From Clostridiales bacterium (GTDB lineage: Bacteria; Bacillota; Clostridia; Lachnospirales; Lachnospiraceae): a DNA stretch of 50,867 nt. The stretch spans positions 1 to 50,867 of the forward strand of contig JAQXIP010000088.1 in assembly GCA_029007845.1 (NCBI GenBank). Direction: 5' to 3'. The position numbers were made by a program, and so were the translations under genes. The number at the start of each line of letters is the position of its first letter. Positions within the stretch are counted from its first letter, which is position 1. The notes beneath the pieces were generated by a model, which worked only from the letters and a program-made list of their open reading frames with translations, did no database searches and had not been told where the DNA came from. Shown here in pieces: positions 1 through 50,867 of this stretch.

Positions 1-435
1 AAAAAAAGTAGATATGGACTAACCGCTTTAGTTGATTTATCCATTCATTCCAAAAACGAGCGGGTGGCGCTGAACAGTATTGCGGAACGCAACAATATTT
101 CTCCACAATATCTGGAACAGGTATTCGGCAGTCTTCGAAGGGCAGGAATCCTAAAAAGTATGAAAGGCTCCCAGGGAGGATATCTTCTGAATGACAGCCC
201 GGAAAAAATAACCGTGTCAGAAGTAATTGAAGCCCTGGAGGGGACCTATCACATTGCGGATGAGGATACCCCGCCAGACAGCGGTTCCCGTGGAATTTCC
301 GATGCGATCCAGACGGTGATTATTGATCCGGTAAATGGACAGTTAGATGATCTTTTAAAGAATATTACGCTGGCAGATCTTCAGAAAGTCTATCTTGAAC
401 GCGATAGTTACAGCGAGGATATGTATTATATATAG
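1..435 (+). CDS. Rrf2-family transcriptional regulator (5' truncated by window edge)
   Basis: The open frame runs from the first base with no start codon in view, so the N-terminus is outside the window; the GTG at 64 is internal. About 144 residues are visible. They carry the winged helix-turn-helix of Rrf2 proteins (SIAERNNISPQYLEQVF, then GILKSMKGSQGGYLL), followed by a dimerisation helix. The visible part has no cysteine, so the three-Cys Fe-S ligand set of IscR/NsrR is absent and the protein is closer in type to CymR, the cysteine-metabolism repressor of Bacilli (family knowledge). It lies 17 bp upstream of a sulfur/thiol operon, which supports a role in sulfur control. The paired dyad upstream of metY at 6504-6618 is a candidate target (inference). 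Family call is firm, ligand unknown. Confidence 0.88.
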   Translation, partial: KKSRYGLTALVDLSIHSKNERVALNSIAERNNISPQYLEQVFGSLRRAGILKSMKGSQGGYLLNDSPEKITVSEVIEALEGTYHIADEDTPPDSGSRGISDAIQTVIIDPVNGQLDDLLKNITLADLQKVYLERDSYSEDMYYI

Positions 436-452
436 ATCCGGAGGAAGCGGAC

Positions 453-1226
453 ATGTGTGAATTATTTGGTTTTAGTTCGAAAAACGAGAGATGCATTAAC
501 GATTACCTGAAAGAATTTTTCAGTCACAGCAAAAGACATCCCCATGGGTGGGGACTGGCGTGTTTTGACGGAAAGGAAGCCTTTGTTGAAAAGGAGCCTG
601 TCGCAGCAATAAAAAGCAATTATCTGAAGGAACGCCTGACACAGCCGGTTTATGTCAAAGCAGCATTTGCACATATCCGCTATGCCACGATCGGAAATGT
701 GGCATACAAGAACTGCCATCCATTTACGGGCAAAGATTCTGGTGGACGTCGCTGGACACTGGTGCATAATGGTACTATATTTGATTATTCTCCACTAGAT
801 GAATTCGTAAGAGTACAGGTGGGGGATACGGACAGTGAACGTGTTTTTCTGTATCTTATGAAGCTTATTCGTGAAAAAGAGGAAAAACTACATAGACCAC
901 TAACCGCACAGGAACGGTTTGAACTTCTCGATGAGATGGTAGTCCACATGTCCAGGGGAAATAAGCTTAACCTGCTCATTTACGATGGGGAATGGATGTA
1001 TGTTCACACCAACTATGCCAATTCCCTATATAGTCTTGAACAGTCGGATTCCGTCTTTTTCTCTACCGTTCCGCTTACCAGGGATGATTGGAAACCGGTG
1101 CCCTTTACGACCCTTTTAGCATATCAGGATGGAAAACTTTTGAAAAAAGGGACAAATCACGGACAGGAGTATATTGATTGTGATGAAAATGAAAAATTTC
1201 TTTATCAGATTTTTTCCGATTTATAA
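453..1226 (+). CDS. Class II glutamine amidotransferase, EgtC/YafJ-like
   Basis: This 257-residue protein begins Met-Cys, so Cys2 becomes the N-terminal nucleophile after Met removal, as in all class II (Ntn) amidotransferases. Other family marks are visible: HPHGWGLA, AHIRYATIGNV, NCHPF, the VHNGTI oxyanion motif and GDTDSE. No synthase domain is fused to it, so it is of the stand-alone YafJ/EgtC sort. EgtC removes gamma-glutamate from an ergothioneine intermediate. Here the next gene encodes a glutamate-cysteine ligase-like enzyme (12 bp gap) and the one after a PLP C-S lyase, so removal of a gamma-glutamyl group from a thiol adduct is a reasonable inference. A Shine-Dalgarno (CCGGAGGAAG) precedes the ATG. 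The substrate is not shown by the sequence. Confidence 0.85.
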   Translation: MCELFGFSSKNERCINDYLKEFFSHSKRHPHGWGLACFDGKEAFVEKEPVAAIKSNYLKERLTQPVYVKAAFAHIRYATIGNVAYKNCHPFTGKDSGGRRWTLVHNGTIFDYSPLDEFVRVQVGDTDSERVFLYLMKLIREKEEKLHRPLTAQERFELLDEMVVHMSRGNKLNLLIYDGEWMYVHTNYANSLYSLEQSDSVFFSTVPLTRDDWKPVPFTTLLAYQDGKLLKKGTNHGQEYIDCDENEKFLYQIFSDL

Positions 1227-1238
1227 GGAGTATACAGA

Positions 1239-2624
1239 ATGGAAGAACAATTAATCCGGGATCGGTTATATGAAAAATACATTGCACCAACCAGAAAGGA
1301 AAAACACAAGGATTACATTGGAATTGAAATTGAGATGCCAATTGTGAATCTGCGGAAGAAACCGGTGGATTTTAATGTGGTTCATGAGATTACCAGACAG
1401 TTTATGGAACATTTTTCCTTTCAGGCAGAAGGAAAGGATGAAGAAGGAAATATCTATTCTGCAGTGGATCATGTGACAGGAGACATTCTTTCTTATGACT
1501 GCTCGTATAATAATCTGGAATTATCTCTTGGAAAGGAAAAGGAACTGGGAGTTTTAAACAAGCGGTTTCGAACCTATTATTCCTTTTTAAAGGGCGAGTT
1601 TGAGAAACGGGATCATACCCTGACTGGAATGGGTATTAATCCATACCGCATGTACAATCAGAATATCCCCATCCCGAATGGACGATACCGGATGCTATTT
1701 CATCATTTACATTCTTATAAAAACTACGAGCTTCCTATGTATTTTCATTCTTATCCGGAATACGGAACTTTTTCCAGCGCATCCCAGGTTCAGATGGATG
1801 TATCTTATGAGGATCTGCTTGTCACTTTGGAGGCGTTTTCCCGTCTTGAACCGGTGAAAGCACTGTTATTCTCGAATTCGGTGCTGCTTGGTGAACATGA
1901 AGAACTGCTCTGTTTTCGGGACTGTTTCTGGGAAAACAGTACGCATGGAATCAACCCCCATAATATTGGAATGTTTGACTGCGAGTTTCATGATGTGGAA
2001 GAATTGCTTTCCTACATTGCGTCTACGAGTATCTACTGTGTAGAGCGGGATGAAAAGTATATTAATTTTCCTCCGGTTCCGATTATCGAGTATTTTCAGA
2101 AACCTTGGGTGACCGGTGAATACTATGAAGATGGAACGTATCATACAATCAAGGTGGTGCCAAGGATAGAGGATATTTCGTATCTGAGAACGTTTAAATT
2201 TGAAGATTTGACGTTCCGTGGAACGGTAGAATTCCGGAGTGTGTGCTGCCAGCCGGTGAAGGATAGTATGACTGTTGCGGCATTTCACGTAGGGCTGAAA
2301 GAAGAATTAGATTCCCTTTATCATCTTTTGAAGGAGGATCATGTCATTTATCGTCATGGTTATACCGCTTCGGAGCTTCGAAAGATGTTTGTAAAAAAGG
2401 AATTGCCTGGCTTTGTTAATCAGGAGAAGCTTTATGGACTCGTAAAAGAAATTCTAGATCTTGCAAATAAAGGATTGGTAAGCAGGGGATATGGAGAAGA
2501 GATTTTTCTAAAGCCATTGTACCGCCGTCTGGACGAGAGAACGAATCCGGCCCGGAAGTTACTGGAACTTCGGGATCAGGGGATTAGTCTGGAGAACCTG
2601 ATTTGGCAATATGGACAATTCTAA
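1239..2624 (+). CDS. Glutamate-cysteine ligase-like protein (GCS2/EgtA type)
   Basis: A 461-residue protein of the carboxylate-amine ligase superfamily. The N-terminal GIEIEMP strand supplies the acidic metal/ATP ligands typical of glutamate-cysteine ligases; ASQVQMDVSYED and FRGTVEFRSVCCQP are further conserved blocks. Length fits GCS2/EgtA proteins (about 400-460). The expected reaction is ATP-dependent joining of the glutamate gamma-carboxyl to the cysteine amine, giving gamma-glutamylcysteine. No glutathione synthetase domain is fused and no gshB lies in the window. It is preceded by an EgtC-like amidotransferase and followed by a C-S lyase, suggesting that a gamma-glutamylcysteine adduct is made, deglutamylated and cleaved (inference). 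Another amine acceptor than cysteine cannot be excluded. Confidence 0.78.
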   Translation: MEEQLIRDRLYEKYIAPTRKEKHKDYIGIEIEMPIVNLRKKPVDFNVVHEITRQFMEHFSFQAEGKDEEGNIYSAVDHVTGDILSYDCSYNNLELSLGKEKELGVLNKRFRTYYSFLKGEFEKRDHTLTGMGINPYRMYNQNIPIPNGRYRMLFHHLHSYKNYELPMYFHSYPEYGTFSSASQVQMDVSYEDLLVTLEAFSRLEPVKALLFSNSVLLGEHEELLCFRDCFWENSTHGINPHNIGMFDCEFHDVEELLSYIASTSIYCVERDEKYINFPPVPIIEYFQKPWVTGEYYEDGTYHTIKVVPRIEDISYLRTFKFEDLTFRGTVEFRSVCCQPVKDSMTVAAFHVGLKEELDSLYHLLKEDHVIYRHGYTASELRKMFVKKELPGFVNQEKLYGLVKEILDLANKGLVSRGYGEEIFLKPLYRRLDERTNPARKLLELRDQGISLENLIWQYGQF

Positions 2625-2666
2625 AGCGGAAATTATCCGGTTATCAATATACGAGGAGAATACGGT

Positions 2667-3833
2667 ATGGGATATGATTTTGATACAGTGATTGAACGAA
2701 GAGGAACCAATTCCATAAAATATGACTTTGCAAAGGAGTGGGGAAAAACAGAAGATGTTCTGCCTCTGTGGGTGGCGGATATGGATTTTCCCACTGCACC
2801 GGAGATTCTCAACCGGCTGGAACAAGTAGTACGCCATGGGATTTTTGGGTATAGTGAAGGAAAAGAGGCATATTTTCAGGCGGTATCCGGCTGGTACAAA
2901 AAACAGTTTGGCTGGGAAGTAAAGAGAAGCTGGCTGATTAAAACACCGGGCGTTGTATTTGCCATCTCTGCAGCAATCAGGGCATTTACCGGGGAAGGAG
3001 ACGGAGTACTGATCCAGCAGCCGGTATATTATCCGTTTTCGGATGTGGTTACCGATAATAAACGGAAGCTGGTCATCAGTCCGCTGAAATTTGTGAATGG
3101 ACATTATGAGATGGATTTTGAGGACTTTGAGGAGAAAATCAAATCGAATGGCGTGAAGTTATTTATTCTCTGTAATCCCCATAATCCGGTTGGCCGTGTC
3201 TGGAAAGAATGGGAACTTCGGAAAGTGGGCGAGATCTGCTTAAAATATGGAGTTCTGGTTGTGAGCGACGAGATTCACAGTGATTTTGTATATCCCGGAC
3301 ACAAGCATCTGGTCTTTGCCTCTTTGTCACCACAGTTTTCCGATATGACCATTACCTGTACTGCGCCAAGTAAGACCTTTAATCTGGCAGGACTTCAGAT
3401 CTCGAATATTTTTATACCAAATCAGACGATCCGGCGGAAGTTCCGGAAAGTCATTGATGCAGTCGGTTACAGCCAGGTAAATGTGATGGGACTTACCGCC
3501 TGTCAGGCGGCTTATGAAGAAGGAGAGGAATGGCTTTGCCAGTTAAAGGAGTATCTTCTTCATAATCTGGATTTTTTAAGAAACTATTTAAAAGAGCATA
3601 TTCCTCAGATTGATCTGATTGAGCCGGAGGGAACTTATCTTGTATGGCTGGACTTTCGGAAACTGGGGCTTTCGGAAGAAGAACGGGAAAGAATGCTTTC
3701 CGACAAAGCAAAACTCTGGCTGGATAGCGGTGCGATGTTCGGAGAAAACGGGGAAGGGTTTGAGAGAATGAATATTGCATGTCCTAGGGAAACCCTTTTG
3801 AAGGCACTCAGACAACTGGAAGCTGCAATTTAA
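2667..3833 (+). CDS. PLP-dependent C-S beta-lyase, PatB/MalY family
   Basis: A 388-residue fold-type I aminotransferase-like enzyme. The start resembles PatB/MalY proteins (IERRGTNSIKYDF, then LWVADMDFPTAPEI). The cofactor aspartate region is VVSDEIHSDF and the PLP lysine lies in APSKTFNLAGLQ at about residue 236. Family members cleave cystathionine or cysteine S-conjugates to a thiol, pyruvate and ammonia. EgtE, which ends the ergothioneine pathway, is also a PLP C-S lyase. In this operon it could release sulfide or a thiol from a cysteine conjugate prepared by the two upstream enzymes, or act in ordinary cystathionine turnover. A 42-bp gap with a GAGGAG site precedes the ATG. Confidence 0.87.
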   Translation: MGYDFDTVIERRGTNSIKYDFAKEWGKTEDVLPLWVADMDFPTAPEILNRLEQVVRHGIFGYSEGKEAYFQAVSGWYKKQFGWEVKRSWLIKTPGVVFAISAAIRAFTGEGDGVLIQQPVYYPFSDVVTDNKRKLVISPLKFVNGHYEMDFEDFEEKIKSNGVKLFILCNPHNPVGRVWKEWELRKVGEICLKYGVLVVSDEIHSDFVYPGHKHLVFASLSPQFSDMTITCTAPSKTFNLAGLQISNIFIPNQTIRRKFRKVIDAVGYSQVNVMGLTACQAAYEEGEEWLCQLKEYLLHNLDFLRNYLKEHIPQIDLIEPEGTYLVWLDFRKLGLSEEERERMLSDKAKLWLDSGAMFGENGEGFERMNIACPRETLLKALRQLEAAI

Positions 3834-3902
3834 GGATTGCGCTTCCATGACGGTCATGGTATGCTTTTATGGCAGCTTTATTTGAAAAAAGAGGAGATTC
3901 TA

Positions 3903-4892
3903 ATGAAAAAAATAAATGTACAATTATTTGGCGCTGCCCTTGTGGTAGCTTTGCTTTTGTCAGCAGGATGTGGAAGAACCGACGATTCTATGGCAGGAAA
4001 ACAGACAACGCTTCCTTCGTCGGAAAGCACTGCGAAAAATAATCAGGAAGTGACTTTTCAGGATGATTTAGGCCGGGAGGTGACTGTGAAAAATCCACAG
4101 CGGGTTGCGGTGCTTATTGGAAGTTTTACGGATGTGTGGCTGCTTTCCGGTGGAAAGGTGGCTGCGACAGCCAATGATTCTTGGGAAAGTCTGAATCTGG
4201 AACTGGGAGAAGATGTGGTAAACCTGGGAAGCATTATGGAACCGGATGTGGAGCAGCTGATTGCCGCAGAGCCGGATTTCGTGATTGCAAGTACGAATAC
4301 TGATGCGGATCTGGAACTTGAGGATACACTGACGAAGCTTGGGATACCGGTTGCCTATTTTGATGTATCTAATTTTGATGATTACCTTCATATGTTAAAA
4401 ATCTGTACGGATATTACAGGACGTAAAGATTTATATGAGAAAAATGGAGAAAAGGTTCAAAAGCAGATCCAGGAACTGAAAAAAAGGGTGGATCATTCAC
4501 AACCTACCGTATTATTTTTACGGGCATCTTCCACGGGTGTAAAAGCTAAGGGGAGTGAAGGAAATGTCTGTGGTGAGATGCTTAAGGATCTGGACTGTAT
4601 CAATATTGCAGACAGTGATGACAGCCTGTTGGATGATCTGAGTATGGAAGCGATTGTAGAAGCAGATCCGGAGTATATTTTTGTGACGGTTCAGGGAAAT
4701 GACATGGATGCTGCTATGAAAAATGTAGAAGAACTGCTTACTTCGAATCCGGCCTGGGCATCTCTTCGTGCGGTGAAGAAAAACCAATACTACGTAATGG
4801 ATAAGTTATTGTTTAATCTGAAGCCAAATGCCCGATGGGGAGAGGCCTATGAACAGCTTGTGGATATTTTGTATCCGGAAGGGCAGCGCTAA
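3903..4892 (+). CDS. ABC transporter substrate-binding lipoprotein, cobalamin/iron-siderophore type (orphan)
   Basis: The ATG at 3903 follows AGAGGAG and gives MKKINVQLFG, a hydrophobic stretch and a lipobox (LLLSAGCG), so this start is preferred over upstream in-frame codons. About 329 residues remain. The mature part is a class III periplasmic-binding fold: FQDDLGREVTVKNPQRVAVL is the usual first strand, with later EPDVEQLIAAEPDFVI. Such proteins bind siderophores, heme or corrinoids and feed a BtuCD-type transporter. No permease or ATPase gene is nearby, so its partner must lie elsewhere. It sits 18 bp upstream of a siroheme synthase, which suggests supply of iron or a tetrapyrrole (inference). 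Ligand specificity is not readable. Confidence 0.85.
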   Translation: MKKINVQLFGAALVVALLLSAGCGRTDDSMAGKQTTLPSSESTAKNNQEVTFQDDLGREVTVKNPQRVAVLIGSFTDVWLLSGGKVAATANDSWESLNLELGEDVVNLGSIMEPDVEQLIAAEPDFVIASTNTDADLELEDTLTKLGIPVAYFDVSNFDDYLHMLKICTDITGRKDLYEKNGEKVQKQIQELKKRVDHSQPTVLFLRASSTGVKAKGSEGNVCGEMLKDLDCINIADSDDSLLDDLSMEAIVEADPEYIFVTVQGNDMDAAMKNVEELLTSNPAWASLRAVKKNQYYVMDKLLFNLKPNARWGEAYEQLVDILYPEGQR

Positions 4893-4910
4893 GAAGGAAG
4901 GAAAGTGCAT

Positions 4911-6269
4911 ATGGGATATTTTCCGTTTTTTATTGATGTAGAAGGAAGGAACGGGCTGATTGTAGGCGGTGGCAAAGTTGCAGGGCGGAAGATAAGAAAG
5001 CTGTTGCCTTTTGGTGCCCATCTAACGGTAGTTGCTCCGGTTGTCCTTCCGCAGATAAAGAAAATGCCCGGGGTTTTGGTAAAGGAACGGGAATTTCGCG
5101 ATGAGGATATGAAAGACTGTACGTTTGTCATCGCGGCATCGGATGACCGGGAATTAAACCATCGCATCAGCCAGCTTTGTAAGGAACAGAATGTTCTCGT
5201 GAACGTGGTGGATGATAAAAAGACCTGTAGTTTTTTATTCCCTGCACTCCTAAAACGGGGAAGTTTTACTGCCGGAATATCGACGGAAGGTGTCAGCCCT
5301 CAGATTGCTGCGTCAGTCCGAAGTAAAATGGAGGAAGAACTGCCCGGGCAGATGGAATCGATTCTTGGTTATCTAAAAGAATTGAGGGAGAATGTCAGAC
5401 AATCCATACCGGATGGAAGTCTTCGGGGAAAATTTCTGAAAGAAGCTGCACTTCTTTGTATGGAAAAAGACCGACCGCTAACTGTTGAAGAGGCAAAAGG
5501 TTTGTTTGTTTCCTGTGAAAACAGTGCATCGGTTACAGGGAAAAAAAACGGGACTGTTGTGTTAGTGGGAGCCGGCTGTGGTCCGGCTGACTATATTACT
5601 GTCCGCGGGTTAAATGAGATCAGAAAAGCCGAAGTATTAGTTTATGATGATCTGATGGATGAGAAGCTTTTAGACCATGCGTCAGAGAGCTGTGAAAGAA
5701 TTTATGTCGGAAAACGGATGGGAGTTCACAGCATGAAGCAGGAGGAGATTAATGCTCTGCTGATCCGGAAAGCGCAGGAGGGGAAACGAGTAGTCCGGTT
5801 AAAAGGTGGAGATCCGTTTGTGTTTGGACGAGGCGGTGAAGAAATCCAGGCACTCCACAAGGAAGGAATTGATACTGCACTTGTGCCAGGAGTTACTTCG
5901 GCAGTCTGTGTACCGGCGTTAGCTGGAATTCCGGTAACCCACCGGGGATTAAGCCGTAGCTTTCATGTCATTACCGGTCATACTGCGGATCGTGATGACA
6001 GTCTGCCAGAGAATCTGGATACGATTGCTGCATTGGAAGGAACCTGTATCTTTTTAATGGGGCTTTCCAATATACAAGCGATAACCGATCAGCTCATAGC
6101 TCATGGAAAATCCCCGGATACCCCGGCAGCAGTTGTTCATGGAGATTTTAATGGAAAAAGTATATCTGTTCGTGGGACACTCAGAGAAATCGCAAAAAAG
6201 ACAAAAGAAGTGAAGATCCCTTCTCCTGCTGTCATTGTGGTGGGGGAAACCGCCGGGATAGAACTTTAA
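4911..6269 (+). CDS. cysG: Bifunctional siroheme synthase: precorrin-2 dehydrogenase fused to uroporphyrinogen-III methyltransferase
   Basis: The ATG at 4911 has the AAGGAAGG site at a good distance; an in-frame GTG lies two codons earlier. The N-terminal third (about residues 1-150) starts FPFFIDVEGRNGLIVGGG, the NAD-binding core of precorrin-2 dehydrogenase (Met8p/SirC/CysG-B). From about residue 205 comes a SUMT domain: VGAGCGPADYITVRG, YVGKRMG, RLKGGDPFVFGRGGEE and VPGVTSA. The order is that of Escherichia coli CysG and the length (453) is close to it. The product converts uroporphyrinogen III to sirohydrochlorin and probably siroheme. Siroheme is the cofactor of the sulfite reductase at 7919, encoded in the next operon. 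A terminator follows at 6285. Confidence 0.92.
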   Translation: MGYFPFFIDVEGRNGLIVGGGKVAGRKIRKLLPFGAHLTVVAPVVLPQIKKMPGVLVKEREFRDEDMKDCTFVIAASDDRELNHRISQLCKEQNVLVNVVDDKKTCSFLFPALLKRGSFTAGISTEGVSPQIAASVRSKMEEELPGQMESILGYLKELRENVRQSIPDGSLRGKFLKEAALLCMEKDRPLTVEEAKGLFVSCENSASVTGKKNGTVVLVGAGCGPADYITVRGLNEIRKAEVLVYDDLMDEKLLDHASESCERIYVGKRMGVHSMKQEEINALLIRKAQEGKRVVRLKGGDPFVFGRGGEEIQALHKEGIDTALVPGVTSAVCVPALAGIPVTHRGLSRSFHVITGHTADRDDSLPENLDTIAALEGTCIFLMGLSNIQAITDQLIAHGKSPDTPAAVVHGDFNGKSISVRGTLREIAKKTKEVKIPSPAVIVVGETAGIEL

Positions 6270-6284
6270 GAATGGCAGTAAATT

Positions 6285-6323
6285 GCCGCTTTCACAGATG
6301 GAAAATGTGAGGCGGCTTTTTTG
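6285..6323 (+). terminator. Rho-independent terminator after cysG
   Basis: GCCGC...CACA pairs with TGTG...GCGGC around a nine-base loop, followed by a T run (6317-6322). It closes the first sulfur operon 15 bases after the stop codon. Confidence 0.85.
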
Positions 6324-6503
6324 TGTGTGAGCCTTGCAGTACACGTTTCCTGCCCTGTGACTAGACAGTTGTAACCTTAACTTTTCTTGATTATCATAAC
6401 GAAAAGTGAGACGCGGGTATTCTGACCTGATAAAAGATCTGATCAGCTATATGATCATAAGAGAAACTTATATTATCCGTACTGGCAGAAGAATTTAAAA
6501 CAC

Positions 6504-6532
6504 ATAATTCCTATTGACAAAATAGGAATTAT
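6504..6532. promoter_or_regulatory. Perfect 12-bp inverted repeat overlapping promoter 1 of the metY operon (candidate operator O1)
   Basis: ATAATTCCTATT (6504-6515) and AATAGGAATTAT (6521-6532) are exact reverse complements around GACAA. The dyad overlaps the -35 hexamer at 6514 and most of the spacer, a position that would block RNA polymerase. The core TTCCTA-N9-TAGGAA recurs at 6596-6616. The bound factor is unknown; the Rrf2 regulator at 1-435 is the nearest candidate. Confidence 0.75.
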
Positions 6533-6542
6533 GTCATATAAT
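6514..6542 (+). promoter_or_regulatory. Promoter 1 of the metY operon
   Basis: TTGACA at 6514-6519 and TATAAT at 6537-6542 are both perfect consensus hexamers with a 17-bp spacer. Transcription would start near 6549, about 110 bases upstream of metY. The region 6324-6500 before it shows nothing I can name beyond small TGATCA palindromes near 6440. Confidence 0.85.
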
Positions 6543-6567
6543 GCAGAACAGATGCTAGAAAAAATTG

Positions 6568-6596
6568 TTGACAAAGATCAGGAGCAGTGCTACTAT
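6568..6596 (+). promoter_or_regulatory. Promoter 2 of the metY operon
   Basis: TTGACA at 6568-6573 and TACTAT at 6591-6596, spacer 17 bp. The -10 box touches the left half of the second dyad, so the layout (promoter plus dyad) is repeated within 90 bp. Confidence 0.6.
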
Positions 6597-6618
6597 TCCT
6601 ATAGAATAAGTAGGAATA
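6594..6618. promoter_or_regulatory. Second dyad, candidate operator O2
   Basis: TATTCCTA (6594-6601) and TAGGAATA (6611-6618) are reverse complements. The core TTCCTA-N9-TAGGAA has exactly the same half-site spacing as O1, which argues that both bind one dimeric regulator. It lies over the -10 and start region of promoter 2. Confidence 0.7.
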
Positions 6619-6657
6619 TACGGATTATGCAGAATCAATACAGATAGGAGCACCAAT

Positions 6658-7884
6658 ATGGAATTCAATACAAAATTATTACATGGTAATGCTGTTAAAA
6701 ATTATGCAGATGGTGCAACGGTTCCACCCATTAGCCAGACAAGTGCGTTTTCTTATGAAACGGCAGAAAAATTAGAAAAGGTATTTAATAATAAAGCACC
6801 GGGGTACGCATATACACGAATCGGCAATCCGACAGTAGATGCATTTGAAAGGAGAGTCTGTGAACTGGAAGGTGGAAAGGGAGCAGTTGCCTGTGCTTCG
6901 GGAATGTCTGCGGTTACCCTTTCCTTGCTAAATATTTTAAGTGCCGGCGATGAGATTATTGCAGGAAGCGGTCTGTTCGGGGGAACGATTGATCTTTTTT
7001 CTGACTTAAAGCAATTTGGCATTACAACCAGATTTGTTAGTAAAGTGACAGTTGAAGAAATTGAGCCGCTGATTAATGAGCATACGAAGGCAGTATTTGG
7101 AGAAGTGATCAGTAATCCAAGCCTGGACGTCATTGATATCCGCTCAGTGGCAGACTTTGTACATAGCAAAGGGATACCTCTGATCATGGACAGCACAACG
7201 GCGACCCCTTATGCAGTCCGCCCATTTGAACATGGCGCAGACATTGTGGTTCATTCCTCATCGAAATATATTAATGGTGGAGGAAATTCCATCAGTGGTA
7301 TCATTGTGGACAGTGGGAACTTCCAGTGGGATGTATCCCGTTACAATGGATTTGAGAAATACAAAGTATATGGAAGTTTTGCTTATCTGGCAAAGCTTCG
7401 TAACGGTATCTGGCGCAACATGGGTGGATGCCTTTCTCCGACGAATGCTTTTTTAAACCTGGTAGGACTGGAGACACTGGGACTTCGTATGGAGCGGATA
7501 TGCAGCAATTCCTATGAACTGGCACAGGCTCTTGGAAGGTTAGATGGAGTGTCAGTTCATTATCCGGGGCTTCCGGACAGTCCATACAAGGAACTGGTGG
7601 ACCGGCAGTTAAATGGACTTGGCGGAGGAATTATAACCATACAGGTGGGCTCTAAGGAACGTGCATATCAATTGCTGAACTCGTTAAAATATGCGCTGAA
7701 TGCTACGAATATTGGTGATTTACGAACACTGGTTATTCATCCGGCATCAACGATTTATACCCATAGTACAAAAGAACAAAAAGAAGCGGCAGGAGTGCAG
7801 GAAGACACCATCCGCATCAGCGTAGGAATTGAGGATGTTCAGGATCTGATAGACGATTTTACCCAGGCGGTAGAGTCATTATAA
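6658..7884 (+). CDS. metY: O-acetylhomoserine (thiol)-lyase, MetY family
   Basis: A 408-residue Cys/Met-metabolism PLP enzyme. Visible marks are the N-terminal NTKLLHGN and PPISQTSAFSYE, the substrate-loop YAYTRIGNPT, the ACASGMSAV cofactor motif, IMDSTTATP with the cofactor Asp, and HSSSKYINGGG with the PLP lysine (Lys203). Length and the GGGNSISG segment fit O-acetylhomoserine sulfhydrylases better than cystathionine gamma-synthases. It makes homocysteine from O-acetylhomoserine and a sulfur donor. The operon downstream encodes a ThiS-like carrier with its activator and protease, so the donor is probably the carrier thiocarboxylate, as described for MetY of Wolinella succinogenes. The AGGAG site at 6645 supports the ATG. 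First gene after two dyad-controlled promoters. Confidence 0.9.
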   Translation: MEFNTKLLHGNAVKNYADGATVPPISQTSAFSYETAEKLEKVFNNKAPGYAYTRIGNPTVDAFERRVCELEGGKGAVACASGMSAVTLSLLNILSAGDEIIAGSGLFGGTIDLFSDLKQFGITTRFVSKVTVEEIEPLINEHTKAVFGEVISNPSLDVIDIRSVADFVHSKGIPLIMDSTTATPYAVRPFEHGADIVVHSSSKYINGGGNSISGIIVDSGNFQWDVSRYNGFEKYKVYGSFAYLAKLRNGIWRNMGGCLSPTNAFLNLVGLETLGLRMERICSNSYELAQALGRLDGVSVHYPGLPDSPYKELVDRQLNGLGGGIITIQVGSKERAYQLLNSLKYALNATNIGDLRTLVIHPASTIYTHSTKEQKEAAGVQEDTIRISVGIEDVQDLIDDFTQAVESL

Positions 7885-7918
7885 AAGAAACAGGATTTCG
7901 TGCGAAGGAGGATAAAAT

Positions 7919-8782
7919 ATGGCAACAGATTATGCGACACTGAAAAAAGGCGGTTTTATGAGGCAGAAGCAGAAAAATCATTTTTCGCTGAGACTGCGGG
8001 TGGTAGGTGGGAATCTTACCGCAAAGCAGCTGGCTAAAATCGCCCAGGTATCGGAGAAATATGGAGACGGTTATGTACACCTTACTTCCCGCCAGAGTGT
8101 GGAGATTCCATATATCAAGCTGGAACAGATTGATGATGTGAAAAATGCACTGGCCGAAGGGGATGTGGAGCCGGGGGTGTGCGGACCGAGAGTCCGTACT
8201 ATTACTGCATGTCAGGGAAAAGCAATCTGCCCAAGCGGGTGTATTGATACTTATGCGCTGGCAAAGGAACTGGATGATCGCTATTTTGCAAAAGAATTGC
8301 CTCACAAATTCAAATTTGGAATCACTGGCTGTCAGAATAACTGTCTGAAGTCGGAGGAAAATGATGTGGGCATTAAAGGCGGCATCAAAGTAGAGTGGAT
8401 TAAAGACAAATGCATTCAATGCGGGGTATGCGTGAAAGTCTGCCGTTCTGGTGCCATAGAACTTAAGGACGGGAAGATTTCGCTGGATCAGGAGAAATGT
8501 AATTTCTGTGGAAGATGTACAAAATCCTGCCCGGTAGATGCCTATCAGGAAACCGAAGGATATATTGTGTCTTTCGGAGGGCTGTTTGGCAACCGCATTA
8601 ATAAAGGTGAAACCGTGATTCCTTTTATTGAAGATCACGATACGTTGTTAAAAGTCTGCGACCGGGCAATCCGCTTTTTTGAAAAAAATGCATTGCCGGG
8701 GGAACGGTTTAAATTCACGATTGACCGGGTAGGAAAAGAAGTATTTGAAAAAGAGATTAAGGAGGCATATGAAAATGGCTGA
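7919..8782 (+). CDS. Small siroheme/4Fe-4S sulfite reductase with ferredoxin domain
   Basis: This 287-residue protein has the nitrite/sulfite reductase half-domain near the N-terminus (HFSLRLRVVGGNLT; YVHLTSRQSVEIPY). The siroheme-4Fe-4S cysteines are visible as Cys98-X5-Cys104 and Cys138-X3-Cys142 (ACQGKAIC; GCQNNC). Two CxxCxxCxxxC clusters follow (from Cys165 and Cys194), typical of a 2[4Fe-4S] ferredoxin insert. This one-domain architecture matches AsrC-like and small anaerobic sulfite reductases, which reduce sulfite to sulfide with six electrons. Siroheme would come from cysG upstream. Sulfide release beside the sulfur-carrier genes suggests the product is channelled to HcyS. It overlaps the next gene by eight bases. 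Electron donor not known. Confidence 0.88.
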   Translation: MATDYATLKKGGFMRQKQKNHFSLRLRVVGGNLTAKQLAKIAQVSEKYGDGYVHLTSRQSVEIPYIKLEQIDDVKNALAEGDVEPGVCGPRVRTITACQGKAICPSGCIDTYALAKELDDRYFAKELPHKFKFGITGCQNNCLKSEENDVGIKGGIKVEWIKDKCIQCGVCVKVCRSGAIELKDGKISLDQEKCNFCGRCTKSCPVDAYQETEGYIVSFGGLFGNRINKGETVIPFIEDHDTLLKVCDRAIRFFEKNALPGERFKFTIDRVGKEVFEKEIKEAYENG

Positions 8783-9020
8783 TATTCACATTGATGATTA
8801 TGTAGATATTACGGATGTGGTATGTCCGGTTACTTTTGTAAAGGCAAAGGTGGCACTGGAGGAACTGGATGATGGACAGGTATTATCGGTAAAACTCAAT
8901 GATGGCGAGCCGGTGCAGAATGTACCCCGCAGTATGAAAGAGGAAGGACATCAGGTCTTGAAATTAACCGAAAATGGAGATGGCACCTATGAACTGCTGG
9001 TGAAAAAAGTTGGAGATTGA
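8775..9020 (+). CDS. TusA-family sulfur-transfer protein
   Basis: The ATG at 8775 lies nine bases after AAGGAGG; an earlier in-frame ATG at 8769 is too close to that site. The product is 81 residues, the usual size for TusA. The hallmark cysteine is present in DVVCPVTFVKAK, but the family CPxP motif reads CPVT. TusA proteins carry sulfur as a persulfide on that Cys and pass it to acceptors. Its place between sulfite reductase and the HcyS system suggests it moves sulfur to the carrier or its activator (inference). It shares its first eight bases with the reductase gene, indicating translational coupling. Confidence 0.85.
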   Translation: MADIHIDDYVDITDVVCPVTFVKAKVALEELDDGQVLSVKLNDGEPVQNVPRSMKEEGHQVLKLTENGDGTYELLVKKVGD

Positions 9021-9041
9021 TATAGCGTAATAGGAGGTTTT

Positions 9042-9359
9042 ATGGCAGAACGGTTGGATTACAGTGGTTTTGACCAAAAAGTGCTTGGAGGCAAGGGACT
9101 CTTTCTTGTGGATTTTTATTCCGACAGCTGTGTTCCGTGTAAGCGGATGTCTCCGGTTCTTGCAGAATTAGAGGAAAAATATGGAGATAATCTGCAAGTT
9201 GTAAAGGTCAATATTGCTTATGAAACGGATTTAGTAGAGAAATATCAGGTTACGGCAGCACCTACTTTATGCCTTTTTAAGGATGGTGTGGAGATTGAAA
9301 GACGGACAGGCGTCCAGAAAAAAGCTGATCTGGAAAAAATCATTGAAGAAAACAAATAG
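9042..9359 (+). CDS. Thioredoxin-like protein with CVPC active site
   Basis: A 105-residue thioredoxin fold: VDFYSDSCVPCKRMSPVL holds the redox pair, and the cis-proline motif is AAPTLCLFKDG. The active site reads Cys-Val-Pro-Cys with Ser in front, where classical thioredoxins have WCGPC; losing Trp and Gly usually changes redox potential. A thioredoxin reductase is encoded at the end of the same operon, so the two likely form a dedicated couple, perhaps reducing disulfides or persulfides formed during sulfur transfer, or feeding the sulfite reductase (inference). RBS TAGGAGG precedes the ATG. Confidence 0.9.
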   Translation: MAERLDYSGFDQKVLGGKGLFLVDFYSDSCVPCKRMSPVLAELEEKYGDNLQVVKVNIAYETDLVEKYQVTAAPTLCLFKDGVEIERRTGVQKKADLEKIIEENK

Positions 9360-9371
9360 GAGGATATGGGA

Positions 9372-9578
9372 ATGAAGATTACAGTTGCTGGAGAAACAAA
9401 GGAAGTAAAGGATGGAATTACAATTGCCCAGTTGATTACAGAGGAACAGGTTGAGACTCCGGAGTATGTTACCGTTTCGGTAAATGATGAATTTGCCAAA
9501 AGTGAGAATTTTGAAACGCAGGTATTAAAAGATGGAGACAACGTGGAGTTTCTTTATTTCATGGGAGGTGGTCAGTAG
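9372..9578 (+). CDS. ThiS/MoaD-like sulfur carrier with masked C-terminus (HcyS-like)
   Basis: The ATG at 9372 is eight bases after GGAGG; the ATG at 9366 is too near. The 68-residue product has the ubiquitin-like pattern of ThiS (MKITVAGETKEV, VSVNDEF, DGDNVEFLYFMGGG). The end is Gly-Gly-Gly-Gln: one residue follows the di-glycine that must be exposed before adenylation. A JAMM protease two genes downstream would trim it, as described for HcyD/HcyS in Wolinella and Mec+/CysO in mycobacteria. The E1-like gene starts within its stop codon. No thiamine or molybdopterin genes are near, so a role in homocysteine synthesis is preferred. Confidence 0.88.
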   Translation: MKITVAGETKEVKDGITIAQLITEEQVETPEYVTVSVNDEFAKSENFETQVLKDGDNVEFLYFMGGGQ

Positions 9579-10384
9579 TGGCATTTTCAAATGAACAGTT
9601 AGAGCGGTATTCTAGACATATTATATTGAAAGAAGTAGGTGCAAAAGGACAGAAGAAGCTTTTGAATGCAAAAGTTCTGATTATTGGCGCAGGCGGGCTT
9701 GGTGCTCCGGCTGCTATGTATCTTGCTGCAGCGGGGGTAGGAACGATCGGAATTGCGGATGCAGATGAAGTAGATTTATCAAATCTGCAGCGTCAGATTA
9801 TCCATGCAACAGAAGATCTGGGAAAGGCGAAGGTGCAGTCGGCAAAAGAGACGATGAACCGGATGAATCCGGATGTAACGGTGAATACGTACCGTACCTT
9901 TGTTACATCAGAAAACATTATGGATCTGATTGCAGATTATGATTTTATTATTGATGGAACCGATAATTTCCCGGCAAAATTCTTGATTAATGATGCGTGT
10001 GTGATGGCAAAGAAACCATTTTCCCATGCGGGAATTATCCGGTTCAAAGGACAGCTTATGACTTATGTACCGGGGGAAGGACCTTGCTACCGCTGTGTCT
10101 TTAAAGATCCACCACCGAAGGATGCCGTGCCTACCTGTAAGCAGGCTGGTGTAATCGGTGCAATGGGTGGCGTGATCGGTAGTCTCCAGGCTATGGAAGC
10201 AGTTAAATATATCCTGGGAGTTGGTGACCTGCTTACAGGATATCTGTTAACTTATGATGCATTGAAAATGGAATTTAGGAAAATCAAGCTGCCGACGGAT
10301 ACTTCTGGCTGCGCAGTGTGTGGCGATCATCCAACGATTACAGAACTGATTGATTATGAACAGGCAGAGTGTGAAGGAGTCTGA
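9578..10384 (+). CDS. E1-like sulfur-carrier adenylyltransferase (ThiF/MoeB/HcyF-like)
   Basis: A GTG start at 9578 overlaps the TAG of the carrier gene by one base and has GGAGG nine bases upstream. The 268-residue protein shows the ThiF/MoeB core: RYSRHIILKEVG, the nucleotide loop IIGAGGLGAPAA, the DADEVDLSNLQRQI segment, TDNFPAKFLIND, two zinc CxxC pairs (CYRC and CAVC) and the Cys in PTCKQAGVIG. It should adenylate the exposed C-terminal Gly of the carrier so that sulfur can form the thiocarboxylate. There is no C-terminal rhodanese domain, so sulfur must come from elsewhere, perhaps the TusA-like protein or sulfide. Its genetic fusion with the carrier gene leaves little doubt about partnership. 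Confidence 0.92.
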   Translation: MAFSNEQLERYSRHIILKEVGAKGQKKLLNAKVLIIGAGGLGAPAAMYLAAAGVGTIGIADADEVDLSNLQRQIIHATEDLGKAKVQSAKETMNRMNPDVTVNTYRTFVTSENIMDLIADYDFIIDGTDNFPAKFLINDACVMAKKPFSHAGIIRFKGQLMTYVPGEGPCYRCVFKDPPPKDAVPTCKQAGVIGAMGGVIGSLQAMEAVKYILGVGDLLTGYLLTYDALKMEFRKIKLPTDTSGCAVCGDHPTITELIDYEQAECEGV

Positions 10385-10388
10385 AACA

Positions 10389-10802
10389 ATGATTAAAATC
10401 CGAAGAGAAGATTACGATAATATCATCCGGCATGCAAGAAAGGAACTGCCCAATGAAGCATGTGGACTGATTGCAGGAACCGTAACCGGAGAGGATAAAG
10501 TAATTGAAAAAGTATATTTTCTTACAAACATAGACCATTCCAGGGAACATTTTTCCCTGGATCCAAAGGAACAGTTAGAGGCGGTCAAGGATATGCGTGC
10601 GAATGGATTAAAGCCTCTTGGAAACTGGCATTCTCATCCGGAAAGCCCTTCCAGACCATCAGAGGAAGATAAGAGACTGGCCTATGACAGCAGTGCAAGT
10701 TATTTGATTTTGTCTCTGTTAGAACCAGAACACCCGGTTCTTAATTCCTTCCATATCAGTGGAGAGGTGTCAGAAAAAGAAGAGCTGCAGATTAAGGAGT
10801 GA
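10389..10802 (+). CDS. JAMM/MPN+ metalloprotease (HcyD/Mec+-like)
   Basis: Translation most likely starts at the ATG at 10389, nine bases after GGAG. The 137-residue protein has a complete JAMM zinc site: Glu23 in LPNEACGLIAG and HSHPESPSRPSEED, i.e. His81-x-His83-x10-Asp94. Proteins of this type cleave peptide bonds after Gly-Gly of ubiquitin-like carriers. In this operon the natural substrate is the Gly-Gly-Gly-Gln tail of the carrier at 9372. It could instead act after sulfur transfer, as Mec+ does when it frees cysteine from CysO. MetY rather than a CysM-like synthase in the operon favours tail removal (inference). Confidence 0.9.
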   Translation: MIKIRREDYDNIIRHARKELPNEACGLIAGTVTGEDKVIEKVYFLTNIDHSREHFSLDPKEQLEAVKDMRANGLKPLGNWHSHPESPSRPSEEDKRLAYDSSASYLILSLLEPEHPVLNSFHISGEVSEKEELQIKE

Positions 10803-10807
10803 TTACC

Positions 10808-11713
10808 ATGTTGGATATTCTGATCATAGGCAGCGGCCCGGCAGGGCTGTCTGCTGCAATCTATGGGAAACGGGCGAATCTGAACGTTTTAGTAGCAGAA
10901 AAGGAATATCTTGGAACGGGACAGATTGCAGAAAGTGGTCTTGTGGACAATTATCTCGGAATTGCTGAAATCACCGGGTATGAACTGGGAGAAAAATTCC
11001 GGGAACATGCGGAAAAACTGGGTGTAGAGTTTTACGAAGGAGAAGCCCGCCAGTTTGAGCCGCAAACAGATGGATGGAAAGTGCATTTTGATAATGGAAC
11101 CGTACTGGAGACGAAAACGGTAATTTATTGCGCTGGTGCAGCTCACCGTCATCTGGATGTGCCGGGGGAAACAGAATATTCTGGAAAAGGAGTTTCCTAT
11201 TGTGCGTTATGTGATGGAGCCTTTTATAAGGATAAAGTAACGGCGGTAATCGGAGGAGGAAACACCGCTTTGGATGATGCCCTGTATCTGTCTGAAATCT
11301 GTAAAAAAGTGTATCTGATCCACCGGAGAAGTGAATTTCGAGGTTCTGCCAAAACACTGGAGAACATCCGAAAACGGGATAATATTGAGGTTATAACAGA
11401 TGCACAGGTTGCTTCCATATCAGGAGAACAAAAAGTCAATGGGATTATTTTGAAAGACGGTCAGAAGATTGCTGTGGATGGCGTGTTTGTTGCAGTCGGG
11501 ATGATTCCACAGACGAAGGGGGTAGAGGGTGTAGTATCCCTGGACGAGAGCGGATATATCGCAGCGGATGAGACAGGGAAAACGTCGGCGGCTGGATTGT
11601 TTGCGGCGGGAGATGTGCGGACAAAGAAGTTCCGGCAGGTCGTCACAGCAGTTTCTGACGGTGCTAATGCGGCAGTGGCTGCGGCAGAGTATTTGAGTCA
11701 TTTTGCAAAATGA
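10808..11713 (+). CDS. trxB: Thioredoxin reductase (NADPH, FAD)
   Basis: The ATG at 10808 is eight bases after AAGGAG at 10794. The 301-residue enzyme shows the FAD motif IIGSGPAGLSAAIYGKRA at the N-terminus, the redox disulfide CALC (SYCALCDGAFY), the NADPH loop IGGGNTALDDA and the late FAD motif GLFAAGDVR. It reduces thioredoxin with NADPH. As the last gene of the sulfur operon it is probably the partner of the CVPC thioredoxin at 9042. YCALCDGA differs from the E. coli CATC only at one inner residue. A strong terminator follows. Confidence 0.92.
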   Translation: MLDILIIGSGPAGLSAAIYGKRANLNVLVAEKEYLGTGQIAESGLVDNYLGIAEITGYELGEKFREHAEKLGVEFYEGEARQFEPQTDGWKVHFDNGTVLETKTVIYCAGAAHRHLDVPGETEYSGKGVSYCALCDGAFYKDKVTAVIGGGNTALDDALYLSEICKKVYLIHRRSEFRGSAKTLENIRKRDNIEVITDAQVASISGEQKVNGIILKDGQKIAVDGVFVAVGMIPQTKGVEGVVSLDESGYIAADETGKTSAAGLFAAGDVRTKKFRQVVTAVSDGANAAVAAAEYLSHFAK

Positions 11714-11756
11714 CGAAGTTTGTGTAATAAAATAAGTCAGATTTTTCACAAAAAAA

Positions 11757-11806
11757 GAGGAATACAGTTTGTACATCCCTTGTACTATCTGTATTCCTCC
11801 TGTTTT
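11757..11806 (+). terminator. Terminator of the metY-trxB operon
   Basis: GAGGAATACAG (11757-11767) pairs with CTGTATTCCTC (11789-11799); an inner GTACA/TGTAC stem extends it, and CTGTTTTT follows. Confidence 0.88.
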
Positions 11807-11821
11807 TATGTGAGAAGTCAG

Positions 11822-11899
11822 GGCATTCTGTATGCCATCGGCGGCACGATTGGAAGTGAACTGTAACGATGTCAATTCTGGAATCGTAACAGTTCAGCC
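11822..11899. repeat. Intergenic palindromic repeat unit
   Basis: The stretch between trxB and the next gene holds nested dyads: GGCAT/ATGCC (11823-11836), and 14-base arms TGAACTGTAACGAT (11857-11870) and ATCGTAACAGTTCA (11883-11896) with one mismatch. The right end CGTAACAGTTCAGCC recurs exactly at 21661-21675 in another intergenic gap. This looks like a small dispersed repeat rather than a terminator, as no T run follows. Confidence 0.45.
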
Positions 11900-11977
11900 T
11901 GTCACTGGACAAAAGGATTGTGTTTTTTTGGATTATGGCATATATTATTGGAGAAAATGCAAAGGAGGAAGCGTCGT

Positions 11978-12262
11978 ATGGAGTCAGGAAAGGAACTGGG
12001 ATTTCCGGCACAGGAGATCTACCGGGAAATCTTTGAGGTGGCGTATTTTAAAAAAAGTATCTATTTTGGAAGTTATAAGGGACTTCATTTCCAGATCCGG
12101 AAGGAAGGGGAAGAACTTTTGGTGACAGCGTGGCCAGGACCTTATATTATGGAAGTGACGCCGGAGGAAGATAAGAAGAAAAAGACGGTGGAATTTAGTG
12201 AAGAAGGACTGAAAGAAGCTTCTGGATGGCTGGCTGCTTTACACGGGGAGCAGAAAAAATAA
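11978..12262 (+). CDS. Small conserved-looking hypothetical protein, 94 residues
   Basis: The ATG at 11978 follows AAAGGAGG by nine bases, a strong initiation site. The soluble product has no signal peptide or membrane segment. It begins MESGKELGFPAQEIYREI, has a beta-rich middle (KGLHFQIRKEGEELLVTAWPG; EVTPEE) and ends in an amphipathic helix (SEEGLKEASGWLAALHG). I do not recognise the family. It lies upstream of an ECF sigma gene but a hairpin separates the two, so co-transcription is unclear. Longer in-frame starts upstream run through the repeat at 11822-11899 and are unlikely. Confidence 0.65.
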   Translation: MESGKELGFPAQEIYREIFEVAYFKKSIYFGSYKGLHFQIRKEGEELLVTAWPGPYIMEVTPEEDKKKKTVEFSEEGLKEASGWLAALHGEQKK

Positions 12263-12281
12263 TTTTTTTGTAGTAAATGAA

Positions 12282-12321
12282 CAGGATATTACGTTTGGTA
12301 GGATGAAAGCGTAATATCCTG
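12282..12321 (+). promoter_or_regulatory. Perfect 12-bp hairpin in the leader of the ECF sigma gene
   Basis: CAGGATATTACG (12282-12293) and CGTAATATCCTG (12310-12321) are exact reverse complements around a 16-base loop. No T run follows, so it is not a plain terminator. It ends 19 bases before the sigma-factor ATG, close to the GGGG-type ribosome site; an operator or a translational control hairpin are both possible. Confidence 0.55.
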
Positions 12322-12340
12322 GGACAAGGGGTAGAAAATT

Positions 12341-12901
12341 ATGTTGATCTGTCTGTCTGTATTGGACACGGAAGAAGAAAAAGGACTGTTTACAAGGCTG
12401 TATGAAACATATGGGCATTTACTGTGGTACATAGCCAGAGACATTCTGAAAGATGACCATCTTGCGGAAGATGCTGTACAGGAGGCTTTTTTAGCACTGA
12501 CGCGCCACATTGATAAGGTAAAAGGAGAGGAGGCAGCGAAAACAAAACGCTTTTTGGCAACCATTGTAAAAAGCAAAGCCATTGACCTTTTACGGAAACA
12601 AAAATCAAAAAAGGAAGATCTGCTGGATGTGGAAAGCCAGGAGTGTCTTTTGGGGATGGAGGAAGAAAATGCTCTTTCTGGTCTTTTAAAGCAGGAATCC
12701 ATGGAACGGATCTGTGATGCAGTTGGAAAGCTGGATGAGTCATACCGGATTGTATTTGAACTAAAAGTCCTTCATGAATTATCGGATCAGGAGATTGGAG
12801 AGATTCTGGGGATCTCACCGAAGCTGGCCAATGTAAGAATGTTTCGGGCAAGAAAGAAACTGCAGGATTTTCTGGAGGAGGAATACGGATATGACAGGTG
12901 A
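12341..12901 (+). CDS. ECF-type RNA polymerase sigma factor
   Basis: A 186-residue sigma-70 family protein. Region 2 is seen as LYETYGHLLWYIARDILKDDHLAEDAVQEAFLAL (pattern split by the conserved DHLAEDAVQE) and RFLATIVKSKAIDLLRKQ; region 4 as LDESYRIVFELKVLHELSDQEIGEILG followed by SPKLANVRMFRARKKL. There is no region 1 or 3, which defines ECF sigma factors. It overlaps the next gene by eleven bases, and that gene encodes a membrane protein in the position where anti-sigma factors normally lie. Such pairs answer envelope stress or signals. The leader carries a perfect 12-bp hairpin. Confidence 0.92.
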   Translation: MLICLSVLDTEEEKGLFTRLYETYGHLLWYIARDILKDDHLAEDAVQEAFLALTRHIDKVKGEEAAKTKRFLATIVKSKAIDLLRKQKSKKEDLLDVESQECLLGMEEENALSGLLKQESMERICDAVGKLDESYRIVFELKVLHELSDQEIGEILGISPKLANVRMFRARKKLQDFLEEEYGYDR

Positions 12902-13595
12902 AGAAAAATTAAAGAAAATCCTTTTACAGAACATGGAAGATAGACTGCGGACCATGCAGGAACGCATGGAGAAAGAAGGGGTGGAACCAGATGAGGATTC
13001 CTTCTCTATAAAAGTGGAGCCTGTTCTCAAAAAAGGGGATCGTCTGTGTGGTAAAACAATGCCGGAAAAACAAGGAAAAAGAAGACGGAGGATTTGCGTG
13101 TGGGCTTCTCTTGCGGCAGCTTCGGTTCTGTTGGCAGCAGGGGGATATGCATTATTTCATTCGGGAGTTGGAATGGATACGAAAAGTGACAACCATTATT
13201 CTGATCTGTCAAATTCCTTGATTTCTGGCGAATCCCAGTCGGACAGCCAGGGTTCTGTGTATACAGAAGAAAAGGAATCCCAATACCCGGTCTGGTCACT
13301 GGCAGAAGAAGATCAGCCATCCGATGGTACAATTGTATTCCAGATGTGGAATTCATCAGAATATCCGGTATCTTATGGCCCGGTTACAAAAATCGAACGC
13401 ATGGAGGATGGAAAATGGATTCTTCTATATGAACAACAAGAAGGGGAAGAAGAATTCACCCTGACAGCAGGAGAAAGCTGTATGGAATCAATTATTCCAG
13501 AGCAGTATGGTTTTTCGCTTTCACAGGAAAAAGATACCTATCGGTTTTATCGGAACATTGATGGGGAGGAAACAGTATTAAAGGTGGCAAGATGA
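12891..13595 (+). CDS. Membrane protein, candidate anti-sigma factor with extracytoplasmic Ig-like domain
   Basis: Overlaps the sigma gene (ATG at 12891). The 234-residue protein has a cytoplasmic, charged N-terminus of about 62 residues, a basic stop (KRRRRICVWA), one membrane helix (about 66-88), a Ser/Asp-rich linker and an extracellular beta domain: VFQMWNSSEYPVSYGP, KIERMEDGKWILLYEQ and FTLTAGES resemble Big_14-type bacterial Ig-like domains. No zinc-binding anti-sigma HxxxCxxC motif is present. Topology and gene order favour control of the upstream sigma factor, with the outer domain as a sensor (inference). The function of the outer domain is not established. Confidence 0.65.
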   Translation: MTGEEKLKKILLQNMEDRLRTMQERMEKEGVEPDEDSFSIKVEPVLKKGDRLCGKTMPEKQGKRRRRICVWASLAAASVLLAAGGYALFHSGVGMDTKSDNHYSDLSNSLISGESQSDSQGSVYTEEKESQYPVWSLAEEDQPSDGTIVFQMWNSSEYPVSYGPVTKIERMEDGKWILLYEQQEGEEEFTLTAGESCMESIIPEQYGFSLSQEKDTYRFYRNIDGEETVLKVAR

Positions 13596-13628
13596 TGTGT
13601 GCTGCCTGGATAAAAGGAGAGATAGAAT

Positions 13629-14624
13629 ATGAAAAAAAGGAAAAAAGCATTATCCAATCTTTTGGCAGGAGTGGTTTTATTGTGTCTTCTTACGGCATGT
13701 GGCAATTCAATGGAAACATACTCAGATAGTGAAATGAATCAAGTCACCAGTGGTTCCCAGGAATATTCCGATGATGGAAATATGGAAGATGGTTATGAGG
13801 CAGAAGAAAAATCTGCCATGCCAGAGGATGGAGTTGGCACCAGCAGCAGTAATGGTAACAGTGAAAACAGTAAGGGCGGGGATGAAATTCAGGTCTCAGA
13901 CACAGAAAATCAGAGCCAGAAATTAATTAAAACTGTGACAATCTGTGCGGAAACGAAAGAATATGATAAACTGATGACTTCCCTTACGGATAAAGTCAAA
14001 CAGTTAAAAGGATACATTGAAGAATCGGAAGAAAGCCAGTATGGTGCGGGAAACAGAAGATACTGCTCCCTTACTGTCCGGGTTCCGTGTGAATCGCTGG
14101 ACACATTTCTTATGGAAATCAGTGAGTCCACCAATGTATTGTCGAAAAATGTAAGTACGGAGGATGTAACTCTGGCTTATGTGGATATGGAAAGCCACAT
14201 AAAAGCCCTGAGGACAGAAGAGGAAACCCTTTTGAGATTGTTGGAGAAGGCAGAGAAGCTGTCGGATGTGATCACACTTCAAAATGAACTGACAGATGTC
14301 CGCTATCAGATTGAGTCGTATGAGAGCCAGCTTCGCACTTATGATAATCAAGTCCGGTATAGTACCGTACATCTTACCCTGGAAGAAGTGGAACGGGAAA
14401 GAACTGTGCAGGAAAAAAAGAGTTTCTTGCAGGAGATTAGGTCAGGACTGTCTGATAATTTGTATGAGATAGGCCAAGCCCTTCGCAGCCTGACGATTTG
14501 GTTTATTGTTTCACTGCCATATTTTGCTGTGGTTGGAGTGATTGTGGCTGTGATTGTATTTGCTATCCGGGGAATTCGGAAGAAAATTCGAAAAAAAAGA
14601 GAAATTCGACAAAATGAAAAATAG
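13629..14624 (+). CDS. DUF4349-type lipoprotein with coiled coil and C-terminal membrane helix
   Basis: A 331-residue protein with an N-terminal lipoprotein signal (LLAGVVLLCLLTACG), a low-complexity acidic/Ser-rich stretch to about residue 95, then the DUF4349 body: KLIKTVTICAETKEYDKLM, LTVRVPCESLDTFL, NVSTEDVTLAYVDMESHIKAL, a coiled coil and VRYSTVHLTLEEV. A membrane helix near residues 290-315 is followed by a very basic tail. Both ends are thus held at the membrane. Role unknown; it forms a unit with the ECF sigma and membrane protein upstream (33-bp gap) and may be part of their signal path or their target. Confidence 0.8.
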   Translation: MKKRKKALSNLLAGVVLLCLLTACGNSMETYSDSEMNQVTSGSQEYSDDGNMEDGYEAEEKSAMPEDGVGTSSSNGNSENSKGGDEIQVSDTENQSQKLIKTVTICAETKEYDKLMTSLTDKVKQLKGYIEESEESQYGAGNRRYCSLTVRVPCESLDTFLMEISESTNVLSKNVSTEDVTLAYVDMESHIKALRTEEETLLRLLEKAEKLSDVITLQNELTDVRYQIESYESQLRTYDNQVRYSTVHLTLEEVERERTVQEKKSFLQEIRSGLSDNLYEIGQALRSLTIWFIVSLPYFAVVGVIVAVIVFAIRGIRKKIRKKREIRQNEK

Positions 14625-14627
14625 TTG

Positions 14628-14656
14628 TTGACATGCTACTTTCTTTATTTTAATAT
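14628..14656 (+). promoter_or_regulatory. Promoter of rpsT
   Basis: TTGACA at 14628-14633 and TAATAT at 14651-14656 with a 17-bp spacer, beginning four bases after the DUF4349 stop. Confidence 0.65.
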
Positions 14657-14741
14657 ATAAGGGATGTTTTGCTGCACGTCCGTGTCCGGAGCAGGAAGAC
14701 AAAATAATTATTTGATCTTATCACGTTTGGAGGTGTCTGCA

Positions 14742-15005
14742 TTGGCAAATATTAAATCTGCAAAGAAGAGAATTCTTGTTGCGCGTACAAAAACAGAACG
14801 CAATAAAGCAATCCGCTCAAAAGTAAAAACTTACATTAAGAAAGTTTATGCTGCAATCGACGCAAATGATAAAGAAGCTGCTCAGGTTGCTTTAAAAGCT
14901 GCTACGGTTGAGATTGACAAGGCTTGTACAAAGGGTGTATACCATAAAAAGAATGCATCCAGAAAAGTATCCCGTCTTGCTCAGGCAGTGAATAAACTGG
15001 CTTAG
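14742..15005 (+). CDS. rpsT: 30S ribosomal protein S20
   Basis: The start is a TTG at 14742, set by TTGGAGG eight bases upstream and by homology: bS20 begins with ANIKSAKKR right after the initiator. The product has 87 residues, the standard size. KSAKKRI, RNKAIRSKVKTYIKK, and HKKNASRKVSRLAQAVNKL are family blocks. bS20 binds 16S rRNA in the small subunit body. rpsT is monocistronic, with its own promoter and terminator, and its closeness to gpr, spoIIP and lepA is common in Clostridia, although here a tRNA, a hydrolase and two signalling genes come between. TTG starts in rpsT are known to limit its expression in other bacteria. Confidence 0.96.
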   Translation: MANIKSAKKRILVARTKTERNKAIRSKVKTYIKKVYAAIDANDKEAAQVALKAATVEIDKACTKGVYHKKNASRKVSRLAQAVNKLA

Positions 15006-15034
15006 TTTCTAATTCGGTTATTCTAATAAACATA

Positions 15035-15068
15035 AAAAGAACTTCTACCGTCAGGGAGTTCTTTTTTT
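15035..15068 (+). terminator. Terminator of rpsT
   Basis: AAAAGAACT (15035-15043) pairs with AGTTCTTTT (15057-15065), followed by Ts. Confidence 0.85.
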
Positions 15069-15140
15069 ATGTAAGAAGTACTCATTTTTGGAACAGTTTT
15101 AATTATTTGAAAAAAAGATGAAATTTTTTTAAAAAAAGTG

Positions 15141-15169
15141 TTGACAGATAGCGGAGTGTCCTGTATACT
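15141..15169 (+). promoter_or_regulatory. Promoter of tRNA-Gly
   Basis: TTGACA (15141-15146) and TATACT (15164-15169), spacer 17 bp, about 45 bases upstream of the tRNA. Confidence 0.8.
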
Positions 15170-15214
15170 ATCAATTGTTGAGGCGGTCACAACGAAAACC
15201 GCAAAACAAGAAAT

Positions 15215-15287
15215 GCGCGAGTGGCTCAGTTGGTGGAGTACAACCTTGCCAAGGTTGGGGTCGCGGGTTCGAGTCCCGTCTCGCGCT
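15215..15287 (+). tRNA. tRNA-Gly (anticodon GCC)
   Basis: The acceptor arm GCGCGAG pairs with CTCGCGC and the discriminator is T, as in bacterial tRNA-Gly. The anticodon arm is CAACC-TTGCCAA-GGTTG, giving GCC at positions 34-36. The T arm shows GCGGGTTCGAGTCCCGT. CCA is not encoded. It is a single-gene unit between its own promoter and a terminator at 15296. Confidence 0.97.
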
Positions 15288-16238
15288 CTATTGAAACCAG
15301 ATACTTATCAGGTATCTGGTTTTTTCGTGCTTTTTTATATTGTCTGATAGAACCTCTGTCTGACAGGATAGCGAACCTGGTTTCCCATCAGAAGTTATGG
15401 TAATCATGCCGTCTTCATCTGTCCGAAGTACATGTTGTGCATATTTTTTCAGACGGGAAAGGACATTTTTATCCGGATGTCCATAAGAATTGTCTTTTCC
15501 TACACTGATAACCGCATAAGAAGCACCGACTTCTTTTATGAAGGATATGCCGTTTGCGGTATCACTGCCATGGTGACTGACCAGATAGACGTCAGACCGG
15601 ACATCGTAGGTTGAGAGAATATCCGATTCCACACTGGCAGGTGCATCTGACATAAAGAGAAAATGGCAGGAGCCATAAGTCATGCGGAGAACAAGACTGG
15701 CAGCATTTGCATCGTCGGAATTCTTGCTCCCAGCATTGGCAGATAATACCTGGGCAGATAAATTCCTGCTAAGAGAAAGGGTATCACCGGTATTCGGATA
15801 ATGAACGGTTACCTGATTCTGCTCGATCGCTTCTGTTAATTTCTGAAAGGCTTTTGTGTCTTTGTGAAGCCGGGACTGGTATAAAACCGGAACCGAATAA
15901 TCGGTAAGAATGGAAGCAGCACTTCCCATGTGGTCGGCATCCGGGTGGGATAGAATCAGACAGTCAATATGGGAAATCCCTTTTTTGGATAATTGTTTTT
16001 TTAAGAGCGGGTAATTGGAATAGGAGCCGGTATCGAACAGAATTACACGTCCGTCTGCCTGTATCAGGGAAGCGTTCCCCTGATGAACATCCAGATAACT
16101 AATCTCTATGCCGGAAAGCGCACTGTCTGACTGGCCAGACAGATTCTGCTTTATTTTGCCGGTAAAAATTGAAAAAATGAATAAACGTAAAAAGAAAAGA
16201 ATTAAAAAACGGCTGTGGCGGTTTGATTTCTGCTTCAT
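15288..16238 (-). CDS. ComEC/Rec2-type metallo-beta-lactamase-fold hydrolase
   Basis: A 316-residue minus-strand protein with a basic N-terminus and one hydrophobic segment (about residues 10-25: FLILFFLRLFIFSIF), so it is membrane-anchored or exported. The MBL core is clear: ISYLDVHQGNASLIQ, ILFDTG, LILSHPDADHMG (the HxDxDH-type metal motif), LFMSDA and LVSHHGSDT. It matches the C-terminal soluble domain of ComEC without the channel domain. Such stand-alone proteins are probably extracellular nucleases or phosphodiesterases; the substrate is not known. The last ten or so codons run through the tRNA terminator and end one base from the tRNA 3' end. TATAAT on the minus strand near 16275 may be its -10 box. 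Confidence 0.85.
   Translation of the reverse strand: MKQKSNRHSRFLILFFLRLFIFSIFTGKIKQNLSGQSDSALSGIEISYLDVHQGNASLIQADGRVILFDTGSYSNYPLLKKQLSKKGISHIDCLILSHPDADHMGSAASILTDYSVPVLYQSRLHKDTKAFQKLTEAIEQNQVTVHYPNTGDTLSLSRNLSAQVLSANAGSKNSDDANAASLVLRMTYGSCHFLFMSDAPASVESDILSTYDVRSDVYLVSHHGSDTANGISFIKEVGASYAVISVGKDNSYGHPDKNVLSRLKKYAQHVLRTDEDGMITITSDGKPGSLSCQTEVLSDNIKKHEKTRYLISIWFQ
15296..15325. terminator. Bidirectional terminator between tRNA-Gly and the minus-strand hydrolase
   Basis: ACCAGATAC (15296-15304) pairs with GTATCTGGT (15312-15320); TTTTT follows on the plus side. The same bases encode the last residues of the minus-strand gene, whose stop is at 15288-15290. Confidence 0.85.
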
Positions 16239-16343
16239 AAAATCCCATCCTTACTGTTACTGTCTTGTTGGTGCATTATATCATGATTCTGCTTTTATTT
16301 ACAGAGAGAATATGGTAGAATAAAGTCATAAGATGCGGTTTAT

Positions 16344-16366
16344 GTTTCACACGAGGAGAGTGAAAC
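16344..16366 (+). promoter_or_regulatory. Leader hairpin before the chemoreceptor gene
   Basis: GTTTCAC (16344-16350) and GTGAAAC (16360-16366) form a seven-bp stem with a nine-base loop containing GAGGAG. I do not recognise a riboswitch here; weak evidence only. Confidence 0.3.
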
Positions 16367-16413
16367 GATACGAAGGGAGAAGGATCATCCTATATCTACA
16401 GGGGGTGTGTTTT

Positions 16414-18093
16414 ATGAAACTAAAAGCGAAAGTATTGTCTATGGGACTTTTCTGTTCTTTGATTGCGCTGCTGATCAGTCTTATGATCTCTCTGCCGACT
16501 GCGAAGACACTTGTGGAAGACAGTGTCTCCAATAACATGCTGAATCTGGCAAAGGCATATGGAAAGATGGTGGAATACCGGATCAGCAAGAATGGAAATT
16601 CAATGCTGCTTCAGGAAGAATTAATTGAATTGTTTCAGGATGTTAAAGTAGACGGGGTAGATACCTGTTATCCGTATTTTGTCAGCTCCAGTAATAAGGT
16701 TCTTTATCATCCGGATGAATCGCTTTATGGGACGGATAATACGAATGAAGAGGCAAAGGAACTGGTAAATGAAGTAAACAGTGGACTGAATCCGGATATT
16801 GAACCAAAGGTAGTTGAGTATACCGATAATGGAAAAGAGATGCTGGCGGGATATTATGTGCTGGACAGCATAGGCAGTATCGTTATGATTATTGCGGAAA
16901 GGGACGATGCAGTCAGCATGGCTTCTGCTCTTGCCCGGAAAAATATGGTGGGGGCAGTGATTGCCATGCTCGTTGCCCTGATTACTTCTCTGATCTTTGC
17001 CAGTGTAATTGTAAAGCCGATCAAGCGTGTTACTACTGTAATTCAGCGGTGTTCTGCACTTGATCTGAGAAATCAGGATCTGCTTCGCTCCGGTCTGAAG
17101 AGAAAAGATGAGATTGGGGATATCAGCCGGGCGATGGAAAAACTGCAGAGTACTCTGGCACAGGTTGTGGAGAAGCTGTCCGGCGTTGCAGGCGATCTAT
17201 CCACGGATGCAGATAAATTAAGCAATATGGTAAGCACACTCGAGAACCATTCTGAGAGCAATAATAAGACGGCATCTGCACTGTCTGATCTGATGAAAAT
17301 CAATCAGAAGAGTGTGGAGCATATTGATGAGAGTGTAGGCGGTATTAATCGGAATGTGGGAGCGATTAATGGACAGACAAGGCATGGAGTGGAAGTGGTC
17401 TCCAATGTAATCCGTGATGCAGAGAATATGAAGAATAACACAGAAGAGGCCAGCAGTAAAACAAAGGAGATGTACCAGATTCTGAAAAGCGAAACAGCTG
17501 AGATTATGGAACGTTCCAAAGAAATCGATAAGATTAATCATCTCACTGGAGGAATTGTGGAGATCGCGGAACAGACATCCCTTTTATCTCTGAATGCATC
17601 CATTGAGGCGGCACATGCTGGTGAGCAGGGAAAGGGATTTGCTGTTGTGGCAGAAGAAATCAATTCTCTGGCAGAACAATCCAATAAAATGGCAGAAAGT
17701 ATTATGATTACTACGGAGCGTGTACGGGAGGTGACTTCCGCCACACTGGAATGTCTGGAAAAGACAATGGATTTTCTGGAAAAAACGGTGCTGGGAGATT
17801 ATAATGAATTTATTGCTATATGCGGAGTATATGTAAATAATTCCAAAGAGATTGAAATTAACATGCAGAAAATCAGCGAATCGGTTGATCTGCTTCATGT
17901 TATGACAAAAGATATTAAAGGTTCCGTTGATGAGATATCTGGAAGTATATCCGAGAGCACGTCTGGAATCTCCGGGATGGAGGAGCAGGCAAAGCATCTT
18001 CTGGAAATGGTTTCGAACGTGTATGAAATGTCCGATCAGACAAAGGAATATTCGGATGAACTTCAGACGGTTATGGGACAATTTACGGTATAA
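16414..18093 (+). CDS. Methyl-accepting chemotaxis protein (Cache-type sensor, HAMP, signalling domain)
   Basis: The ATG at 16414 follows CAGGGGG and starts [20 protein letters not shown], so the first membrane helix begins near residue 7; upstream in-frame codons lack a site. The 559-residue receptor has an extracellular region of about 150 residues with Cache-like features ([44 protein letters not shown]), a second membrane helix (about 180-203), HAMP and a cytoplasmic coiled coil with the hairpin tip [22 protein letters not shown] and [11 protein letters not shown]. Such receptors normally drive CheA/CheW; none is encoded nearby. The neighbour 27 bp on is a soluble hybrid kinase. The ligand is not known; Cache domains bind small metabolites. 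Confidence 0.92.
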
Positions 18094-18120
18094 TCATACA
18101 GAAAGTGGTGTCAAAGCCGG

Positions 18121-19377
18121 ATGACGTTGGATGATAGACAAAATAAAAAAGATTACGAATATAAACTGCTTAGTGATGCTTACCGGAAGCTGAAGAATGA
18201 GAACGAACAGCTATCCGGAGAGTTAAAACAGATTAAGAAAGCGGACAGGGAGAAGTCCGTCCTTTTATCCCAGATTAGTCACGAACTTCGCGTCCCGATG
18301 ACTTCGATTATGAATCTGACAGAAATATTATTGATGCGCAATGATTTGCCGGATGCTGTCAGAGAAAACCTGCAGGATATTCAGCACTCTGGAGAATATT
18401 TAAAAGCATTAATGAATGATACACAGGATATAACTCTCATGGAGAAGAAACAGCTTCTGTTTCATTATGAACCGGAAGTAATGGACAATGTAGTGGCATA
18501 TGTTAAGAAAAATATTGCATCATTGGCTGAAAAGAAGCAGATTTGTTTTGAAATTCATACGGAAGAGTTTACCAGATGTTCCCTTATGATGGACCGGGTT
18601 CGAATTCAGCAGATTCTGATTAATCTTTTGACTAATGCGGTGAAATTTACACCAGATGGGGGACATGTTGAACTGACACTTCGAAGTGAAAAGACCGAGG
18701 GTAATATGGTTCTGGTTCAAATCCTTGTGAGGGATAATGGGATCGGTATACGTCCGGAATTTCTTCCAAAAGTCTATGTGCCATTTGCCAGAGATGACCG
18801 TAAGGAGATTGGATATCAGGAGGGAATGGGGCTTGGACTTCCAATTACAAAAATGCTTGTGGATCAGATGAAAGGCTCAATTCAGGTGTCGAGTCTTGTG
18901 AATAAAGGCACACAGATCACAGTTTGTTTTCTGCTTGAAAAAAAGGAAACGGCTGTCATAAAACCGAAACCGGAAAGAAAAGGGAACCATTCTAAACGAA
19001 CCGGACAGATTCTGTTGTGTGAAGACAATCGTCTTAATGCAAAAACAATTAAAACGATACTGGAAACCTTCCATTGTAAAGTAAATACAGCAAAGAATGG
19101 ACAGGAAGCAGTCCAGAAGTTTTGTGAATCAACGCTTCATACGTATGATTTGGTTTTTATGGATCTTAAGATGCCGGTAATGAACGGTGTGGAAGCGACA
19201 CGCTATATCCGGAATCTGAATCGTGCGGATGCAAAGATTGTACCGATTATTGCCATGACTGCCAGCAGTGACCGGGAAGATAGAAAAAAGATGGAAAATG
19301 CAGGAATCACAGCTTATTTATACAAACCGGTTAATACGGAAGGTCTGCAACGAATTCTGGAACGATATCTTTTTTAA
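18121..19377 (+). CDS. Soluble hybrid histidine kinase with receiver domain
   Basis: A 418-residue protein without signal peptide or membrane helix. Residues 11-45 are a coiled coil; HisKA follows with LLSQISHELRVPMTSI (phospho-His54). The ATPase domain shows LINLLTNAVKFTPDGG (N box), VRDNGIGIRPEF (G1) and GMGLGLPITKMLV (G2). From about residue 296 there is a receiver domain (ILLCEDN, phospho-acceptor Asp348 in FMDLKMPVMNG, IAMTAS, YKPV). No PAS or GAF sensor domain is present. Because the upstream gene is a chemoreceptor, this kinase may take its input from it, though that would be unusual (inference). No output DNA-binding domain is fused or adjacent. ATG at 18121 has only a weak site (AAAGCCGG). 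Confidence 0.92.
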   Translation: MTLDDRQNKKDYEYKLLSDAYRKLKNENEQLSGELKQIKKADREKSVLLSQISHELRVPMTSIMNLTEILLMRNDLPDAVRENLQDIQHSGEYLKALMNDTQDITLMEKKQLLFHYEPEVMDNVVAYVKKNIASLAEKKQICFEIHTEEFTRCSLMMDRVRIQQILINLLTNAVKFTPDGGHVELTLRSEKTEGNMVLVQILVRDNGIGIRPEFLPKVYVPFARDDRKEIGYQEGMGLGLPITKMLVDQMKGSIQVSSLVNKGTQITVCFLLEKKETAVIKPKPERKGNHSKRTGQILLCEDNRLNAKTIKTILETFHCKVNTAKNGQEAVQKFCESTLHTYDLVFMDLKMPVMNGVEATRYIRNLNRADAKIVPIIAMTASSDREDRKKMENAGITAYLYKPVNTEGLQRILERYLF

Positions 19378-19453
19378 CCGGACATAATCTTCTTCAAAAT
19401 GAGGATACTATCAGATAGATACTGATGGATCGTTTCAGAAGAGGAGTTATGGT

Positions 19454-20389
19454 ATGCAGACAAAGAGGACAGATCTGGCTGTAGAGATCAGAGAGTCATT
19501 TCCGGAAGATGACGTGGAATTAAAAGGAGTTATTCTAAAAGAAAAGCAGGTAAAGGATACTGGTATTCATATTTCGACCGTTCAGATTACGAATCAGCGC
19601 GGCGCAAAGGCTATGGGAAAACCAAAAGGACATTATATTACCGTGGAATCGGAAGAACTGGAATATATGAAAAAAGAACACCGTGAAATATTAGTTCAGA
19701 CGATCAGCCGGTATTTAAATCTGCTGGCCAGTAGAGAACAGCTTAAGGAGAACGGGGTTGTACTGGTGGTGGGGCTTGGGAACCGGGAGGCTACACCGGA
19801 TTCCGTCGGTCCCCGTGTAGTGGATCAGCTGGTGATTACCCGGCACTTAAGAAGTGAATACGGAGAGAGCTTTTCAAAAGAGTATTCTTTAAAAACACTG
19901 GCAGCCATCGCACCAGGTGTAACCGGGCAGACCGGGATGGAAGTCGTGGAGATTCTAAAGGGAATCGTATCCCAGATGAAACCGGATCTCATAGTAGTAG
20001 TAGATGCCCTGGCAGCCAGAAGTGTGGAACGGTTAAACCGGACCATTCAGATTACGGACACCGGAATCTGTCCGGGATCCGGTGTGGGAAATCATCGTAA
20101 AGCACTTAATAAAGAGACACTGGGCGTTCCGGTGGTTGCAGTGGGAGTGCCTACCGTGGTGGATGCAGCAACGATTGTAAGCGATTATCTGGAAGAAGCA
20201 TTTTTGGAAGAGGGCTTGTCCCAGAAAGAGCTTAAAGATTTTTTTGACCAGATATGGGAATCCAGAAAAAAAAGCGGGAAGACTGATCTGATTGTCACAC
20301 CCAAAAATATGGATGAGGCAGTCCAGAATATTGCAGATGTGCTGTCGGATGCCATTAATGACAGTTTTGCTTTTTTTGAAGATTCATGA
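19454..20389 (+). CDS. gpr: GPR endopeptidase (spore germination protease)
   Basis: A 311-residue protein with GPR family blocks: RTDLAVEIRESFPE at the start (the propeptide region), VVLVVGLGNREATPDSVGPRVVD, LAAIAPGVTGQTGMEVVEI, LIVVVDALAARSVERLN, CPGSGVGNHRKALNKETLGVPVVAVGVPTVVDA (family pattern, read in parts). GPR is made as a zymogen in the forespore and degrades small acid-soluble spore proteins at germination. Its presence with spoIIP shows the host belongs to an endospore-forming lineage. The gene is the first of a gpr-spoIIP pair. RBS AGAGGAG precedes the ATG. Confidence 0.95.
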   Translation: MQTKRTDLAVEIRESFPEDDVELKGVILKEKQVKDTGIHISTVQITNQRGAKAMGKPKGHYITVESEELEYMKKEHREILVQTISRYLNLLASREQLKENGVVLVVGLGNREATPDSVGPRVVDQLVITRHLRSEYGESFSKEYSLKTLAAIAPGVTGQTGMEVVEILKGIVSQMKPDLIVVVDALAARSVERLNRTIQITDTGICPGSGVGNHRKALNKETLGVPVVAVGVPTVVDAATIVSDYLEEAFLEEGLSQKELKDFFDQIWESRKKSGKTDLIVTPKNMDEAVQNIADVLSDAINDSFAFFEDS

Positions 20390-20417
20390 AATATCGTTCT
20401 ATTTTCTTCATAAGTTC
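20388..20417 (+). promoter_or_regulatory. Possible sigma-E type promoter before spoIIP
   Basis: AAATATC near 20388 and CATAAGTT near 20408, about 13 bases apart, loosely fit the mother-cell sigma-E consensus (ATATT, CATACA-like). spoIIP is sigma-E dependent in Bacillus. The match is weak. Confidence 0.25.
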
Positions 20418-20444
20418 ATATATTCTTCGTAAGGCGGTGAACCT

Positions 20445-21659
20445 ATGAAGTGGAAAATGAAGAGGATAGCTGGATTATTGATTATAATGGTTCTTTTTCT
20501 TTTATATATCTGTAATCCTGTTGTGAAGCAGGACACATTAAGATTCGGTGCAAACATCCGTGACCAGTTTCTGGAGTCCTGGTTTATCTATATGACGGAT
20601 TATATGCTTGATGAGAAATACCAGGTGTCTTATACAGCCAGAAGCTACTGGAAAATGGATCCTTATGAAAGGCAGAGGGAAAAAGCGGTAAAAGAGGCAG
20701 AGGATGAAAATGCCAGACAGAAAAATGCTTTATCGGAAAATCAGGAAGCCCGGGTGTTAACAGAACGGAAAATCTATATCAGTTCAAATGATATTCTGAC
20801 AGGAGATTCTTATCAGGAAGAACTTCTATCTTCAGATTGGACAAGTGAAGAAAAAATAAAACTCGGTGCAAACGAAAATATGATTTTAAAGCTGAAAAAA
20901 GAGAAGAGTCTTTCCTATCTGATTGAAAACTTTTTTGTAGTACATTCCACTACGACTATTGATAAAAATGTCTTTCAAGTTGATAAATTATTATCCACTG
21001 ACTGTAAAATGCAGAAAAAAAAGAAGAAAAAACAGCCGCAGATTCTGATTTACCATACCCATGGAGGTTCAGAAACTTTTATAGACAGCCGGGAAGGGAA
21101 AAAAGAGGACTCCATTATTGGAGTAGGGACGGAACTATCAGAGGAGCTGAAAGTGTATGGATATAATGTGCTTCATGATAAAACAGAATATGACCGGATT
21201 AACGGGAAAATTGACCGAAGCAGGGCATATACGGTAGCAGAGAAAGAAATTACAAAAACATTGAAAGAGTACCCGTCTATTGAAGTTGTCATTGATCTGC
21301 ACCGTGATGCAGCGGCAGAAGGAGGCGGAGGACTTGTGACAACCATTGACGGGAAAAAAACTGCCCAGATTATGCTGTTTAATGGACTGAGCCGGAATCT
21401 GAAGGGAGAGATTTCTTATTTAAAGAATCCGAATCTACAAGCGAATCTTGCATTCAGTCTTCAGGTTCAGATGGCGTCTCTGAAAGAATATCCGGAATTC
21501 TCAAGGAAAATTTATTTAAAGCCTTACCGCTATAATCTTCACTTACGGAAAAAATCTCTGCTTATTGAGCTGGGCAATCATAAAAATACGGTTTCAGAGG
21601 CAAAGAATGCGGCAAAACCCTTGGCAAGGATTATCCATGAAGTGTTGTCCGGCCAATAA
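20445..21659 (+). CDS. spoIIP: Stage II sporulation protein P (SpoIIP)
   Basis: A 404-residue protein with an N-terminal membrane anchor (IAGLLIIMVLFLLYI), a linker region with charged low-complexity parts, and the SpoIIP catalytic domain from about residue 195: QILIYHTHGGSETF, EELKVYGYNVLHDKTEYD, VVIDLHRDAAAEGGGG, QIMLFNGL and SLLIELGNHKNT. SpoIIP is a peptidoglycan amidase/endopeptidase that works with SpoIID and SpoIIM in engulfment of the forespore. The histidine and glutamate motifs are intact. It follows gpr by 55 bp, the common gene order in clostridia and bacilli. Confidence 0.93.
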   Translation: MKWKMKRIAGLLIIMVLFLLYICNPVVKQDTLRFGANIRDQFLESWFIYMTDYMLDEKYQVSYTARSYWKMDPYERQREKAVKEAEDENARQKNALSENQEARVLTERKIYISSNDILTGDSYQEELLSSDWTSEEKIKLGANENMILKLKKEKSLSYLIENFFVVHSTTTIDKNVFQVDKLLSTDCKMQKKKKKKQPQILIYHTHGGSETFIDSREGKKEDSIIGVGTELSEELKVYGYNVLHDKTEYDRINGKIDRSRAYTVAEKEITKTLKEYPSIEVVIDLHRDAAAEGGGGLVTTIDGKKTAQIMLFNGLSRNLKGEISYLKNPNLQANLAFSLQVQMASLKEYPEFSRKIYLKPYRYNLHLRKKSLLIELGNHKNTVSEAKNAAKPLARIIHEVLSGQ

Positions 21660-21660
21660 G

Positions 21661-21735
21661 CGTAACAGTTCAGCCGTGACGAGCACACAGCCGCCGGAAG
21701 CTCGCAGAATATCAGGTGCCATGAAATACCCGCTT
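21661..21735. repeat. Intergenic segment sharing a 15-mer with 11885-11899
   Basis: CGTAACAGTTCAGCC (21661-21675) is identical to 11885-11899. Beyond the 15-mer the two copies diverge. The following bases include CGAGC/GCTCG arms. It lies directly after the spoIIP stop and before the lepA promoter. A dispersed repeat is likely but two partial copies alone cannot prove it. Confidence 0.35.
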
Positions 21736-21754
21736 TCGCTCCATTGAACACCTT

Positions 21755-21783
21755 TTGACCTTGGTATTAGAATATGATACAAT
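21755..21783 (+). promoter_or_regulatory. Promoter of lepA
   Basis: TTGACC (21755-21760) and TACAAT (21778-21783), spacer 17 bp, 31 bases upstream of the chosen lepA start. Confidence 0.75.
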
Positions 21784-21814
21784 ACCTATGAAAAAAGCCA
21801 TTGGAGGAAGAAAG

Positions 21815-23620
21815 ATGGATCAGAAACATATTCGGAATTTTTGCATTGTTGCCCATATCGACCATGGAAAGTCAACCCTGGCCGATCGGATTATAGAGAA
21901 AACAGGTCTTCTGACAAGCCGTGAGATGCAGGCTCAGGTTCTGGACAATATGGAGCTTGAACGGGAGCGGGGCATTACGATTAAAGCCCAGACTGTCCGC
22001 ATTGTGTATCAGGCAAAGGACGGGGAAGAATATTTGTTTAATTTGATTGATACGCCGGGACATGTGGATTTTAATTATGAAGTATCCCGCAGCCTGGCAG
22101 CCTGTGAAGGGGCAATCCTGATTGTAGATGCTGCCCAGGGGATTGAAGCCCAGACATTGGCAAACTGTTATCTGGCACTGGATCATGACCTGGAGATTAT
22201 GCCGGTTATTAATAAAATTGATCTTCCAAGTGCCGACCCGGAACGTGTAAAAGCCGAAATTGAAGATGTGATCGGTCTGGATGCATCAGATGCACCCCTG
22301 ATTTCGGCTAAGATGGGAACGAATATTGAAGAAGTTCTTGAGCAGATTGTAACCAAGATTCCGGCTCCATCCGGTGATTTAGAGAAACCATTAAAGGCAC
22401 TGATCTTCGATTCGGTGTATGATGCCTATAAAGGTGTAATTGTTTTTTGCCGGATATTCGACGGTATGGTAAAAAAAGGAACGAGGATGCGGATGATGGC
22501 TACCGGTGCAGAAGCAGAGGTGGTAGAGGTAGGAACATTTGGTGCAGGCCAGTTTATTCCGGCAGAAGAACTGACAGCCGGAATGGTAGGCTATATTACG
22601 GCCAGCCTGAAAAATGTAAAGGATACCCGGGTGGGGGATACAGTTACTGATGCAGACAATCCGTGTGAAGAGGCACTGCCTGGTTATAAAAAGGTGAATC
22701 CTATGGTGTACTGCGGTTTATATCCGGCAGATGGGGCGAAGTATCAGGATCTTAGGGATGCTTTGGAAAAACTGCAGTTAAATGATGCCTCCCTGCAATT
22801 TGAAGCAGAGACTTCGATTGCACTGGGATTTGGCTTTCGGTGTGGTTTTTTAGGCTTGCTCCATCTGGAGATTATTCAGGAACGGCTGGAACGGGAATAT
22901 AATCTGGACTTAGTTACCACTGCGCCAAGCGTTGTATATAAAGTATATAAAACAGATGGACAGGTCCTTGATATTACGAATCCATCCAACCTTCCGGATC
23001 CATCGGAGATTGAGCATATGGAAGAGCCGGTTGTCAGTGCAGAGATTATGGTTACGACAGAGTATGTGGGATCGATTATGAACCTCTGTCAGGAAAGAAG
23101 AGGCAATTACCTTGGTATGGAATATCTGGAGACAACCCGTGCCCTGCTAAAATATGAACTGCCTTTAAATGAAATCATATACGATTTCTTTGATGCATTA
23201 AAATCCCGTTCGAGAGGTTATGCTTCCTTTGATTATGAGATGAAAGGATACCAGCCATCGAAACTGGTAAAACTGGACATTCTTATTAACAAAGAAGAAG
23301 TCGATGCCCTGTCCTTTATCATCCATGCAGATACCGCCTATGAGCGGGCACGGAAGATGTGTGAGAAGCTTAAACAGGAGATTCCAAGACAGTTATTTGA
23401 GATTCCGATCCAGGCGGCAATTGGCAGTAAAGTCATTGCCCGGGAAACGGTAAAGGCGATGAGAAAAGATGTGCTTGCCAAATGTTATGGTGGAGATATA
23501 TCCAGAAAACGAAAACTGTTAGAGAAACAGAAGGAAGGAAAAAAGCGGATGCGTCAGGTGGGCAATGTGGAGATCCCACAGAAGGCGTTCATGAGTGTGT
23601 TAAAGCTGGACGAAGAGTAA
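21815..23620 (+). CDS. lepA: Elongation factor 4 (LepA), ribosome-binding GTPase
   Basis: The ATG at 21815 lies seven bases after TTGGAGG and gives [22 protein letters not shown], as expected; an in-frame ATG at 21788 lacks a site. The 601-residue product has the GTPase motifs G1 AHIDHGKST, the RGITIKAQ switch I, DTPGHVDF, and NKIDLPSA, then domain II, two alpha/beta domains and the LepA-specific C-terminal domain ([23 protein letters not shown]-like block near 535-560, [16 protein letters not shown]). LepA binds ribosomes, promoting back-translocation or ribosome assembly. It has its own promoter and terminator. Confidence 0.96.
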
Positions 23621-23659
23621 GTGGTAACCCAGACTTCTTGTATGTAAATCAGTAAAGAG

Positions 23660-23704
23660 ACCTGGCGGTGTAAGGTGCATCCCTTACATCTCCAGGTTTT
23701 TTTA
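23660..23704 (+). terminator. Terminator of lepA
   Basis: ACCTGG...GTGTAAGG pairs with CCTTACA...CCAGGT over a short GTGCAT loop, followed by TTTTTTT. Confidence 0.88.
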
Positions 23705-23790
23705 CTGATCTATGGGTAGAAAGGGAAAGCCTGGTTATTACTCTCCGGTTTGGAAATAGAAGAAATTGGGAAAGGAAAAAAGAAGGATCT

Positions 23791-24948
23791 ATGAAAAAAA
23801 AATTAGGTGTGTATGTCCATATTCCGTTTTGTATCCGAAAATGTAACTATTGCGATTTTTTATCGGCACCGGCTTCAGACAAGGTGATAGAGGAGTATGT
23901 ACAGGGACTTCAAAAAGAGATTGCGTCCTTTGGGAAGCTGGATGAATTCCGGGAAAGTAACTATGAGGCGGTGTCGGTCTTCTTTGGCGGAGGAACACCG
24001 TCCATATTGTCAGCCTGCCAGATTGAACGGATTCTTCAAATGATCCGGACAACGATTCCATCAGAGAACGATCTGGAAGTAACATTGGAGGCGAATCCAG
24101 GGACACTGACAAGAGAAAAACTGAATGGATTTTTTAAGGCAGGGGTGAACCGGCTAAGTCTTGGCCTTCAGTCAACCGACAACCAGATGCTTGCAGTTCT
24201 TGGAAGAATTCACACCTATGAAGAATTTCTTGATAATTATAAGATGGCAAGAGAAGCAGGCTTTCAAAATATAAATATTGACCTGATGTCGGGACTTCCC
24301 GGACAGACACTCAAGCAGTGGGAAGATTCTCTGACGAAAGTCTGCCGGTTAGATCCGGAGCATATTTCCGCATACAGTCTGATTATTGAGCCAGAAACGG
24401 TTTTTTACCAGATGTATGATAAACATAGAGAGGAGCTGCCGGATGAGGAAACCGAGCGGAAAATGTATGAACGGACGAAGGAGATTCTGGACGGATATGG
24501 ATACCAGCGGTATGAAATCTCTAATTATGGGAAAGACGGTTTTTCATGCAGACATAATGAAGGATATTGGAAAAGGCAGGATTATGTTGGGTTTGGAACC
24601 GGGGCAGCTTCCCTGTTAATGGATAACCGGTACAGTCAGAGAAGGGAACTTTCATATTTTCTTAAGCATCCGGATTGGAAGGAAAATATTCAGGAAAAGG
24701 AGACCTTAACTGAGACTGCTAAAATGGAGGAGACGATGTTTCTTGGACTTCGAAGAATGGAAGGGGTATCCCGGGAGCATTTTTTCAGGCAATTTGGTAA
24801 AAACATAGACGATGTGTATGGAAAGGTAATTGAAAAGTACCGGAAACTGGGATTATTAAAAGAACAGGATGGGAAGATTGCCCTTACCGAAGCTGGAATT
24901 TCAGTAAGTAATATAATTTTTTCTGATTTTTTGATATCCGAGTATTGA
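23791..24948 (+). CDS. hemW: Radical SAM protein HemW (coproporphyrinogen oxidase-like, heme chaperone)
   Basis: A 385-residue protein that begins KLGVYVHIPFCIRKCNYCDF, giving the radical-SAM CxxxCxxC cluster. FFGGGTPSIL, LEANPGTL, NRLSLGLQS, NINIDLMSGLPGQT and GYQRYEISNYG are family blocks. It lacks the N-terminal extension of true HemN, so it is better called HemW, which binds heme and inserts it into target proteins, than an oxygen-independent oxidase. The position before hrcA is common in Firmicutes. The -35 of the hrcA promoter overlaps its stop codon. Confidence 0.92.
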   Translation: MKKKLGVYVHIPFCIRKCNYCDFLSAPASDKVIEEYVQGLQKEIASFGKLDEFRESNYEAVSVFFGGGTPSILSACQIERILQMIRTTIPSENDLEVTLEANPGTLTREKLNGFFKAGVNRLSLGLQSTDNQMLAVLGRIHTYEEFLDNYKMAREAGFQNINIDLMSGLPGQTLKQWEDSLTKVCRLDPEHISAYSLIIEPETVFYQMYDKHREELPDEETERKMYERTKEILDGYGYQRYEISNYGKDGFSCRHNEGYWKRQDYVGFGTGAASLLMDNRYSQRRELSYFLKHPDWKENIQEKETLTETAKMEETMFLGLRRMEGVSREHFFRQFGKNIDDVYGKVIEKYRKLGLLKEQDGKIALTEAGISVSNIIFSDFLISEY

Positions 24949-24973
24949 CAAACGAAGGATAAGGGTGTATTTT
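24945..24973 (+). promoter_or_regulatory. Promoter of the hrcA-grpE-dnaK-dnaJ operon
   Basis: TTGACA (24945-24950) overlaps the hemW stop codon; the -10 box TATTTT (24968-24973) lies 17 bp on. The CIRCE dyad follows within 15 bases. Confidence 0.7.
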
Positions 24974-24988
24974 AAGGATACAAAGATG

Positions 24989-25015
24989 TTAGCACTCCAT
25001 AAGGATGAGTGCTAA
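24989..25015. promoter_or_regulatory. CIRCE operator (HrcA binding site)
   Basis: TTAGCACTC-N9-GAGTGCTAA is a perfect CIRCE element. HrcA binds it and represses the class I heat-shock operon; the repressor is the first gene of the operon, so control is autogenous. Confidence 0.97.
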
Positions 25016-25063
25016 CAAGAACAAAAGCAGAAACTTTTTCCGAATGAAAGTAGGAGTGGTGCA

Positions 25064-26107
25064 ATGGAGTTGGATGAGAGAAAAATAAAAATCCTTCACG
25101 CCATTATCAAGAATTATCTGGAAACTGGAGAACCGGTCGGTTCCCGGACAATATCGAAGGATACGGATCTGAATTTAAGTTCAGCGACAATCCGGAATGA
25201 GATGTCTGATCTGGAGGAGATGGGATATATTCTTCAGCCGCATACATCTGCTGGACGGATTCCTTCGGATAAAGGGTATCGGTTTTATGTGGATTCTCTT
25301 ATGACAGATAAGATACAGGAAATCGATGATATGAAGGATCAGCTTGAGAAGAAGGCAGATCATATTGAACATTTGTTACAGCAGGCAGCAAAAATGCTGG
25401 CAGCCAACACTAATTATGCTTCCGTGGTGACAAAGCCTAAGGTTAAGCATAAGAAAGTGAAATTTATCCAGCTTACCAGCATGGATGCAGATCAGATTTT
25501 GTTTGTCCTGGTTCTGGAAGGCAATATTGTCAAAAACCGGATGATACACACAAAAGAACCGGTGGATCAGGAAATGGCTTTAAAGCTGAATCTCATGTTC
25601 AATACTTTTCTGCAGGGACTGGATATGACAGAGATTAATCTATCCCTGATCCAGAAGATGAAAGAAGAATCCGGACCTTATGCAGGACTGGTTGGCGATA
25701 TTCTGGATGCTGTGGCAGAGATCGTATCAGATGTAGATAACGTCGAGATCTATACAAGCGGTGCTACCAACATATTAAAATATCCGGAATTGTCTGACAG
25801 CCAGAAGGCAAGTGAGCTTTTAGGTACCTTTGAAGAAAAGCATCTTCTTACCGAACTGTTAAGTGAGAAGAATTCTACAGATGATGGCAGCCATCAGATT
25901 CAGGTCTATATTGGAGAGGAATCTCCACTTGATTCCATGAAGGACTGCTCCATTGTAACTGCAACCTATGAGGTGTCAGATGGAGTTTTTGGAAAGATTG
26001 GAATTGTAGGACCAAAACGGATGGATTATGAGAAAGTGGTAACTACCATACGGGCTATGATGTCTGATTTGGATGATATATTTAAAAATAAAGAAGAAAG
26101 GCGGTAA
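25064..26107 (+). CDS. hrcA: Heat-inducible transcription repressor HrcA
   Basis: A 347-residue repressor with an N-terminal winged helix (ERKIKILHAIIKNYLETGEPVGSRTI, SSATIRNEMSDLEEMGYI, QPHTSAGRIPSDKGYRFYVD), a dimerisation middle part and the C-terminal domain ending GVFGKIGIVGPKRMDY. HrcA binds CIRCE and needs the GroE chaperonin for folding, which links repression to free chaperone. The site upstream (24989) is a perfect match. Five bases separate it from grpE. AGGAGTGGTGCA precedes the ATG. Confidence 0.96.
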   Translation: MELDERKIKILHAIIKNYLETGEPVGSRTISKDTDLNLSSATIRNEMSDLEEMGYILQPHTSAGRIPSDKGYRFYVDSLMTDKIQEIDDMKDQLEKKADHIEHLLQQAAKMLAANTNYASVVTKPKVKHKKVKFIQLTSMDADQILFVLVLEGNIVKNRMIHTKEPVDQEMALKLNLMFNTFLQGLDMTEINLSLIQKMKEESGPYAGLVGDILDAVAEIVSDVDNVEIYTSGATNILKYPELSDSQKASELLGTFEEKHLLTELLSEKNSTDDGSHQIQVYIGEESPLDSMKDCSIVTATYEVSDGVFGKIGIVGPKRMDYEKVVTTIRAMMSDLDDIFKNKEERR

Positions 26108-26112
26108 GCCCA

Positions 26113-28655
<2,543 letters not shown>

Positions 28656-28702
28656 ACAGTCAGGCGGGTTATCCGCATTGAACAATAAGTAAAGACAAGA
28701 AA

Positions 28703-28743
28703 CCCCGGAGGATCTGGCAGGTTGTATACCGGAACCCCCGGGG
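28703..28743 (+). promoter_or_regulatory. GC-rich hairpin between dnaK and dnaJ
   Basis: CCCCGG (28703-28708) can pair with CCGGGG (28738-28743), with TATACCGG inside. There is no T run. It may protect the dnaK message or reduce read-through into dnaJ. Confidence 0.45.
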
Positions 28744-28768
28744 CACTCTTGCAAAGAAGGTGGAAGCG

Positions 28769-29932
28769 ATGGCAGAGAAAAGAGATTATTATGACGTGTT
28801 AGGCGTATCAAAGACAGCAACGGATGACGAACTAAAGAAAGCCTACCGGAAACTGGCAAAAAAATACCATCCGGACAGTCATCCGGGGGATAAAGAAGCA
28901 GAAGAGAAGTTTAAGGAAGCATCGGAAGCCTATGCGGTATTAAGTGATGCGGATAAGCGCCGGCAGTATGACCAGTTCGGTCATGCAGCGTTTGAAGGCG
29001 GTGCAGGAGGAGCAGGAGGTTTTGACTTCTCCGGAATGGATATGGGAGATATCTTTGGAGATATTTTTGGAGATTTTTTCGGAGGAGGCCGTTCCAGAAG
29101 AAGCAACCAGGGACCGATGAAAGGTGCCAACGTGCGGGCAGGCATTCGGATTACGTTTGAGGAAGCCTGTTTTGGTGTAGAGAAAGAATTGGAGTTAAAT
29201 CTAAAGGATACCTGTACCAAATGTCACGGAACAGGGGCAAAGGAGGGCACTTCTCCAGTTACCTGTACGAAATGTGGAGGAAAGGGGCAGGTTGTATTTT
29301 CGCAGCAGTCTCTGTTTGGTATGGTGCAAAATGTCCAGACTTGTCCGGACTGCCGTGGTACGGGTAAAATTATTAAAGAAAAATGTTCGGCTTGTTATGG
29401 TACGGGATTTACGACGTCAAAGAAAAAGATTGCAGTATCTGTTCCGGCAGGAATTGATGACGGACAGAGTATCCGGCTTAGAGATAAGGGAGAACCGGGA
29501 ACGAATGGCGGACCAAGAGGGGATCTGCTTGTTGAAGTAACAGTATCAAAACATCCGGTTTTCCAGAGACAGGGATATGATATTTTTTCAACTGTACCAA
29601 TGTCCTATGCAACAGCTGTTTTAGGAGGAGACTTAAAAGTTTCAACGATTGACGGAGATGTGATCTATACTGTAAAACCGGGAACGAAGACAGGAACGAA
29701 AGTGCGTCTTAAAGGAAAAGGAGTTCCGACAATCCGTAACCATCAGGTAAGGGGAGACCAATATCTGACTCTGGAAGTGGATGTGCCGACGCATCTTACG
29801 GCAGAACAGAAAGATCTGTTACGCCAGTTTGAAGAATCTGTGACTGGCCGTCCGGCAGGAACGGCAGATGATGACACAAAAGAAAGCGAAGGAAAAGGAA
29901 AAAAGGCAAAGAAGCACGGGTTATTCAAATAA
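28769..29932 (+). CDS. dnaJ: Chaperone DnaJ (Hsp40, type I)
   Basis: The ATG at 28769 is eight bases after AAGAAGG; an in-frame GTG at 28760 is less likely. The 387-residue protein has the J domain with HPD ([10 protein letters not shown]), a Gly/Phe-rich linker ([15 protein letters not shown]), four zinc CxxCxGxG repeats ([32 protein letters not shown]) and the two client-binding beta domains. It delivers clients to DnaK and stimulates its ATPase. A Lys-rich tail ends the protein. A terminator closes the operon. Confidence 0.97.
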
Positions 29933-29956
29933 TCATGCAAGCTTCGTACACGTAAA

Positions 29957-30016
29957 TCAGGCGGGGTGGGAATCAGAGCAAAGGGATGCTCTGATTCCCA
30001 CCTTGCCTGATTTTTT
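29957..30016 (+). terminator. Terminator of the dnaK operon
   Basis: A long stem: CAGGCGGGGTGGGAATCAGAGCA pairs (in parts) with TGCTCTGATTCCCACCTTGCCTG around AAGGGA, then TTTTTT. Confidence 0.92.
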
Positions 30017-30039
30017 CTATGTACTTTTTTTCTTGATTA

Positions 30040-30048
30040 TGGTAAAAT
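30040..30048 (+). promoter_or_regulatory. Possible extended -10 promoter of the pyrimidine operon
   Basis: TGG-TAAAAT (30040-30048) fits an extended -10 box; no good -35 is seen 17 bp upstream. I find no PyrR attenuator-type leader between it and the first gene. Confidence 0.35.
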
Positions 30049-30082
30049 TTTTCATAAGGTTTAGTTTGAAAGGGGGATTTCC

Positions 30083-30475
30083 ATGAACCAGTATGGAATC
30101 AATGTAAAAGGAATCGTGGAATATCAGGGCAGATACTTAATTGTGGAGCGATGGTTTGATGACCGTATTGTTGATCCATATCAGTGGGGATTTCTTGACG
30201 ACAAAATTGTTTTTGGGGAAGCACCGGAAAAAGAAGTGCTTCGGATTACGTCAGATATGACAAGCCTTTCCGTTCATATGAAACAGGCACTTTACACGTG
30301 GTCATATATGGTGGGAGAGGTGTTTAATATCGGAATTGCCTATCTTTTACAGGCAGATAATGATGAAGTTCTCCTGTCGGAAGACCTCAACGATTATAAG
30401 TGGGTGGCAAGAGAAGAACTGAAGCAGTATATTGAGAATCCAATGGTGTTGAAGGATGTGGAAACATATCTGTAG
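30083..30475 (+). CDS. Nudix-fold protein with degenerate Nudix box
   Basis: A 130-residue protein shaped like a Nudix hydrolase: GIVEYQGRYLIVERWFDD as first strands and a C-terminal part (NDYKWVAREELKQYI) typical of these enzymes. The catalytic box GX5EX7REUXEEXGU is not kept: the stretch FGEAPEKEVLRITSDMTSL has KEVLRITSD where REUXEE is expected, so the metal-binding glutamates are lost. Activity is therefore doubtful and a binding or regulatory role possible (inference). It lies 18 bp upstream of pyrC with no terminator between, so it is probably transcribed with the pyrimidine genes. AAGGGGG precedes the ATG. Confidence 0.7.
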   Translation: MNQYGINVKGIVEYQGRYLIVERWFDDRIVDPYQWGFLDDKIVFGEAPEKEVLRITSDMTSLSVHMKQALYTWSYMVGEVFNIGIAYLLQADNDEVLLSEDLNDYKWVAREELKQYIENPMVLKDVETYL

Positions 30476-30493
30476 CATAAGAAAGGAACCAAT

Positions 30494-31792
30494 ATGAGAA
30501 TATTAATCAAGAATGGACAAGTACTAGACCCGTCCCAGAATCTGGATGCCTGTATGGATGTGCTGATTGAAGATGGTATCATTGCAGCAGTCAGGCGCCA
30601 CATCAACGAACCGGCAGACCAGATCATTGATGCACAGGGTCTTGCTGTAATGCCAGGTTTTATTGATCTGCATGTACATTTCCGGGAACCTGGGTTTGAA
30701 TACAAAGAAACGATTGCAACAGGCTCACAGGCTGCAGCCCGGGGTGGCTTTACTTCGGTATGTCCTATGCCAAATACAAAGCCGGTGATTGACTCTGTGG
30801 AGATGATCCGCTATTTAAAAGAAAAAGAAAAGAACGAATCAGTTGTTCATATCCTTCCGGTTGGTGCGGTGACCAAAAACCAGGCGGGAAAAGAAGTAAC
30901 TGATATTCCGGCTATGGTTGAAGAAGGAATGGTGGCAATCAGTGAAGATGGCAAATCTGTGATGGACAGTGCGGTCTATGCCCAGGCTATGAAGCTTGCA
31001 GCAAAAGAAAAGATTACGGTGCTTGCCCATTGTGAAGATAAGAATCTTGTCCGGGGCGGTGTGATGAATGCTGGCAGCAAAGCAGAAAGCCTTGGATTAA
31101 ATGGAATCACGAATGCCGTGGAGGATATTATCGTGGCACGGGATATCCAGCTGGCGAAAGAAACAGGTGCAAAACTGCATCTATGCCATTGTTCCACAAA
31201 AGACAGTGTCCAGTATATCCGGCAGGCAAAGGAGTGGGGCGTACAGGTATCCGGAGAAGTGTGTCCGCATCATTTTACCCTTTGTGACGAAGATATTCCG
31301 GGAGATGATGCCAATTATAAGATGAATCCGCCTTTACGCAGCCGGGAAGATGTGGAAGCGCTTAAGAAGGCGTTAAAGGATAATATTATGGAGGCAATCT
31401 CGACGGATCATGCGCCACACAGCACGGAGGAAAAAAATCAGTCCATTGCAAAAGCACCGTTTGGAATTGTTGGGCTGGAAACGGCATTTGCCCTGGCAGT
31501 GACGGAACTGGTAGACACCGGATATCTGACGAAATTACAGCTGGTAGAACGGATGAGCACCAGTCCGGCACGAATCATCGGAATCGAAAAAGGAACACTG
31601 AAACCAGGCAGTGCAGCAGATGTGGTCATTGCAGACTTTGAACAGGAATACCAGATTGATAAGTTTAAGTTTGCATCCAAAGGAACCAATACACCGTTTC
31701 ATAACAAAACCGTGCATGGCTGTATACAGATGACGTTTGTAGATGGAAAAATGGTATATCATATAGAAAAGAAAGAGGTTAATAATGATTAA
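30494..31792 (+). CDS. pyrC: Dihydroorotase
   Basis: A 432-residue class I dihydroorotase. GFIDLHVHFREPGFEYKE holds the HxH zinc pair and the family signature; CPMPNTKP, HCEDKNLV, LCHCSTKDSV and STDHAPHSTEEK supply the other metal and catalytic residues. It interconverts carbamoyl aspartate and dihydroorotate in UMP synthesis. It overlaps pyrF by eight bases, indicating coupling. pyrB, pyrI and carA/B are not in the window. Confidence 0.95.
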   Translation: MRILIKNGQVLDPSQNLDACMDVLIEDGIIAAVRRHINEPADQIIDAQGLAVMPGFIDLHVHFREPGFEYKETIATGSQAAARGGFTSVCPMPNTKPVIDSVEMIRYLKEKEKNESVVHILPVGAVTKNQAGKEVTDIPAMVEEGMVAISEDGKSVMDSAVYAQAMKLAAKEKITVLAHCEDKNLVRGGVMNAGSKAESLGLNGITNAVEDIIVARDIQLAKETGAKLHLCHCSTKDSVQYIRQAKEWGVQVSGEVCPHHFTLCDEDIPGDDANYKMNPPLRSREDVEALKKALKDNIMEAISTDHAPHSTEEKNQSIAKAPFGIVGLETAFALAVTELVDTGYLTKLQLVERMSTSPARIIGIEKGTLKPGSAADVVIADFEQEYQIDKFKFASKGTNTPFHNKTVHGCIQMTFVDGKMVYHIEKKEVNND

Positions 31793-32711
31793 TCAGTTAG
31801 TGAAAGAAATAACGAATAAGAAAGCACCAATTGTCGTTGGACTTGATCCAATGCTTTCCTATGTACCGGAATTTATCAGAAAGAAAGCATTTGAGGAATA
31901 CGGAGAGACACTGGAAGGAGCAGGAGAAGCAATCTGGCAGTATAATAAAGGAATTGTGGATGCGGTATCGGATCTGATTCCGGCGGTTAAGCCTCAGATT
32001 GCCATGTATGAGCAGTTTGGAGTACCGGGGCTTGTGGCCTATCAGAAAACGGTCGATTACTGTAAGGAAAAGGGGCTGGTTGTCATTGGGGATATTAAGC
32101 GGGGCGACATTGGCTCTACTTCAAAGGCTTACGCCATAGGACATGTGGGAAAGACGGTCGTTGGCTCTAAGACTTATTCTGGCTTCAATGAAGATTTTGT
32201 AACGGTAAATCCTTATCTTGGCAGTGATGGCGTACAGCCTTTTATTGACGTATGCAAGGAGACGAAAAAGGGAATCTTTGTTCTGGTAAAGACATCGAAT
32301 CCGTCCAGTGGAGAATTTCAGGATCAGAAAATCGATGGAATACCGTTGTATGAGCTGGTTGGAAAAAAGGTGGCCCAGTGGGGAGAAAGCTTCATGGGAG
32401 ATTCGTACAGTTATGTAGGTGCCGTAGTTGGTGCTACCTATCCGGAGATGGGAAAGGTGCTTCGTAAACTCATGCCAAAAACCTATATTCTTGTTCCGGG
32501 TTATGGCGCACAAGGAGGAAAGGCCGAAGACCTGGTCCACTATTTCAATAAAGACGGTCTTGGCGCCATTGTGAACTCTTCCCGTGGAATCATCTGTGCA
32601 TATCAGCAGGAAAAATATGCATCTTATGGAGAAACAGCCTATGCAGATGCTTCCCGTCAGGCAGTTATTGATATGAGAGACGATATTATGGGAGCACTGG
32701 TTGGAAAATAA
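31785..32711 (+). CDS. pyrF: Orotidine 5'-phosphate decarboxylase (long, type 2)
   Basis: A 308-residue enzyme of the larger OMP decarboxylase group. PIVVGLDPMLSYVP, IGDIKRGDIGSTSKAYA (the Lys-Asp catalytic array), TVNPYLGSDGVQPF and LVPGYGAQGGKAED are family blocks. It removes CO2 from OMP to give UMP, the final step encoded by this operon. The ATG lies in the end of pyrC. Confidence 0.95.
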   Translation: MINQLVKEITNKKAPIVVGLDPMLSYVPEFIRKKAFEEYGETLEGAGEAIWQYNKGIVDAVSDLIPAVKPQIAMYEQFGVPGLVAYQKTVDYCKEKGLVVIGDIKRGDIGSTSKAYAIGHVGKTVVGSKTYSGFNEDFVTVNPYLGSDGVQPFIDVCKETKKGIFVLVKTSNPSSGEFQDQKIDGIPLYELVGKKVAQWGESFMGDSYSYVGAVVGATYPEMGKVLRKLMPKTYILVPGYGAQGGKAEDLVHYFNKDGLGAIVNSSRGIICAYQQEKYASYGETAYADASRQAVIDMRDDIMGALVGK

Positions 32712-32745
32712 CGGTTAATTGTATACCGAAGCGGAGGAGTTTATC

Positions 32746-33525
32746 ATGGAGAACAGAAAAAAAACAAGGGCAGAGGTAACCCATATTGTCTCTTTGGCAG
32801 AGGGAATCTACAGCATGTGGATAAAAGAAGAAACGATTGCATCCATGGCGGTTCCGGGACAGTTTGTTTCACTTTATTCCAATGACGGAAGCCGTCTACT
32901 GCCAAGACCAATAAGCATCTGTGAATGTAAGCCAGGGGAAGGTCTTGTGCGGCTGGTATTTCGGATTGCAGGAAAGGGCACCGAAGAGTTTTCCGGGCTT
33001 AAGCCAGAAGATACGATAGAGGTGCTTGGACCTCTTGGAAATGGATACCACATGGAAGGGAAAAAAGTTCTTTTATTTGGAGGTGGAATCGGGATTCCCC
33101 CAATGCTTTTTCTTGCAAGAAAGCTGTCCGAACAAGGAGCAGAGGTACAGACGGTACTTGGCTACCGGGGCGGAAGCCTGTTTTTGAAAGAAGAATTTGA
33201 GCCATATGGAGCCGTTTATGTGGCAACGGAAGACGGCAGTGCCGGCGTAAAAGGAAATGTCATTGATGCGGCGGTTGAGCAGAAACTTAATGGAGATGCA
33301 ATCTATGCCTGTGGACCAACGCCGATGCTTCGTGGAATCAAGGAGTATGCCGCAAAAGAAAATATTCCAGCTCAGATTTCTCTTGAGGAGAAAATGGCAT
33401 GTGGAATTGGCGCCTGTCTTGCCTGTGTATGCCAGTCGAAAGAGAAGGATGCACATTCCAACGTGAATAATAAGCGAATCTGCAAGGATGGTCCGGTATT
33501 TTACGCAGATGAAATTATATTATAG
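32746..33525 (+). CDS. pyrK: Dihydroorotate dehydrogenase electron-transfer subunit
   Basis: The ATG at 32746 follows GGAGGAG; earlier in-frame codons lack a site. The 259-residue protein has a flavodoxin-reductase-like FAD domain (PGQFVSLY, RLLPRPISICE), an NAD part (LLFGGGIGIPPMLFLAR, YACGPTPML) and a C-terminal 2Fe-2S centre: CGIGACLACVC and a later Cys in KRICKDGPVF. PyrK passes electrons from PyrD's FMN to NAD+. Partner pyrD follows 11 bp on. Confidence 0.95.
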   Translation: MENRKKTRAEVTHIVSLAEGIYSMWIKEETIASMAVPGQFVSLYSNDGSRLLPRPISICECKPGEGLVRLVFRIAGKGTEEFSGLKPEDTIEVLGPLGNGYHMEGKKVLLFGGGIGIPPMLFLARKLSEQGAEVQTVLGYRGGSLFLKEEFEPYGAVYVATEDGSAGVKGNVIDAAVEQKLNGDAIYACGPTPMLRGIKEYAAKENIPAQISLEEKMACGIGACLACVCQSKEKDAHSNVNNKRICKDGPVFYADEIIL

Positions 33526-33536
33526 GAGGTTGCGGG

Positions 33537-34439
33537 ATGAATACAACCGTTAATATTGCCGGAGTGGAACTGAAGAATCCGGTTATGACTGCATCGGGAA
33601 CCTTTGGGTCTGGTGCGGAGTATTCCGAATTTGTTGATTTAAACAAATTAGGTGCCGTAGTAACCAAAGGGGTTGCCAATGTACCATGGCCGGGAAACCC
33701 TACCCCAAGAATTGCGGAAACTTATGGCGGAATGATGAATGCAGTGGGGCTTCAAAATCCGGGGATTGATTTATTTGTAAAACGGGATATACCTTTTTTA
33801 AAACAGTATGATACAAAAATTATTGTCAATGTGTGTGGGAAATCAGCTGAAGATTATTGTGAAGTAGTAGAACGGCTTGGGGACGAGCCGGTGGATCTTT
33901 TGGAGATTAATATTTCCTGTCCAAATGTGAAGGAAGGTGGAATCGCCTTTGGACAAAATCCAAAAGCTGTAGAGGCGATTACCAGATCAGTGAAAAAAGT
34001 GGCAAAACAGCCAGTCATTATGAAGCTGAGTCCGAATGTTACTGACATTACGGAGACTGCAAAGGCAGCAGAAGCAGGAGGAGCCGATGCCCTGTCTCTA
34101 ATTAATACCCTGACCGGGATGAAAATAGATGTGAACCGGCGGACGTTTGCCCTTGCCAATAAAACCGGTGGTGTGTCCGGTCCTGCGATAAAGCCAATTG
34201 CGGTGCGCATGGTATATCAGACAGCATTAGCAGTAAAACTTCCGATTATCGGGATGGGAGGCATTGCCAGCGCTGAAGACGCACTGGAGTTTCTTATGGC
34301 AGGAGCAAGCGCAGTGGCAGTTGGAACAGCCAATTTTCATAATCCAGCTGTTACAGAAGAGATTGTGGAAGGAATCGAGCAGTATATGACCGCAAATCAG
34401 ATTTCAGATATTCATGAACTGATTGGGTGTGTAAGATAA
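33537..34439 (+). CDS. pyrD: Dihydroorotate dehydrogenase, catalytic subunit (class 1B)
   Basis: A 300-residue FMN barrel. NPVMTASGTFG, PRIAETYGGMMNAVGLQNPG, EINISCPNVKEGG (the catalytic Cys of class 1 enzymes), SLINTLTGMKIDVNRR and GMGGIASAEDALEF are visible. With PyrK it forms the NAD-dependent 1B form common in Firmicutes. It overlaps no neighbour, and pyrE starts 14 bp after its stop. Confidence 0.95.
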   Translation: MNTTVNIAGVELKNPVMTASGTFGSGAEYSEFVDLNKLGAVVTKGVANVPWPGNPTPRIAETYGGMMNAVGLQNPGIDLFVKRDIPFLKQYDTKIIVNVCGKSAEDYCEVVERLGDEPVDLLEINISCPNVKEGGIAFGQNPKAVEAITRSVKKVAKQPVIMKLSPNVTDITETAKAAEAGGADALSLINTLTGMKIDVNRRTFALANKTGGVSGPAIKPIAVRMVYQTALAVKLPIIGMGGIASAEDALEFLMAGASAVAVGTANFHNPAVTEEIVEGIEQYMTANQISDIHELIGCVR

Positions 34440-34453
34440 CAAGGAGGAATGGA

Positions 34454-35131
34454 ATGATGGAACAGTATAAATGTGATTTTATTGAGTTTATGGTAGATTG
34501 TAATGTATTAAAGTTTGGAGATTTTGTTACAAAAAGCGGCAGAAAAACTCCGTTTTTTGTCAATACCGGTTTTTACCGGACTGGAGCACAGTTAAAAAAG
34601 CTGGGAAGCTATTATGCAAAAGCGATAAAAAAAGCATTTGGAACCGATTTTGATGTGCTTTTTGGACCAGCCTACAAAGGAATTCCGCTTACTGTGGCAA
34701 CAACAATGGAGATCTCAGAACAGTATGGAACCGATATCCGTTATTGTTCAAACCGGAAAGAAGTGAAAGACCACGGTGACAAAGGAATTCTTCTTGGAAG
34801 TCCAATTGAAGACGGTGACAAAGTTGTGATTATAGAGGATGTAACGACTGCAGGCACTTCCATTGGAGAGACGATGCCTATTATTAAGGCACAGGGTGAT
34901 GTGGAAGTCATGGGGCTTGTTGTATCTGTTGACCGTATGGAGCGCGGTCAGGGAGAAAAGAGTGCCTTAGAGGAAATCCAGGAAAGATATGGATTAAAAA
35001 CCACTGCTATTGTTACGATGGAAGAAGTGGTAGAACATTTATATAATAAACCTTATCAGGGCAGAATCCTGATCGATGATTCATTAAAAGCAGCAATTGA
35101 TGCATATTATGAACAGTATGGCGTAAAGTAA
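34454..35131 (+). CDS. pyrE: Orotate phosphoribosyltransferase
   Basis: The ATG at 34454 (or 34457) follows AAGGAGG. The 225-residue protein shows FGDFVTKSGRKTPFFVNTG, GPAYKGIPL, the flexible-loop lysines near NRKEVKDHGDKG and the PRPP motif VVIIEDVTTAGTS. It joins orotate and PRPP to OMP. With pyrC, F, K and D it covers the steps from carbamoyl aspartate to UMP, in the operon order C-F-K-D-E. Confidence 0.95.
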   Translation: MMEQYKCDFIEFMVDCNVLKFGDFVTKSGRKTPFFVNTGFYRTGAQLKKLGSYYAKAIKKAFGTDFDVLFGPAYKGIPLTVATTMEISEQYGTDIRYCSNRKEVKDHGDKGILLGSPIEDGDKVVIIEDVTTAGTSIGETMPIIKAQGDVEVMGLVVSVDRMERGQGEKSALEEIQERYGLKTTAIVTMEEVVEHLYNKPYQGRILIDDSLKAAIDAYYEQYGVK

Positions 35132-35150
35132 GTAAATGGAGGGATATTCG

Positions 35151-35303
35151 ATGAAAGAAAAAGTGTATCATACAATGAAATCAGTGGGAATTGTGAGTCT
35201 GGTGATTGGAATTCTGAATGTAGCCATTGGAATTGGGTTTGGCATTGTAATGATTATTAATGGAAGCCGCCTGTTAAAAGGAAAAGGGAAAATTATGTTC
35301 TAA
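35151..35303 (+). CDS. Small membrane protein, 50 residues
   Basis: An open frame starting ATG at 35151, with AATGGAGGG seven bases upstream. After a short charged head (MKEKVYHTMKS) it has about 26 hydrophobic residues (VGIVSLVIGILNVAIGIG...IVMIING) and a basic tail (SRLLKGKGKIMF). The strong site, the typical one-helix topology and the place between pyrE and the terminator suggest a real gene, last of the pyr operon. Function unknown. Confidence 0.6.
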   Translation: MKEKVYHTMKSVGIVSLVIGILNVAIGIGFGIVMIINGSRLLKGKGKIMF

Positions 35304-35342
35304 ACGCCACATCCATAGACTCAAAAAGAAATTAGCAGCGAA

Positions 35343-35397
35343 ACAGTATATTTGTACAAGCAGAAAAAAAGCTATTGTGCAAATGTACTGTTTTTTT
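35343..35397 (+). terminator. Terminator of the pyr operon
   Basis: A 17-bp stem: ACAGTATATTTGTACAA pairs with TTGTGCAAATGTACTGT (two G-U pairs), followed by eight Ts. Confidence 0.92.
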
Positions 35398-35434
35398 AGG
35401 TCAAAAAAAGCATGAATTTTAGTTAGTATAACAA

Positions 35435-35463
35435 TTTACAAAAACGTCATTATCCTTTATCAT
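35435..35463 (+). promoter_or_regulatory. Promoter of the Tad-like locus
   Basis: TTTACA (35435-35440) and TATCAT (35458-35463), spacer 17 bp. The leader of about 110 bases contains a small CGCCT/AGGCG hairpin (35522-35536) and an imperfect dyad around CCGAATTGG. Confidence 0.6.
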
Positions 35464-35580
35464 TACGAGTAAGAAATCACTTTTATCTAAACTAATTTTC
35501 TTTTGGACAAGAGTCCATCATCGCCTTAATCAGGCGAATAATCCGAATTGGATTCATTATGCGAAAAAGGGAGGTTGTAT

Positions 35581-36213
35581 TTGAAAACAGTATATATCAT
35601 GGGGACAAGCGCTGTGGCATTTTCGGCTTTTTTTTCGGAAGGAATATCAAGGCTTGGATATAAGGTACTGCTTCTGGATGATTCAGCCAGCCAGGTGCTT
35701 TTGCAGACAATTCGCCGTGAACCATTTGATATCCCGGTGGAAGATTACCAAGGGGTTGATGTGGGAAAAGGTGAGGAACTGATTCCTGAGGAATACGACT
35801 ATATCATATATTATTCTGATTCCCAGGAAAACATTGGAGAACGAAAGATAGATGTATTATATCTTGTCAGTGGATGCTCAAAATATGAAATGGAACAAAT
35901 TTTTCAGATCCAGCAGCAGTATGAAGGATCCTGGGTTCTTCTGAAAGGAATCCCACAAGAGAAAAAAAGTCTGTCATATTACACTCGCTATTTCTATCTT
36001 ACAGAGGAAAATGAAAGACAGGTACGCATTATCTGGTTTGATTATCTGGATTACAGGACCGAAGGGGAATTTGGCTTTGATTCTTTATGTACGCTGTCTA
36101 ATCTGTCTGATAGTTATCTTTTGCTTCTGACGGACTGGATATCAAGATTAACAGGAAAAACCACAAGAGAGGTACATCGGATGATAAAAAAGAAAAGAGG
36201 ATGGAAAAAATGA
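35581..36213 (+). CDS. Unknown protein heading the Tad-like locus; MinD-like first strand without P-loop
   Basis: Start chosen at TTG 35581, seven bases after GGGAGG. The 210-residue product starts LKTVYIMGTSAVAFSAFF and then RLGYKVLLLDDSASQVL. This strand-loop-helix-strand order, ending in an LLLDDS strand, resembles MinD/ParA ATPases, but the P-loop lysines are missing. A second part (EEYDYIIYYSD, KIDVLYLVSG) also looks Rossmann-like. The C-terminus is basic (MIKKKRGWKK). It overlaps the next gene (a TadZ/CpaE-like ATPase) through ATGA, so the two may form a pair, one catalytic and one degenerate (inference). Family not recognised. Confidence 0.6.
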   Translation: MKTVYIMGTSAVAFSAFFSEGISRLGYKVLLLDDSASQVLLQTIRREPFDIPVEDYQGVDVGKGEELIPEEYDYIIYYSDSQENIGERKIDVLYLVSGCSKYEMEQIFQIQQQYEGSWVLLKGIPQEKKSLSYYTRYFYLTEENERQVRIIWFDYLDYRTEGEFGFDSLCTLSNLSDSYLLLLTDWISRLTGKTTREVHRMIKKKRGWKK

Positions 36214-37103
36214 AAATTGCGTTTTGGAGTAATGCGAAAGGAAAATGTGGTACAACATCAAATATGGCAGGAATTAGCGGAATGCTGGCGTTAGAGGGGA
36301 AAGCAAAGATGGTTCTTTTGGAGAATCATCAAAGTTATCGATGCGTAGAGAATTCCCTTGTGCCTGCCGGCCGTATGGCGGAGATGATCAAAGAACCGGC
36401 TCATTTGTACGGGCTTAGCGGCATGGAATATCTTTTAAAAAAACTACATTGCGGATTAATTGATGAGCATACACTGGAAGGTGTGTCAAGAAAGCTCTTT
36501 GGTGAACAGCTTCGCTATATTCCACACAGCCAGATCAGTGGGAAAGACTTGTTTGAGTACGAATTGTATCAGTCCGTTGACGAGTTGCTTGCCTGGATGG
36601 ATGAACAGGAAGAAATCTATCTGATTGACACCGAATATGGCGGAAATTTAAGCAGTAAATACATTCTGGAGCATGCCGATCTGGTTGTAGTCAACCTTTG
36701 TCAGAGCGGAGCAGTATTGAATCATTTCTTCGAGCAATATCATTCCATGATTGACAAATCAGTATTCCTTCTTGGAAATTATCATCCGAATTCCAGGTAC
36801 AGCCAGAAAAACATTTTGCGCAGATATCAGATTGATAAAAACCGTCTGGCGGTCATTCCGTATAATATGGAGTACCATGACGCATTAGAAGACGGAACGG
36901 TGCTTCATTTTTTAGAGCGGAATATGTATTGCAGTAAGAGAAATGATAATTATGGATTTATGCGGGATATGAAAAAGGCTGTGGATATGATATGGGGCAG
37001 AATTATGGAATGTAAGGGGGCTCAAGAAGAAAATGGAAGAAACGATAGCCAGTCTGACAGAGAACGTCAGGCATGCCATGCAGAGATGTCTTTATCAGAG
37101 TGA
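36210..37103 (+). CDS. TadZ/CpaE-like MinD-family ATPase, atypical P-loop
   Basis: Start at 36210 (ATGA overlap with the stop upstream; AAAAGAGG nine bases before). About 297 residues. The N-terminus MKIAFWSNAKGKCGTTSNMAG (read in parts) matches the position of the deviant Walker A KGGVGKTT, but the loop is NAKGKCGTTSN, so the usual GK before the Thr pair is altered. VVLLENHQSY-like and EIYLIDTEYG strands fit the Walker A' and B positions; ADLVVVNL is the next. TadZ/CpaE place and organise Tad pilus machinery at the membrane. Its next gene is a CpaF/TadA ATPase. The last 71 bases overlap that gene. Confidence 0.68.
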   Translation: MKIAFWSNAKGKCGTTSNMAGISGMLALEGKAKMVLLENHQSYRCVENSLVPAGRMAEMIKEPAHLYGLSGMEYLLKKLHCGLIDEHTLEGVSRKLFGEQLRYIPHSQISGKDLFEYELYQSVDELLAWMDEQEEIYLIDTEYGGNLSSKYILEHADLVVVNLCQSGAVLNHFFEQYHSMIDKSVFLLGNYHPNSRYSQKNILRRYQIDKNRLAVIPYNMEYHDALEDGTVLHFLERNMYCSKRNDNYGFMRDMKKAVDMIWGRIMECKGAQEENGRNDSQSDRERQACHAEMSLSE

Positions 37104-38592
37104 AAAGAAACTACCGGATGAAGAAAAAAGAATTCTGAGAAGGAAACAAAGGGAATTGAGAAAGCAGCTCAGCCTGTGTGCTTATGGAGAGAAAAAAGCT
37201 GCTACCTATGTGAGGCAGATGATCTTAAATATTTTATCGGTTCAATATGAATTATCCGATGTGTTTTTGGAAGGTCTGATTCCTTTTTCTCATCCAGAAG
37301 CGTTGTCAGGCAGAGACTGCTTTCTGATCTTATTAATGCAATACGAGAAAAAATATGAAAGACAAGCATTTTCCAATCTGGTAAAGGATGGAAATCTAAT
37401 GGAACAGCCTCGGATTACGGATCAACTGATTCGTGAATTGTATGAAAGAAAAGCAGAAACGATGGATCTGCATGAAAAAACAGAAGTTCTGGTACAGCGC
37501 ATTTTTGAGGATTACAAAGGGCTCGGGCCGATTGACCGGCTCCAGGGGATGGAATTAGATGGAATCAGTGCAGGACTAACCGGAAAGGATGATTATGGTA
37601 TATTCTTGTTCTTTCGGGGAAAAAGTATTGCGATGCCCTGTCTTACCTTTTCTGGAAAAAAAGATTTTCTCCGGGTGTGCAGAAATATTGGCCGTTATGA
37701 ATATCCGGGGCAGTTATCGGAAAAGAGAGGTTATCTTGTGAATCATCTTCCAGATGGTTCCAGGGTAACCGTGGCGCGGCCGCCCTTTTGTGAATCCTGG
37801 GTGTTTTTTATCCGGCAGTTTGACAGAAGATTCCGGGAAGAACTAGAAGAGCTGATTACAGACCGGGGAAAAGAGTGGCCGGTTCAATTAATCCGATGGC
37901 TAGTAAAGGGATGTCAGGTTACTGCGGTTACAGGAGCACAGGGGGCAGGAAAAACAACACTGCTCACGGCCATGATTCAGGAGATTCCAGAAAGCTACCA
38001 TCTGCGTGTCCATGAAGCGGCTTTTGAACTTCAGCTTCGTAAGAAATTTCCGGAACGAAATATAATGTCCATTCAGGAAACGGAAGTGATTTCCGGGCAG
38101 GAAGGACTGAATTTCCTGAAAAAGACAGATGGAGATGTGACGATTATCGGGGAAGTGTCTAGTGCCGAAATAAGTAATTATCTGGTACAGACAGCCCAGA
38201 TGGCATCCATGTTTACATTATTTACCCATCATGCAAAAACGACAAAAGCGCTGGTTGGTGCCCTTAGAAATGCGTTGTTGCAGACTGGGATTTTTCAGAA
38301 TGAGATGGCAGCACTCGAACAGGTAACCGATGTGATCCGTTTTGATATCCATCTTGTCAAAGATGGATCCGGCCACCGCTACATAGAACGCATATCTGAG
38401 ATTATTCCGAAAGAGGGTGGTTACCGGATACAGAATCTGGTGGAGTATCGAGACGGAATGTATGTTGTTACCGGGCTTCTAAGCCAGAATGCAAGAGAAG
38501 AAATACACATGCATTTATCAAGGGAAGAAATAGCGCAATACGAAGAGGATCTTCATCAGATGGAATGGAGGATGGGAAAGGAAATGGGGTGA
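37033..38592 (+). CDS. CpaF/TadA-type secretion ATPase
   Basis: A 519-residue protein with an N-terminal helical region, an N-terminal ATPase subdomain (LGPIDRLQGMELDGISAG; HLPDGSRVTVARPPFCESWVFFIRQ) and a RecA-like core: Walker A VTGAQGAGKTT, Walker B-like DVTIIGEVSSAE and the HAKTT stretch with the His box (LFTHHAKTTKALVGALRN). These are marks of the type II/IV secretion and Tad pilus motor. The start ATG lies 71 bases inside the preceding gene after GGGGGCT. Residues are diverged from typical CpaF (which has GEVRGxE where GEVSSAE stands here, so one conserved arginine is lost). It powers assembly of the small pilin-like proteins downstream (inference). Confidence 0.85.
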   Translation: MEETIASLTENVRHAMQRCLYQSEKKLPDEEKRILRRKQRELRKQLSLCAYGEKKAATYVRQMILNILSVQYELSDVFLEGLIPFSHPEALSGRDCFLILLMQYEKKYERQAFSNLVKDGNLMEQPRITDQLIRELYERKAETMDLHEKTEVLVQRIFEDYKGLGPIDRLQGMELDGISAGLTGKDDYGIFLFFRGKSIAMPCLTFSGKKDFLRVCRNIGRYEYPGQLSEKRGYLVNHLPDGSRVTVARPPFCESWVFFIRQFDRRFREELEELITDRGKEWPVQLIRWLVKGCQVTAVTGAQGAGKTTLLTAMIQEIPESYHLRVHEAAFELQLRKKFPERNIMSIQETEVISGQEGLNFLKKTDGDVTIIGEVSSAEISNYLVQTAQMASMFTLFTHHAKTTKALVGALRNALLQTGIFQNEMAALEQVTDVIRFDIHLVKDGSGHRYIERISEIIPKEGGYRIQNLVEYRDGMYVVTGLLSQNAREEIHMHLSREEIAQYEEDLHQMEWRMGKEMG

Positions 38593-38602
38593 TCGAAAGA
38601 GG

Positions 38603-39727
38603 ATGATTGTATGGGTGTTTAGTGTGATAGGAGCTGGTATGCTGATAGCCTGGAGTGTCCATGGAAAAAAGGAAGAAAGAAAAAGATGCCAAAGACGGGA
38701 CAGGATGTATCATTTTGTAATCGAAGTACAGAATCATTTTCAATATGAACCGGATATTATTTATGCACTGGAATGTGCTCTTGCAAATGTTCATGAGGAT
38801 CTGGATTTTTATCAGCATTTTTTGGATGTGGTAGTTCATGCGGTTAGTTATTTCGAGAATGACAGTGACAGCGGGGGAGAAGCGGTTGAGGATTTCCTGA
38901 ATGCAAAGCTGGAATGGTATGAGAGACTCTTTTTGTTTATGTGTATGATGGTGGAATCTATGGAGATTTCACCGGACTTATTTCAAAATGAGATGAGCCG
39001 GCTGTGCCTTAGGTTAGAACAGGAAAAAAGAGTGGAACAAAGACTGCATAACAGTATGTCAGGTACTGCATTTGCTGGTGTGGTACCCTGTCTGATGCTC
39101 CCTTTGCTGCGCTGGTTTTCCATTGAGAATTTACCGGAACTAAAGGGAATGTATGATGGAGGCTATGGCTTCCTGACCCTTTTGCTGATTGCGGTTACTT
39201 TGTGCTTTTCTTCCGGTGTGCTGGAATTCTTGAAACGAAAAGTATGGGAAACAGGAGAAGAAAAAGAATGGGAATTAATCTGCTGGGAATCTATTTTTAT
39301 CAAAGAAACGTACCGCGCAGATGTGGAGCTGTTGCTTGACTGGCTGCTTTTGTTTTCTTCAGAAGCGAAAGGCCGGCTATTGGATATCCGGTCTGCATAT
39401 GAGCAGTTTGGATGTGAAAATTTTGTGGATGAAATCTGGAGTGATGAGAAAACAGACTGGGAAAAACAGATGCTTTATGCACTTCAGAATAGTGACCGGG
39501 TTGGCATCCGGAGCGCTTTTTGCCGAAAGGAACAAGAGCTGGAGAGTGGTCACAAGAAAGAAGACCAGCGCAAGGAGCAGGTTCTCCGGCTCGCGGCTTC
39601 GGTTGCTCCCGTCATTTCATTTGTGCCTTTTTATGTAACAATCGGATTTTATCTTGTTGTTCCTTTTGTTACAGAAAGCATGAAACAGTTATCAAGTGTT
39701 TTAACCTCAATGGATCAGGTATGGTAA
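38603..39727 (+). CDS. TadB/TadC (GspF)-like platform membrane protein, diverged
   Basis: A 374-residue protein with a membrane helix at the very start (MIVWVFSVIGAGMLIAWSV), a cytoplasmic helical region (about 20-155), two close helices (about 158-178 and 186-205), a second cytoplasmic region and a final helix pair (about 335-360). This 1+2+1 layout with helical soluble parts resembles TadB/TadC, the inner-membrane platform of Tad pili. No sharp motif proves it. Gene order directly after the motor ATPase is the main support. Only one platform gene is present where canonical Tad has both tadB and tadC. The Shine-Dalgarno sits unusually close to the ATG, so the exact start is uncertain. Confidence 0.6.
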   Translation: MIVWVFSVIGAGMLIAWSVHGKKEERKRCQRRDRMYHFVIEVQNHFQYEPDIIYALECALANVHEDLDFYQHFLDVVVHAVSYFENDSDSGGEAVEDFLNAKLEWYERLFLFMCMMVESMEISPDLFQNEMSRLCLRLEQEKRVEQRLHNSMSGTAFAGVVPCLMLPLLRWFSIENLPELKGMYDGGYGFLTLLLIAVTLCFSSGVLEFLKRKVWETGEEKEWELICWESIFIKETYRADVELLLDWLLLFSSEAKGRLLDIRSAYEQFGCENFVDEIWSDEKTDWEKQMLYALQNSDRVGIRSAFCRKEQELESGHKKEDQRKEQVLRLAASVAPVISFVPFYVTIGFYLVVPFVTESMKQLSSVLTSMDQVW

Positions 39728-39740
39728 GGAGGAACGGAAT

Positions 39741-40190
39741 ATGGAAAATAGTTTAAAAGGATTAATACTTGCTGCAGGAGTGGCAATTACTTGTATTGTA
39801 ATATCTCTTGGATTTTTTATTGCCAGGGAAGCAAGAGATACAGCGTCAAATGGTACTGGAAAAATCCAGAAATTAAATGCAGAGTTTAATGAGAGTGACA
39901 AAGTACTATATGATGGGCTGCAGGTTTCCGGAAGTGAAGTGATGAATGTAGTTGGTAAATTTCAGAATGAGCAATTAAGCATTAAGGTTGTGACCAAAAA
40001 ATCAAGTCAGTACTATGGATATAGTATGAGCGGGTCAGATACGATGTTAGGGACGGCATGTTCTTCTTCTACTTCGGAAGCCCAAAGTGTTACAAGTACG
40101 AAGTATATTAATCCAAATGCCCAATTTGTGGGAAGTATCTGCCGGGATAGTAATGATACCGTGATTGGAATTGTTTTTACACAGGTTTAA
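39741..40190 (+). CDS. Pilin-like protein, probable major subunit
   Basis: A 149-residue protein: short N-terminus (MENSLKGL), one hydrophobic helix (ILAAGVAITCIVISLGFFIAR read in parts) and an exported part rich in Ser/Thr with two cysteines (TACSSSTSE; GSICRDSN) that could form a disulfide. A short leader, a single hydrophobic N-terminal helix and a variable outer domain are the layout of Flp/type IV pilins, though no canonical prepilin cleavage site (G-x-x-x-E) is present in the usual form. Strong RBS (TAAGGAGG). The largest gap-free run of similar small genes follows. Function inferred from layout and place. Confidence 0.55.
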   Translation: MENSLKGLILAAGVAITCIVISLGFFIAREARDTASNGTGKIQKLNAEFNESDKVLYDGLQVSGSEVMNVVGKFQNEQLSIKVVTKKSSQYYGYSMSGSDTMLGTACSSSTSEAQSVTSTKYINPNAQFVGSICRDSNDTVIGIVFTQV

Positions 40191-40205
40191 ACAAGGAGAA
40201 TGGAT

Positions 40206-40379
40206 ATGGAAGAAGGCATTCATTTGATATGGAGTAATATCGGGGTGTTTCTGTTTTGTCTGGGAGTTGCCCTTTTGGTAAAGGGAATGAGAGGTGTTGC
40301 ATCTTTGGAGACTTACACTGGCCGGTGTATGTATCAGCAGCATGTCTTGTCTGTTTATGATGGATGGAGTGAGAGGTAG
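40206..40379 (+). CDS. Small membrane protein, 57 residues, in the Tad-like locus
   Basis: A frame too short for routine calling. ATG at 40206 lies seven bases after AAGGAG; an earlier ATG at 40200 is too close. The product is MEEGIHLIWSNIGVFLFCLG, VALLVKGMRGV, then a short polar tail ending VYDGWSER. The stop (40377-40379) is directly followed by the next start at 40380. One helix and tight packing make a real gene likely. It may be a minor pilin-like or structural subunit. Confidence 0.6.
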   Translation: MEEGIHLIWSNIGVFLFCLGVALLVKGMRGVASLETYTGRCMYQQHVLSVYDGWSER

Positions 40380-40895
40380 ATGAGTAATGCTTTTGGCAAG
40401 ATCATGGAAATCTTTTTGTTTGCAATTCTTGTGTTTCTTATGCCGCTTCAATATGAGGCACAGAAACAAGACGGGATTATCCAGAATTATGTATTACAGG
40501 AAACGGCCTATCTGGTTGATTCTGCGGCAAATCTGGGATATCTGAACCGGAATATGGTAGAAATATACGAGAAGAAATTATTCAGAACCGGATATTCTTA
40601 TGATATAGTCTTCACGGTGCATAAGCAGAAAATCCTGTTGTCAGACGACACAGAAGAATCCACGGTTACGCAGAGGGAAGATTATGAGTATGTGGACAAT
40701 TATGTCATCTGGGAAGCTTTATATGGGGAGAATGGCGAATTTAAGATGAAACAGGGAGATTTTCTGTCAATCCAGGTTTCTTCAAGAGGAAAGACGTATT
40801 ATGAACAGATCAGGTCTTTCTTTCTCATGAGAAGTATGAAGAATTCCGGAATCTTTGTACAGTATGGAGGAATGATAAAGGATGAGACTTCATGA
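40380..40895 (+). CDS. Minor pilin-like membrane protein
   Basis: A 171-residue protein with an N-terminal hydrophobic helix (GKIMEIFLFAILVFLMPLQY) and an outer domain (DSAANLGYLNRNMVEIYEKKL; YDIVFTVHKQKIL; SIQVSSRGKTYYEQI). The text GYLNRNMVEIYEKKL near residue 55 resembles the region after the helix of TadE/F-like or other minor pilins, but I do not claim a family. Its start abuts the stop of the small protein before it, and the next gene overlaps its end by 14 bases, so it belongs to the same operon. Confidence 0.55.
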   Translation: MSNAFGKIMEIFLFAILVFLMPLQYEAQKQDGIIQNYVLQETAYLVDSAANLGYLNRNMVEIYEKKLFRTGYSYDIVFTVHKQKILLSDDTEESTVTQREDYEYVDNYVIWEALYGENGEFKMKQGDFLSIQVSSRGKTYYEQIRSFFLMRSMKNSGIFVQYGGMIKDETS

Positions 40896-41655
40896 TTGGG
40901 CTGTTTTGTTTTGTGGAGTATTTCTTGTTTTTGCTTTAAAGCAGGATATGGAACATGAGCTGCATGAGGCAATGACCAGAAGACAGATCTTTTATAATCA
41001 GGTCCTGGATCATGCAGTTATGGATGCAGCATGGAATATGGTGATATCGGATGATGGGACATTGTTTGAGTATCCCAGAAAAGAGGTGGTGAAACGTTTT
41101 TATGATTCGGTTTATCTTGGGGCGGGTGTTATGGAAAACCCATATAAAAAACAGGAATTAAGCCAGATGATTCCGGTTCTTATTATTATGGAAAACGACG
41201 GATTCTATACAGTAGTCAATGAAGATGGTTCTGGGGAAAAGATATCATATGAAAAGAAATATGGAGAGTGGAAAGTGATCTATCAGGTAAATGGTCTGGT
41301 GCAGGTGGAACAGGAGAGTACAGGCTTTTATCAGATGGGAACTTATGAAGAAGTAGCGCCACTGATTTCGGAACCGGAATGGGAAAGTTTTGATTCTTAT
41401 GAAGCGGAGCGAAGAAAGGTGATCGTTGACTCTCTTACCAATTCTATCAATGAAACAATGAATGAAAAGAACCGGATTGCCAGAAAAACAGGAGCGGTTT
41501 ATCAATTCCGTTTTCCGGTAATTAAAAAGGAGGAATGGTATCGGACAATTGACCATCCAGGGGTATTTGCCGTGTTTCAGGGCTATCCCTTTGCTCTCTC
41601 AGATAATCGCTATGAACGCATTGCGGTCGCTGGAGCAAGACTTGTAAAACAATAA
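40882..41655 (+). CDS. Membrane-anchored exported protein of the Tad-like locus
   Basis: A 257-residue protein with a short N-terminal hydrophobic helix (WAVLFCGVFLVFALK) and a long outer domain. HELHEAMTRRQIFYNQVLDHAVMDAAW, read in parts, is a helix after the anchor, in a layout like the preceding gene product. KKYGEWKVIYQVNGLVQV looks beta-stranded; the last part (NSINETMNEKNRIARKTGAVYQFRFP) is mixed. It overlaps the preceding gene by 14 bases and ends the locus, before a terminator shared with corC. Family not recognised; a tip or minor pilin is a fair guess only. Confidence 0.55.
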   Translation: MRLHDWAVLFCGVFLVFALKQDMEHELHEAMTRRQIFYNQVLDHAVMDAAWNMVISDDGTLFEYPRKEVVKRFYDSVYLGAGVMENPYKKQELSQMIPVLIIMENDGFYTVVNEDGSGEKISYEKKYGEWKVIYQVNGLVQVEQESTGFYQMGTYEEVAPLISEPEWESFDSYEAERRKVIVDSLTNSINETMNEKNRIARKTGAVYQFRFPVIKKEEWYRTIDHPGVFAVFQGYPFALSDNRYERIAVAGARLVKQ

Positions 41656-41659
41656 GAAA

Positions 41660-41686
41660 ATACCGGGTCATGTTATGACTCGGTAT
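41660..41686. terminator. Hairpin between convergent genes (terminator for corC-like gene, possibly bidirectional)
   Basis: ATACCGGGTCAT (41660-41671) pairs with ATGACTCGGTAT (41675-41686), one G-T pair. On the minus strand TTTTC follows, on the plus strand only a weak T stretch. The minus-strand stop is inside the loop. Confidence 0.7.
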
Positions 41687-42974
41687 CATTCTTGTCTTGT
41701 GGAAGGATCAGCATATGGATTTTGTCGATCCGGTTGCGATCCAGTTTATGAATGGTAAAGGTGATATTCTGATCTGTTACCTGTTCGCCTACCGTCGGAA
41801 TGTGTTGTAAAAGATGAATGACATGACCTGCCAGAGAATCATATTCATCGGATTCTATGTGTAAATGGAATGCTTCATTCAGATCGTCAATTTTTATGGA
41901 ACCATCGACTAAATATTCCTGTTCGTTAATTGGCTGGATTTCATCTTCTTCATCCTCATCATATTCATCCCGGATATCACCCACAATTTCTTCCAGCAAA
42001 TCTTCCATGGTGATCAATCCGGCGGTGTCACCATATTCATTTAGCACAATGGCAAGGCTTACAGAAGAAGCCTTCATCTCCATAAACAACTCGCTTGTTT
42101 TTTTGAATTCATAGGTGAAGTAGGCATCCCGGATATAATTTCGAACCCGGAACTGTTCTTTCGGCCCTTTATAAAAAAATACATCTTTTAAGCTGATAGT
42201 GCCGATGATATGGTCTTTATTTTCTTCAAAAACAGGGAGCCTTGTGTATTTCTCTTTCGAAAAGGCGGCTACCAGTTCATCATAAGAGTAGGAACAATCT
42301 GCGAATTCCATGTCAATACGAGGAACCATGGCTTCTTTTACCAATGTATCACCAAAGTCTACTACATTCGTAATCATTTTCCGCTCTTCGCTCTCAATGA
42401 CCCCTTCTTCATGACTGACATCTACAATCGTTCGAAGCTCGTTTTCGGTAATGGTTGTCTCATGATGGTTTGGATCGATATGCAGCAGTCGTAACAGTCC
42501 GTTTGAGAGACCGTTGATAATAAAAATAAAAGGGGTTAGCACTTGTGTGATGACGAAAATGACAGGTGCATAAACAAGGGATATCGCTTCGGAATAACGG
42601 GTTGCCAGTGATTTTGGCGTGATCTCACCAAAGATTAATATCAAAACGGTTAATATCCCTGTTGCAACACCGGTACCAAGGCTGGCATTTTTGGACATTC
42701 CAAAGGAGTTGCACAAGTGAATCGTAAAAGTAGTTGCCAACGAGGAAGCAGACAAATTTACGATATTATTGCCAATTAGAATTGCACTGAGAAGTTTGGA
42801 AGGGTTTTCAATTAAACGGTTTACCATCTCTGCTTTTTTATTACCTTCTTCCACCATGGAACGGATCCGGATTTTGTTTACCGTTGTAAGAGCTGTTTCA
42901 GCAGAAGAAAAAAAGGCAGATAATAAAAGCAGAAAAATCAGTACCATAAGCTGACCTATATCAGAGGGGGCCAA
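41673..42974 (-). CDS. CNNM/CorC-family transporter-associated protein (DUF21, CBS pair, CorC_HlyC)
   Basis: On the minus strand, a TTG start at 42974 has GGAG eight bases upstream; no in-frame ATG fits. The 433-residue protein has a DUF21 membrane domain (FFSSAETALTTVNKIRIRSMVEEG, SAILIGNNIVNLSASS, IFGEITPKSLAT), a CBS pair (VPRIDMEFADCSYSYDELVAAF; YTRLPVFEENKDHIIGTISLKDVF; NEYGDTAGLITMEDLLEEIVGDI) and a C-terminal CorC_HlyC domain. Family members are linked to Mg2+/Co2+ export; the historic name haemolysin is misleading. It stands between the Tad-like locus and the large exported protein but is transcribed opposite. Confidence 0.93.
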   Translation of the reverse strand: MAPSDIGQLMVLIFLLLLSAFFSSAETALTTVNKIRIRSMVEEGNKKAEMVNRLIENPSKLLSAILIGNNIVNLSASSLATTFTIHLCNSFGMSKNASLGTGVATGILTVLILIFGEITPKSLATRYSEAISLVYAPVIFVITQVLTPFIFIINGLSNGLLRLLHIDPNHHETTITENELRTIVDVSHEEGVIESEERKMITNVVDFGDTLVKEAMVPRIDMEFADCSYSYDELVAAFSKEKYTRLPVFEENKDHIIGTISLKDVFFYKGPKEQFRVRNYIRDAYFTYEFKKTSELFMEMKASSVSLAIVLNEYGDTAGLITMEDLLEEIVGDIRDEYDEDEEDEIQPINEQEYLVDGSIKIDDLNEAFHLHIESDEYDSLAGHVIHLLQHIPTVGEQVTDQNITFTIHKLDRNRIDKIHMLILPQDKNDTES

Positions 42975-42998
42975 AATATCATCTCCAATTCAAATAAT

Positions 42999-43034
42999 AA
43001 TGTTGGGGGTAAAAGGTATTTTTCCCTCAACATT
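42999..43034. promoter_or_regulatory. Tight 16-bp imperfect inverted repeat between divergent genes
   Basis: AATGTTGGGGGTAAAA (42999-43014) and TTTTTCCCTCAACATT (43019-43034) pair with two mismatches around GGTA. It lies in the 91 bp between the divergent corC-like and exported-protein genes, so it may be an operator. It is not placed to end either gene. Confidence 0.45.
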
Positions 43035-43065
43035 TTACATGAAATGCAAAGGAGTGTCAATAAGA

Positions 43066-46000
43066 ATGAAAAAAATGTTTTGCAGGACACAACACAGAAG
43101 GACGGCTTTCATTTTGTCTGCAGTATTTTTGTGCTTGTGCGCTTTGTTTTATGCAAAGATGGCATCTGCCCAGAATCAGGCAGATGTGACTTCGGAGGAA
43201 GGAAAAATCAAGTATACGACAATTGATACAAAAGCGACCTCTGGAATACGGTGGAAGACAGTTGGCTTTACCATAACGAAAGAAAAATGCCTTTCTGGAA
43301 GCAAGGCAAATGGAGGCTATCCAACAAAACTCAAATATGCGGTCATCTGGCTGGAACAGGCCGAAAAAAAGAGGACAGATCTGGGGAATGGTTCGGTTAA
43401 GACGGAGTTTGTTTTGTCAAAAGATGCGGTTGATAAAGCACTGGTGCAAGGTGGATTTGAATCCATTCGGGATGAGGATGTACTCTATCTGCATGGGATA
43501 TTTCAAGTAGTACATAATGGGACCGATTATGGATCAAAGATCTATAGTCTGCCAGAAATTGTAAAGGCAGAAAATTGGAGAAATCCGGACGATTTTAAAG
43601 ACCGGTTTGATATTAAGGTAGTGTATCATAGTGGAAAAGATCCGGTTGTAATTGAATATCGGACGAATAAAGGAAATCTGATAGAAGAAATCACTTATCC
43701 GAAAAAGGATTATGTACGTACAGGAGAAAAAGTATCCGTGACACTGGACAAGAAGCGTACTTATTTATCCAAACCATATATCCTGACCCGCTCCTATTAT
43801 GTGCAAAACAAGTATTCTTCCAGCCTCAAATCCGTAAAAAAGGTATCGGAAGATGGGATGGATGCTGTGAGCAGGCGAACCTTCCGGCAGTGCCTGGGAG
43901 GAATCCGGATTGTGGCAATTATGGCGGTTGATAAACCGGATCACAGTGATTCCTATTTGTATGGAGAACTGGAAGAAATGGAGGCTTTGGGAACCATTTT
44001 TTCCAATGAGTTTGAAGTGACAGAGGGAATCCCTTCTTCCGAGTATGTATCCATCAATGTAGATGCTCCTGTATATTGCCGGGAGTATACCTTTCATAAA
44101 GTGTCCGTGGAAAAAACATATCCTGTGACACTCAGGGTGGTCTATTATCTGACGTGGCAGGAACAAAAGGATGGCAAGATCCAGATCCGGTCGGACCAGG
44201 TAACGAAAACTTACCATACAGAGGTAACACGGAAATATAGTTATTGGGAGATTGAATCTCTTGCAATTTTTAGAATAAAAAAAGCATTTGTCAGCAATGG
44301 AGCATTGGAAGGAGGAACAAGGGAACTTTCAGCAAAGGTAAAGGAGAAACAAATCGAATGCATTACATATGAACCGCAGGCACATGTGAAAGAGCCTCAG
44401 GCAGGGAGGGTATACGAAACAAGTGTCTCTCTTACCGGAAGCGGAAGCCGGCCTAAGATTGAGGAGACGGATGTGTCAGTATTAAGAAAGGCAGACTCTC
44501 TTGTTGAGGAGGTAAAGGTTCGAAACGATTTCCTTATGATTGATGACCTCTGTGTGATGGACGATGAATGGTGCCAGACAAGGACAAAGAAACCGATGGC
44601 TATTCCTGAGTGGAACGAGAGGACAAAAGAGGGGGACGTATCGGCTGATGCGGTCTTGATTCCTGCCCAGACCAGAAATGAGATCTATCCTTCTTCCGGC
44701 TATGTGATTTATGAATGCTGTCTGGAAGTAAATTGGACGCACTTAAGAAGAATCCGCCTGGATCTGTCCAAAATAAATGATATTTGTGTGCATACTCCGG
44801 TTGTCTGTGAACCACGGGTAGAGGATCAGATAAAATATAATCAGGAAATCCATCCGGATGTCAGTCGGGCGGGGCTGGTACTTGATACCGTTTTTTCAAT
44901 TTCTTATCCAACAATGGGGCAGCATCTTCCAATGAAAGGATACGGATATCGGGATTATGCAAAATATATGAGTAAGCGCGTGATCCGGTTCCCGTTTGAC
45001 GTGTATGTGAATGGACAGTATTATCCGGCCGGAAGTACCTGGCGGATGAGTGGAACAGAAATATCCTGTTATCTGCCAACCTGGGTAGAAGAAGGAGATT
45101 ATGATCTGGAATTTTATACAGCTGCAATTAATGTACAAAATCCGGATGACCGGCAGTACTGGGAGGAGCAGGCTAATCGGGACCGCTCCAATACCGTCGC
45201 TTGTCAGATTGTTCCGGTTCATGTATCGGGCAGACTATATGGAATGCAGGTGTATGATATTTCGGACTATCCTTTATGGAGGGATGTATTTCGGATAAAC
45301 AAGGGGACGGAATGGAATGGCTTTGCTTTTCATGCTGGCTCGGCGGATTCCTTTGGCAATGAATTAAACCGGAAGAACGTTCTGCCGGTTATGAAAGGCT
45401 CTCATCCATACAATAAGGAAGAAGGGGTGGTTCCCACTGGTTACTATATCCGTTACCGGATTACTACGATTGGCAATCTGACAGGTGCGGATGATTATAT
45501 TCACATAAAACCGTTTTTTTATTATTGCAGCAAGGACGGAAAAATACGCGAGAAGGTGGATGTGTATTATGGAGAGGAGATAGATGGAATCTATTATCCG
45601 CTTGTAAAGGTGGGGAGTGAGAAGGACAAGGAAAACAGTAAGACAATCAATCTATGGAACCCGTATCTAATCATACCTGATTCGCTCCGGACAGATTGGA
45701 AAAATTCACCCAGAGTATATACGTACCAAAATATTATGCTGTCACAAAGGCTTCGTTCTTATCATGGAAATACACGGTTAATAAACGGAATTCTGCCTGG
45801 AGAGGTAGACCGGGATGTGATGCAGAAATCGGTTCAGTACTGGTATGGGGAATATCATCTGCCTGCTGCGGTTCATGTGGCAAAGGAAGGGACGGATGTA
45901 TATACATATGGAAAAAATCACGGAATCACATTTGAGGAACCGTTCTGGTACCAGGACGGATATCTTATTGTTGCTTTTCAAATTGAGAGTATTGATGAAA

Positions 46001-46194
46001 GAAAGCCGCACTTAAGTTACCGGAATGAAGAAAATTCAAAAAATGGTTATTGTAATATGTGGAAAATGGAAAACCAGATTCTGAACCGCACAGACAGCAG
46101 CGGCAATGTGTTTCATCTGGAATATGGGGACGTTTTTTTCTATGATTTATCCCGCAGCACAGCGAAGGATTACAGAAGTGCTGGAACCCATTAA
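43066..46194 (+). CDS. Large exported protein, 1042 residues
   Basis: The ATG at 43066 is preceded by AAAGGAG; longer in-frame starts run through the inverted repeat and lack a signal. The product has a signal peptide: RTQHRR, a hydrophobic core (TAFILSAVFLCLCALFYA) and a likely cut after ASA near residue 35. The rest is exported and mostly beta-rich, with repeated Val/Tyr/Thr strands, and DSYLYGELEEME, YSYWEIESLAIFRIKKAF and SISYPTMGQHLPMKGYGYRDYAKYM (read in parts). There is no LPXTG, no S-layer and no membrane anchor at the end. The early IDTKATSGIRWKTVGFTI pattern reminds me of DUF5704-type proteins (low confidence). It may be the substrate or surface partner of the Tad-like locus; this is inference from proximity. 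Confidence 0.65.
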   Translation: MKKMFCRTQHRRTAFILSAVFLCLCALFYAKMASAQNQADVTSEEGKIKYTTIDTKATSGIRWKTVGFTITKEKCLSGSKANGGYPTKLKYAVIWLEQAEKKRTDLGNGSVKTEFVLSKDAVDKALVQGGFESIRDEDVLYLHGIFQVVHNGTDYGSKIYSLPEIVKAENWRNPDDFKDRFDIKVVYHSGKDPVVIEYRTNKGNLIEEITYPKKDYVRTGEKVSVTLDKKRTYLSKPYILTRSYYVQNKYSSSLKSVKKVSEDGMDAVSRRTFRQCLGGIRIVAIMAVDKPDHSDSYLYGELEEMEALGTIFSNEFEVTEGIPSSEYVSINVDAPVYCREYTFHKVSVEKTYPVTLRVVYYLTWQEQKDGKIQIRSDQVTKTYHTEVTRKYSYWEIESLAIFRIKKAFVSNGALEGGTRELSAKVKEKQIECITYEPQAHVKEPQAGRVYETSVSLTGSGSRPKIEETDVSVLRKADSLVEEVKVRNDFLMIDDLCVMDDEWCQTRTKKPMAIPEWNERTKEGDVSADAVLIPAQTRNEIYPSSGYVIYECCLEVNWTHLRRIRLDLSKINDICVHTPVVCEPRVEDQIKYNQEIHPDVSRAGLVLDTVFSISYPTMGQHLPMKGYGYRDYAKYMSKRVIRFPFDVYVNGQYYPAGSTWRMSGTEISCYLPTWVEEGDYDLEFYTAAINVQNPDDRQYWEEQANRDRSNTVACQIVPVHVSGRLYGMQVYDISDYPLWRDVFRINKGTEWNGFAFHAGSADSFGNELNRKNVLPVMKGSHPYNKEEGVVPTGYYIRYRITTIGNLTGADDYIHIKPFFYYCSKDGKIREKVDVYYGEEIDGIYYPLVKVGSEKDKENSKTINLWNPYLIIPDSLRTDWKNSPRVYTYQNIMLSQRLRSYHGNTRLINGILPGEVDRDVMQKSVQYWYGEYHLPAAVHVAKEGTDVYTYGKNHGITFEEPFWYQDGYLIVAFQIESIDERKPHLSYRNEENSKNGYCNMWKMENQILNRTDSSGNVFHLEYGDVFFYDLSRSTAKDYRSAGTH

Positions 46195-46204
46195 AACAAA
46201 AAAC

Positions 46205-46232
46205 TTGCAAAATCCTCAGATTACGGTACAAT
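46205..46232 (+). promoter_or_regulatory. Promoter of the ABC-F genes
   Basis: TTGCAA (46205-46210) and TACAAT (46227-46232) with 16 bp between them, right after the exported-protein stop. Confidence 0.5.
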
Positions 46233-46269
46233 AGAGAAGATAGACATTATCAGAAATGAGGTAAAAAAG

Positions 46270-47904
46270 ATGATTCAGGCAAGTAATATTACACTGCGAC
46301 TTGGAAAAAAAGCTTTATTTGAAGAAGTTAATATCAAATTTACAGAAGGAAACTGTTATGGTCTGATTGGAGCAAACGGTGCTGGTAAGTCAACATTTTT
46401 AAAGATTTTATCCGGACAGATTGAACCGACAAATGGCGATGTAATTATTACAAATGGCCAGAGGTTATCCTTTTTACAGCAGGATCACTTTAAATATGAT
46501 GAATACCAGGTTCTGGACACGGTTATTATGGGAAACAAGAGACTGTATGATATTATGAAAGAAAAAGAAGCCATCTATGCAAAAGAAGATTTTACCGACG
46601 AAGATGGCATGCGTGCCAGTGAACTGGAGGCAGAATTTGCCAATATGAACGGATGGGAGGCAGAGTCAGATGCAGCCACCCTTTTAAATGGTCTGGGAAT
46701 TGATACAGACATGCATTATCTGATGATGAATGAGCTGAACGGTTCACAGAAAGTAAAGGTTCTTCTGGCGCAGGCATTATTTGGCAATCCGGATATTCTT
46801 CTTCTGGATGAGCCGACCAACCATCTGGATCTGGATGCAATTAACTGGCTGGAAGAGTTTTTGATTAATTTTGAAAATACAGTAATTGTTGTATCCCATG
46901 ACCGTTATTTCTTAAATAAAGTCTGCACACATATTGCAGATATTGATTATGGCAAGATTCAGTTATATGCCGGAAACTATGATTTCTGGTATGAATCCAG
47001 CCAGCTGATGATCAAACAGATGAAAGAGGCAAATAAAAAGAAGGAAGAAAAAATCAAGGAGCTGCAGGAATTTATCCAGCGTTTCAGTGCCAATGCTTCG
47101 AAATCCAAACAGGCAACCTCAAGAAAACGTGCGTTGGAAAAAATCGAACTGGATGAAATGCGTCCATCCAGCAGAAAATATCCGTATATTGATTTTAAGC
47201 CAAACCGGGAGATTGGAAATGAAGTATTAAAAGTAACCAATCTCTCAAAGACGATTGACGGGGTAAAGGTTTTGGATCATTTGTCTTTTATTGTAGGTCA
47301 TGATGATAAAATTGCATTTGTAGGTTCCAATACGCTGGCCACCACTACGTTATTCAAGATTCTTGCTGGGGAAATGGAGCCGGATGAAGGAGAATACAAA
47401 TGGGGGGTAACAACCAGCCAGTCCTATTTCCCAAAAGACAATACAAAAGATTTTGACTGTGATGACATTATTGTTGACTGGCTGATGCCGTATTCACCAG
47501 AGAAAGATGTGACTTATGTCCGGGGCTTTCTTGGGCGTATGCTCTTTGCTGGGGAAGACGGGGTAAAGAAAGTAAAGGTTTTGTCCGGAGGAGAAAAAGT
47601 CCGGGTTATGCTTTCTAAAATGATGATTATGGGAGCAAATGTCCTGATTATGGATGAGCCAACGAACCACCTGGATATGGAGTCTATTACGGCACTGAAT
47701 AATGGATTAATTAAATTCCCTGGTGTGGTATTGTTTACATCCCAGGATCACCAGTTCATCCAGACGATTGCAAACCGTATTATGGAGATTACACCTGGTG
47801 GTCTGATTGATAAGATCACAACGTATGATGAGTATCTGGAAAATGATGAAATGGCAAGAAAACGCCAGATTTTAAGCGTTCAGGCAGAAGAAGAGGAAGA
47901 CTGA
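46270..47904 (+). CDS. ABC-F family ATPase (YbiT-like) with degenerate second Walker A
   Basis: A 544-residue soluble protein with two ABC domains. Domain 1 has Walker A IGANGAGKST, a changed signature (LNGSQKVKVLLAQ for LSGGQ) and Walker B LLLDEPTNHLDLDA. The linker (to about 300) has the helical ABC-F arm. Domain 2 reads GSNTLATTT (residues 352-360) at Walker A: the Lys is Thr358 and both conserved Gly are lost; its signature LSGGEKVRVML and IMDEPTNHLD are intact, and the H-loop is TSQDHQF instead of SHDR. ABC-F proteins act on ribosomes in translation or antibiotic protection. Only one of two sites can then bind ATP in the usual way. A second ABC-F gene follows after three bases. Confidence 0.9.
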   Translation: MIQASNITLRLGKKALFEEVNIKFTEGNCYGLIGANGAGKSTFLKILSGQIEPTNGDVIITNGQRLSFLQQDHFKYDEYQVLDTVIMGNKRLYDIMKEKEAIYAKEDFTDEDGMRASELEAEFANMNGWEAESDAATLLNGLGIDTDMHYLMMNELNGSQKVKVLLAQALFGNPDILLLDEPTNHLDLDAINWLEEFLINFENTVIVVSHDRYFLNKVCTHIADIDYGKIQLYAGNYDFWYESSQLMIKQMKEANKKKEEKIKELQEFIQRFSANASKSKQATSRKRALEKIELDEMRPSSRKYPYIDFKPNREIGNEVLKVTNLSKTIDGVKVLDHLSFIVGHDDKIAFVGSNTLATTTLFKILAGEMEPDEGEYKWGVTTSQSYFPKDNTKDFDCDDIIVDWLMPYSPEKDVTYVRGFLGRMLFAGEDGVKKVKVLSGGEKVRVMLSKMMIMGANVLIMDEPTNHLDMESITALNNGLIKFPGVVLFTSQDHQFIQTIANRIMEITPGGLIDKITTYDEYLENDEMARKRQILSVQAEEEED

Positions 47905-47907
47905 TCT

Positions 47908-49713
47908 ATGAATTTATTGACCATTGAACAGGTGACAAAAAGCTATGGAGAAAAAATACTGTTTGATGGCGTTTCTATGGGCATTAATCAAGGAGAGAAA
48001 ATCGGGTTGATTGGTGTGAACGGAACCGGCAAGTCCACGTTACTAAAGATGATTGCCGGTATGGAGACACCGGATGCAGGACAGATCGTAAAAGGCAATG
48101 CCGTCCGGATTGAGTATCTGCCCCAGACACCGGAATTTGATCTGCAATGTTCCATCCTTGAAAATGTAATAGCTGGAAAAGAGCATGAAAAGTCATACTG
48201 GAATCTGGAAGGACAAGCCAGAAAAATGTTACAGAACCTTGGAATTGACCACCCGTCACAGCTGGCAGGAGAGTTGTCCGGAGGGCAGAGAAAACGGGCA
48301 GCATTAGTCCGGACATTGCTGTCGCCGGCGGATATTCTGATACTGGATGAACCAACCAATCATCTGGATCATGAGATGGCAGCCTGGTTAGAAGATTATC
48401 TGAACCAGTTTGATGGTGCGATTCTTATGATTACCCATGACCGTTATTTTCTGGATAAAGTCACGAACCAGATTGTGGAACTGGATCAAGGGAAATTATA
48501 CAGCTATCATACGAATTATTCCGGTTTTCTCGAAAGAAAAGTGCAAAGAGAGGAGATGGAGCTGGCAACAGAACGAAAAAAAGCCAGCCTCTACCGGATG
48601 GATCTGGAATGGATACAGCGGGGAGCCAGAGCAAGGTCTACGAAGCAAAAGGCTCATATTCAACGGTTTGAGGAATTAAAAAACAGGGAAATACCGAAGA
48701 AAGCACGTGAGATTACTATCAGCTCTGTTACATCCAGACTGGGAAAACAGATTATTGAACTAAAAGGAATCTCCAAACAATACGGCGATAAAAGGTTATT
48801 TGATGATTTCACATACATTTTTCTAAAAAATGACCGGATTGGTATTATTGGAAATAATGGTTGTGGTAAATCTACTTTGCTAAAAATTATACAGGGTACT
48901 GTTAAGGCTGATCAGGGGGAGATTGTGATTGGCCAGACGGTTCGGATTGGTTATTTTTCCCAGGAAAATGAATGGATGCCAGATAATCAGAGAGTCATTG
49001 ATTACATCCGGGATACGGCAGAATATATCGAGACAAGGGATGGGAAAATTACCGCATCTAAAATGCTGGAACGATTTTTGTTTGATGGGGCAATGCAGTA
49101 TTCCATGATTGAAAAACTTTCCGGTGGAGAAAAAAGAAGACTCTATTTGTTGAAGGTGTTAATGGAGGCACCCAATGTTCTGATTCTGGATGAACCGACA
49201 AATGATCTGGACATTCAGACACTGTGTGTTCTGGAAGATTATCTGGATCAATTTGAAGGGGTAGTGATCACCGTATCTCATGACCGGTATTTTCTTGACC
49301 GGATTGTACAGAGGATTTTTTCCTTCGAGGATGGAGAGATTGTTTTATACGAAGGCAATTATTCCGATTACTGGGAAAAATCCAGATCCTCAAGAGAAGC
49401 AGAAAAAGAAAGAAATGATAGAAAAGCTGTGTCAGAAGAGAAAAAAAAATCAGTAAGACCGAAGCCCAAAAGAGACCGGGTACGGTTTAGCTATAACGAA
49501 CAGCGGGAATATGAGACAATTGATCAGGAAATTGCAAAACTGGAACAGGCACACAAAGAGATTGAGGCGCAGATTGAGAGGGACAGTGGCAGTTACTCAA
49601 AATTACAGGAATTATTTGAGCAGAAAGAACAGCTTGAGAAAGAACTGGAAGAAAAAATGGAGCGCTGGGTATATCTGAATGACATGGCAGAAAAGATGAA
49701 GGAAAATCCGTAG
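47908..49713 (+). CDS. ABC-F family ATPase, Uup-like
   Basis: A 601-residue protein with two complete ABC domains: Walker A IGVNGTGKST and IGNNGCGKST, signatures LSGGQRKRAAL and LSGGEKRRLYL, Walker B ILILDEPTNHLD and VLILDEPTNDLD, and H-loops ITHDRYF and VSHDRYF. Between them is an ABC-F arm with basic residues (RGARARSTKQKAHIQRFEEL). Residues 500-601 are charged linker and a coiled coil (EYETIDQEIAKLEQ; LEKELEEKMERW), the Uup-type C-terminal domain. Uup-like proteins act at ribosomes and branched DNA. Coupled with the YbiT-like gene upstream (three-base gap). In some Firmicutes such proteins confer antibiotic protection; no residue here proves that. Confidence 0.9.
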   Translation: MNLLTIEQVTKSYGEKILFDGVSMGINQGEKIGLIGVNGTGKSTLLKMIAGMETPDAGQIVKGNAVRIEYLPQTPEFDLQCSILENVIAGKEHEKSYWNLEGQARKMLQNLGIDHPSQLAGELSGGQRKRAALVRTLLSPADILILDEPTNHLDHEMAAWLEDYLNQFDGAILMITHDRYFLDKVTNQIVELDQGKLYSYHTNYSGFLERKVQREEMELATERKKASLYRMDLEWIQRGARARSTKQKAHIQRFEELKNREIPKKAREITISSVTSRLGKQIIELKGISKQYGDKRLFDDFTYIFLKNDRIGIIGNNGCGKSTLLKIIQGTVKADQGEIVIGQTVRIGYFSQENEWMPDNQRVIDYIRDTAEYIETRDGKITASKMLERFLFDGAMQYSMIEKLSGGEKRRLYLLKVLMEAPNVLILDEPTNDLDIQTLCVLEDYLDQFEGVVITVSHDRYFLDRIVQRIFSFEDGEIVLYEGNYSDYWEKSRSSREAEKERNDRKAVSEEKKKSVRPKPKRDRVRFSYNEQREYETIDQEIAKLEQAHKEIEAQIERDSGSYSKLQELFEQKEQLEKELEEKMERWVYLNDMAEKMKENP

Positions 49714-49722
49714 GAGGTCTAT

Positions 49723-50867
49723 ATGGAGCAGACAAAACGAACAATTGAACATGGTACAGGGTTGCCACTTGGTGCTGCAGTGCAGAATAACCGGATGGTT
49801 CAATTTTCCATTGCGCTTCCGGATATACGGGAATGTATTCTGCATTTGTATAAAAAAGGCGACGATCGTCCTTTCTGGTCACTGAATATCGGTGAAAAAT
49901 ATAAAAGAGGCGATATTTTTTCTGTGGCTATTTTACTTCCGGAATATGAGAACATTGAATATACCTATGAAGTAAACAAGCGGATTATCCTTGACCCTTA
50001 TGCATGTGAGATTCAGGGACGCAATGTATGGGGGAAAGTGTATGATACTCCGGGAAGAAATACAGTATTACGGTGTGCGGCTCCTAAAAAAAAGAGACGC
50101 CGGGAAATTGAATGGACATTGCGCAGACCTATGGAAGAGCTGGTTATTTACCGGCTTCATGTGCGGGGGTTTACCAGACACAGCAGTTCTAAAGTAACCG
50201 GAAAGGGAACCTTTTTTGGATTAATGCAGAAAATTGACTATCTGGTTGATCTAGGTATTAATGCAGTGGAACTGATGCCTTGCTATGAATTTAATGAAAT
50301 CATTCCCCGGGCATTTCAGCCGCTGGAGCATTGGAAAGACCAGCCGGATAAGACTGGCAAGAGGGAACAAAAACCGGTAAAAGTGAATTACTGGGGGTAT
50401 ACTGGGGATGCCTGCTATTTTGCACCAAAGCTTTCCTACACATATGATCAGGATGACCCGTGCGGTGAATTTGAACGAATGGTAAAACTACTGCATGAAA
50501 ACGGCATTGAAGTATATATGGAGATGTTTTTTACGGAGGGAACAAGACAGTCGTTGATTGTAGACTGTCTTAGGTATTGGGTGATGCGCTATGGAATTGA
50601 TGGATTCCATATTAATACAGATGTGGCACCTGCCCTTTTTCTGGCCAATGATCCAATGCTGGCGGATATCAAACTATTTGCCAATGGATGGAATACGGAG
50701 GAAATCTACCGGGAGCGCATGAAACCAGCGTTTCGTCATCTGGGAGAATATCACGACGGCTTTCTTCAGGATATCCGGTGTTATCTGAAAAGTGATGAAG
50801 AAATGGTGGGAAAAGTTGCATACCGCATGAGGAAAAATGGTGACAGCCAGGCAACGGTTAATTATCT
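49723..50867 (+). CDS. GH13-like (isoamylase/debranching-type) protein with substituted catalytic positions, 3' truncated by window
   Basis: An open frame from ATG 49723 (GTAGGAGGTC upstream) to the window end, 381 codons. Residues 1-130 hold an N-terminal CBM48-like beta domain (LPLGAAVQNNRMVQFSIAL; FSVAILLPEYENIEYTYEV). The barrel starts at LVIYRLHVRGFTRH; AVELMPCYEF, NYWGYTGDACYFAP and FHINTD follow, in the order of isoamylase/GlgX. At region II the sequence is GIDGFHINTDVAP: the nucleophile Asp is Asn298 and the preceding Arg is His296. At region III LFANGWN has Asn321 where AExW has the acid Glu. The visible catalytic residues are thus changed, so a glycogen-binding rather than hydrolytic role is possible. 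Region IV is outside the window. Confidence 0.8.
   Translation, partial: MEQTKRTIEHGTGLPLGAAVQNNRMVQFSIALPDIRECILHLYKKGDDRPFWSLNIGEKYKRGDIFSVAILLPEYENIEYTYEVNKRIILDPYACEIQGRNVWGKVYDTPGRNTVLRCAAPKKKRRREIEWTLRRPMEELVIYRLHVRGFTRHSSSKVTGKGTFFGLMQKIDYLVDLGINAVELMPCYEFNEIIPRAFQPLEHWKDQPDKTGKREQKPVKVNYWGYTGDACYFAPKLSYTYDQDDPCGEFERMVKLLHENGIEVYMEMFFTEGTRQSLIVDCLRYWVMRYGIDGFHINTDVAPALFLANDPMLADIKLFANGWNTEEIYRERMKPAFRHLGEYHDGFLQDIRCYLKSDEEMVGKVAYRMRKNGDSQATVNY

Follow-up and report, generated by a model that had tools for sequence, protein, structure and literature searches.

The conserved unit represented at this locus is a three-gene cassette, GCL-GAT2-GCS2, present in anaerobic bacteria and methanogenic archaea of the gut and encoding a glutamate-cysteine ligase (GCL), a class II glutamine amidotransferase (GAT2) and a ligase with the fold of plant-type GCL (GCS2-like). 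The window contains two of its members, GAT2 and GCS2, and the PatB-family C-S lyase gene beside them is a chance neighbour. Whether the cassette makes a modified gamma-glutamyl-cysteine, i.e. an undescribed glutathione-like thiol of strict anaerobes, with the GCS2-like enzyme as second ligase, seems to us evenly balanced. A literature search of partial coverage returned no description of a GCL-GAT2-GCS2 cassette.

Gene array and composition of the cassette

The window is the whole stretch of DNA analysed, 50,867 nucleotides (contig JAQXIP010000088.1, positions 1-50,867, assembly GCA_029007845.1), and belongs to a MAG (G000) that is 88% complete. A first-pass annotation had singled out ORFs 453-1226, 1239-2624 and 2667-3833 as an adjacent, co-directional EgtA/C/E-like trio, and this arrangement was confirmed: the three are neighbours on the same strand, with good ribosome-binding sites. 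They form a segment of a longer sulfur-assimilation array, which runs from an Rrf2 gene at base 1 to ~11.7 kb (below; all assignments from 9042 onwards are putative and come from reading the sequence).

1-435, + strand: Rrf2-family regulator, CymR/IscR-like, 5' end lost at the contig end (PF02082, 1e-32)
453-1226, + strand: GAT2 of the cassette core, a class II glutamine amidotransferase encoded on its own, YafJ/EgtC fold (PF13230, 3.6e-37)
1239-2624, + strand: GCS2-like ligase of the cassette core, forming a predicted new subfamily within the fold of plant-type glutamate-cysteine ligases (fold and residues)
2667-3833, + strand: PatB-family PLP C-S lyase, passenger outside the conserved cassette (TIGR04350, 486 bits, cut-off 340)
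3897-4892, + strand: Peripla_BP_2 substrate-binding lipoprotein of the same array, alternative start at 3837 (PF01497, 2.4e-35)
4905-6269, + strand: siroheme synthase, CysG-like (PRK10637, 423 bits, cut-off 400)
6506-6530, no strand: perfect palindrome AATTCCTATTGACAAAATAGGAATT, candidate Rrf2/CymR-type operator (0 mismatches)
6595-6617, no strand: candidate operator copy 2, ATTCCTATAGAATAAGTAGGAAT, 63 nt 5' of metY (motif match)
6658-7884, + strand: O-acetylhomoserine sulfhydrylase, MetY-like (TIGR01326, 5.8e-126; PF01053)
7919-8782, + strand: small NIR_SIR sulfite reductase with ferredoxin domains (PF01077, PF03460, Fer4)
8745-9020, + strand: TusA-like sulfur carrier, real start probably 3' of 8745 (PF01206, 2.4e-20)
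9042-9359, + strand: thioredoxin-like protein (CVPCK motif)
9366-9578, + strand: ThiS-like carrier, C-terminal MGGGQ
9578-10384, + strand: ThiF/MoeB-like E1 activating enzyme
10350-10802, + strand: JAMM (Mec+/HcyD-like) protease (HSHPESPSRPSEED)
10799-11713, + strand: thioredoxin-reductase-like flavoprotein

The regulator scored 101 bits against the CymR model, under the equivalog cut-off of 195. The homologue of the E1 enzyme in locus L065 matches MoeB/ThiF models. An Rfam search detected no riboswitch, its sole match being a tRNA.

Linkage was counted in 92 related loci. GAT2 adjoins the GCS2-like ligase in 86 of them, whereas only five have PatB at a distance of 8 kb or less from the ligase. 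On this linkage we reject the trio as a functional unit; elsewhere its genes seldom occur side by side, which is the finding that the first-pass annotation had named as refuting it. The extra partner of the pair is a true GCL (PF04262, GshF N-terminal type), near the GCS2-like ligase in 69/92 loci, but not in all of them and not in the window. The set is conserved in Lachnospiraceae and beyond; one cultured carrier is Eubacterium oxidoreducens DSM 3217 (locus L077). The order GCL-GAT2-GCS2 prevails (49 of the 85 non-duplicate loci, with GAT2-GCS2-GCL in another 9), and in one clade GCL and GCS2 are fused into a single gene with PF04262 at the N-terminus and GCS2 at the C-terminus. The best model for the cassette GCL is PRK02471, and the protein is closest to the N-terminal half of GshF. 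Mirror-tree correlations were similar for all pairs (GAT2-GCS2, 0.81; GCL-GCS2, 0.80; GCL-GAT2, 0.86) and did not single out the core pair.

According to the first-pass annotation, PatB would free a thiol from an adduct formed between gamma-Glu-Cys and some unknown acceptor. The three genes do adjoin in the window, and the identification of PatB as a genuine C-S lyase family member was correct, but its scarcity near the pair makes this scheme highly improbable. Moreover, EgtD and EgtB, which the annotation had not seen either, were not found (PF10017 and PF03781 each had 0 matches in the 88%-complete MAG, with positive controls), and the recurrent neighbours included no conspicuous alternative partner resembling a sulfoxide synthase. 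What the locus has in common with ergothioneine EgtA-E is an EgtC-fold class II amidotransferase beside a ligase of the GCS2 superfamily. The comparison fails for EgtD, EgtB, the EgtC family model (see below) and the lyase, which is not conserved; the ligase is not EgtA, and its partner is a PF04262 GCL.

The GCS2-like ligase and the GAT2 amidotransferase

The fold of plant GCL is clear in the GCS2-like ligase, whose AlphaFold model (pLDDT 94) aligned with the plant enzyme 2gwc at Z 38.6 (2.9 Å, 419 residues). In sequence it is far from that family, with ~21% identity, no Pfam match at 1e-3 and a weak match to TIGR01436 (plant GCL, NCBIfam; 48.7 bits) that missed the family cut-off of 463.15. 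Residues G28, E30, E32, E94, R149, Y150, Q183, R227, W231, E331 and R333 are kept, including the catalytic Glu/Arg core of plant-type enzymes (E30, E32, E94, R227, E331 and R333). Nevertheless, relative to true GCLs four replacements (R to N242, D to C336, R to T325 and D to N239) are present in 56/56 cassette proteins. All six true GCLs compared have D and R in a D-x-x-R-(T/S) loop and D in R-x-x-D, where every one of the 56 GCS2-like proteins has N239/N242 and C336; N242 and C336 are retained even in divergent relatives.

We assume that some of the swapped residues contact the substrate; on that assumption, the replacements speak against an enzyme that activates free glutamate. As it lacks a number of residues that true GCLs hold constant, it is unlikely to be the maker of gamma-Glu-Cys. 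The residue swaps and the true GCL that usually stands alongside disfavour it both as an EgtA, to which it had been likened, and as the sole source of gamma-Glu-Cys. Judged by sequence and predicted structure, the GCS2-like proteins are a separate subfamily of the plant-type GCL fold.

GAT2 matched PF13230 with 128 bits (cut-off 23) and has the N-terminal Cys nucleophile and gamma-glutamyl-binding residues of YafJ/GATase_4 class II enzymes; C2, R76, G107, T126 and D127 are invariant among 25 homologues, and N106 nearly so. The description of this protein as EgtC-like stood only in part: its AlphaFold model (pLDDT 93) is equally near YafJ (1te5) and EgtC (4zfk), with Z 24.8-24.9 for each, but it scored 57.9 bits against the EgtC equivalog model TIGR03442, far under the cut-off of 218.65, and EgtC was not found by a PDB sequence search with GAT2. 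By sequence its closest solved relative is YafJ, likewise a stand-alone class II amidotransferase, for which we know of no function; in contrast to YafJ and Dug3, GAT2 is tied to a ligase gene.

EgtC takes off gamma-Glu in ergothioneine synthesis (PMC10805701), and GAT2 might act by the same logic: GCL would form gamma-Glu-Cys, GCS2 would couple the Cys carboxylate to an amine, and GAT2 would strip the gamma-glutamyl group to leave a Cys-X thiol, a bacillithiol-like end product. The tied fold comparison and the invariant gamma-glutamyl recognition residues are in line with such protection and release. We nonetheless consider it unlikely, given the low EgtC score, the result of the PDB search and the tight GAT2-GCS2 adjacency, even where GCL is missing, for which a ligase-glutaminase pair is an equally good or better explanation.

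Cysteine regulation and occurrence across genomes

The cassette appears to sit in a cysteine regulon, as suggested by an Rrf2/CymR-like regulator, cysK, metY and a shared candidate palindromic operator. Genes for Rrf2, cysK and metY are recurrent neighbours. The palindrome at 6506-6530, of which 0.01 would be expected by chance, overlaps a consensus metY promoter (TTGACA-17-TATAAT, 6514-6542), and other loci with the cassette have the same motif 5' of cysK or GCL. Of nine near-perfect palindromes, seven are placed 350 nt or less 5' of a cassette gene, cysK or metY, versus 0.1 expected.

This context would also suit a system for cysteine storage and turnover, in which GCL, joined by GCS2 in the role of another gamma-glutamyl ligase, would store cysteine as gamma-Glu-Cys, to be hydrolysed by a Dug3-like GAT2 under cysteine shortage. 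Hydrolysis of gamma-glutamyl bonds is plausible for an amidotransferase of YafJ type, class II enzymes of Dug3 type take part in fungal glutathione degradation (PMC9012958), and an M20-like peptidase, the type of partner that yeast Dug3 has, adjoins GAT2 in two loci (L013 and L056). However, M20 neighbours are rare, and GCS2 has other residues at positions that do not vary among true GCLs. In this model GCS2 would also merely duplicate GCL, although of the two it is the gene found more constantly, and one clade has them fused. We regard storage as quite unlikely.

Among family genomes, GCL was found in 8/12 GCS2 carriers against a base rate of 22/299 (Fisher p 9e-8). The cassette occurs in ~40% of the Methanobacteriaceae sampled, where 27/31 GCS2 carriers also have GCL (p 1.4e-8); here it was acquired through essentially one transfer, and the co-occurrence partly reflects shared ancestry, with 20 methanogen rows forming a single clade. 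PF04262 had no match in the window's own MAG, nor in three further carriers (G007, G164 and G223, 91-98% complete); the GAT2-GCS2 pair can therefore exist without GCL. Conversely, 11 methanogens and 14 genomes of the family have GCL but no GCS2; some organisms may thus need nothing beyond gamma-Glu-Cys.

Carriers without detectable GCL, as well as distant GCS2 relatives that adjoin MATE transporters or ribosomal genes, would agree with GAT2-GCS2 acting as an amide ligase that depends on glutamine and has a non-thiol carboxylate as its substrate, with GCL co-selected only through shared sulfur regulation. The GCL-GCS2 fusion, the strong co-occurrence in two domains of life and the linkage to the operator and cysK speak against this, and we find it very unlikely.

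Glutathione peroxidase is encoded in 23/31 GCS2-carrying methanogens versus 9/48 other methanogens (p 1e-6), and in locus L126 two such genes lie just upstream of GAT2. We count this association toward a redox role of the cassette. The GCL of the methanogen cassette is the GshA homologue of Methanosphaera stadtmanae (Msp_0528), also known from Methanobrevibacter and named as a probable gamma-GC ligase that has no accompanying synthetase in a review (PMC7278568), the available excerpts of which do not mention linked GAT2 and GCS2-like partners.

A putative route to an undescribed thiol

The first-pass annotation had also suggested an undescribed anaerobic pathway via gamma-glutamyl-cysteine, and this part of its proposal remains plausible. 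To judge from its family, GCL would join glutamate and cysteine to gamma-Glu-Cys; in the MAG of the window it would be encoded elsewhere or missing. The GCS2-like enzyme would then use ATP to activate a carboxylate other than that of free glutamate (the simplest candidate is the one on the cysteine of gamma-Glu-Cys) and form a second amide bond, thus filling the role of the ATP-grasp domain of GshF. GAT2 would most likely serve this ligase by releasing ammonia from glutamine, with gamma-Glu-Cys-amide as product. Amidation as such is a tentative and rather unlikely proposal, the alternative being another amine as acceptor. The cassette would be under cysteine-responsive Rrf2 control, and PatB, siroheme synthase, sulfite reductase and metY in the window would be co-regulated sulfur-assimilation neighbours.

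The cassette shares with GshF and GshA-GshB a GshF N-terminal-type GCL for the first bond and a linked second ligase. The GCL-GCS2 fusion mirrors the GshA-GshB arrangement within GshF and was counted for the second-ligase reading. The second enzyme differs in having a GCS fold instead of ATP-grasp, and a class II amidotransferase is added; the GshF-type ATP-grasp synthetase domain (PF18419, ATP-grasp_6) was absent from all 21 cassette genomes. For an amidated glutathione-like thiol in anaerobes there is a precedent in the glutathione amide of Chromatiaceae (Bartsch 1996, cited in the excerpts of PMC7278568), though there glycine is amidated, and the literature available to us in part contained no description of its biosynthetic genes.

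Taken more broadly, Lachnospiraceae and host-associated Methanobacteriaceae may share a dedicated, undescribed low-molecular-weight thiol (e.g., gamma-Glu-Cys-amide), produced by GCL, a GCS-fold second ligase and a class II glutaminase. Together with homologues of glutathione peroxidase, it would protect these strict anaerobes against redox stress. We give this proposal slightly less than an even chance. The wider question is which small thiol, if any, serves as redox buffer in gut Clostridia and methanogens. If true, the proposal would explain methanogens that have a GshA homologue but lack glutathione synthetase, and would add a new subfamily of ligases whose GCS fold stands in for ATP-grasp. 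The cassette is a three-gene marker common to rumen bacteria and methanogens and tied to cysteine regulation and glutathione peroxidase, which makes the redox-thiol question testable in culturable strains.

Gene array of the window

The open reading frames of the three genes near the start of the window are real:

453-1226, class II amidotransferase (GAT2, PF13230)
1239-2624, GCS-type ligase (GCS2)
2667-3833, PatB-family C-S lyase

They belong to a longer co-directional array, which begins with an Rrf2 regulator truncated by the contig start (the window is the entire contig) and continues after the trio with a substrate-binding lipoprotein, siroheme synthase, MetY, a small sulfite-reductase-like protein (NIR_SIR), TusA, thioredoxin, a ThiS-like carrier with C-terminal MGGGQ, ThiF, a JAMM protease and a thioredoxin-reductase-like protein. 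In its second half (6658-11713), the stretch from MetY to JAMM resembles the protein-thiocarboxylate homocysteine route (HcyS/HcyF/HcyD-type) known from Wolinella (cited in PMC5764234); siroheme synthase and the thioredoxin-reductase-like protein additionally accompany this putative route.

The first-pass annotation regarded the trio as EgtA/C/E-like. Both this membership and the ergothioneine logic were wrong. Neither EgtD nor an EgtB-type domain was found in the 88%-complete MAG, where PF04262 glutamate-cysteine ligase (GCL) was likewise undetected.

Composition, spread and regulation of the cassette

Within the family to which the window belongs, 12 of 299 genomes, all from different genera, encode GCS2; in the species-genome collection it occurred in 306 stretches, and 80 loci were retained. 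Among 92 loci, its neighbours were GAT2 (86), GCL (69), Rrf2 (18), MetY (16), CysK (14) and PatB (5). After removal of duplicates, the order was GCL-GAT2-GCS2 in 49 of 85 loci and GAT2-GCS2-GCL in nine. In most loci, GAT2 ends no more than a few tens of bases from GCS2, and in some the genes overlap. Lachnospiraceae bacterium AC3007 carries GCL and GCS2 fused into a single gene, as do two relatives, and the three form one clade. GCL was found in 8 of the 12 GCS2 carriers against a base rate of 22/299 (p 9e-8), and elsewhere in the genome in 12 of 18 genomes, reached via loci, without an adjacent copy. The latter situation applies to the nearest relatives of the window locus (L013, L014, L054, L055 and L062); in the genome of another near relative, L061, GCL was not detected. 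Given the rarity of PatB against the linkage, fusion and co-occurrence of GCL, the lyase, taken before as the EgtE-like member, is a passenger and GCL is the real third member.

A protein of ~200-206 aa without Pfam or NCBIfam match repeatedly adjoins the cassette (L013 7444-8064, L015 8884-9504, L021 12881-13501, L121, L130), sometimes accompanied by an M20-like peptidase. A ‘Bacteroidales’ MAG (L078) carries a Lachnospiraceae-type cassette, probably on a mis-binned contig.

In the window, a consensus promoter ahead of metY coincides in part with a perfect palindrome, AATTCCTATTGACAAAATAGGAATT (6506-6530), which recurs at 6595. Cassette loci contain nine near-perfect copies of it versus about one in shuffles, and seven of these precede GCL, CysK or MetY genes by no more than 350 nt (0.1 expected). 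This placement, together with the nearby Rrf2 genes, makes it likely that the cassette is within a cysteine regulon.

In Methanobacteriaceae (79 genomes), GCS2 was found in 31, GCL in 38 and glutathione peroxidase in 32; GCS2 coincides with GCL in 27 (p 1.4e-8) and with glutathione peroxidase in 23 (p 1e-6). Several of these genomes are single contigs, so MAG contamination does not account for them; several have the GAT2-GCS2-GCL order. The tree places 20 methanogen sequences in one clade (SH-aLRT 99), which is nested among bacterial sequences, and a single transfer of the cassette from bacteria is therefore the simplest account. A 21st methanogen-assigned sequence (L161, genome G319), from a bacterial-looking MetY-GCS2 locus, falls outside this clade and may represent a mis-binned contig. 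A methanogen GshA homologue without synthetase was pointed out in a review (PMC7278568).

In a Methanosphaera MAG (L126, 7435-8932), the region just upstream of GAT2 holds a pair of glutathione peroxidase genes together with a flavodoxin-like gene, and such genes are also close upstream of GAT2-GCS2 in G314, G315, G368, G383, G386 and G334. In L156 (G341:C1:647660-649017, in a single-contig genome of 2,937,203 bp), GCS2 is split across two frames by a frameshift or sequencing error, with GAT2 and GCL intact.

Fold, residues and proposed reaction

The AlphaFold model of GCS2 (pLDDT 94) is closest, among solved structures, to plant glutamate-cysteine ligase 2gwc (Z 38.6, 2.9 A, 419 residues), well ahead of YbdK (Z about 31) and the GshA group (Z about 20-23). 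Comparison of 56 cassette proteins with six true plant-type GCLs showed that G28, E30, E32, E94, R149, Y150, Q183, R227, W231, E331 and R333 are retained, while the cassette proteins carry the swaps D to N239, R to N242, R to T325, F (H in one) to C267 and D to C336, and a four-residue insertion in the swapped-residue loop. Loss of the paired charges with retention of the catalytic core suggests that the enzyme now activates a substrate other than free glutamate. N242 and C336 are kept even in more distant relatives (about 27-34% identity), which come from other families in this phylum and have no GAT2 or GCL beside them. GCS-family ligase genes next to a MATE transporter carry the N242/C336 signature in L175 and L176; the one in L134 (Selenomonas plasmid pSRC2) looks like a true GCL.

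GAT2 has the full set of class II catalytic and gamma-glutamyl-binding positions. Its fold matches YafJ (1te5) and EgtC equally (Z 24.9), and its sequence groups with YafJ (1te5, 8e-23); EgtC is absent from the sequence matches listed among solved structures, and the score is far under the EgtC cut-off. GAT2 can be either a gamma-glutamyl hydrolase or a glutaminase from which GCS2 receives ammonia. The glutaminase role has a precedent in GatB, a GS-superfamily enzyme fed by the amidase subunit GatA.

The GshF synthetase domain was found in none of 21 cassette genomes. The first-pass annotation was right to place an anaerobic gamma-glutamyl-cysteine pathway at this locus. In the route we propose, GCL would make gamma-Glu-Cys, to which GCS2 would add a second amide bond; the ammonia would most likely be provided by GAT2, yielding gamma-Glu-Cys-amide, and an alternative amine at the GCS2 step would give another gamma-Glu-Cys derivative.

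Follow-up and report, generated by a model that had tools for sequence, protein, structure and literature searches.

The closest described systems to the locus reported here are the Tad (type IVc or Flp) pili, with which it shares a CpaF-type motor, a TadB-type platform and TadZ/CpaE-type proteins, as well as, in its relatives, a CpaB-type SAF protein; secretin is absent here, as in other monoderms. Imam et al. (2011) described 'no Flp_2' Gram-positive tad-like loci in five species of Clostridia, and these resemble the present locus in having no prepilin-motif protein, in carrying genes that are distant from other tad genes, and in the presence of rcpC (SAF), tadZ and tadA (PMC3244431). We analyzed a 50,867-nucleotide stretch of DNA from a Lachnospiraceae bacterium (contig JAQXIP010000088.1), hereafter the window. 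As summarized in Table 1, it contains eight ORFs at 35581-41655, all on the + strand with every frame open; neighbors lie 0-13 bp apart or overlap slightly, in agreement with the tight packing proposed in the initial annotation. We consider it probable that this locus is a reduced version of a type IV filament machine which derives from Tad, occurs across the Bacillota and has a pilin class of its own.

Table 1. Features of the locus and its 3' flank.
Feature	Coordinates	Strand	Basis
W7: SIMIBI/ParA-like protein without P-loop, diverged TadZ/CpaE-like partner	35581..36213	+	hhalign, PDB search, 79 loci
MinD/TadZ-like protein, degenerate Walker A (KGKCGTTS)	36201..37103	+	hhalign vs CpaE, alignment
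CpaF/TadA-like motor ATPase	37033..38592	+	Pfam T2SSE, PDB profile search, hhalign
Platform protein, 374 aa, 4 TM	38603..39727	+	hhalign of N-half / C-half
Putative major pilin, 149 aa	39741..40190	+	homologues, AF2 model, motif test
59-aa one-helix protein	40200..40379	+	one homologue detected, gene order
W13: 171-aa one-helix protein, putative minor pilin	40380..40895	+	84 loci
W14: 257-aa protein, putative tip/minor pilin	40882..41655	+	79 loci, AF2 model
Terminator-like hairpin 3' of the cluster's last gene	41660..41686	+	consensus scan only
DUF5704 (PF18964) putative secreted surface protein, 1064 aa ORF	43000..46194	+	Pfam 2.4e-26

Among the eight products, only the motor matched Pfam, NCBIfam or PHROGs (T2SSE, 1.6e-8; TadA family, 1.5e-12). 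Comparison of family profiles by hhalign, in which the unrelated membrane family CorC served as a negative control (<1%), matched the motor family to CpaF at 99.6%, the 36201 family to CpaE at 95.8%, and the W7 family (79 homologues) to conventional CpaE at 90.9%. The nearest solved structure for the motor profile was likewise a CpaF (8rkd, 2.2e-24), while W7 gave weak ParA matches in the PDB. W7 has no P-loop, and the 36201 protein carries KGKCGTTSN, in which the lysine of GK[ST] is missing, both in line with the initial annotation. The first ORF likely starts at TTG 35581, and the true start of the second may be ATG 36210. The motor retains its Walker A (GAQGAGKTT) and THHAKTT motifs and, as first noted, bears GEVSSAE in place of the GEVRGxE of CpaF; the consensus of its family is GEVASA. 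In a phylogenetic tree, the motors of this system formed one separate, well-supported clade, placed outside the group of CpaF and VirB11/TrbB, separated from CpaF by a long stem and lying far from VirB11 as well. Taken together with profile matches to CpaF, TadB, CpaE and CpaB, these findings bear out the view of a strongly diverged Tad-like assembly locus.

The same gene set and order recurred in about 100 loci examined, far beyond chance; W7 was present in 79 of these, W13 in 84 and W14 in 79. Carriers were found among Lachnospiraceae (27 of 200 sampled genomes), other Clostridia, Paenibacillaceae, including many Paenibacillus, and Bacillales plasmids, several of them megaplasmids. The initial restriction to gut Clostridia was hence too narrow, given that Paenibacillus, Cohnella, Tumebacillus, Alkaliphilus and Bacillales plasmids also carry the system. 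Nor do the eight genes represent the whole set: relatives add a CpaB-like SAF gene upstream and a DUF5704 gene downstream, the window's own copy of which had been overlooked. The plasmid-borne loci raise the question of a conjugation pilus. Two of them (L158 and L165) lie near a relaxase-like gene and a TraM-recognition (coupling) gene, and pBsph-like plasmids of L. sphaericus were reported to be conjugative (PMC13239906). However, most loci lie on chromosomes beside conserved housekeeping genes (pyr genes, CorC), the four plasmids examined were typed as non-mobilizable, and pBsph was not self-transmissible in the assay of an older study (PMC4363355). We therefore regard a role in conjugation as very improbable.

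Relative to this wider family, the window copy is reduced by sequence: it has no SAF gene, a short platform and a fast-evolving motor. The SAF family found in most relatives matched CpaB at 93% (hhalign), and a genome-wide search for an unlinked CpaB found none; the SAF matches elsewhere in the window genome were rejected as sialic acid synthases. The platform had been described as a single TadB/C-like protein. It is indeed one protein, but a shortened form of a TadB/TadC-like fusion that spans 540-700 aa in relatives, the N-half of which matched TadB at 96.8% while the C-half was weakly TadC-like (9%, hhalign). About 180 residues, corresponding to residues 1-76 and about 286-398 of the L037 homologue, are missing, and 15 of 23 near-invariant residues are left. 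The motor branch measures 1.75, versus about 0.4-0.7 in neighboring branches. Because of the shortened platform and the long motor branch, the window copy may work poorly, and, with the SAF gene absent too, one might suppose that it is a decaying remnant. Since the window genome is a fragmented MAG, even an assembly fault could account for the missing platform residues. We nevertheless consider decay unlikely: all eight frames are open, the catalytic motifs of the motor are preserved, and the deletion is in frame, removing two predicted helices relative to L048 with parity preserved. Moreover, the motor retains 110 of 127 near-invariant residues, just inside the range of its relatives (lowest 0.86), and the pilin-like protein 42 of the 43 in the Lachnospiraceae set. 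The loci of relatives likewise have open frames and are strongly conserved, in contrast to the fast-evolving window copy. The designation of the locus as minimal in part reflects a local feature, as the platform of relatives is larger and most of them encode a SAF protein.

Each of the four small proteins of the cluster has one N-terminal helix, as originally predicted. The 149-aa protein has 66% identity to its best homologues; members of its family are encoded immediately 3' of the platform gene in 1-5 copies per locus and share the conserved start M-x-N-[AS]-x-K-[AG]-L (MENSLKG in the window). Its AF2 model (pLDDT 83) has a helix at residues 2-50 followed by a beta-rich head of five strands; that of W14 (pLDDT 86) has a 49-residue N-terminal helix and a mixed domain. 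For the 59-aa protein one homologue was detected (L037, 33%); relatives have a pilin-like protein (c12/c58 or c10) at this position, and profile comparison related c12 and c10 to the pilin-like family. The small proteins gave no significant match in Pfam, NCBIfam or PHROGs, and a PDB sequence search with the pilin-like profile gave none. The pilin-like and W14 models matched no solved pilin by Foldseek or VIA-align, where the best rows were long helices or unrelated folds, though both proteins may nonetheless have a pilin fold. The pilin-like family had no profile match to Flp (1.6%) and no Flp G/x4-E-Y site, and against ten conventional TadE/F-like proteins W13, W14 and the pilin scored 1.5%, 1.9% and 0.9%, respectively (hhalign), values that leave room for remote homology. 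By sequence, then, the 149-aa proteins form a family separate from Flp and TadE/F.

The claim that the pilin-like proteins lack a canonical cleavage site was upheld: the class III prepilin motif [GAS]-x4-[DE] occurred in 4 of 174 pilin-like proteins and in none of the c12 (0/23), c10 (0/25), W13 (0/83) or W14 (0/61) proteins, whereas 7 of the 8 positive controls, taken from the same genomes or from related ones, had it. Prepilin peptidase and secretin genes are both absent from the window's locus, as had been stated; a single A24 prepilin peptidase, of PilD type, is however encoded elsewhere in the genome, in its type IV pilus cluster. These observations bear on another explanation, namely that the locus encodes an ordinary Tad pilus with diverged sequences, the prepilins of which are processed by the genome's PilD. 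Peptidases common to several systems are known (Denise et al., PMC6668835), and A24 was encoded in 28/28 and 30/31 of the genomes examined. As a linked factor, however, A24 is uninformative because it is near-universal (199/200 Lachnospiraceae genomes), and the ORFs lying up to 10 kb from about 100 loci included no A24 peptidase (TadV). The short N-terminus could be an A24 substrate at K-[AG]/L, which resembles archaeal class III sites; the archaeal-type peptidase family PF06847 was absent from 25 genomes, mostly carriers, while archaeal controls were positive. Against an ordinary Tad pilus stand the scarcity of the motif, the invariance of N3 of the supposed leader in 48 sequences, the separation of the small proteins from Tad pilins by profile, and the long stem between the motor clade and CpaF, and we consider this explanation rather doubtful. 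Judged by sequence, maturation of the pilin-like subunits departs from the usual [GAS]-x4-[DE] rule; the housekeeping PilD may process them at K-[AG]/L, or they may be uncleaved. A bolder form of our hypothesis, which we hold only tentatively, is that the subunits of this Bacillota-wide filament machine are uncleaved, with the conserved start replacing the cleaved N-terminus and Glu5, and that DUF5704 is its dedicated surface partner.

The DUF5704 gene lies directly 3' of W14 or c17 in many relatives, and in the Lachnospiraceae sample DUF5704 was present in 24 of 27 carriers versus 1 of 173 other genomes, a count that ignores phylogeny. In 16 of the 24 carriers having both, it was on a separate contig from the locus. 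Gene position and co-occurrence indicate a functional link between DUF5704 and the locus. Its size made CmoA of Paenibacillus sp. NAIST15-1 a candidate DUF5704 protein, which was rejected because CmoA contains vWFA and IPT domains and belongs to a flagellar operon. One alternative is a pseudopilus-type secretion machine, in which a short piston of subunits exports or displays DUF5704 and no long pilus is made. Consistent with this model, no other correlate of the system is as strong as DUF5704, even where it lies on another contig, and its conserved neighbors in relatives have wall- or S-layer-binding domains (SLH or Cu-amine-oxidase-N1). Yet DUF5704 is missing in 3 of 27 carriers, and DUF5704 proteins start with a hydrophobic, signal-like segment (in the window ORF, a signal peptide after an internal Met near 43066), so that their export should need no second machine. 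We deem a secretion piston possible, albeit on the unlikely side. In the filament machine that we favor, the two TadZ-like proteins would position the complex, and the motor would drive the platform, by which 149-aa subunits would be raised from the membrane to build a filament that crosses the thick wall. The 171-aa and 257-aa proteins would act in initiation or capping, and DUF5704, together with any partner bound to the wall or S-layer, would form the surface end as adhesin, gate or exported cargo. The separate pilin-like family and the DUF5704 association are in keeping with the earlier proposal that the set may be a distinct machine of the surface or of secretion.

Compared to Tad, the system has a single, apparently fused platform protein where Tad has two (TadB and TadC), a separate pilin-like family in a locus without Flp, TadE/F or TadV, a motor clade distant from CpaF, and a DUF5704 partner. 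By description, the loci of Imam et al. differ in having tadV, whereas about 100 loci here have no A24, and in a tadA not distant from that of other Clostridia, whereas the present motor is very distant; their report makes no mention of Paenibacillus, a carrier here (PMC3244431). A motor, a platform and subunits with one helix that pass through a thick wall are likewise found in the competence and type IVa pili of monoderms (ComG, PilB/C/D), but these are clearly separate in sequence, and other contigs of the window genome encode a type IVa set with canonical prepilins. If our interpretation is correct, a widespread Gram-positive surface machine has stayed largely uncharacterized because family libraries recognize just one of its eight products; family PF18964 would be tied to a machine, and a new surface structure could be studied in gut Clostridia and Paenibacillus. 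Within the type IV filament superfamily, the system shares the motor and platform, but its subunits almost never carry class III signal peptides, and it would then test whether filament assembly truly requires prepilin processing. The Myxococcus Kil system for contact-dependent killing, also described as Tad-derived and as having pilins and tip proteins of its own, may serve as a precedent for Tad-like systems that have diverged in function (PMC8460266, PMC12075869).

The cluster comprises eight intact ORFs separated by 0-13 bp or short overlaps, flanked on one side by a pyrimidine operon (the last gene, pyrE, is followed by a small membrane protein gene kept at the same position in 8 loci) and on the other by a convergent CorC-like gene. 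The promoter-like site and the hairpin bracketing the cluster would be compatible with a single transcription unit; promoter-like sites were not enriched over shuffles in the consensus scan. Of the eight products, Pfam and NCBIfam identified the motor alone and gave no significant match for the remaining seven.

Features of the cluster and its surroundings in the window
Feature	Coordinates	Strand	Basis
One-helix membrane protein after pyrE, 55 aa	35136-35303		
Promoter-like site	35435		consensus match only
Eight-gene cluster	35581-41655	+	
Hairpin	41660-41686		consensus match only
DUF5704 protein, 1064 aa	43000-46194		profile match 2.4e-26

Each family was compared, profile to profile, with conventional Tad loci from related genomes. 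The motor matched CpaF (99.6%), the MinD-like and P-loop-less proteins matched CpaE (95.8% and 90.9%, respectively), the SAF protein, encoded upstream in relatives, matched CpaB (93.4%), and the N-terminal half of the platform matched TadB (96.8%), while its C-terminal half reached only 9% with TadC; CorC, an unrelated membrane family used for comparison, remained below 1%. A Paenibacillus SAF protein also matched NCBIfam CpaB at 5e-11, under the curated cut-off, and the nearest solved structure to the motor was CpaF 8rkd (2.2e-24). At the level of sequence, these comparisons demonstrate homology of the core parts to Tad.

The motor family retains Walker A GxQGxGKTT, GEV and THHAKTT. The GEVSSAE that the initial annotation read in the window motor was borne out; across the family the motif reads GEVASA, of which GEVSSAE is a local variant. 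In a tree of 41 motors, the 27 family members grouped as a single clade (100/100). The stem leading to it measured 4.4 changes per site, and the clade lay outside the group containing CpaF, TrbB and VirB11. Although the long stems make its exact placement uncertain, the family is not nested within the sampled CpaF sequences.

A motor search among 200 Lachnospiraceae genomes gave matches in 30, of which 27 were counted as carriers; G012, G015 and G148 were set aside as conventional TadA, based on 28-30% identity and the loci of G012 and G148. Across the genome collection, encoding stretches numbered at least 364; the 80 best belong to Lachnospiraceae, other Clostridia, Thermoclostridium, Alkaliphilus, Peptococcaceae, Paenibacillus, Cohnella and Tumebacillus. 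Gene order was constant: SAF (missing in many Lachnospiraceae loci), P-loop-less SIMIBI, MinD-like, motor, platform, 1-5 pilin-like, further pilin-like, W13 (a one-helix protein) and W14, often followed by a Cu-amine-oxidase-N1 or SLH protein and then DUF5704. Plasmid-borne copies occur in Cohnella herbarum, Alkalihalophilus pseudofirmus OF4, Lysinibacillus sphaericus and Sporosarcina psychrophila. With gene content and order shared in this way, the cluster is a conserved system rather than a one-off.

Several neighbours were observed in relatives. A PknB-like Ser/Thr kinase gene (c11; 22 loci, including L066, L071, L072 and L084-L087), possibly a regulator of the machine, lies immediately 5' of SAF in many loci from Clostridia and Paenibacillus, and a PDZ/SpoIVB-type S55 peptidase gene (c9; 25 loci, including L092, L098, L100, L108, L115 and L136) follows W14 in Clostridia MAGs. 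On two Bacillales plasmids (L158:1787-6111 and L165:1-3769), TraM-recognition and replication-relaxation genes lie a few kb from the cluster. Genome G098 carries a second, divergent copy (L054:13469-15999) with several one-helix proteins, close to short proteins in which a resemblance to WXG100 is visible by eye.

The DUF5704 partner went unnoticed in the initial annotation, and our literature search found no paper naming this domain. It was present in 24/27 carriers versus 1/173 non-carriers (Fisher 1e-26, without correction for relatedness); 16 of those 24 carriers have it off the motor's contig. Because of this co-occurrence, including on separate contigs, we conclude that DUF5704 works with the machine, of which it would form the surface end. 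The sole sampled genome with DUF5704 but without a detected motor (G014:C69:21920-22417) may have a more divergent machine.

The window copy is reduced. It lacks the SAF gene, and no CpaB-like SAF was found elsewhere in the 88%-complete assembly; its motor forms a long branch, and its platform lacks two stretches present in a relative's, the first 76 residues and roughly residues 286-398. An assembly fault may account for the shortened platform. Near-invariant residues were kept at 110/127 positions in the motor (0.87, against 0.86 for the lowest relative), 15/23 in the platform (0.65, against 0.84 for the lowest relative) and 42/43 in the pilin. Since the pilin retained 42/43 versus 15/23 for the platform, the subunit is under strong constraint and the platform has drifted or been remodelled.

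The pilin-like family, with clusters c10 and c12, showed no profile relation to Flp or TadE/F; by profile, the small proteins are not ordinary Tad pilins. The N-terminus of the family follows a strongly conserved pattern, M-x-N-[AS]-x-K-[AG]-L, in which N3 did not vary across an alignment of 48 sequences. The class III prepilin motif occurred in 4/174 members and in 0/192 c12, c10, W13 and W14 proteins, compared to 7/8 conventional prepilins encoded in these genomes or in related ones. In the AlphaFold2 models, the 149-aa protein (pLDDT 83) and W14 (pLDDT 86) each have a 49-residue N-terminal helix, combined with a beta-rich head in the former and with a mixed domain in the latter. As neither model matched a solved pilin, a pilin fold is suggested through layout only. 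The machine would form a filament, in which process W13 and W14 presumably have roles.

The initial annotation held that a prepilin peptidase was missing. This stood for the locus, as no A24 peptidase was found among the ORFs of ~100 loci, but not genome-wide: the window genome has one A24, which belongs to a PilD-PilM-prepilin cluster; PilB, PilT and PilC are encoded on a different contig. Absence of a linked peptidase, like that of the motif, is shown by the sequences. A24 genes lay elsewhere in 28/28 and 30/31 genomes examined, and many relatives additionally have a conventional Tad locus that includes A24 genes of its own; PilD could therefore mature the subunits by cutting at K-[AG]/L. 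A24 presence itself is uninformative because it was found in 199/200 Lachnospiraceae genomes. A24 gene pairs ~8-9 kb apart were also seen (G095:C21, G011:C74, G098:C13, G009:C52 and others); L150 and L151, the two examined among these sites, belong to the conventional Tad type of Lachnospiraceae and encode Flp-like pilins.

The nearest description found is that of Imam et al. 2011 (PMC3244431), who defined a 'no Flp_2' group and noted that a few tad-like loci of clostridia encode no protein with a prepilin motif; those loci have tadV, their tadA is not far from that of other Clostridia, and they may or may not overlap with this family. According to Denise et al. 2019 (PMC6668835), the platform underwent fission in Tad, and peptidases are shared between systems. 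Because it departs from Tad in Flp, TadE/F, TadV and the class III motif, we do not file the machine as a Tad system, although it probably operates in the manner of a Tad/type IV filament machine.
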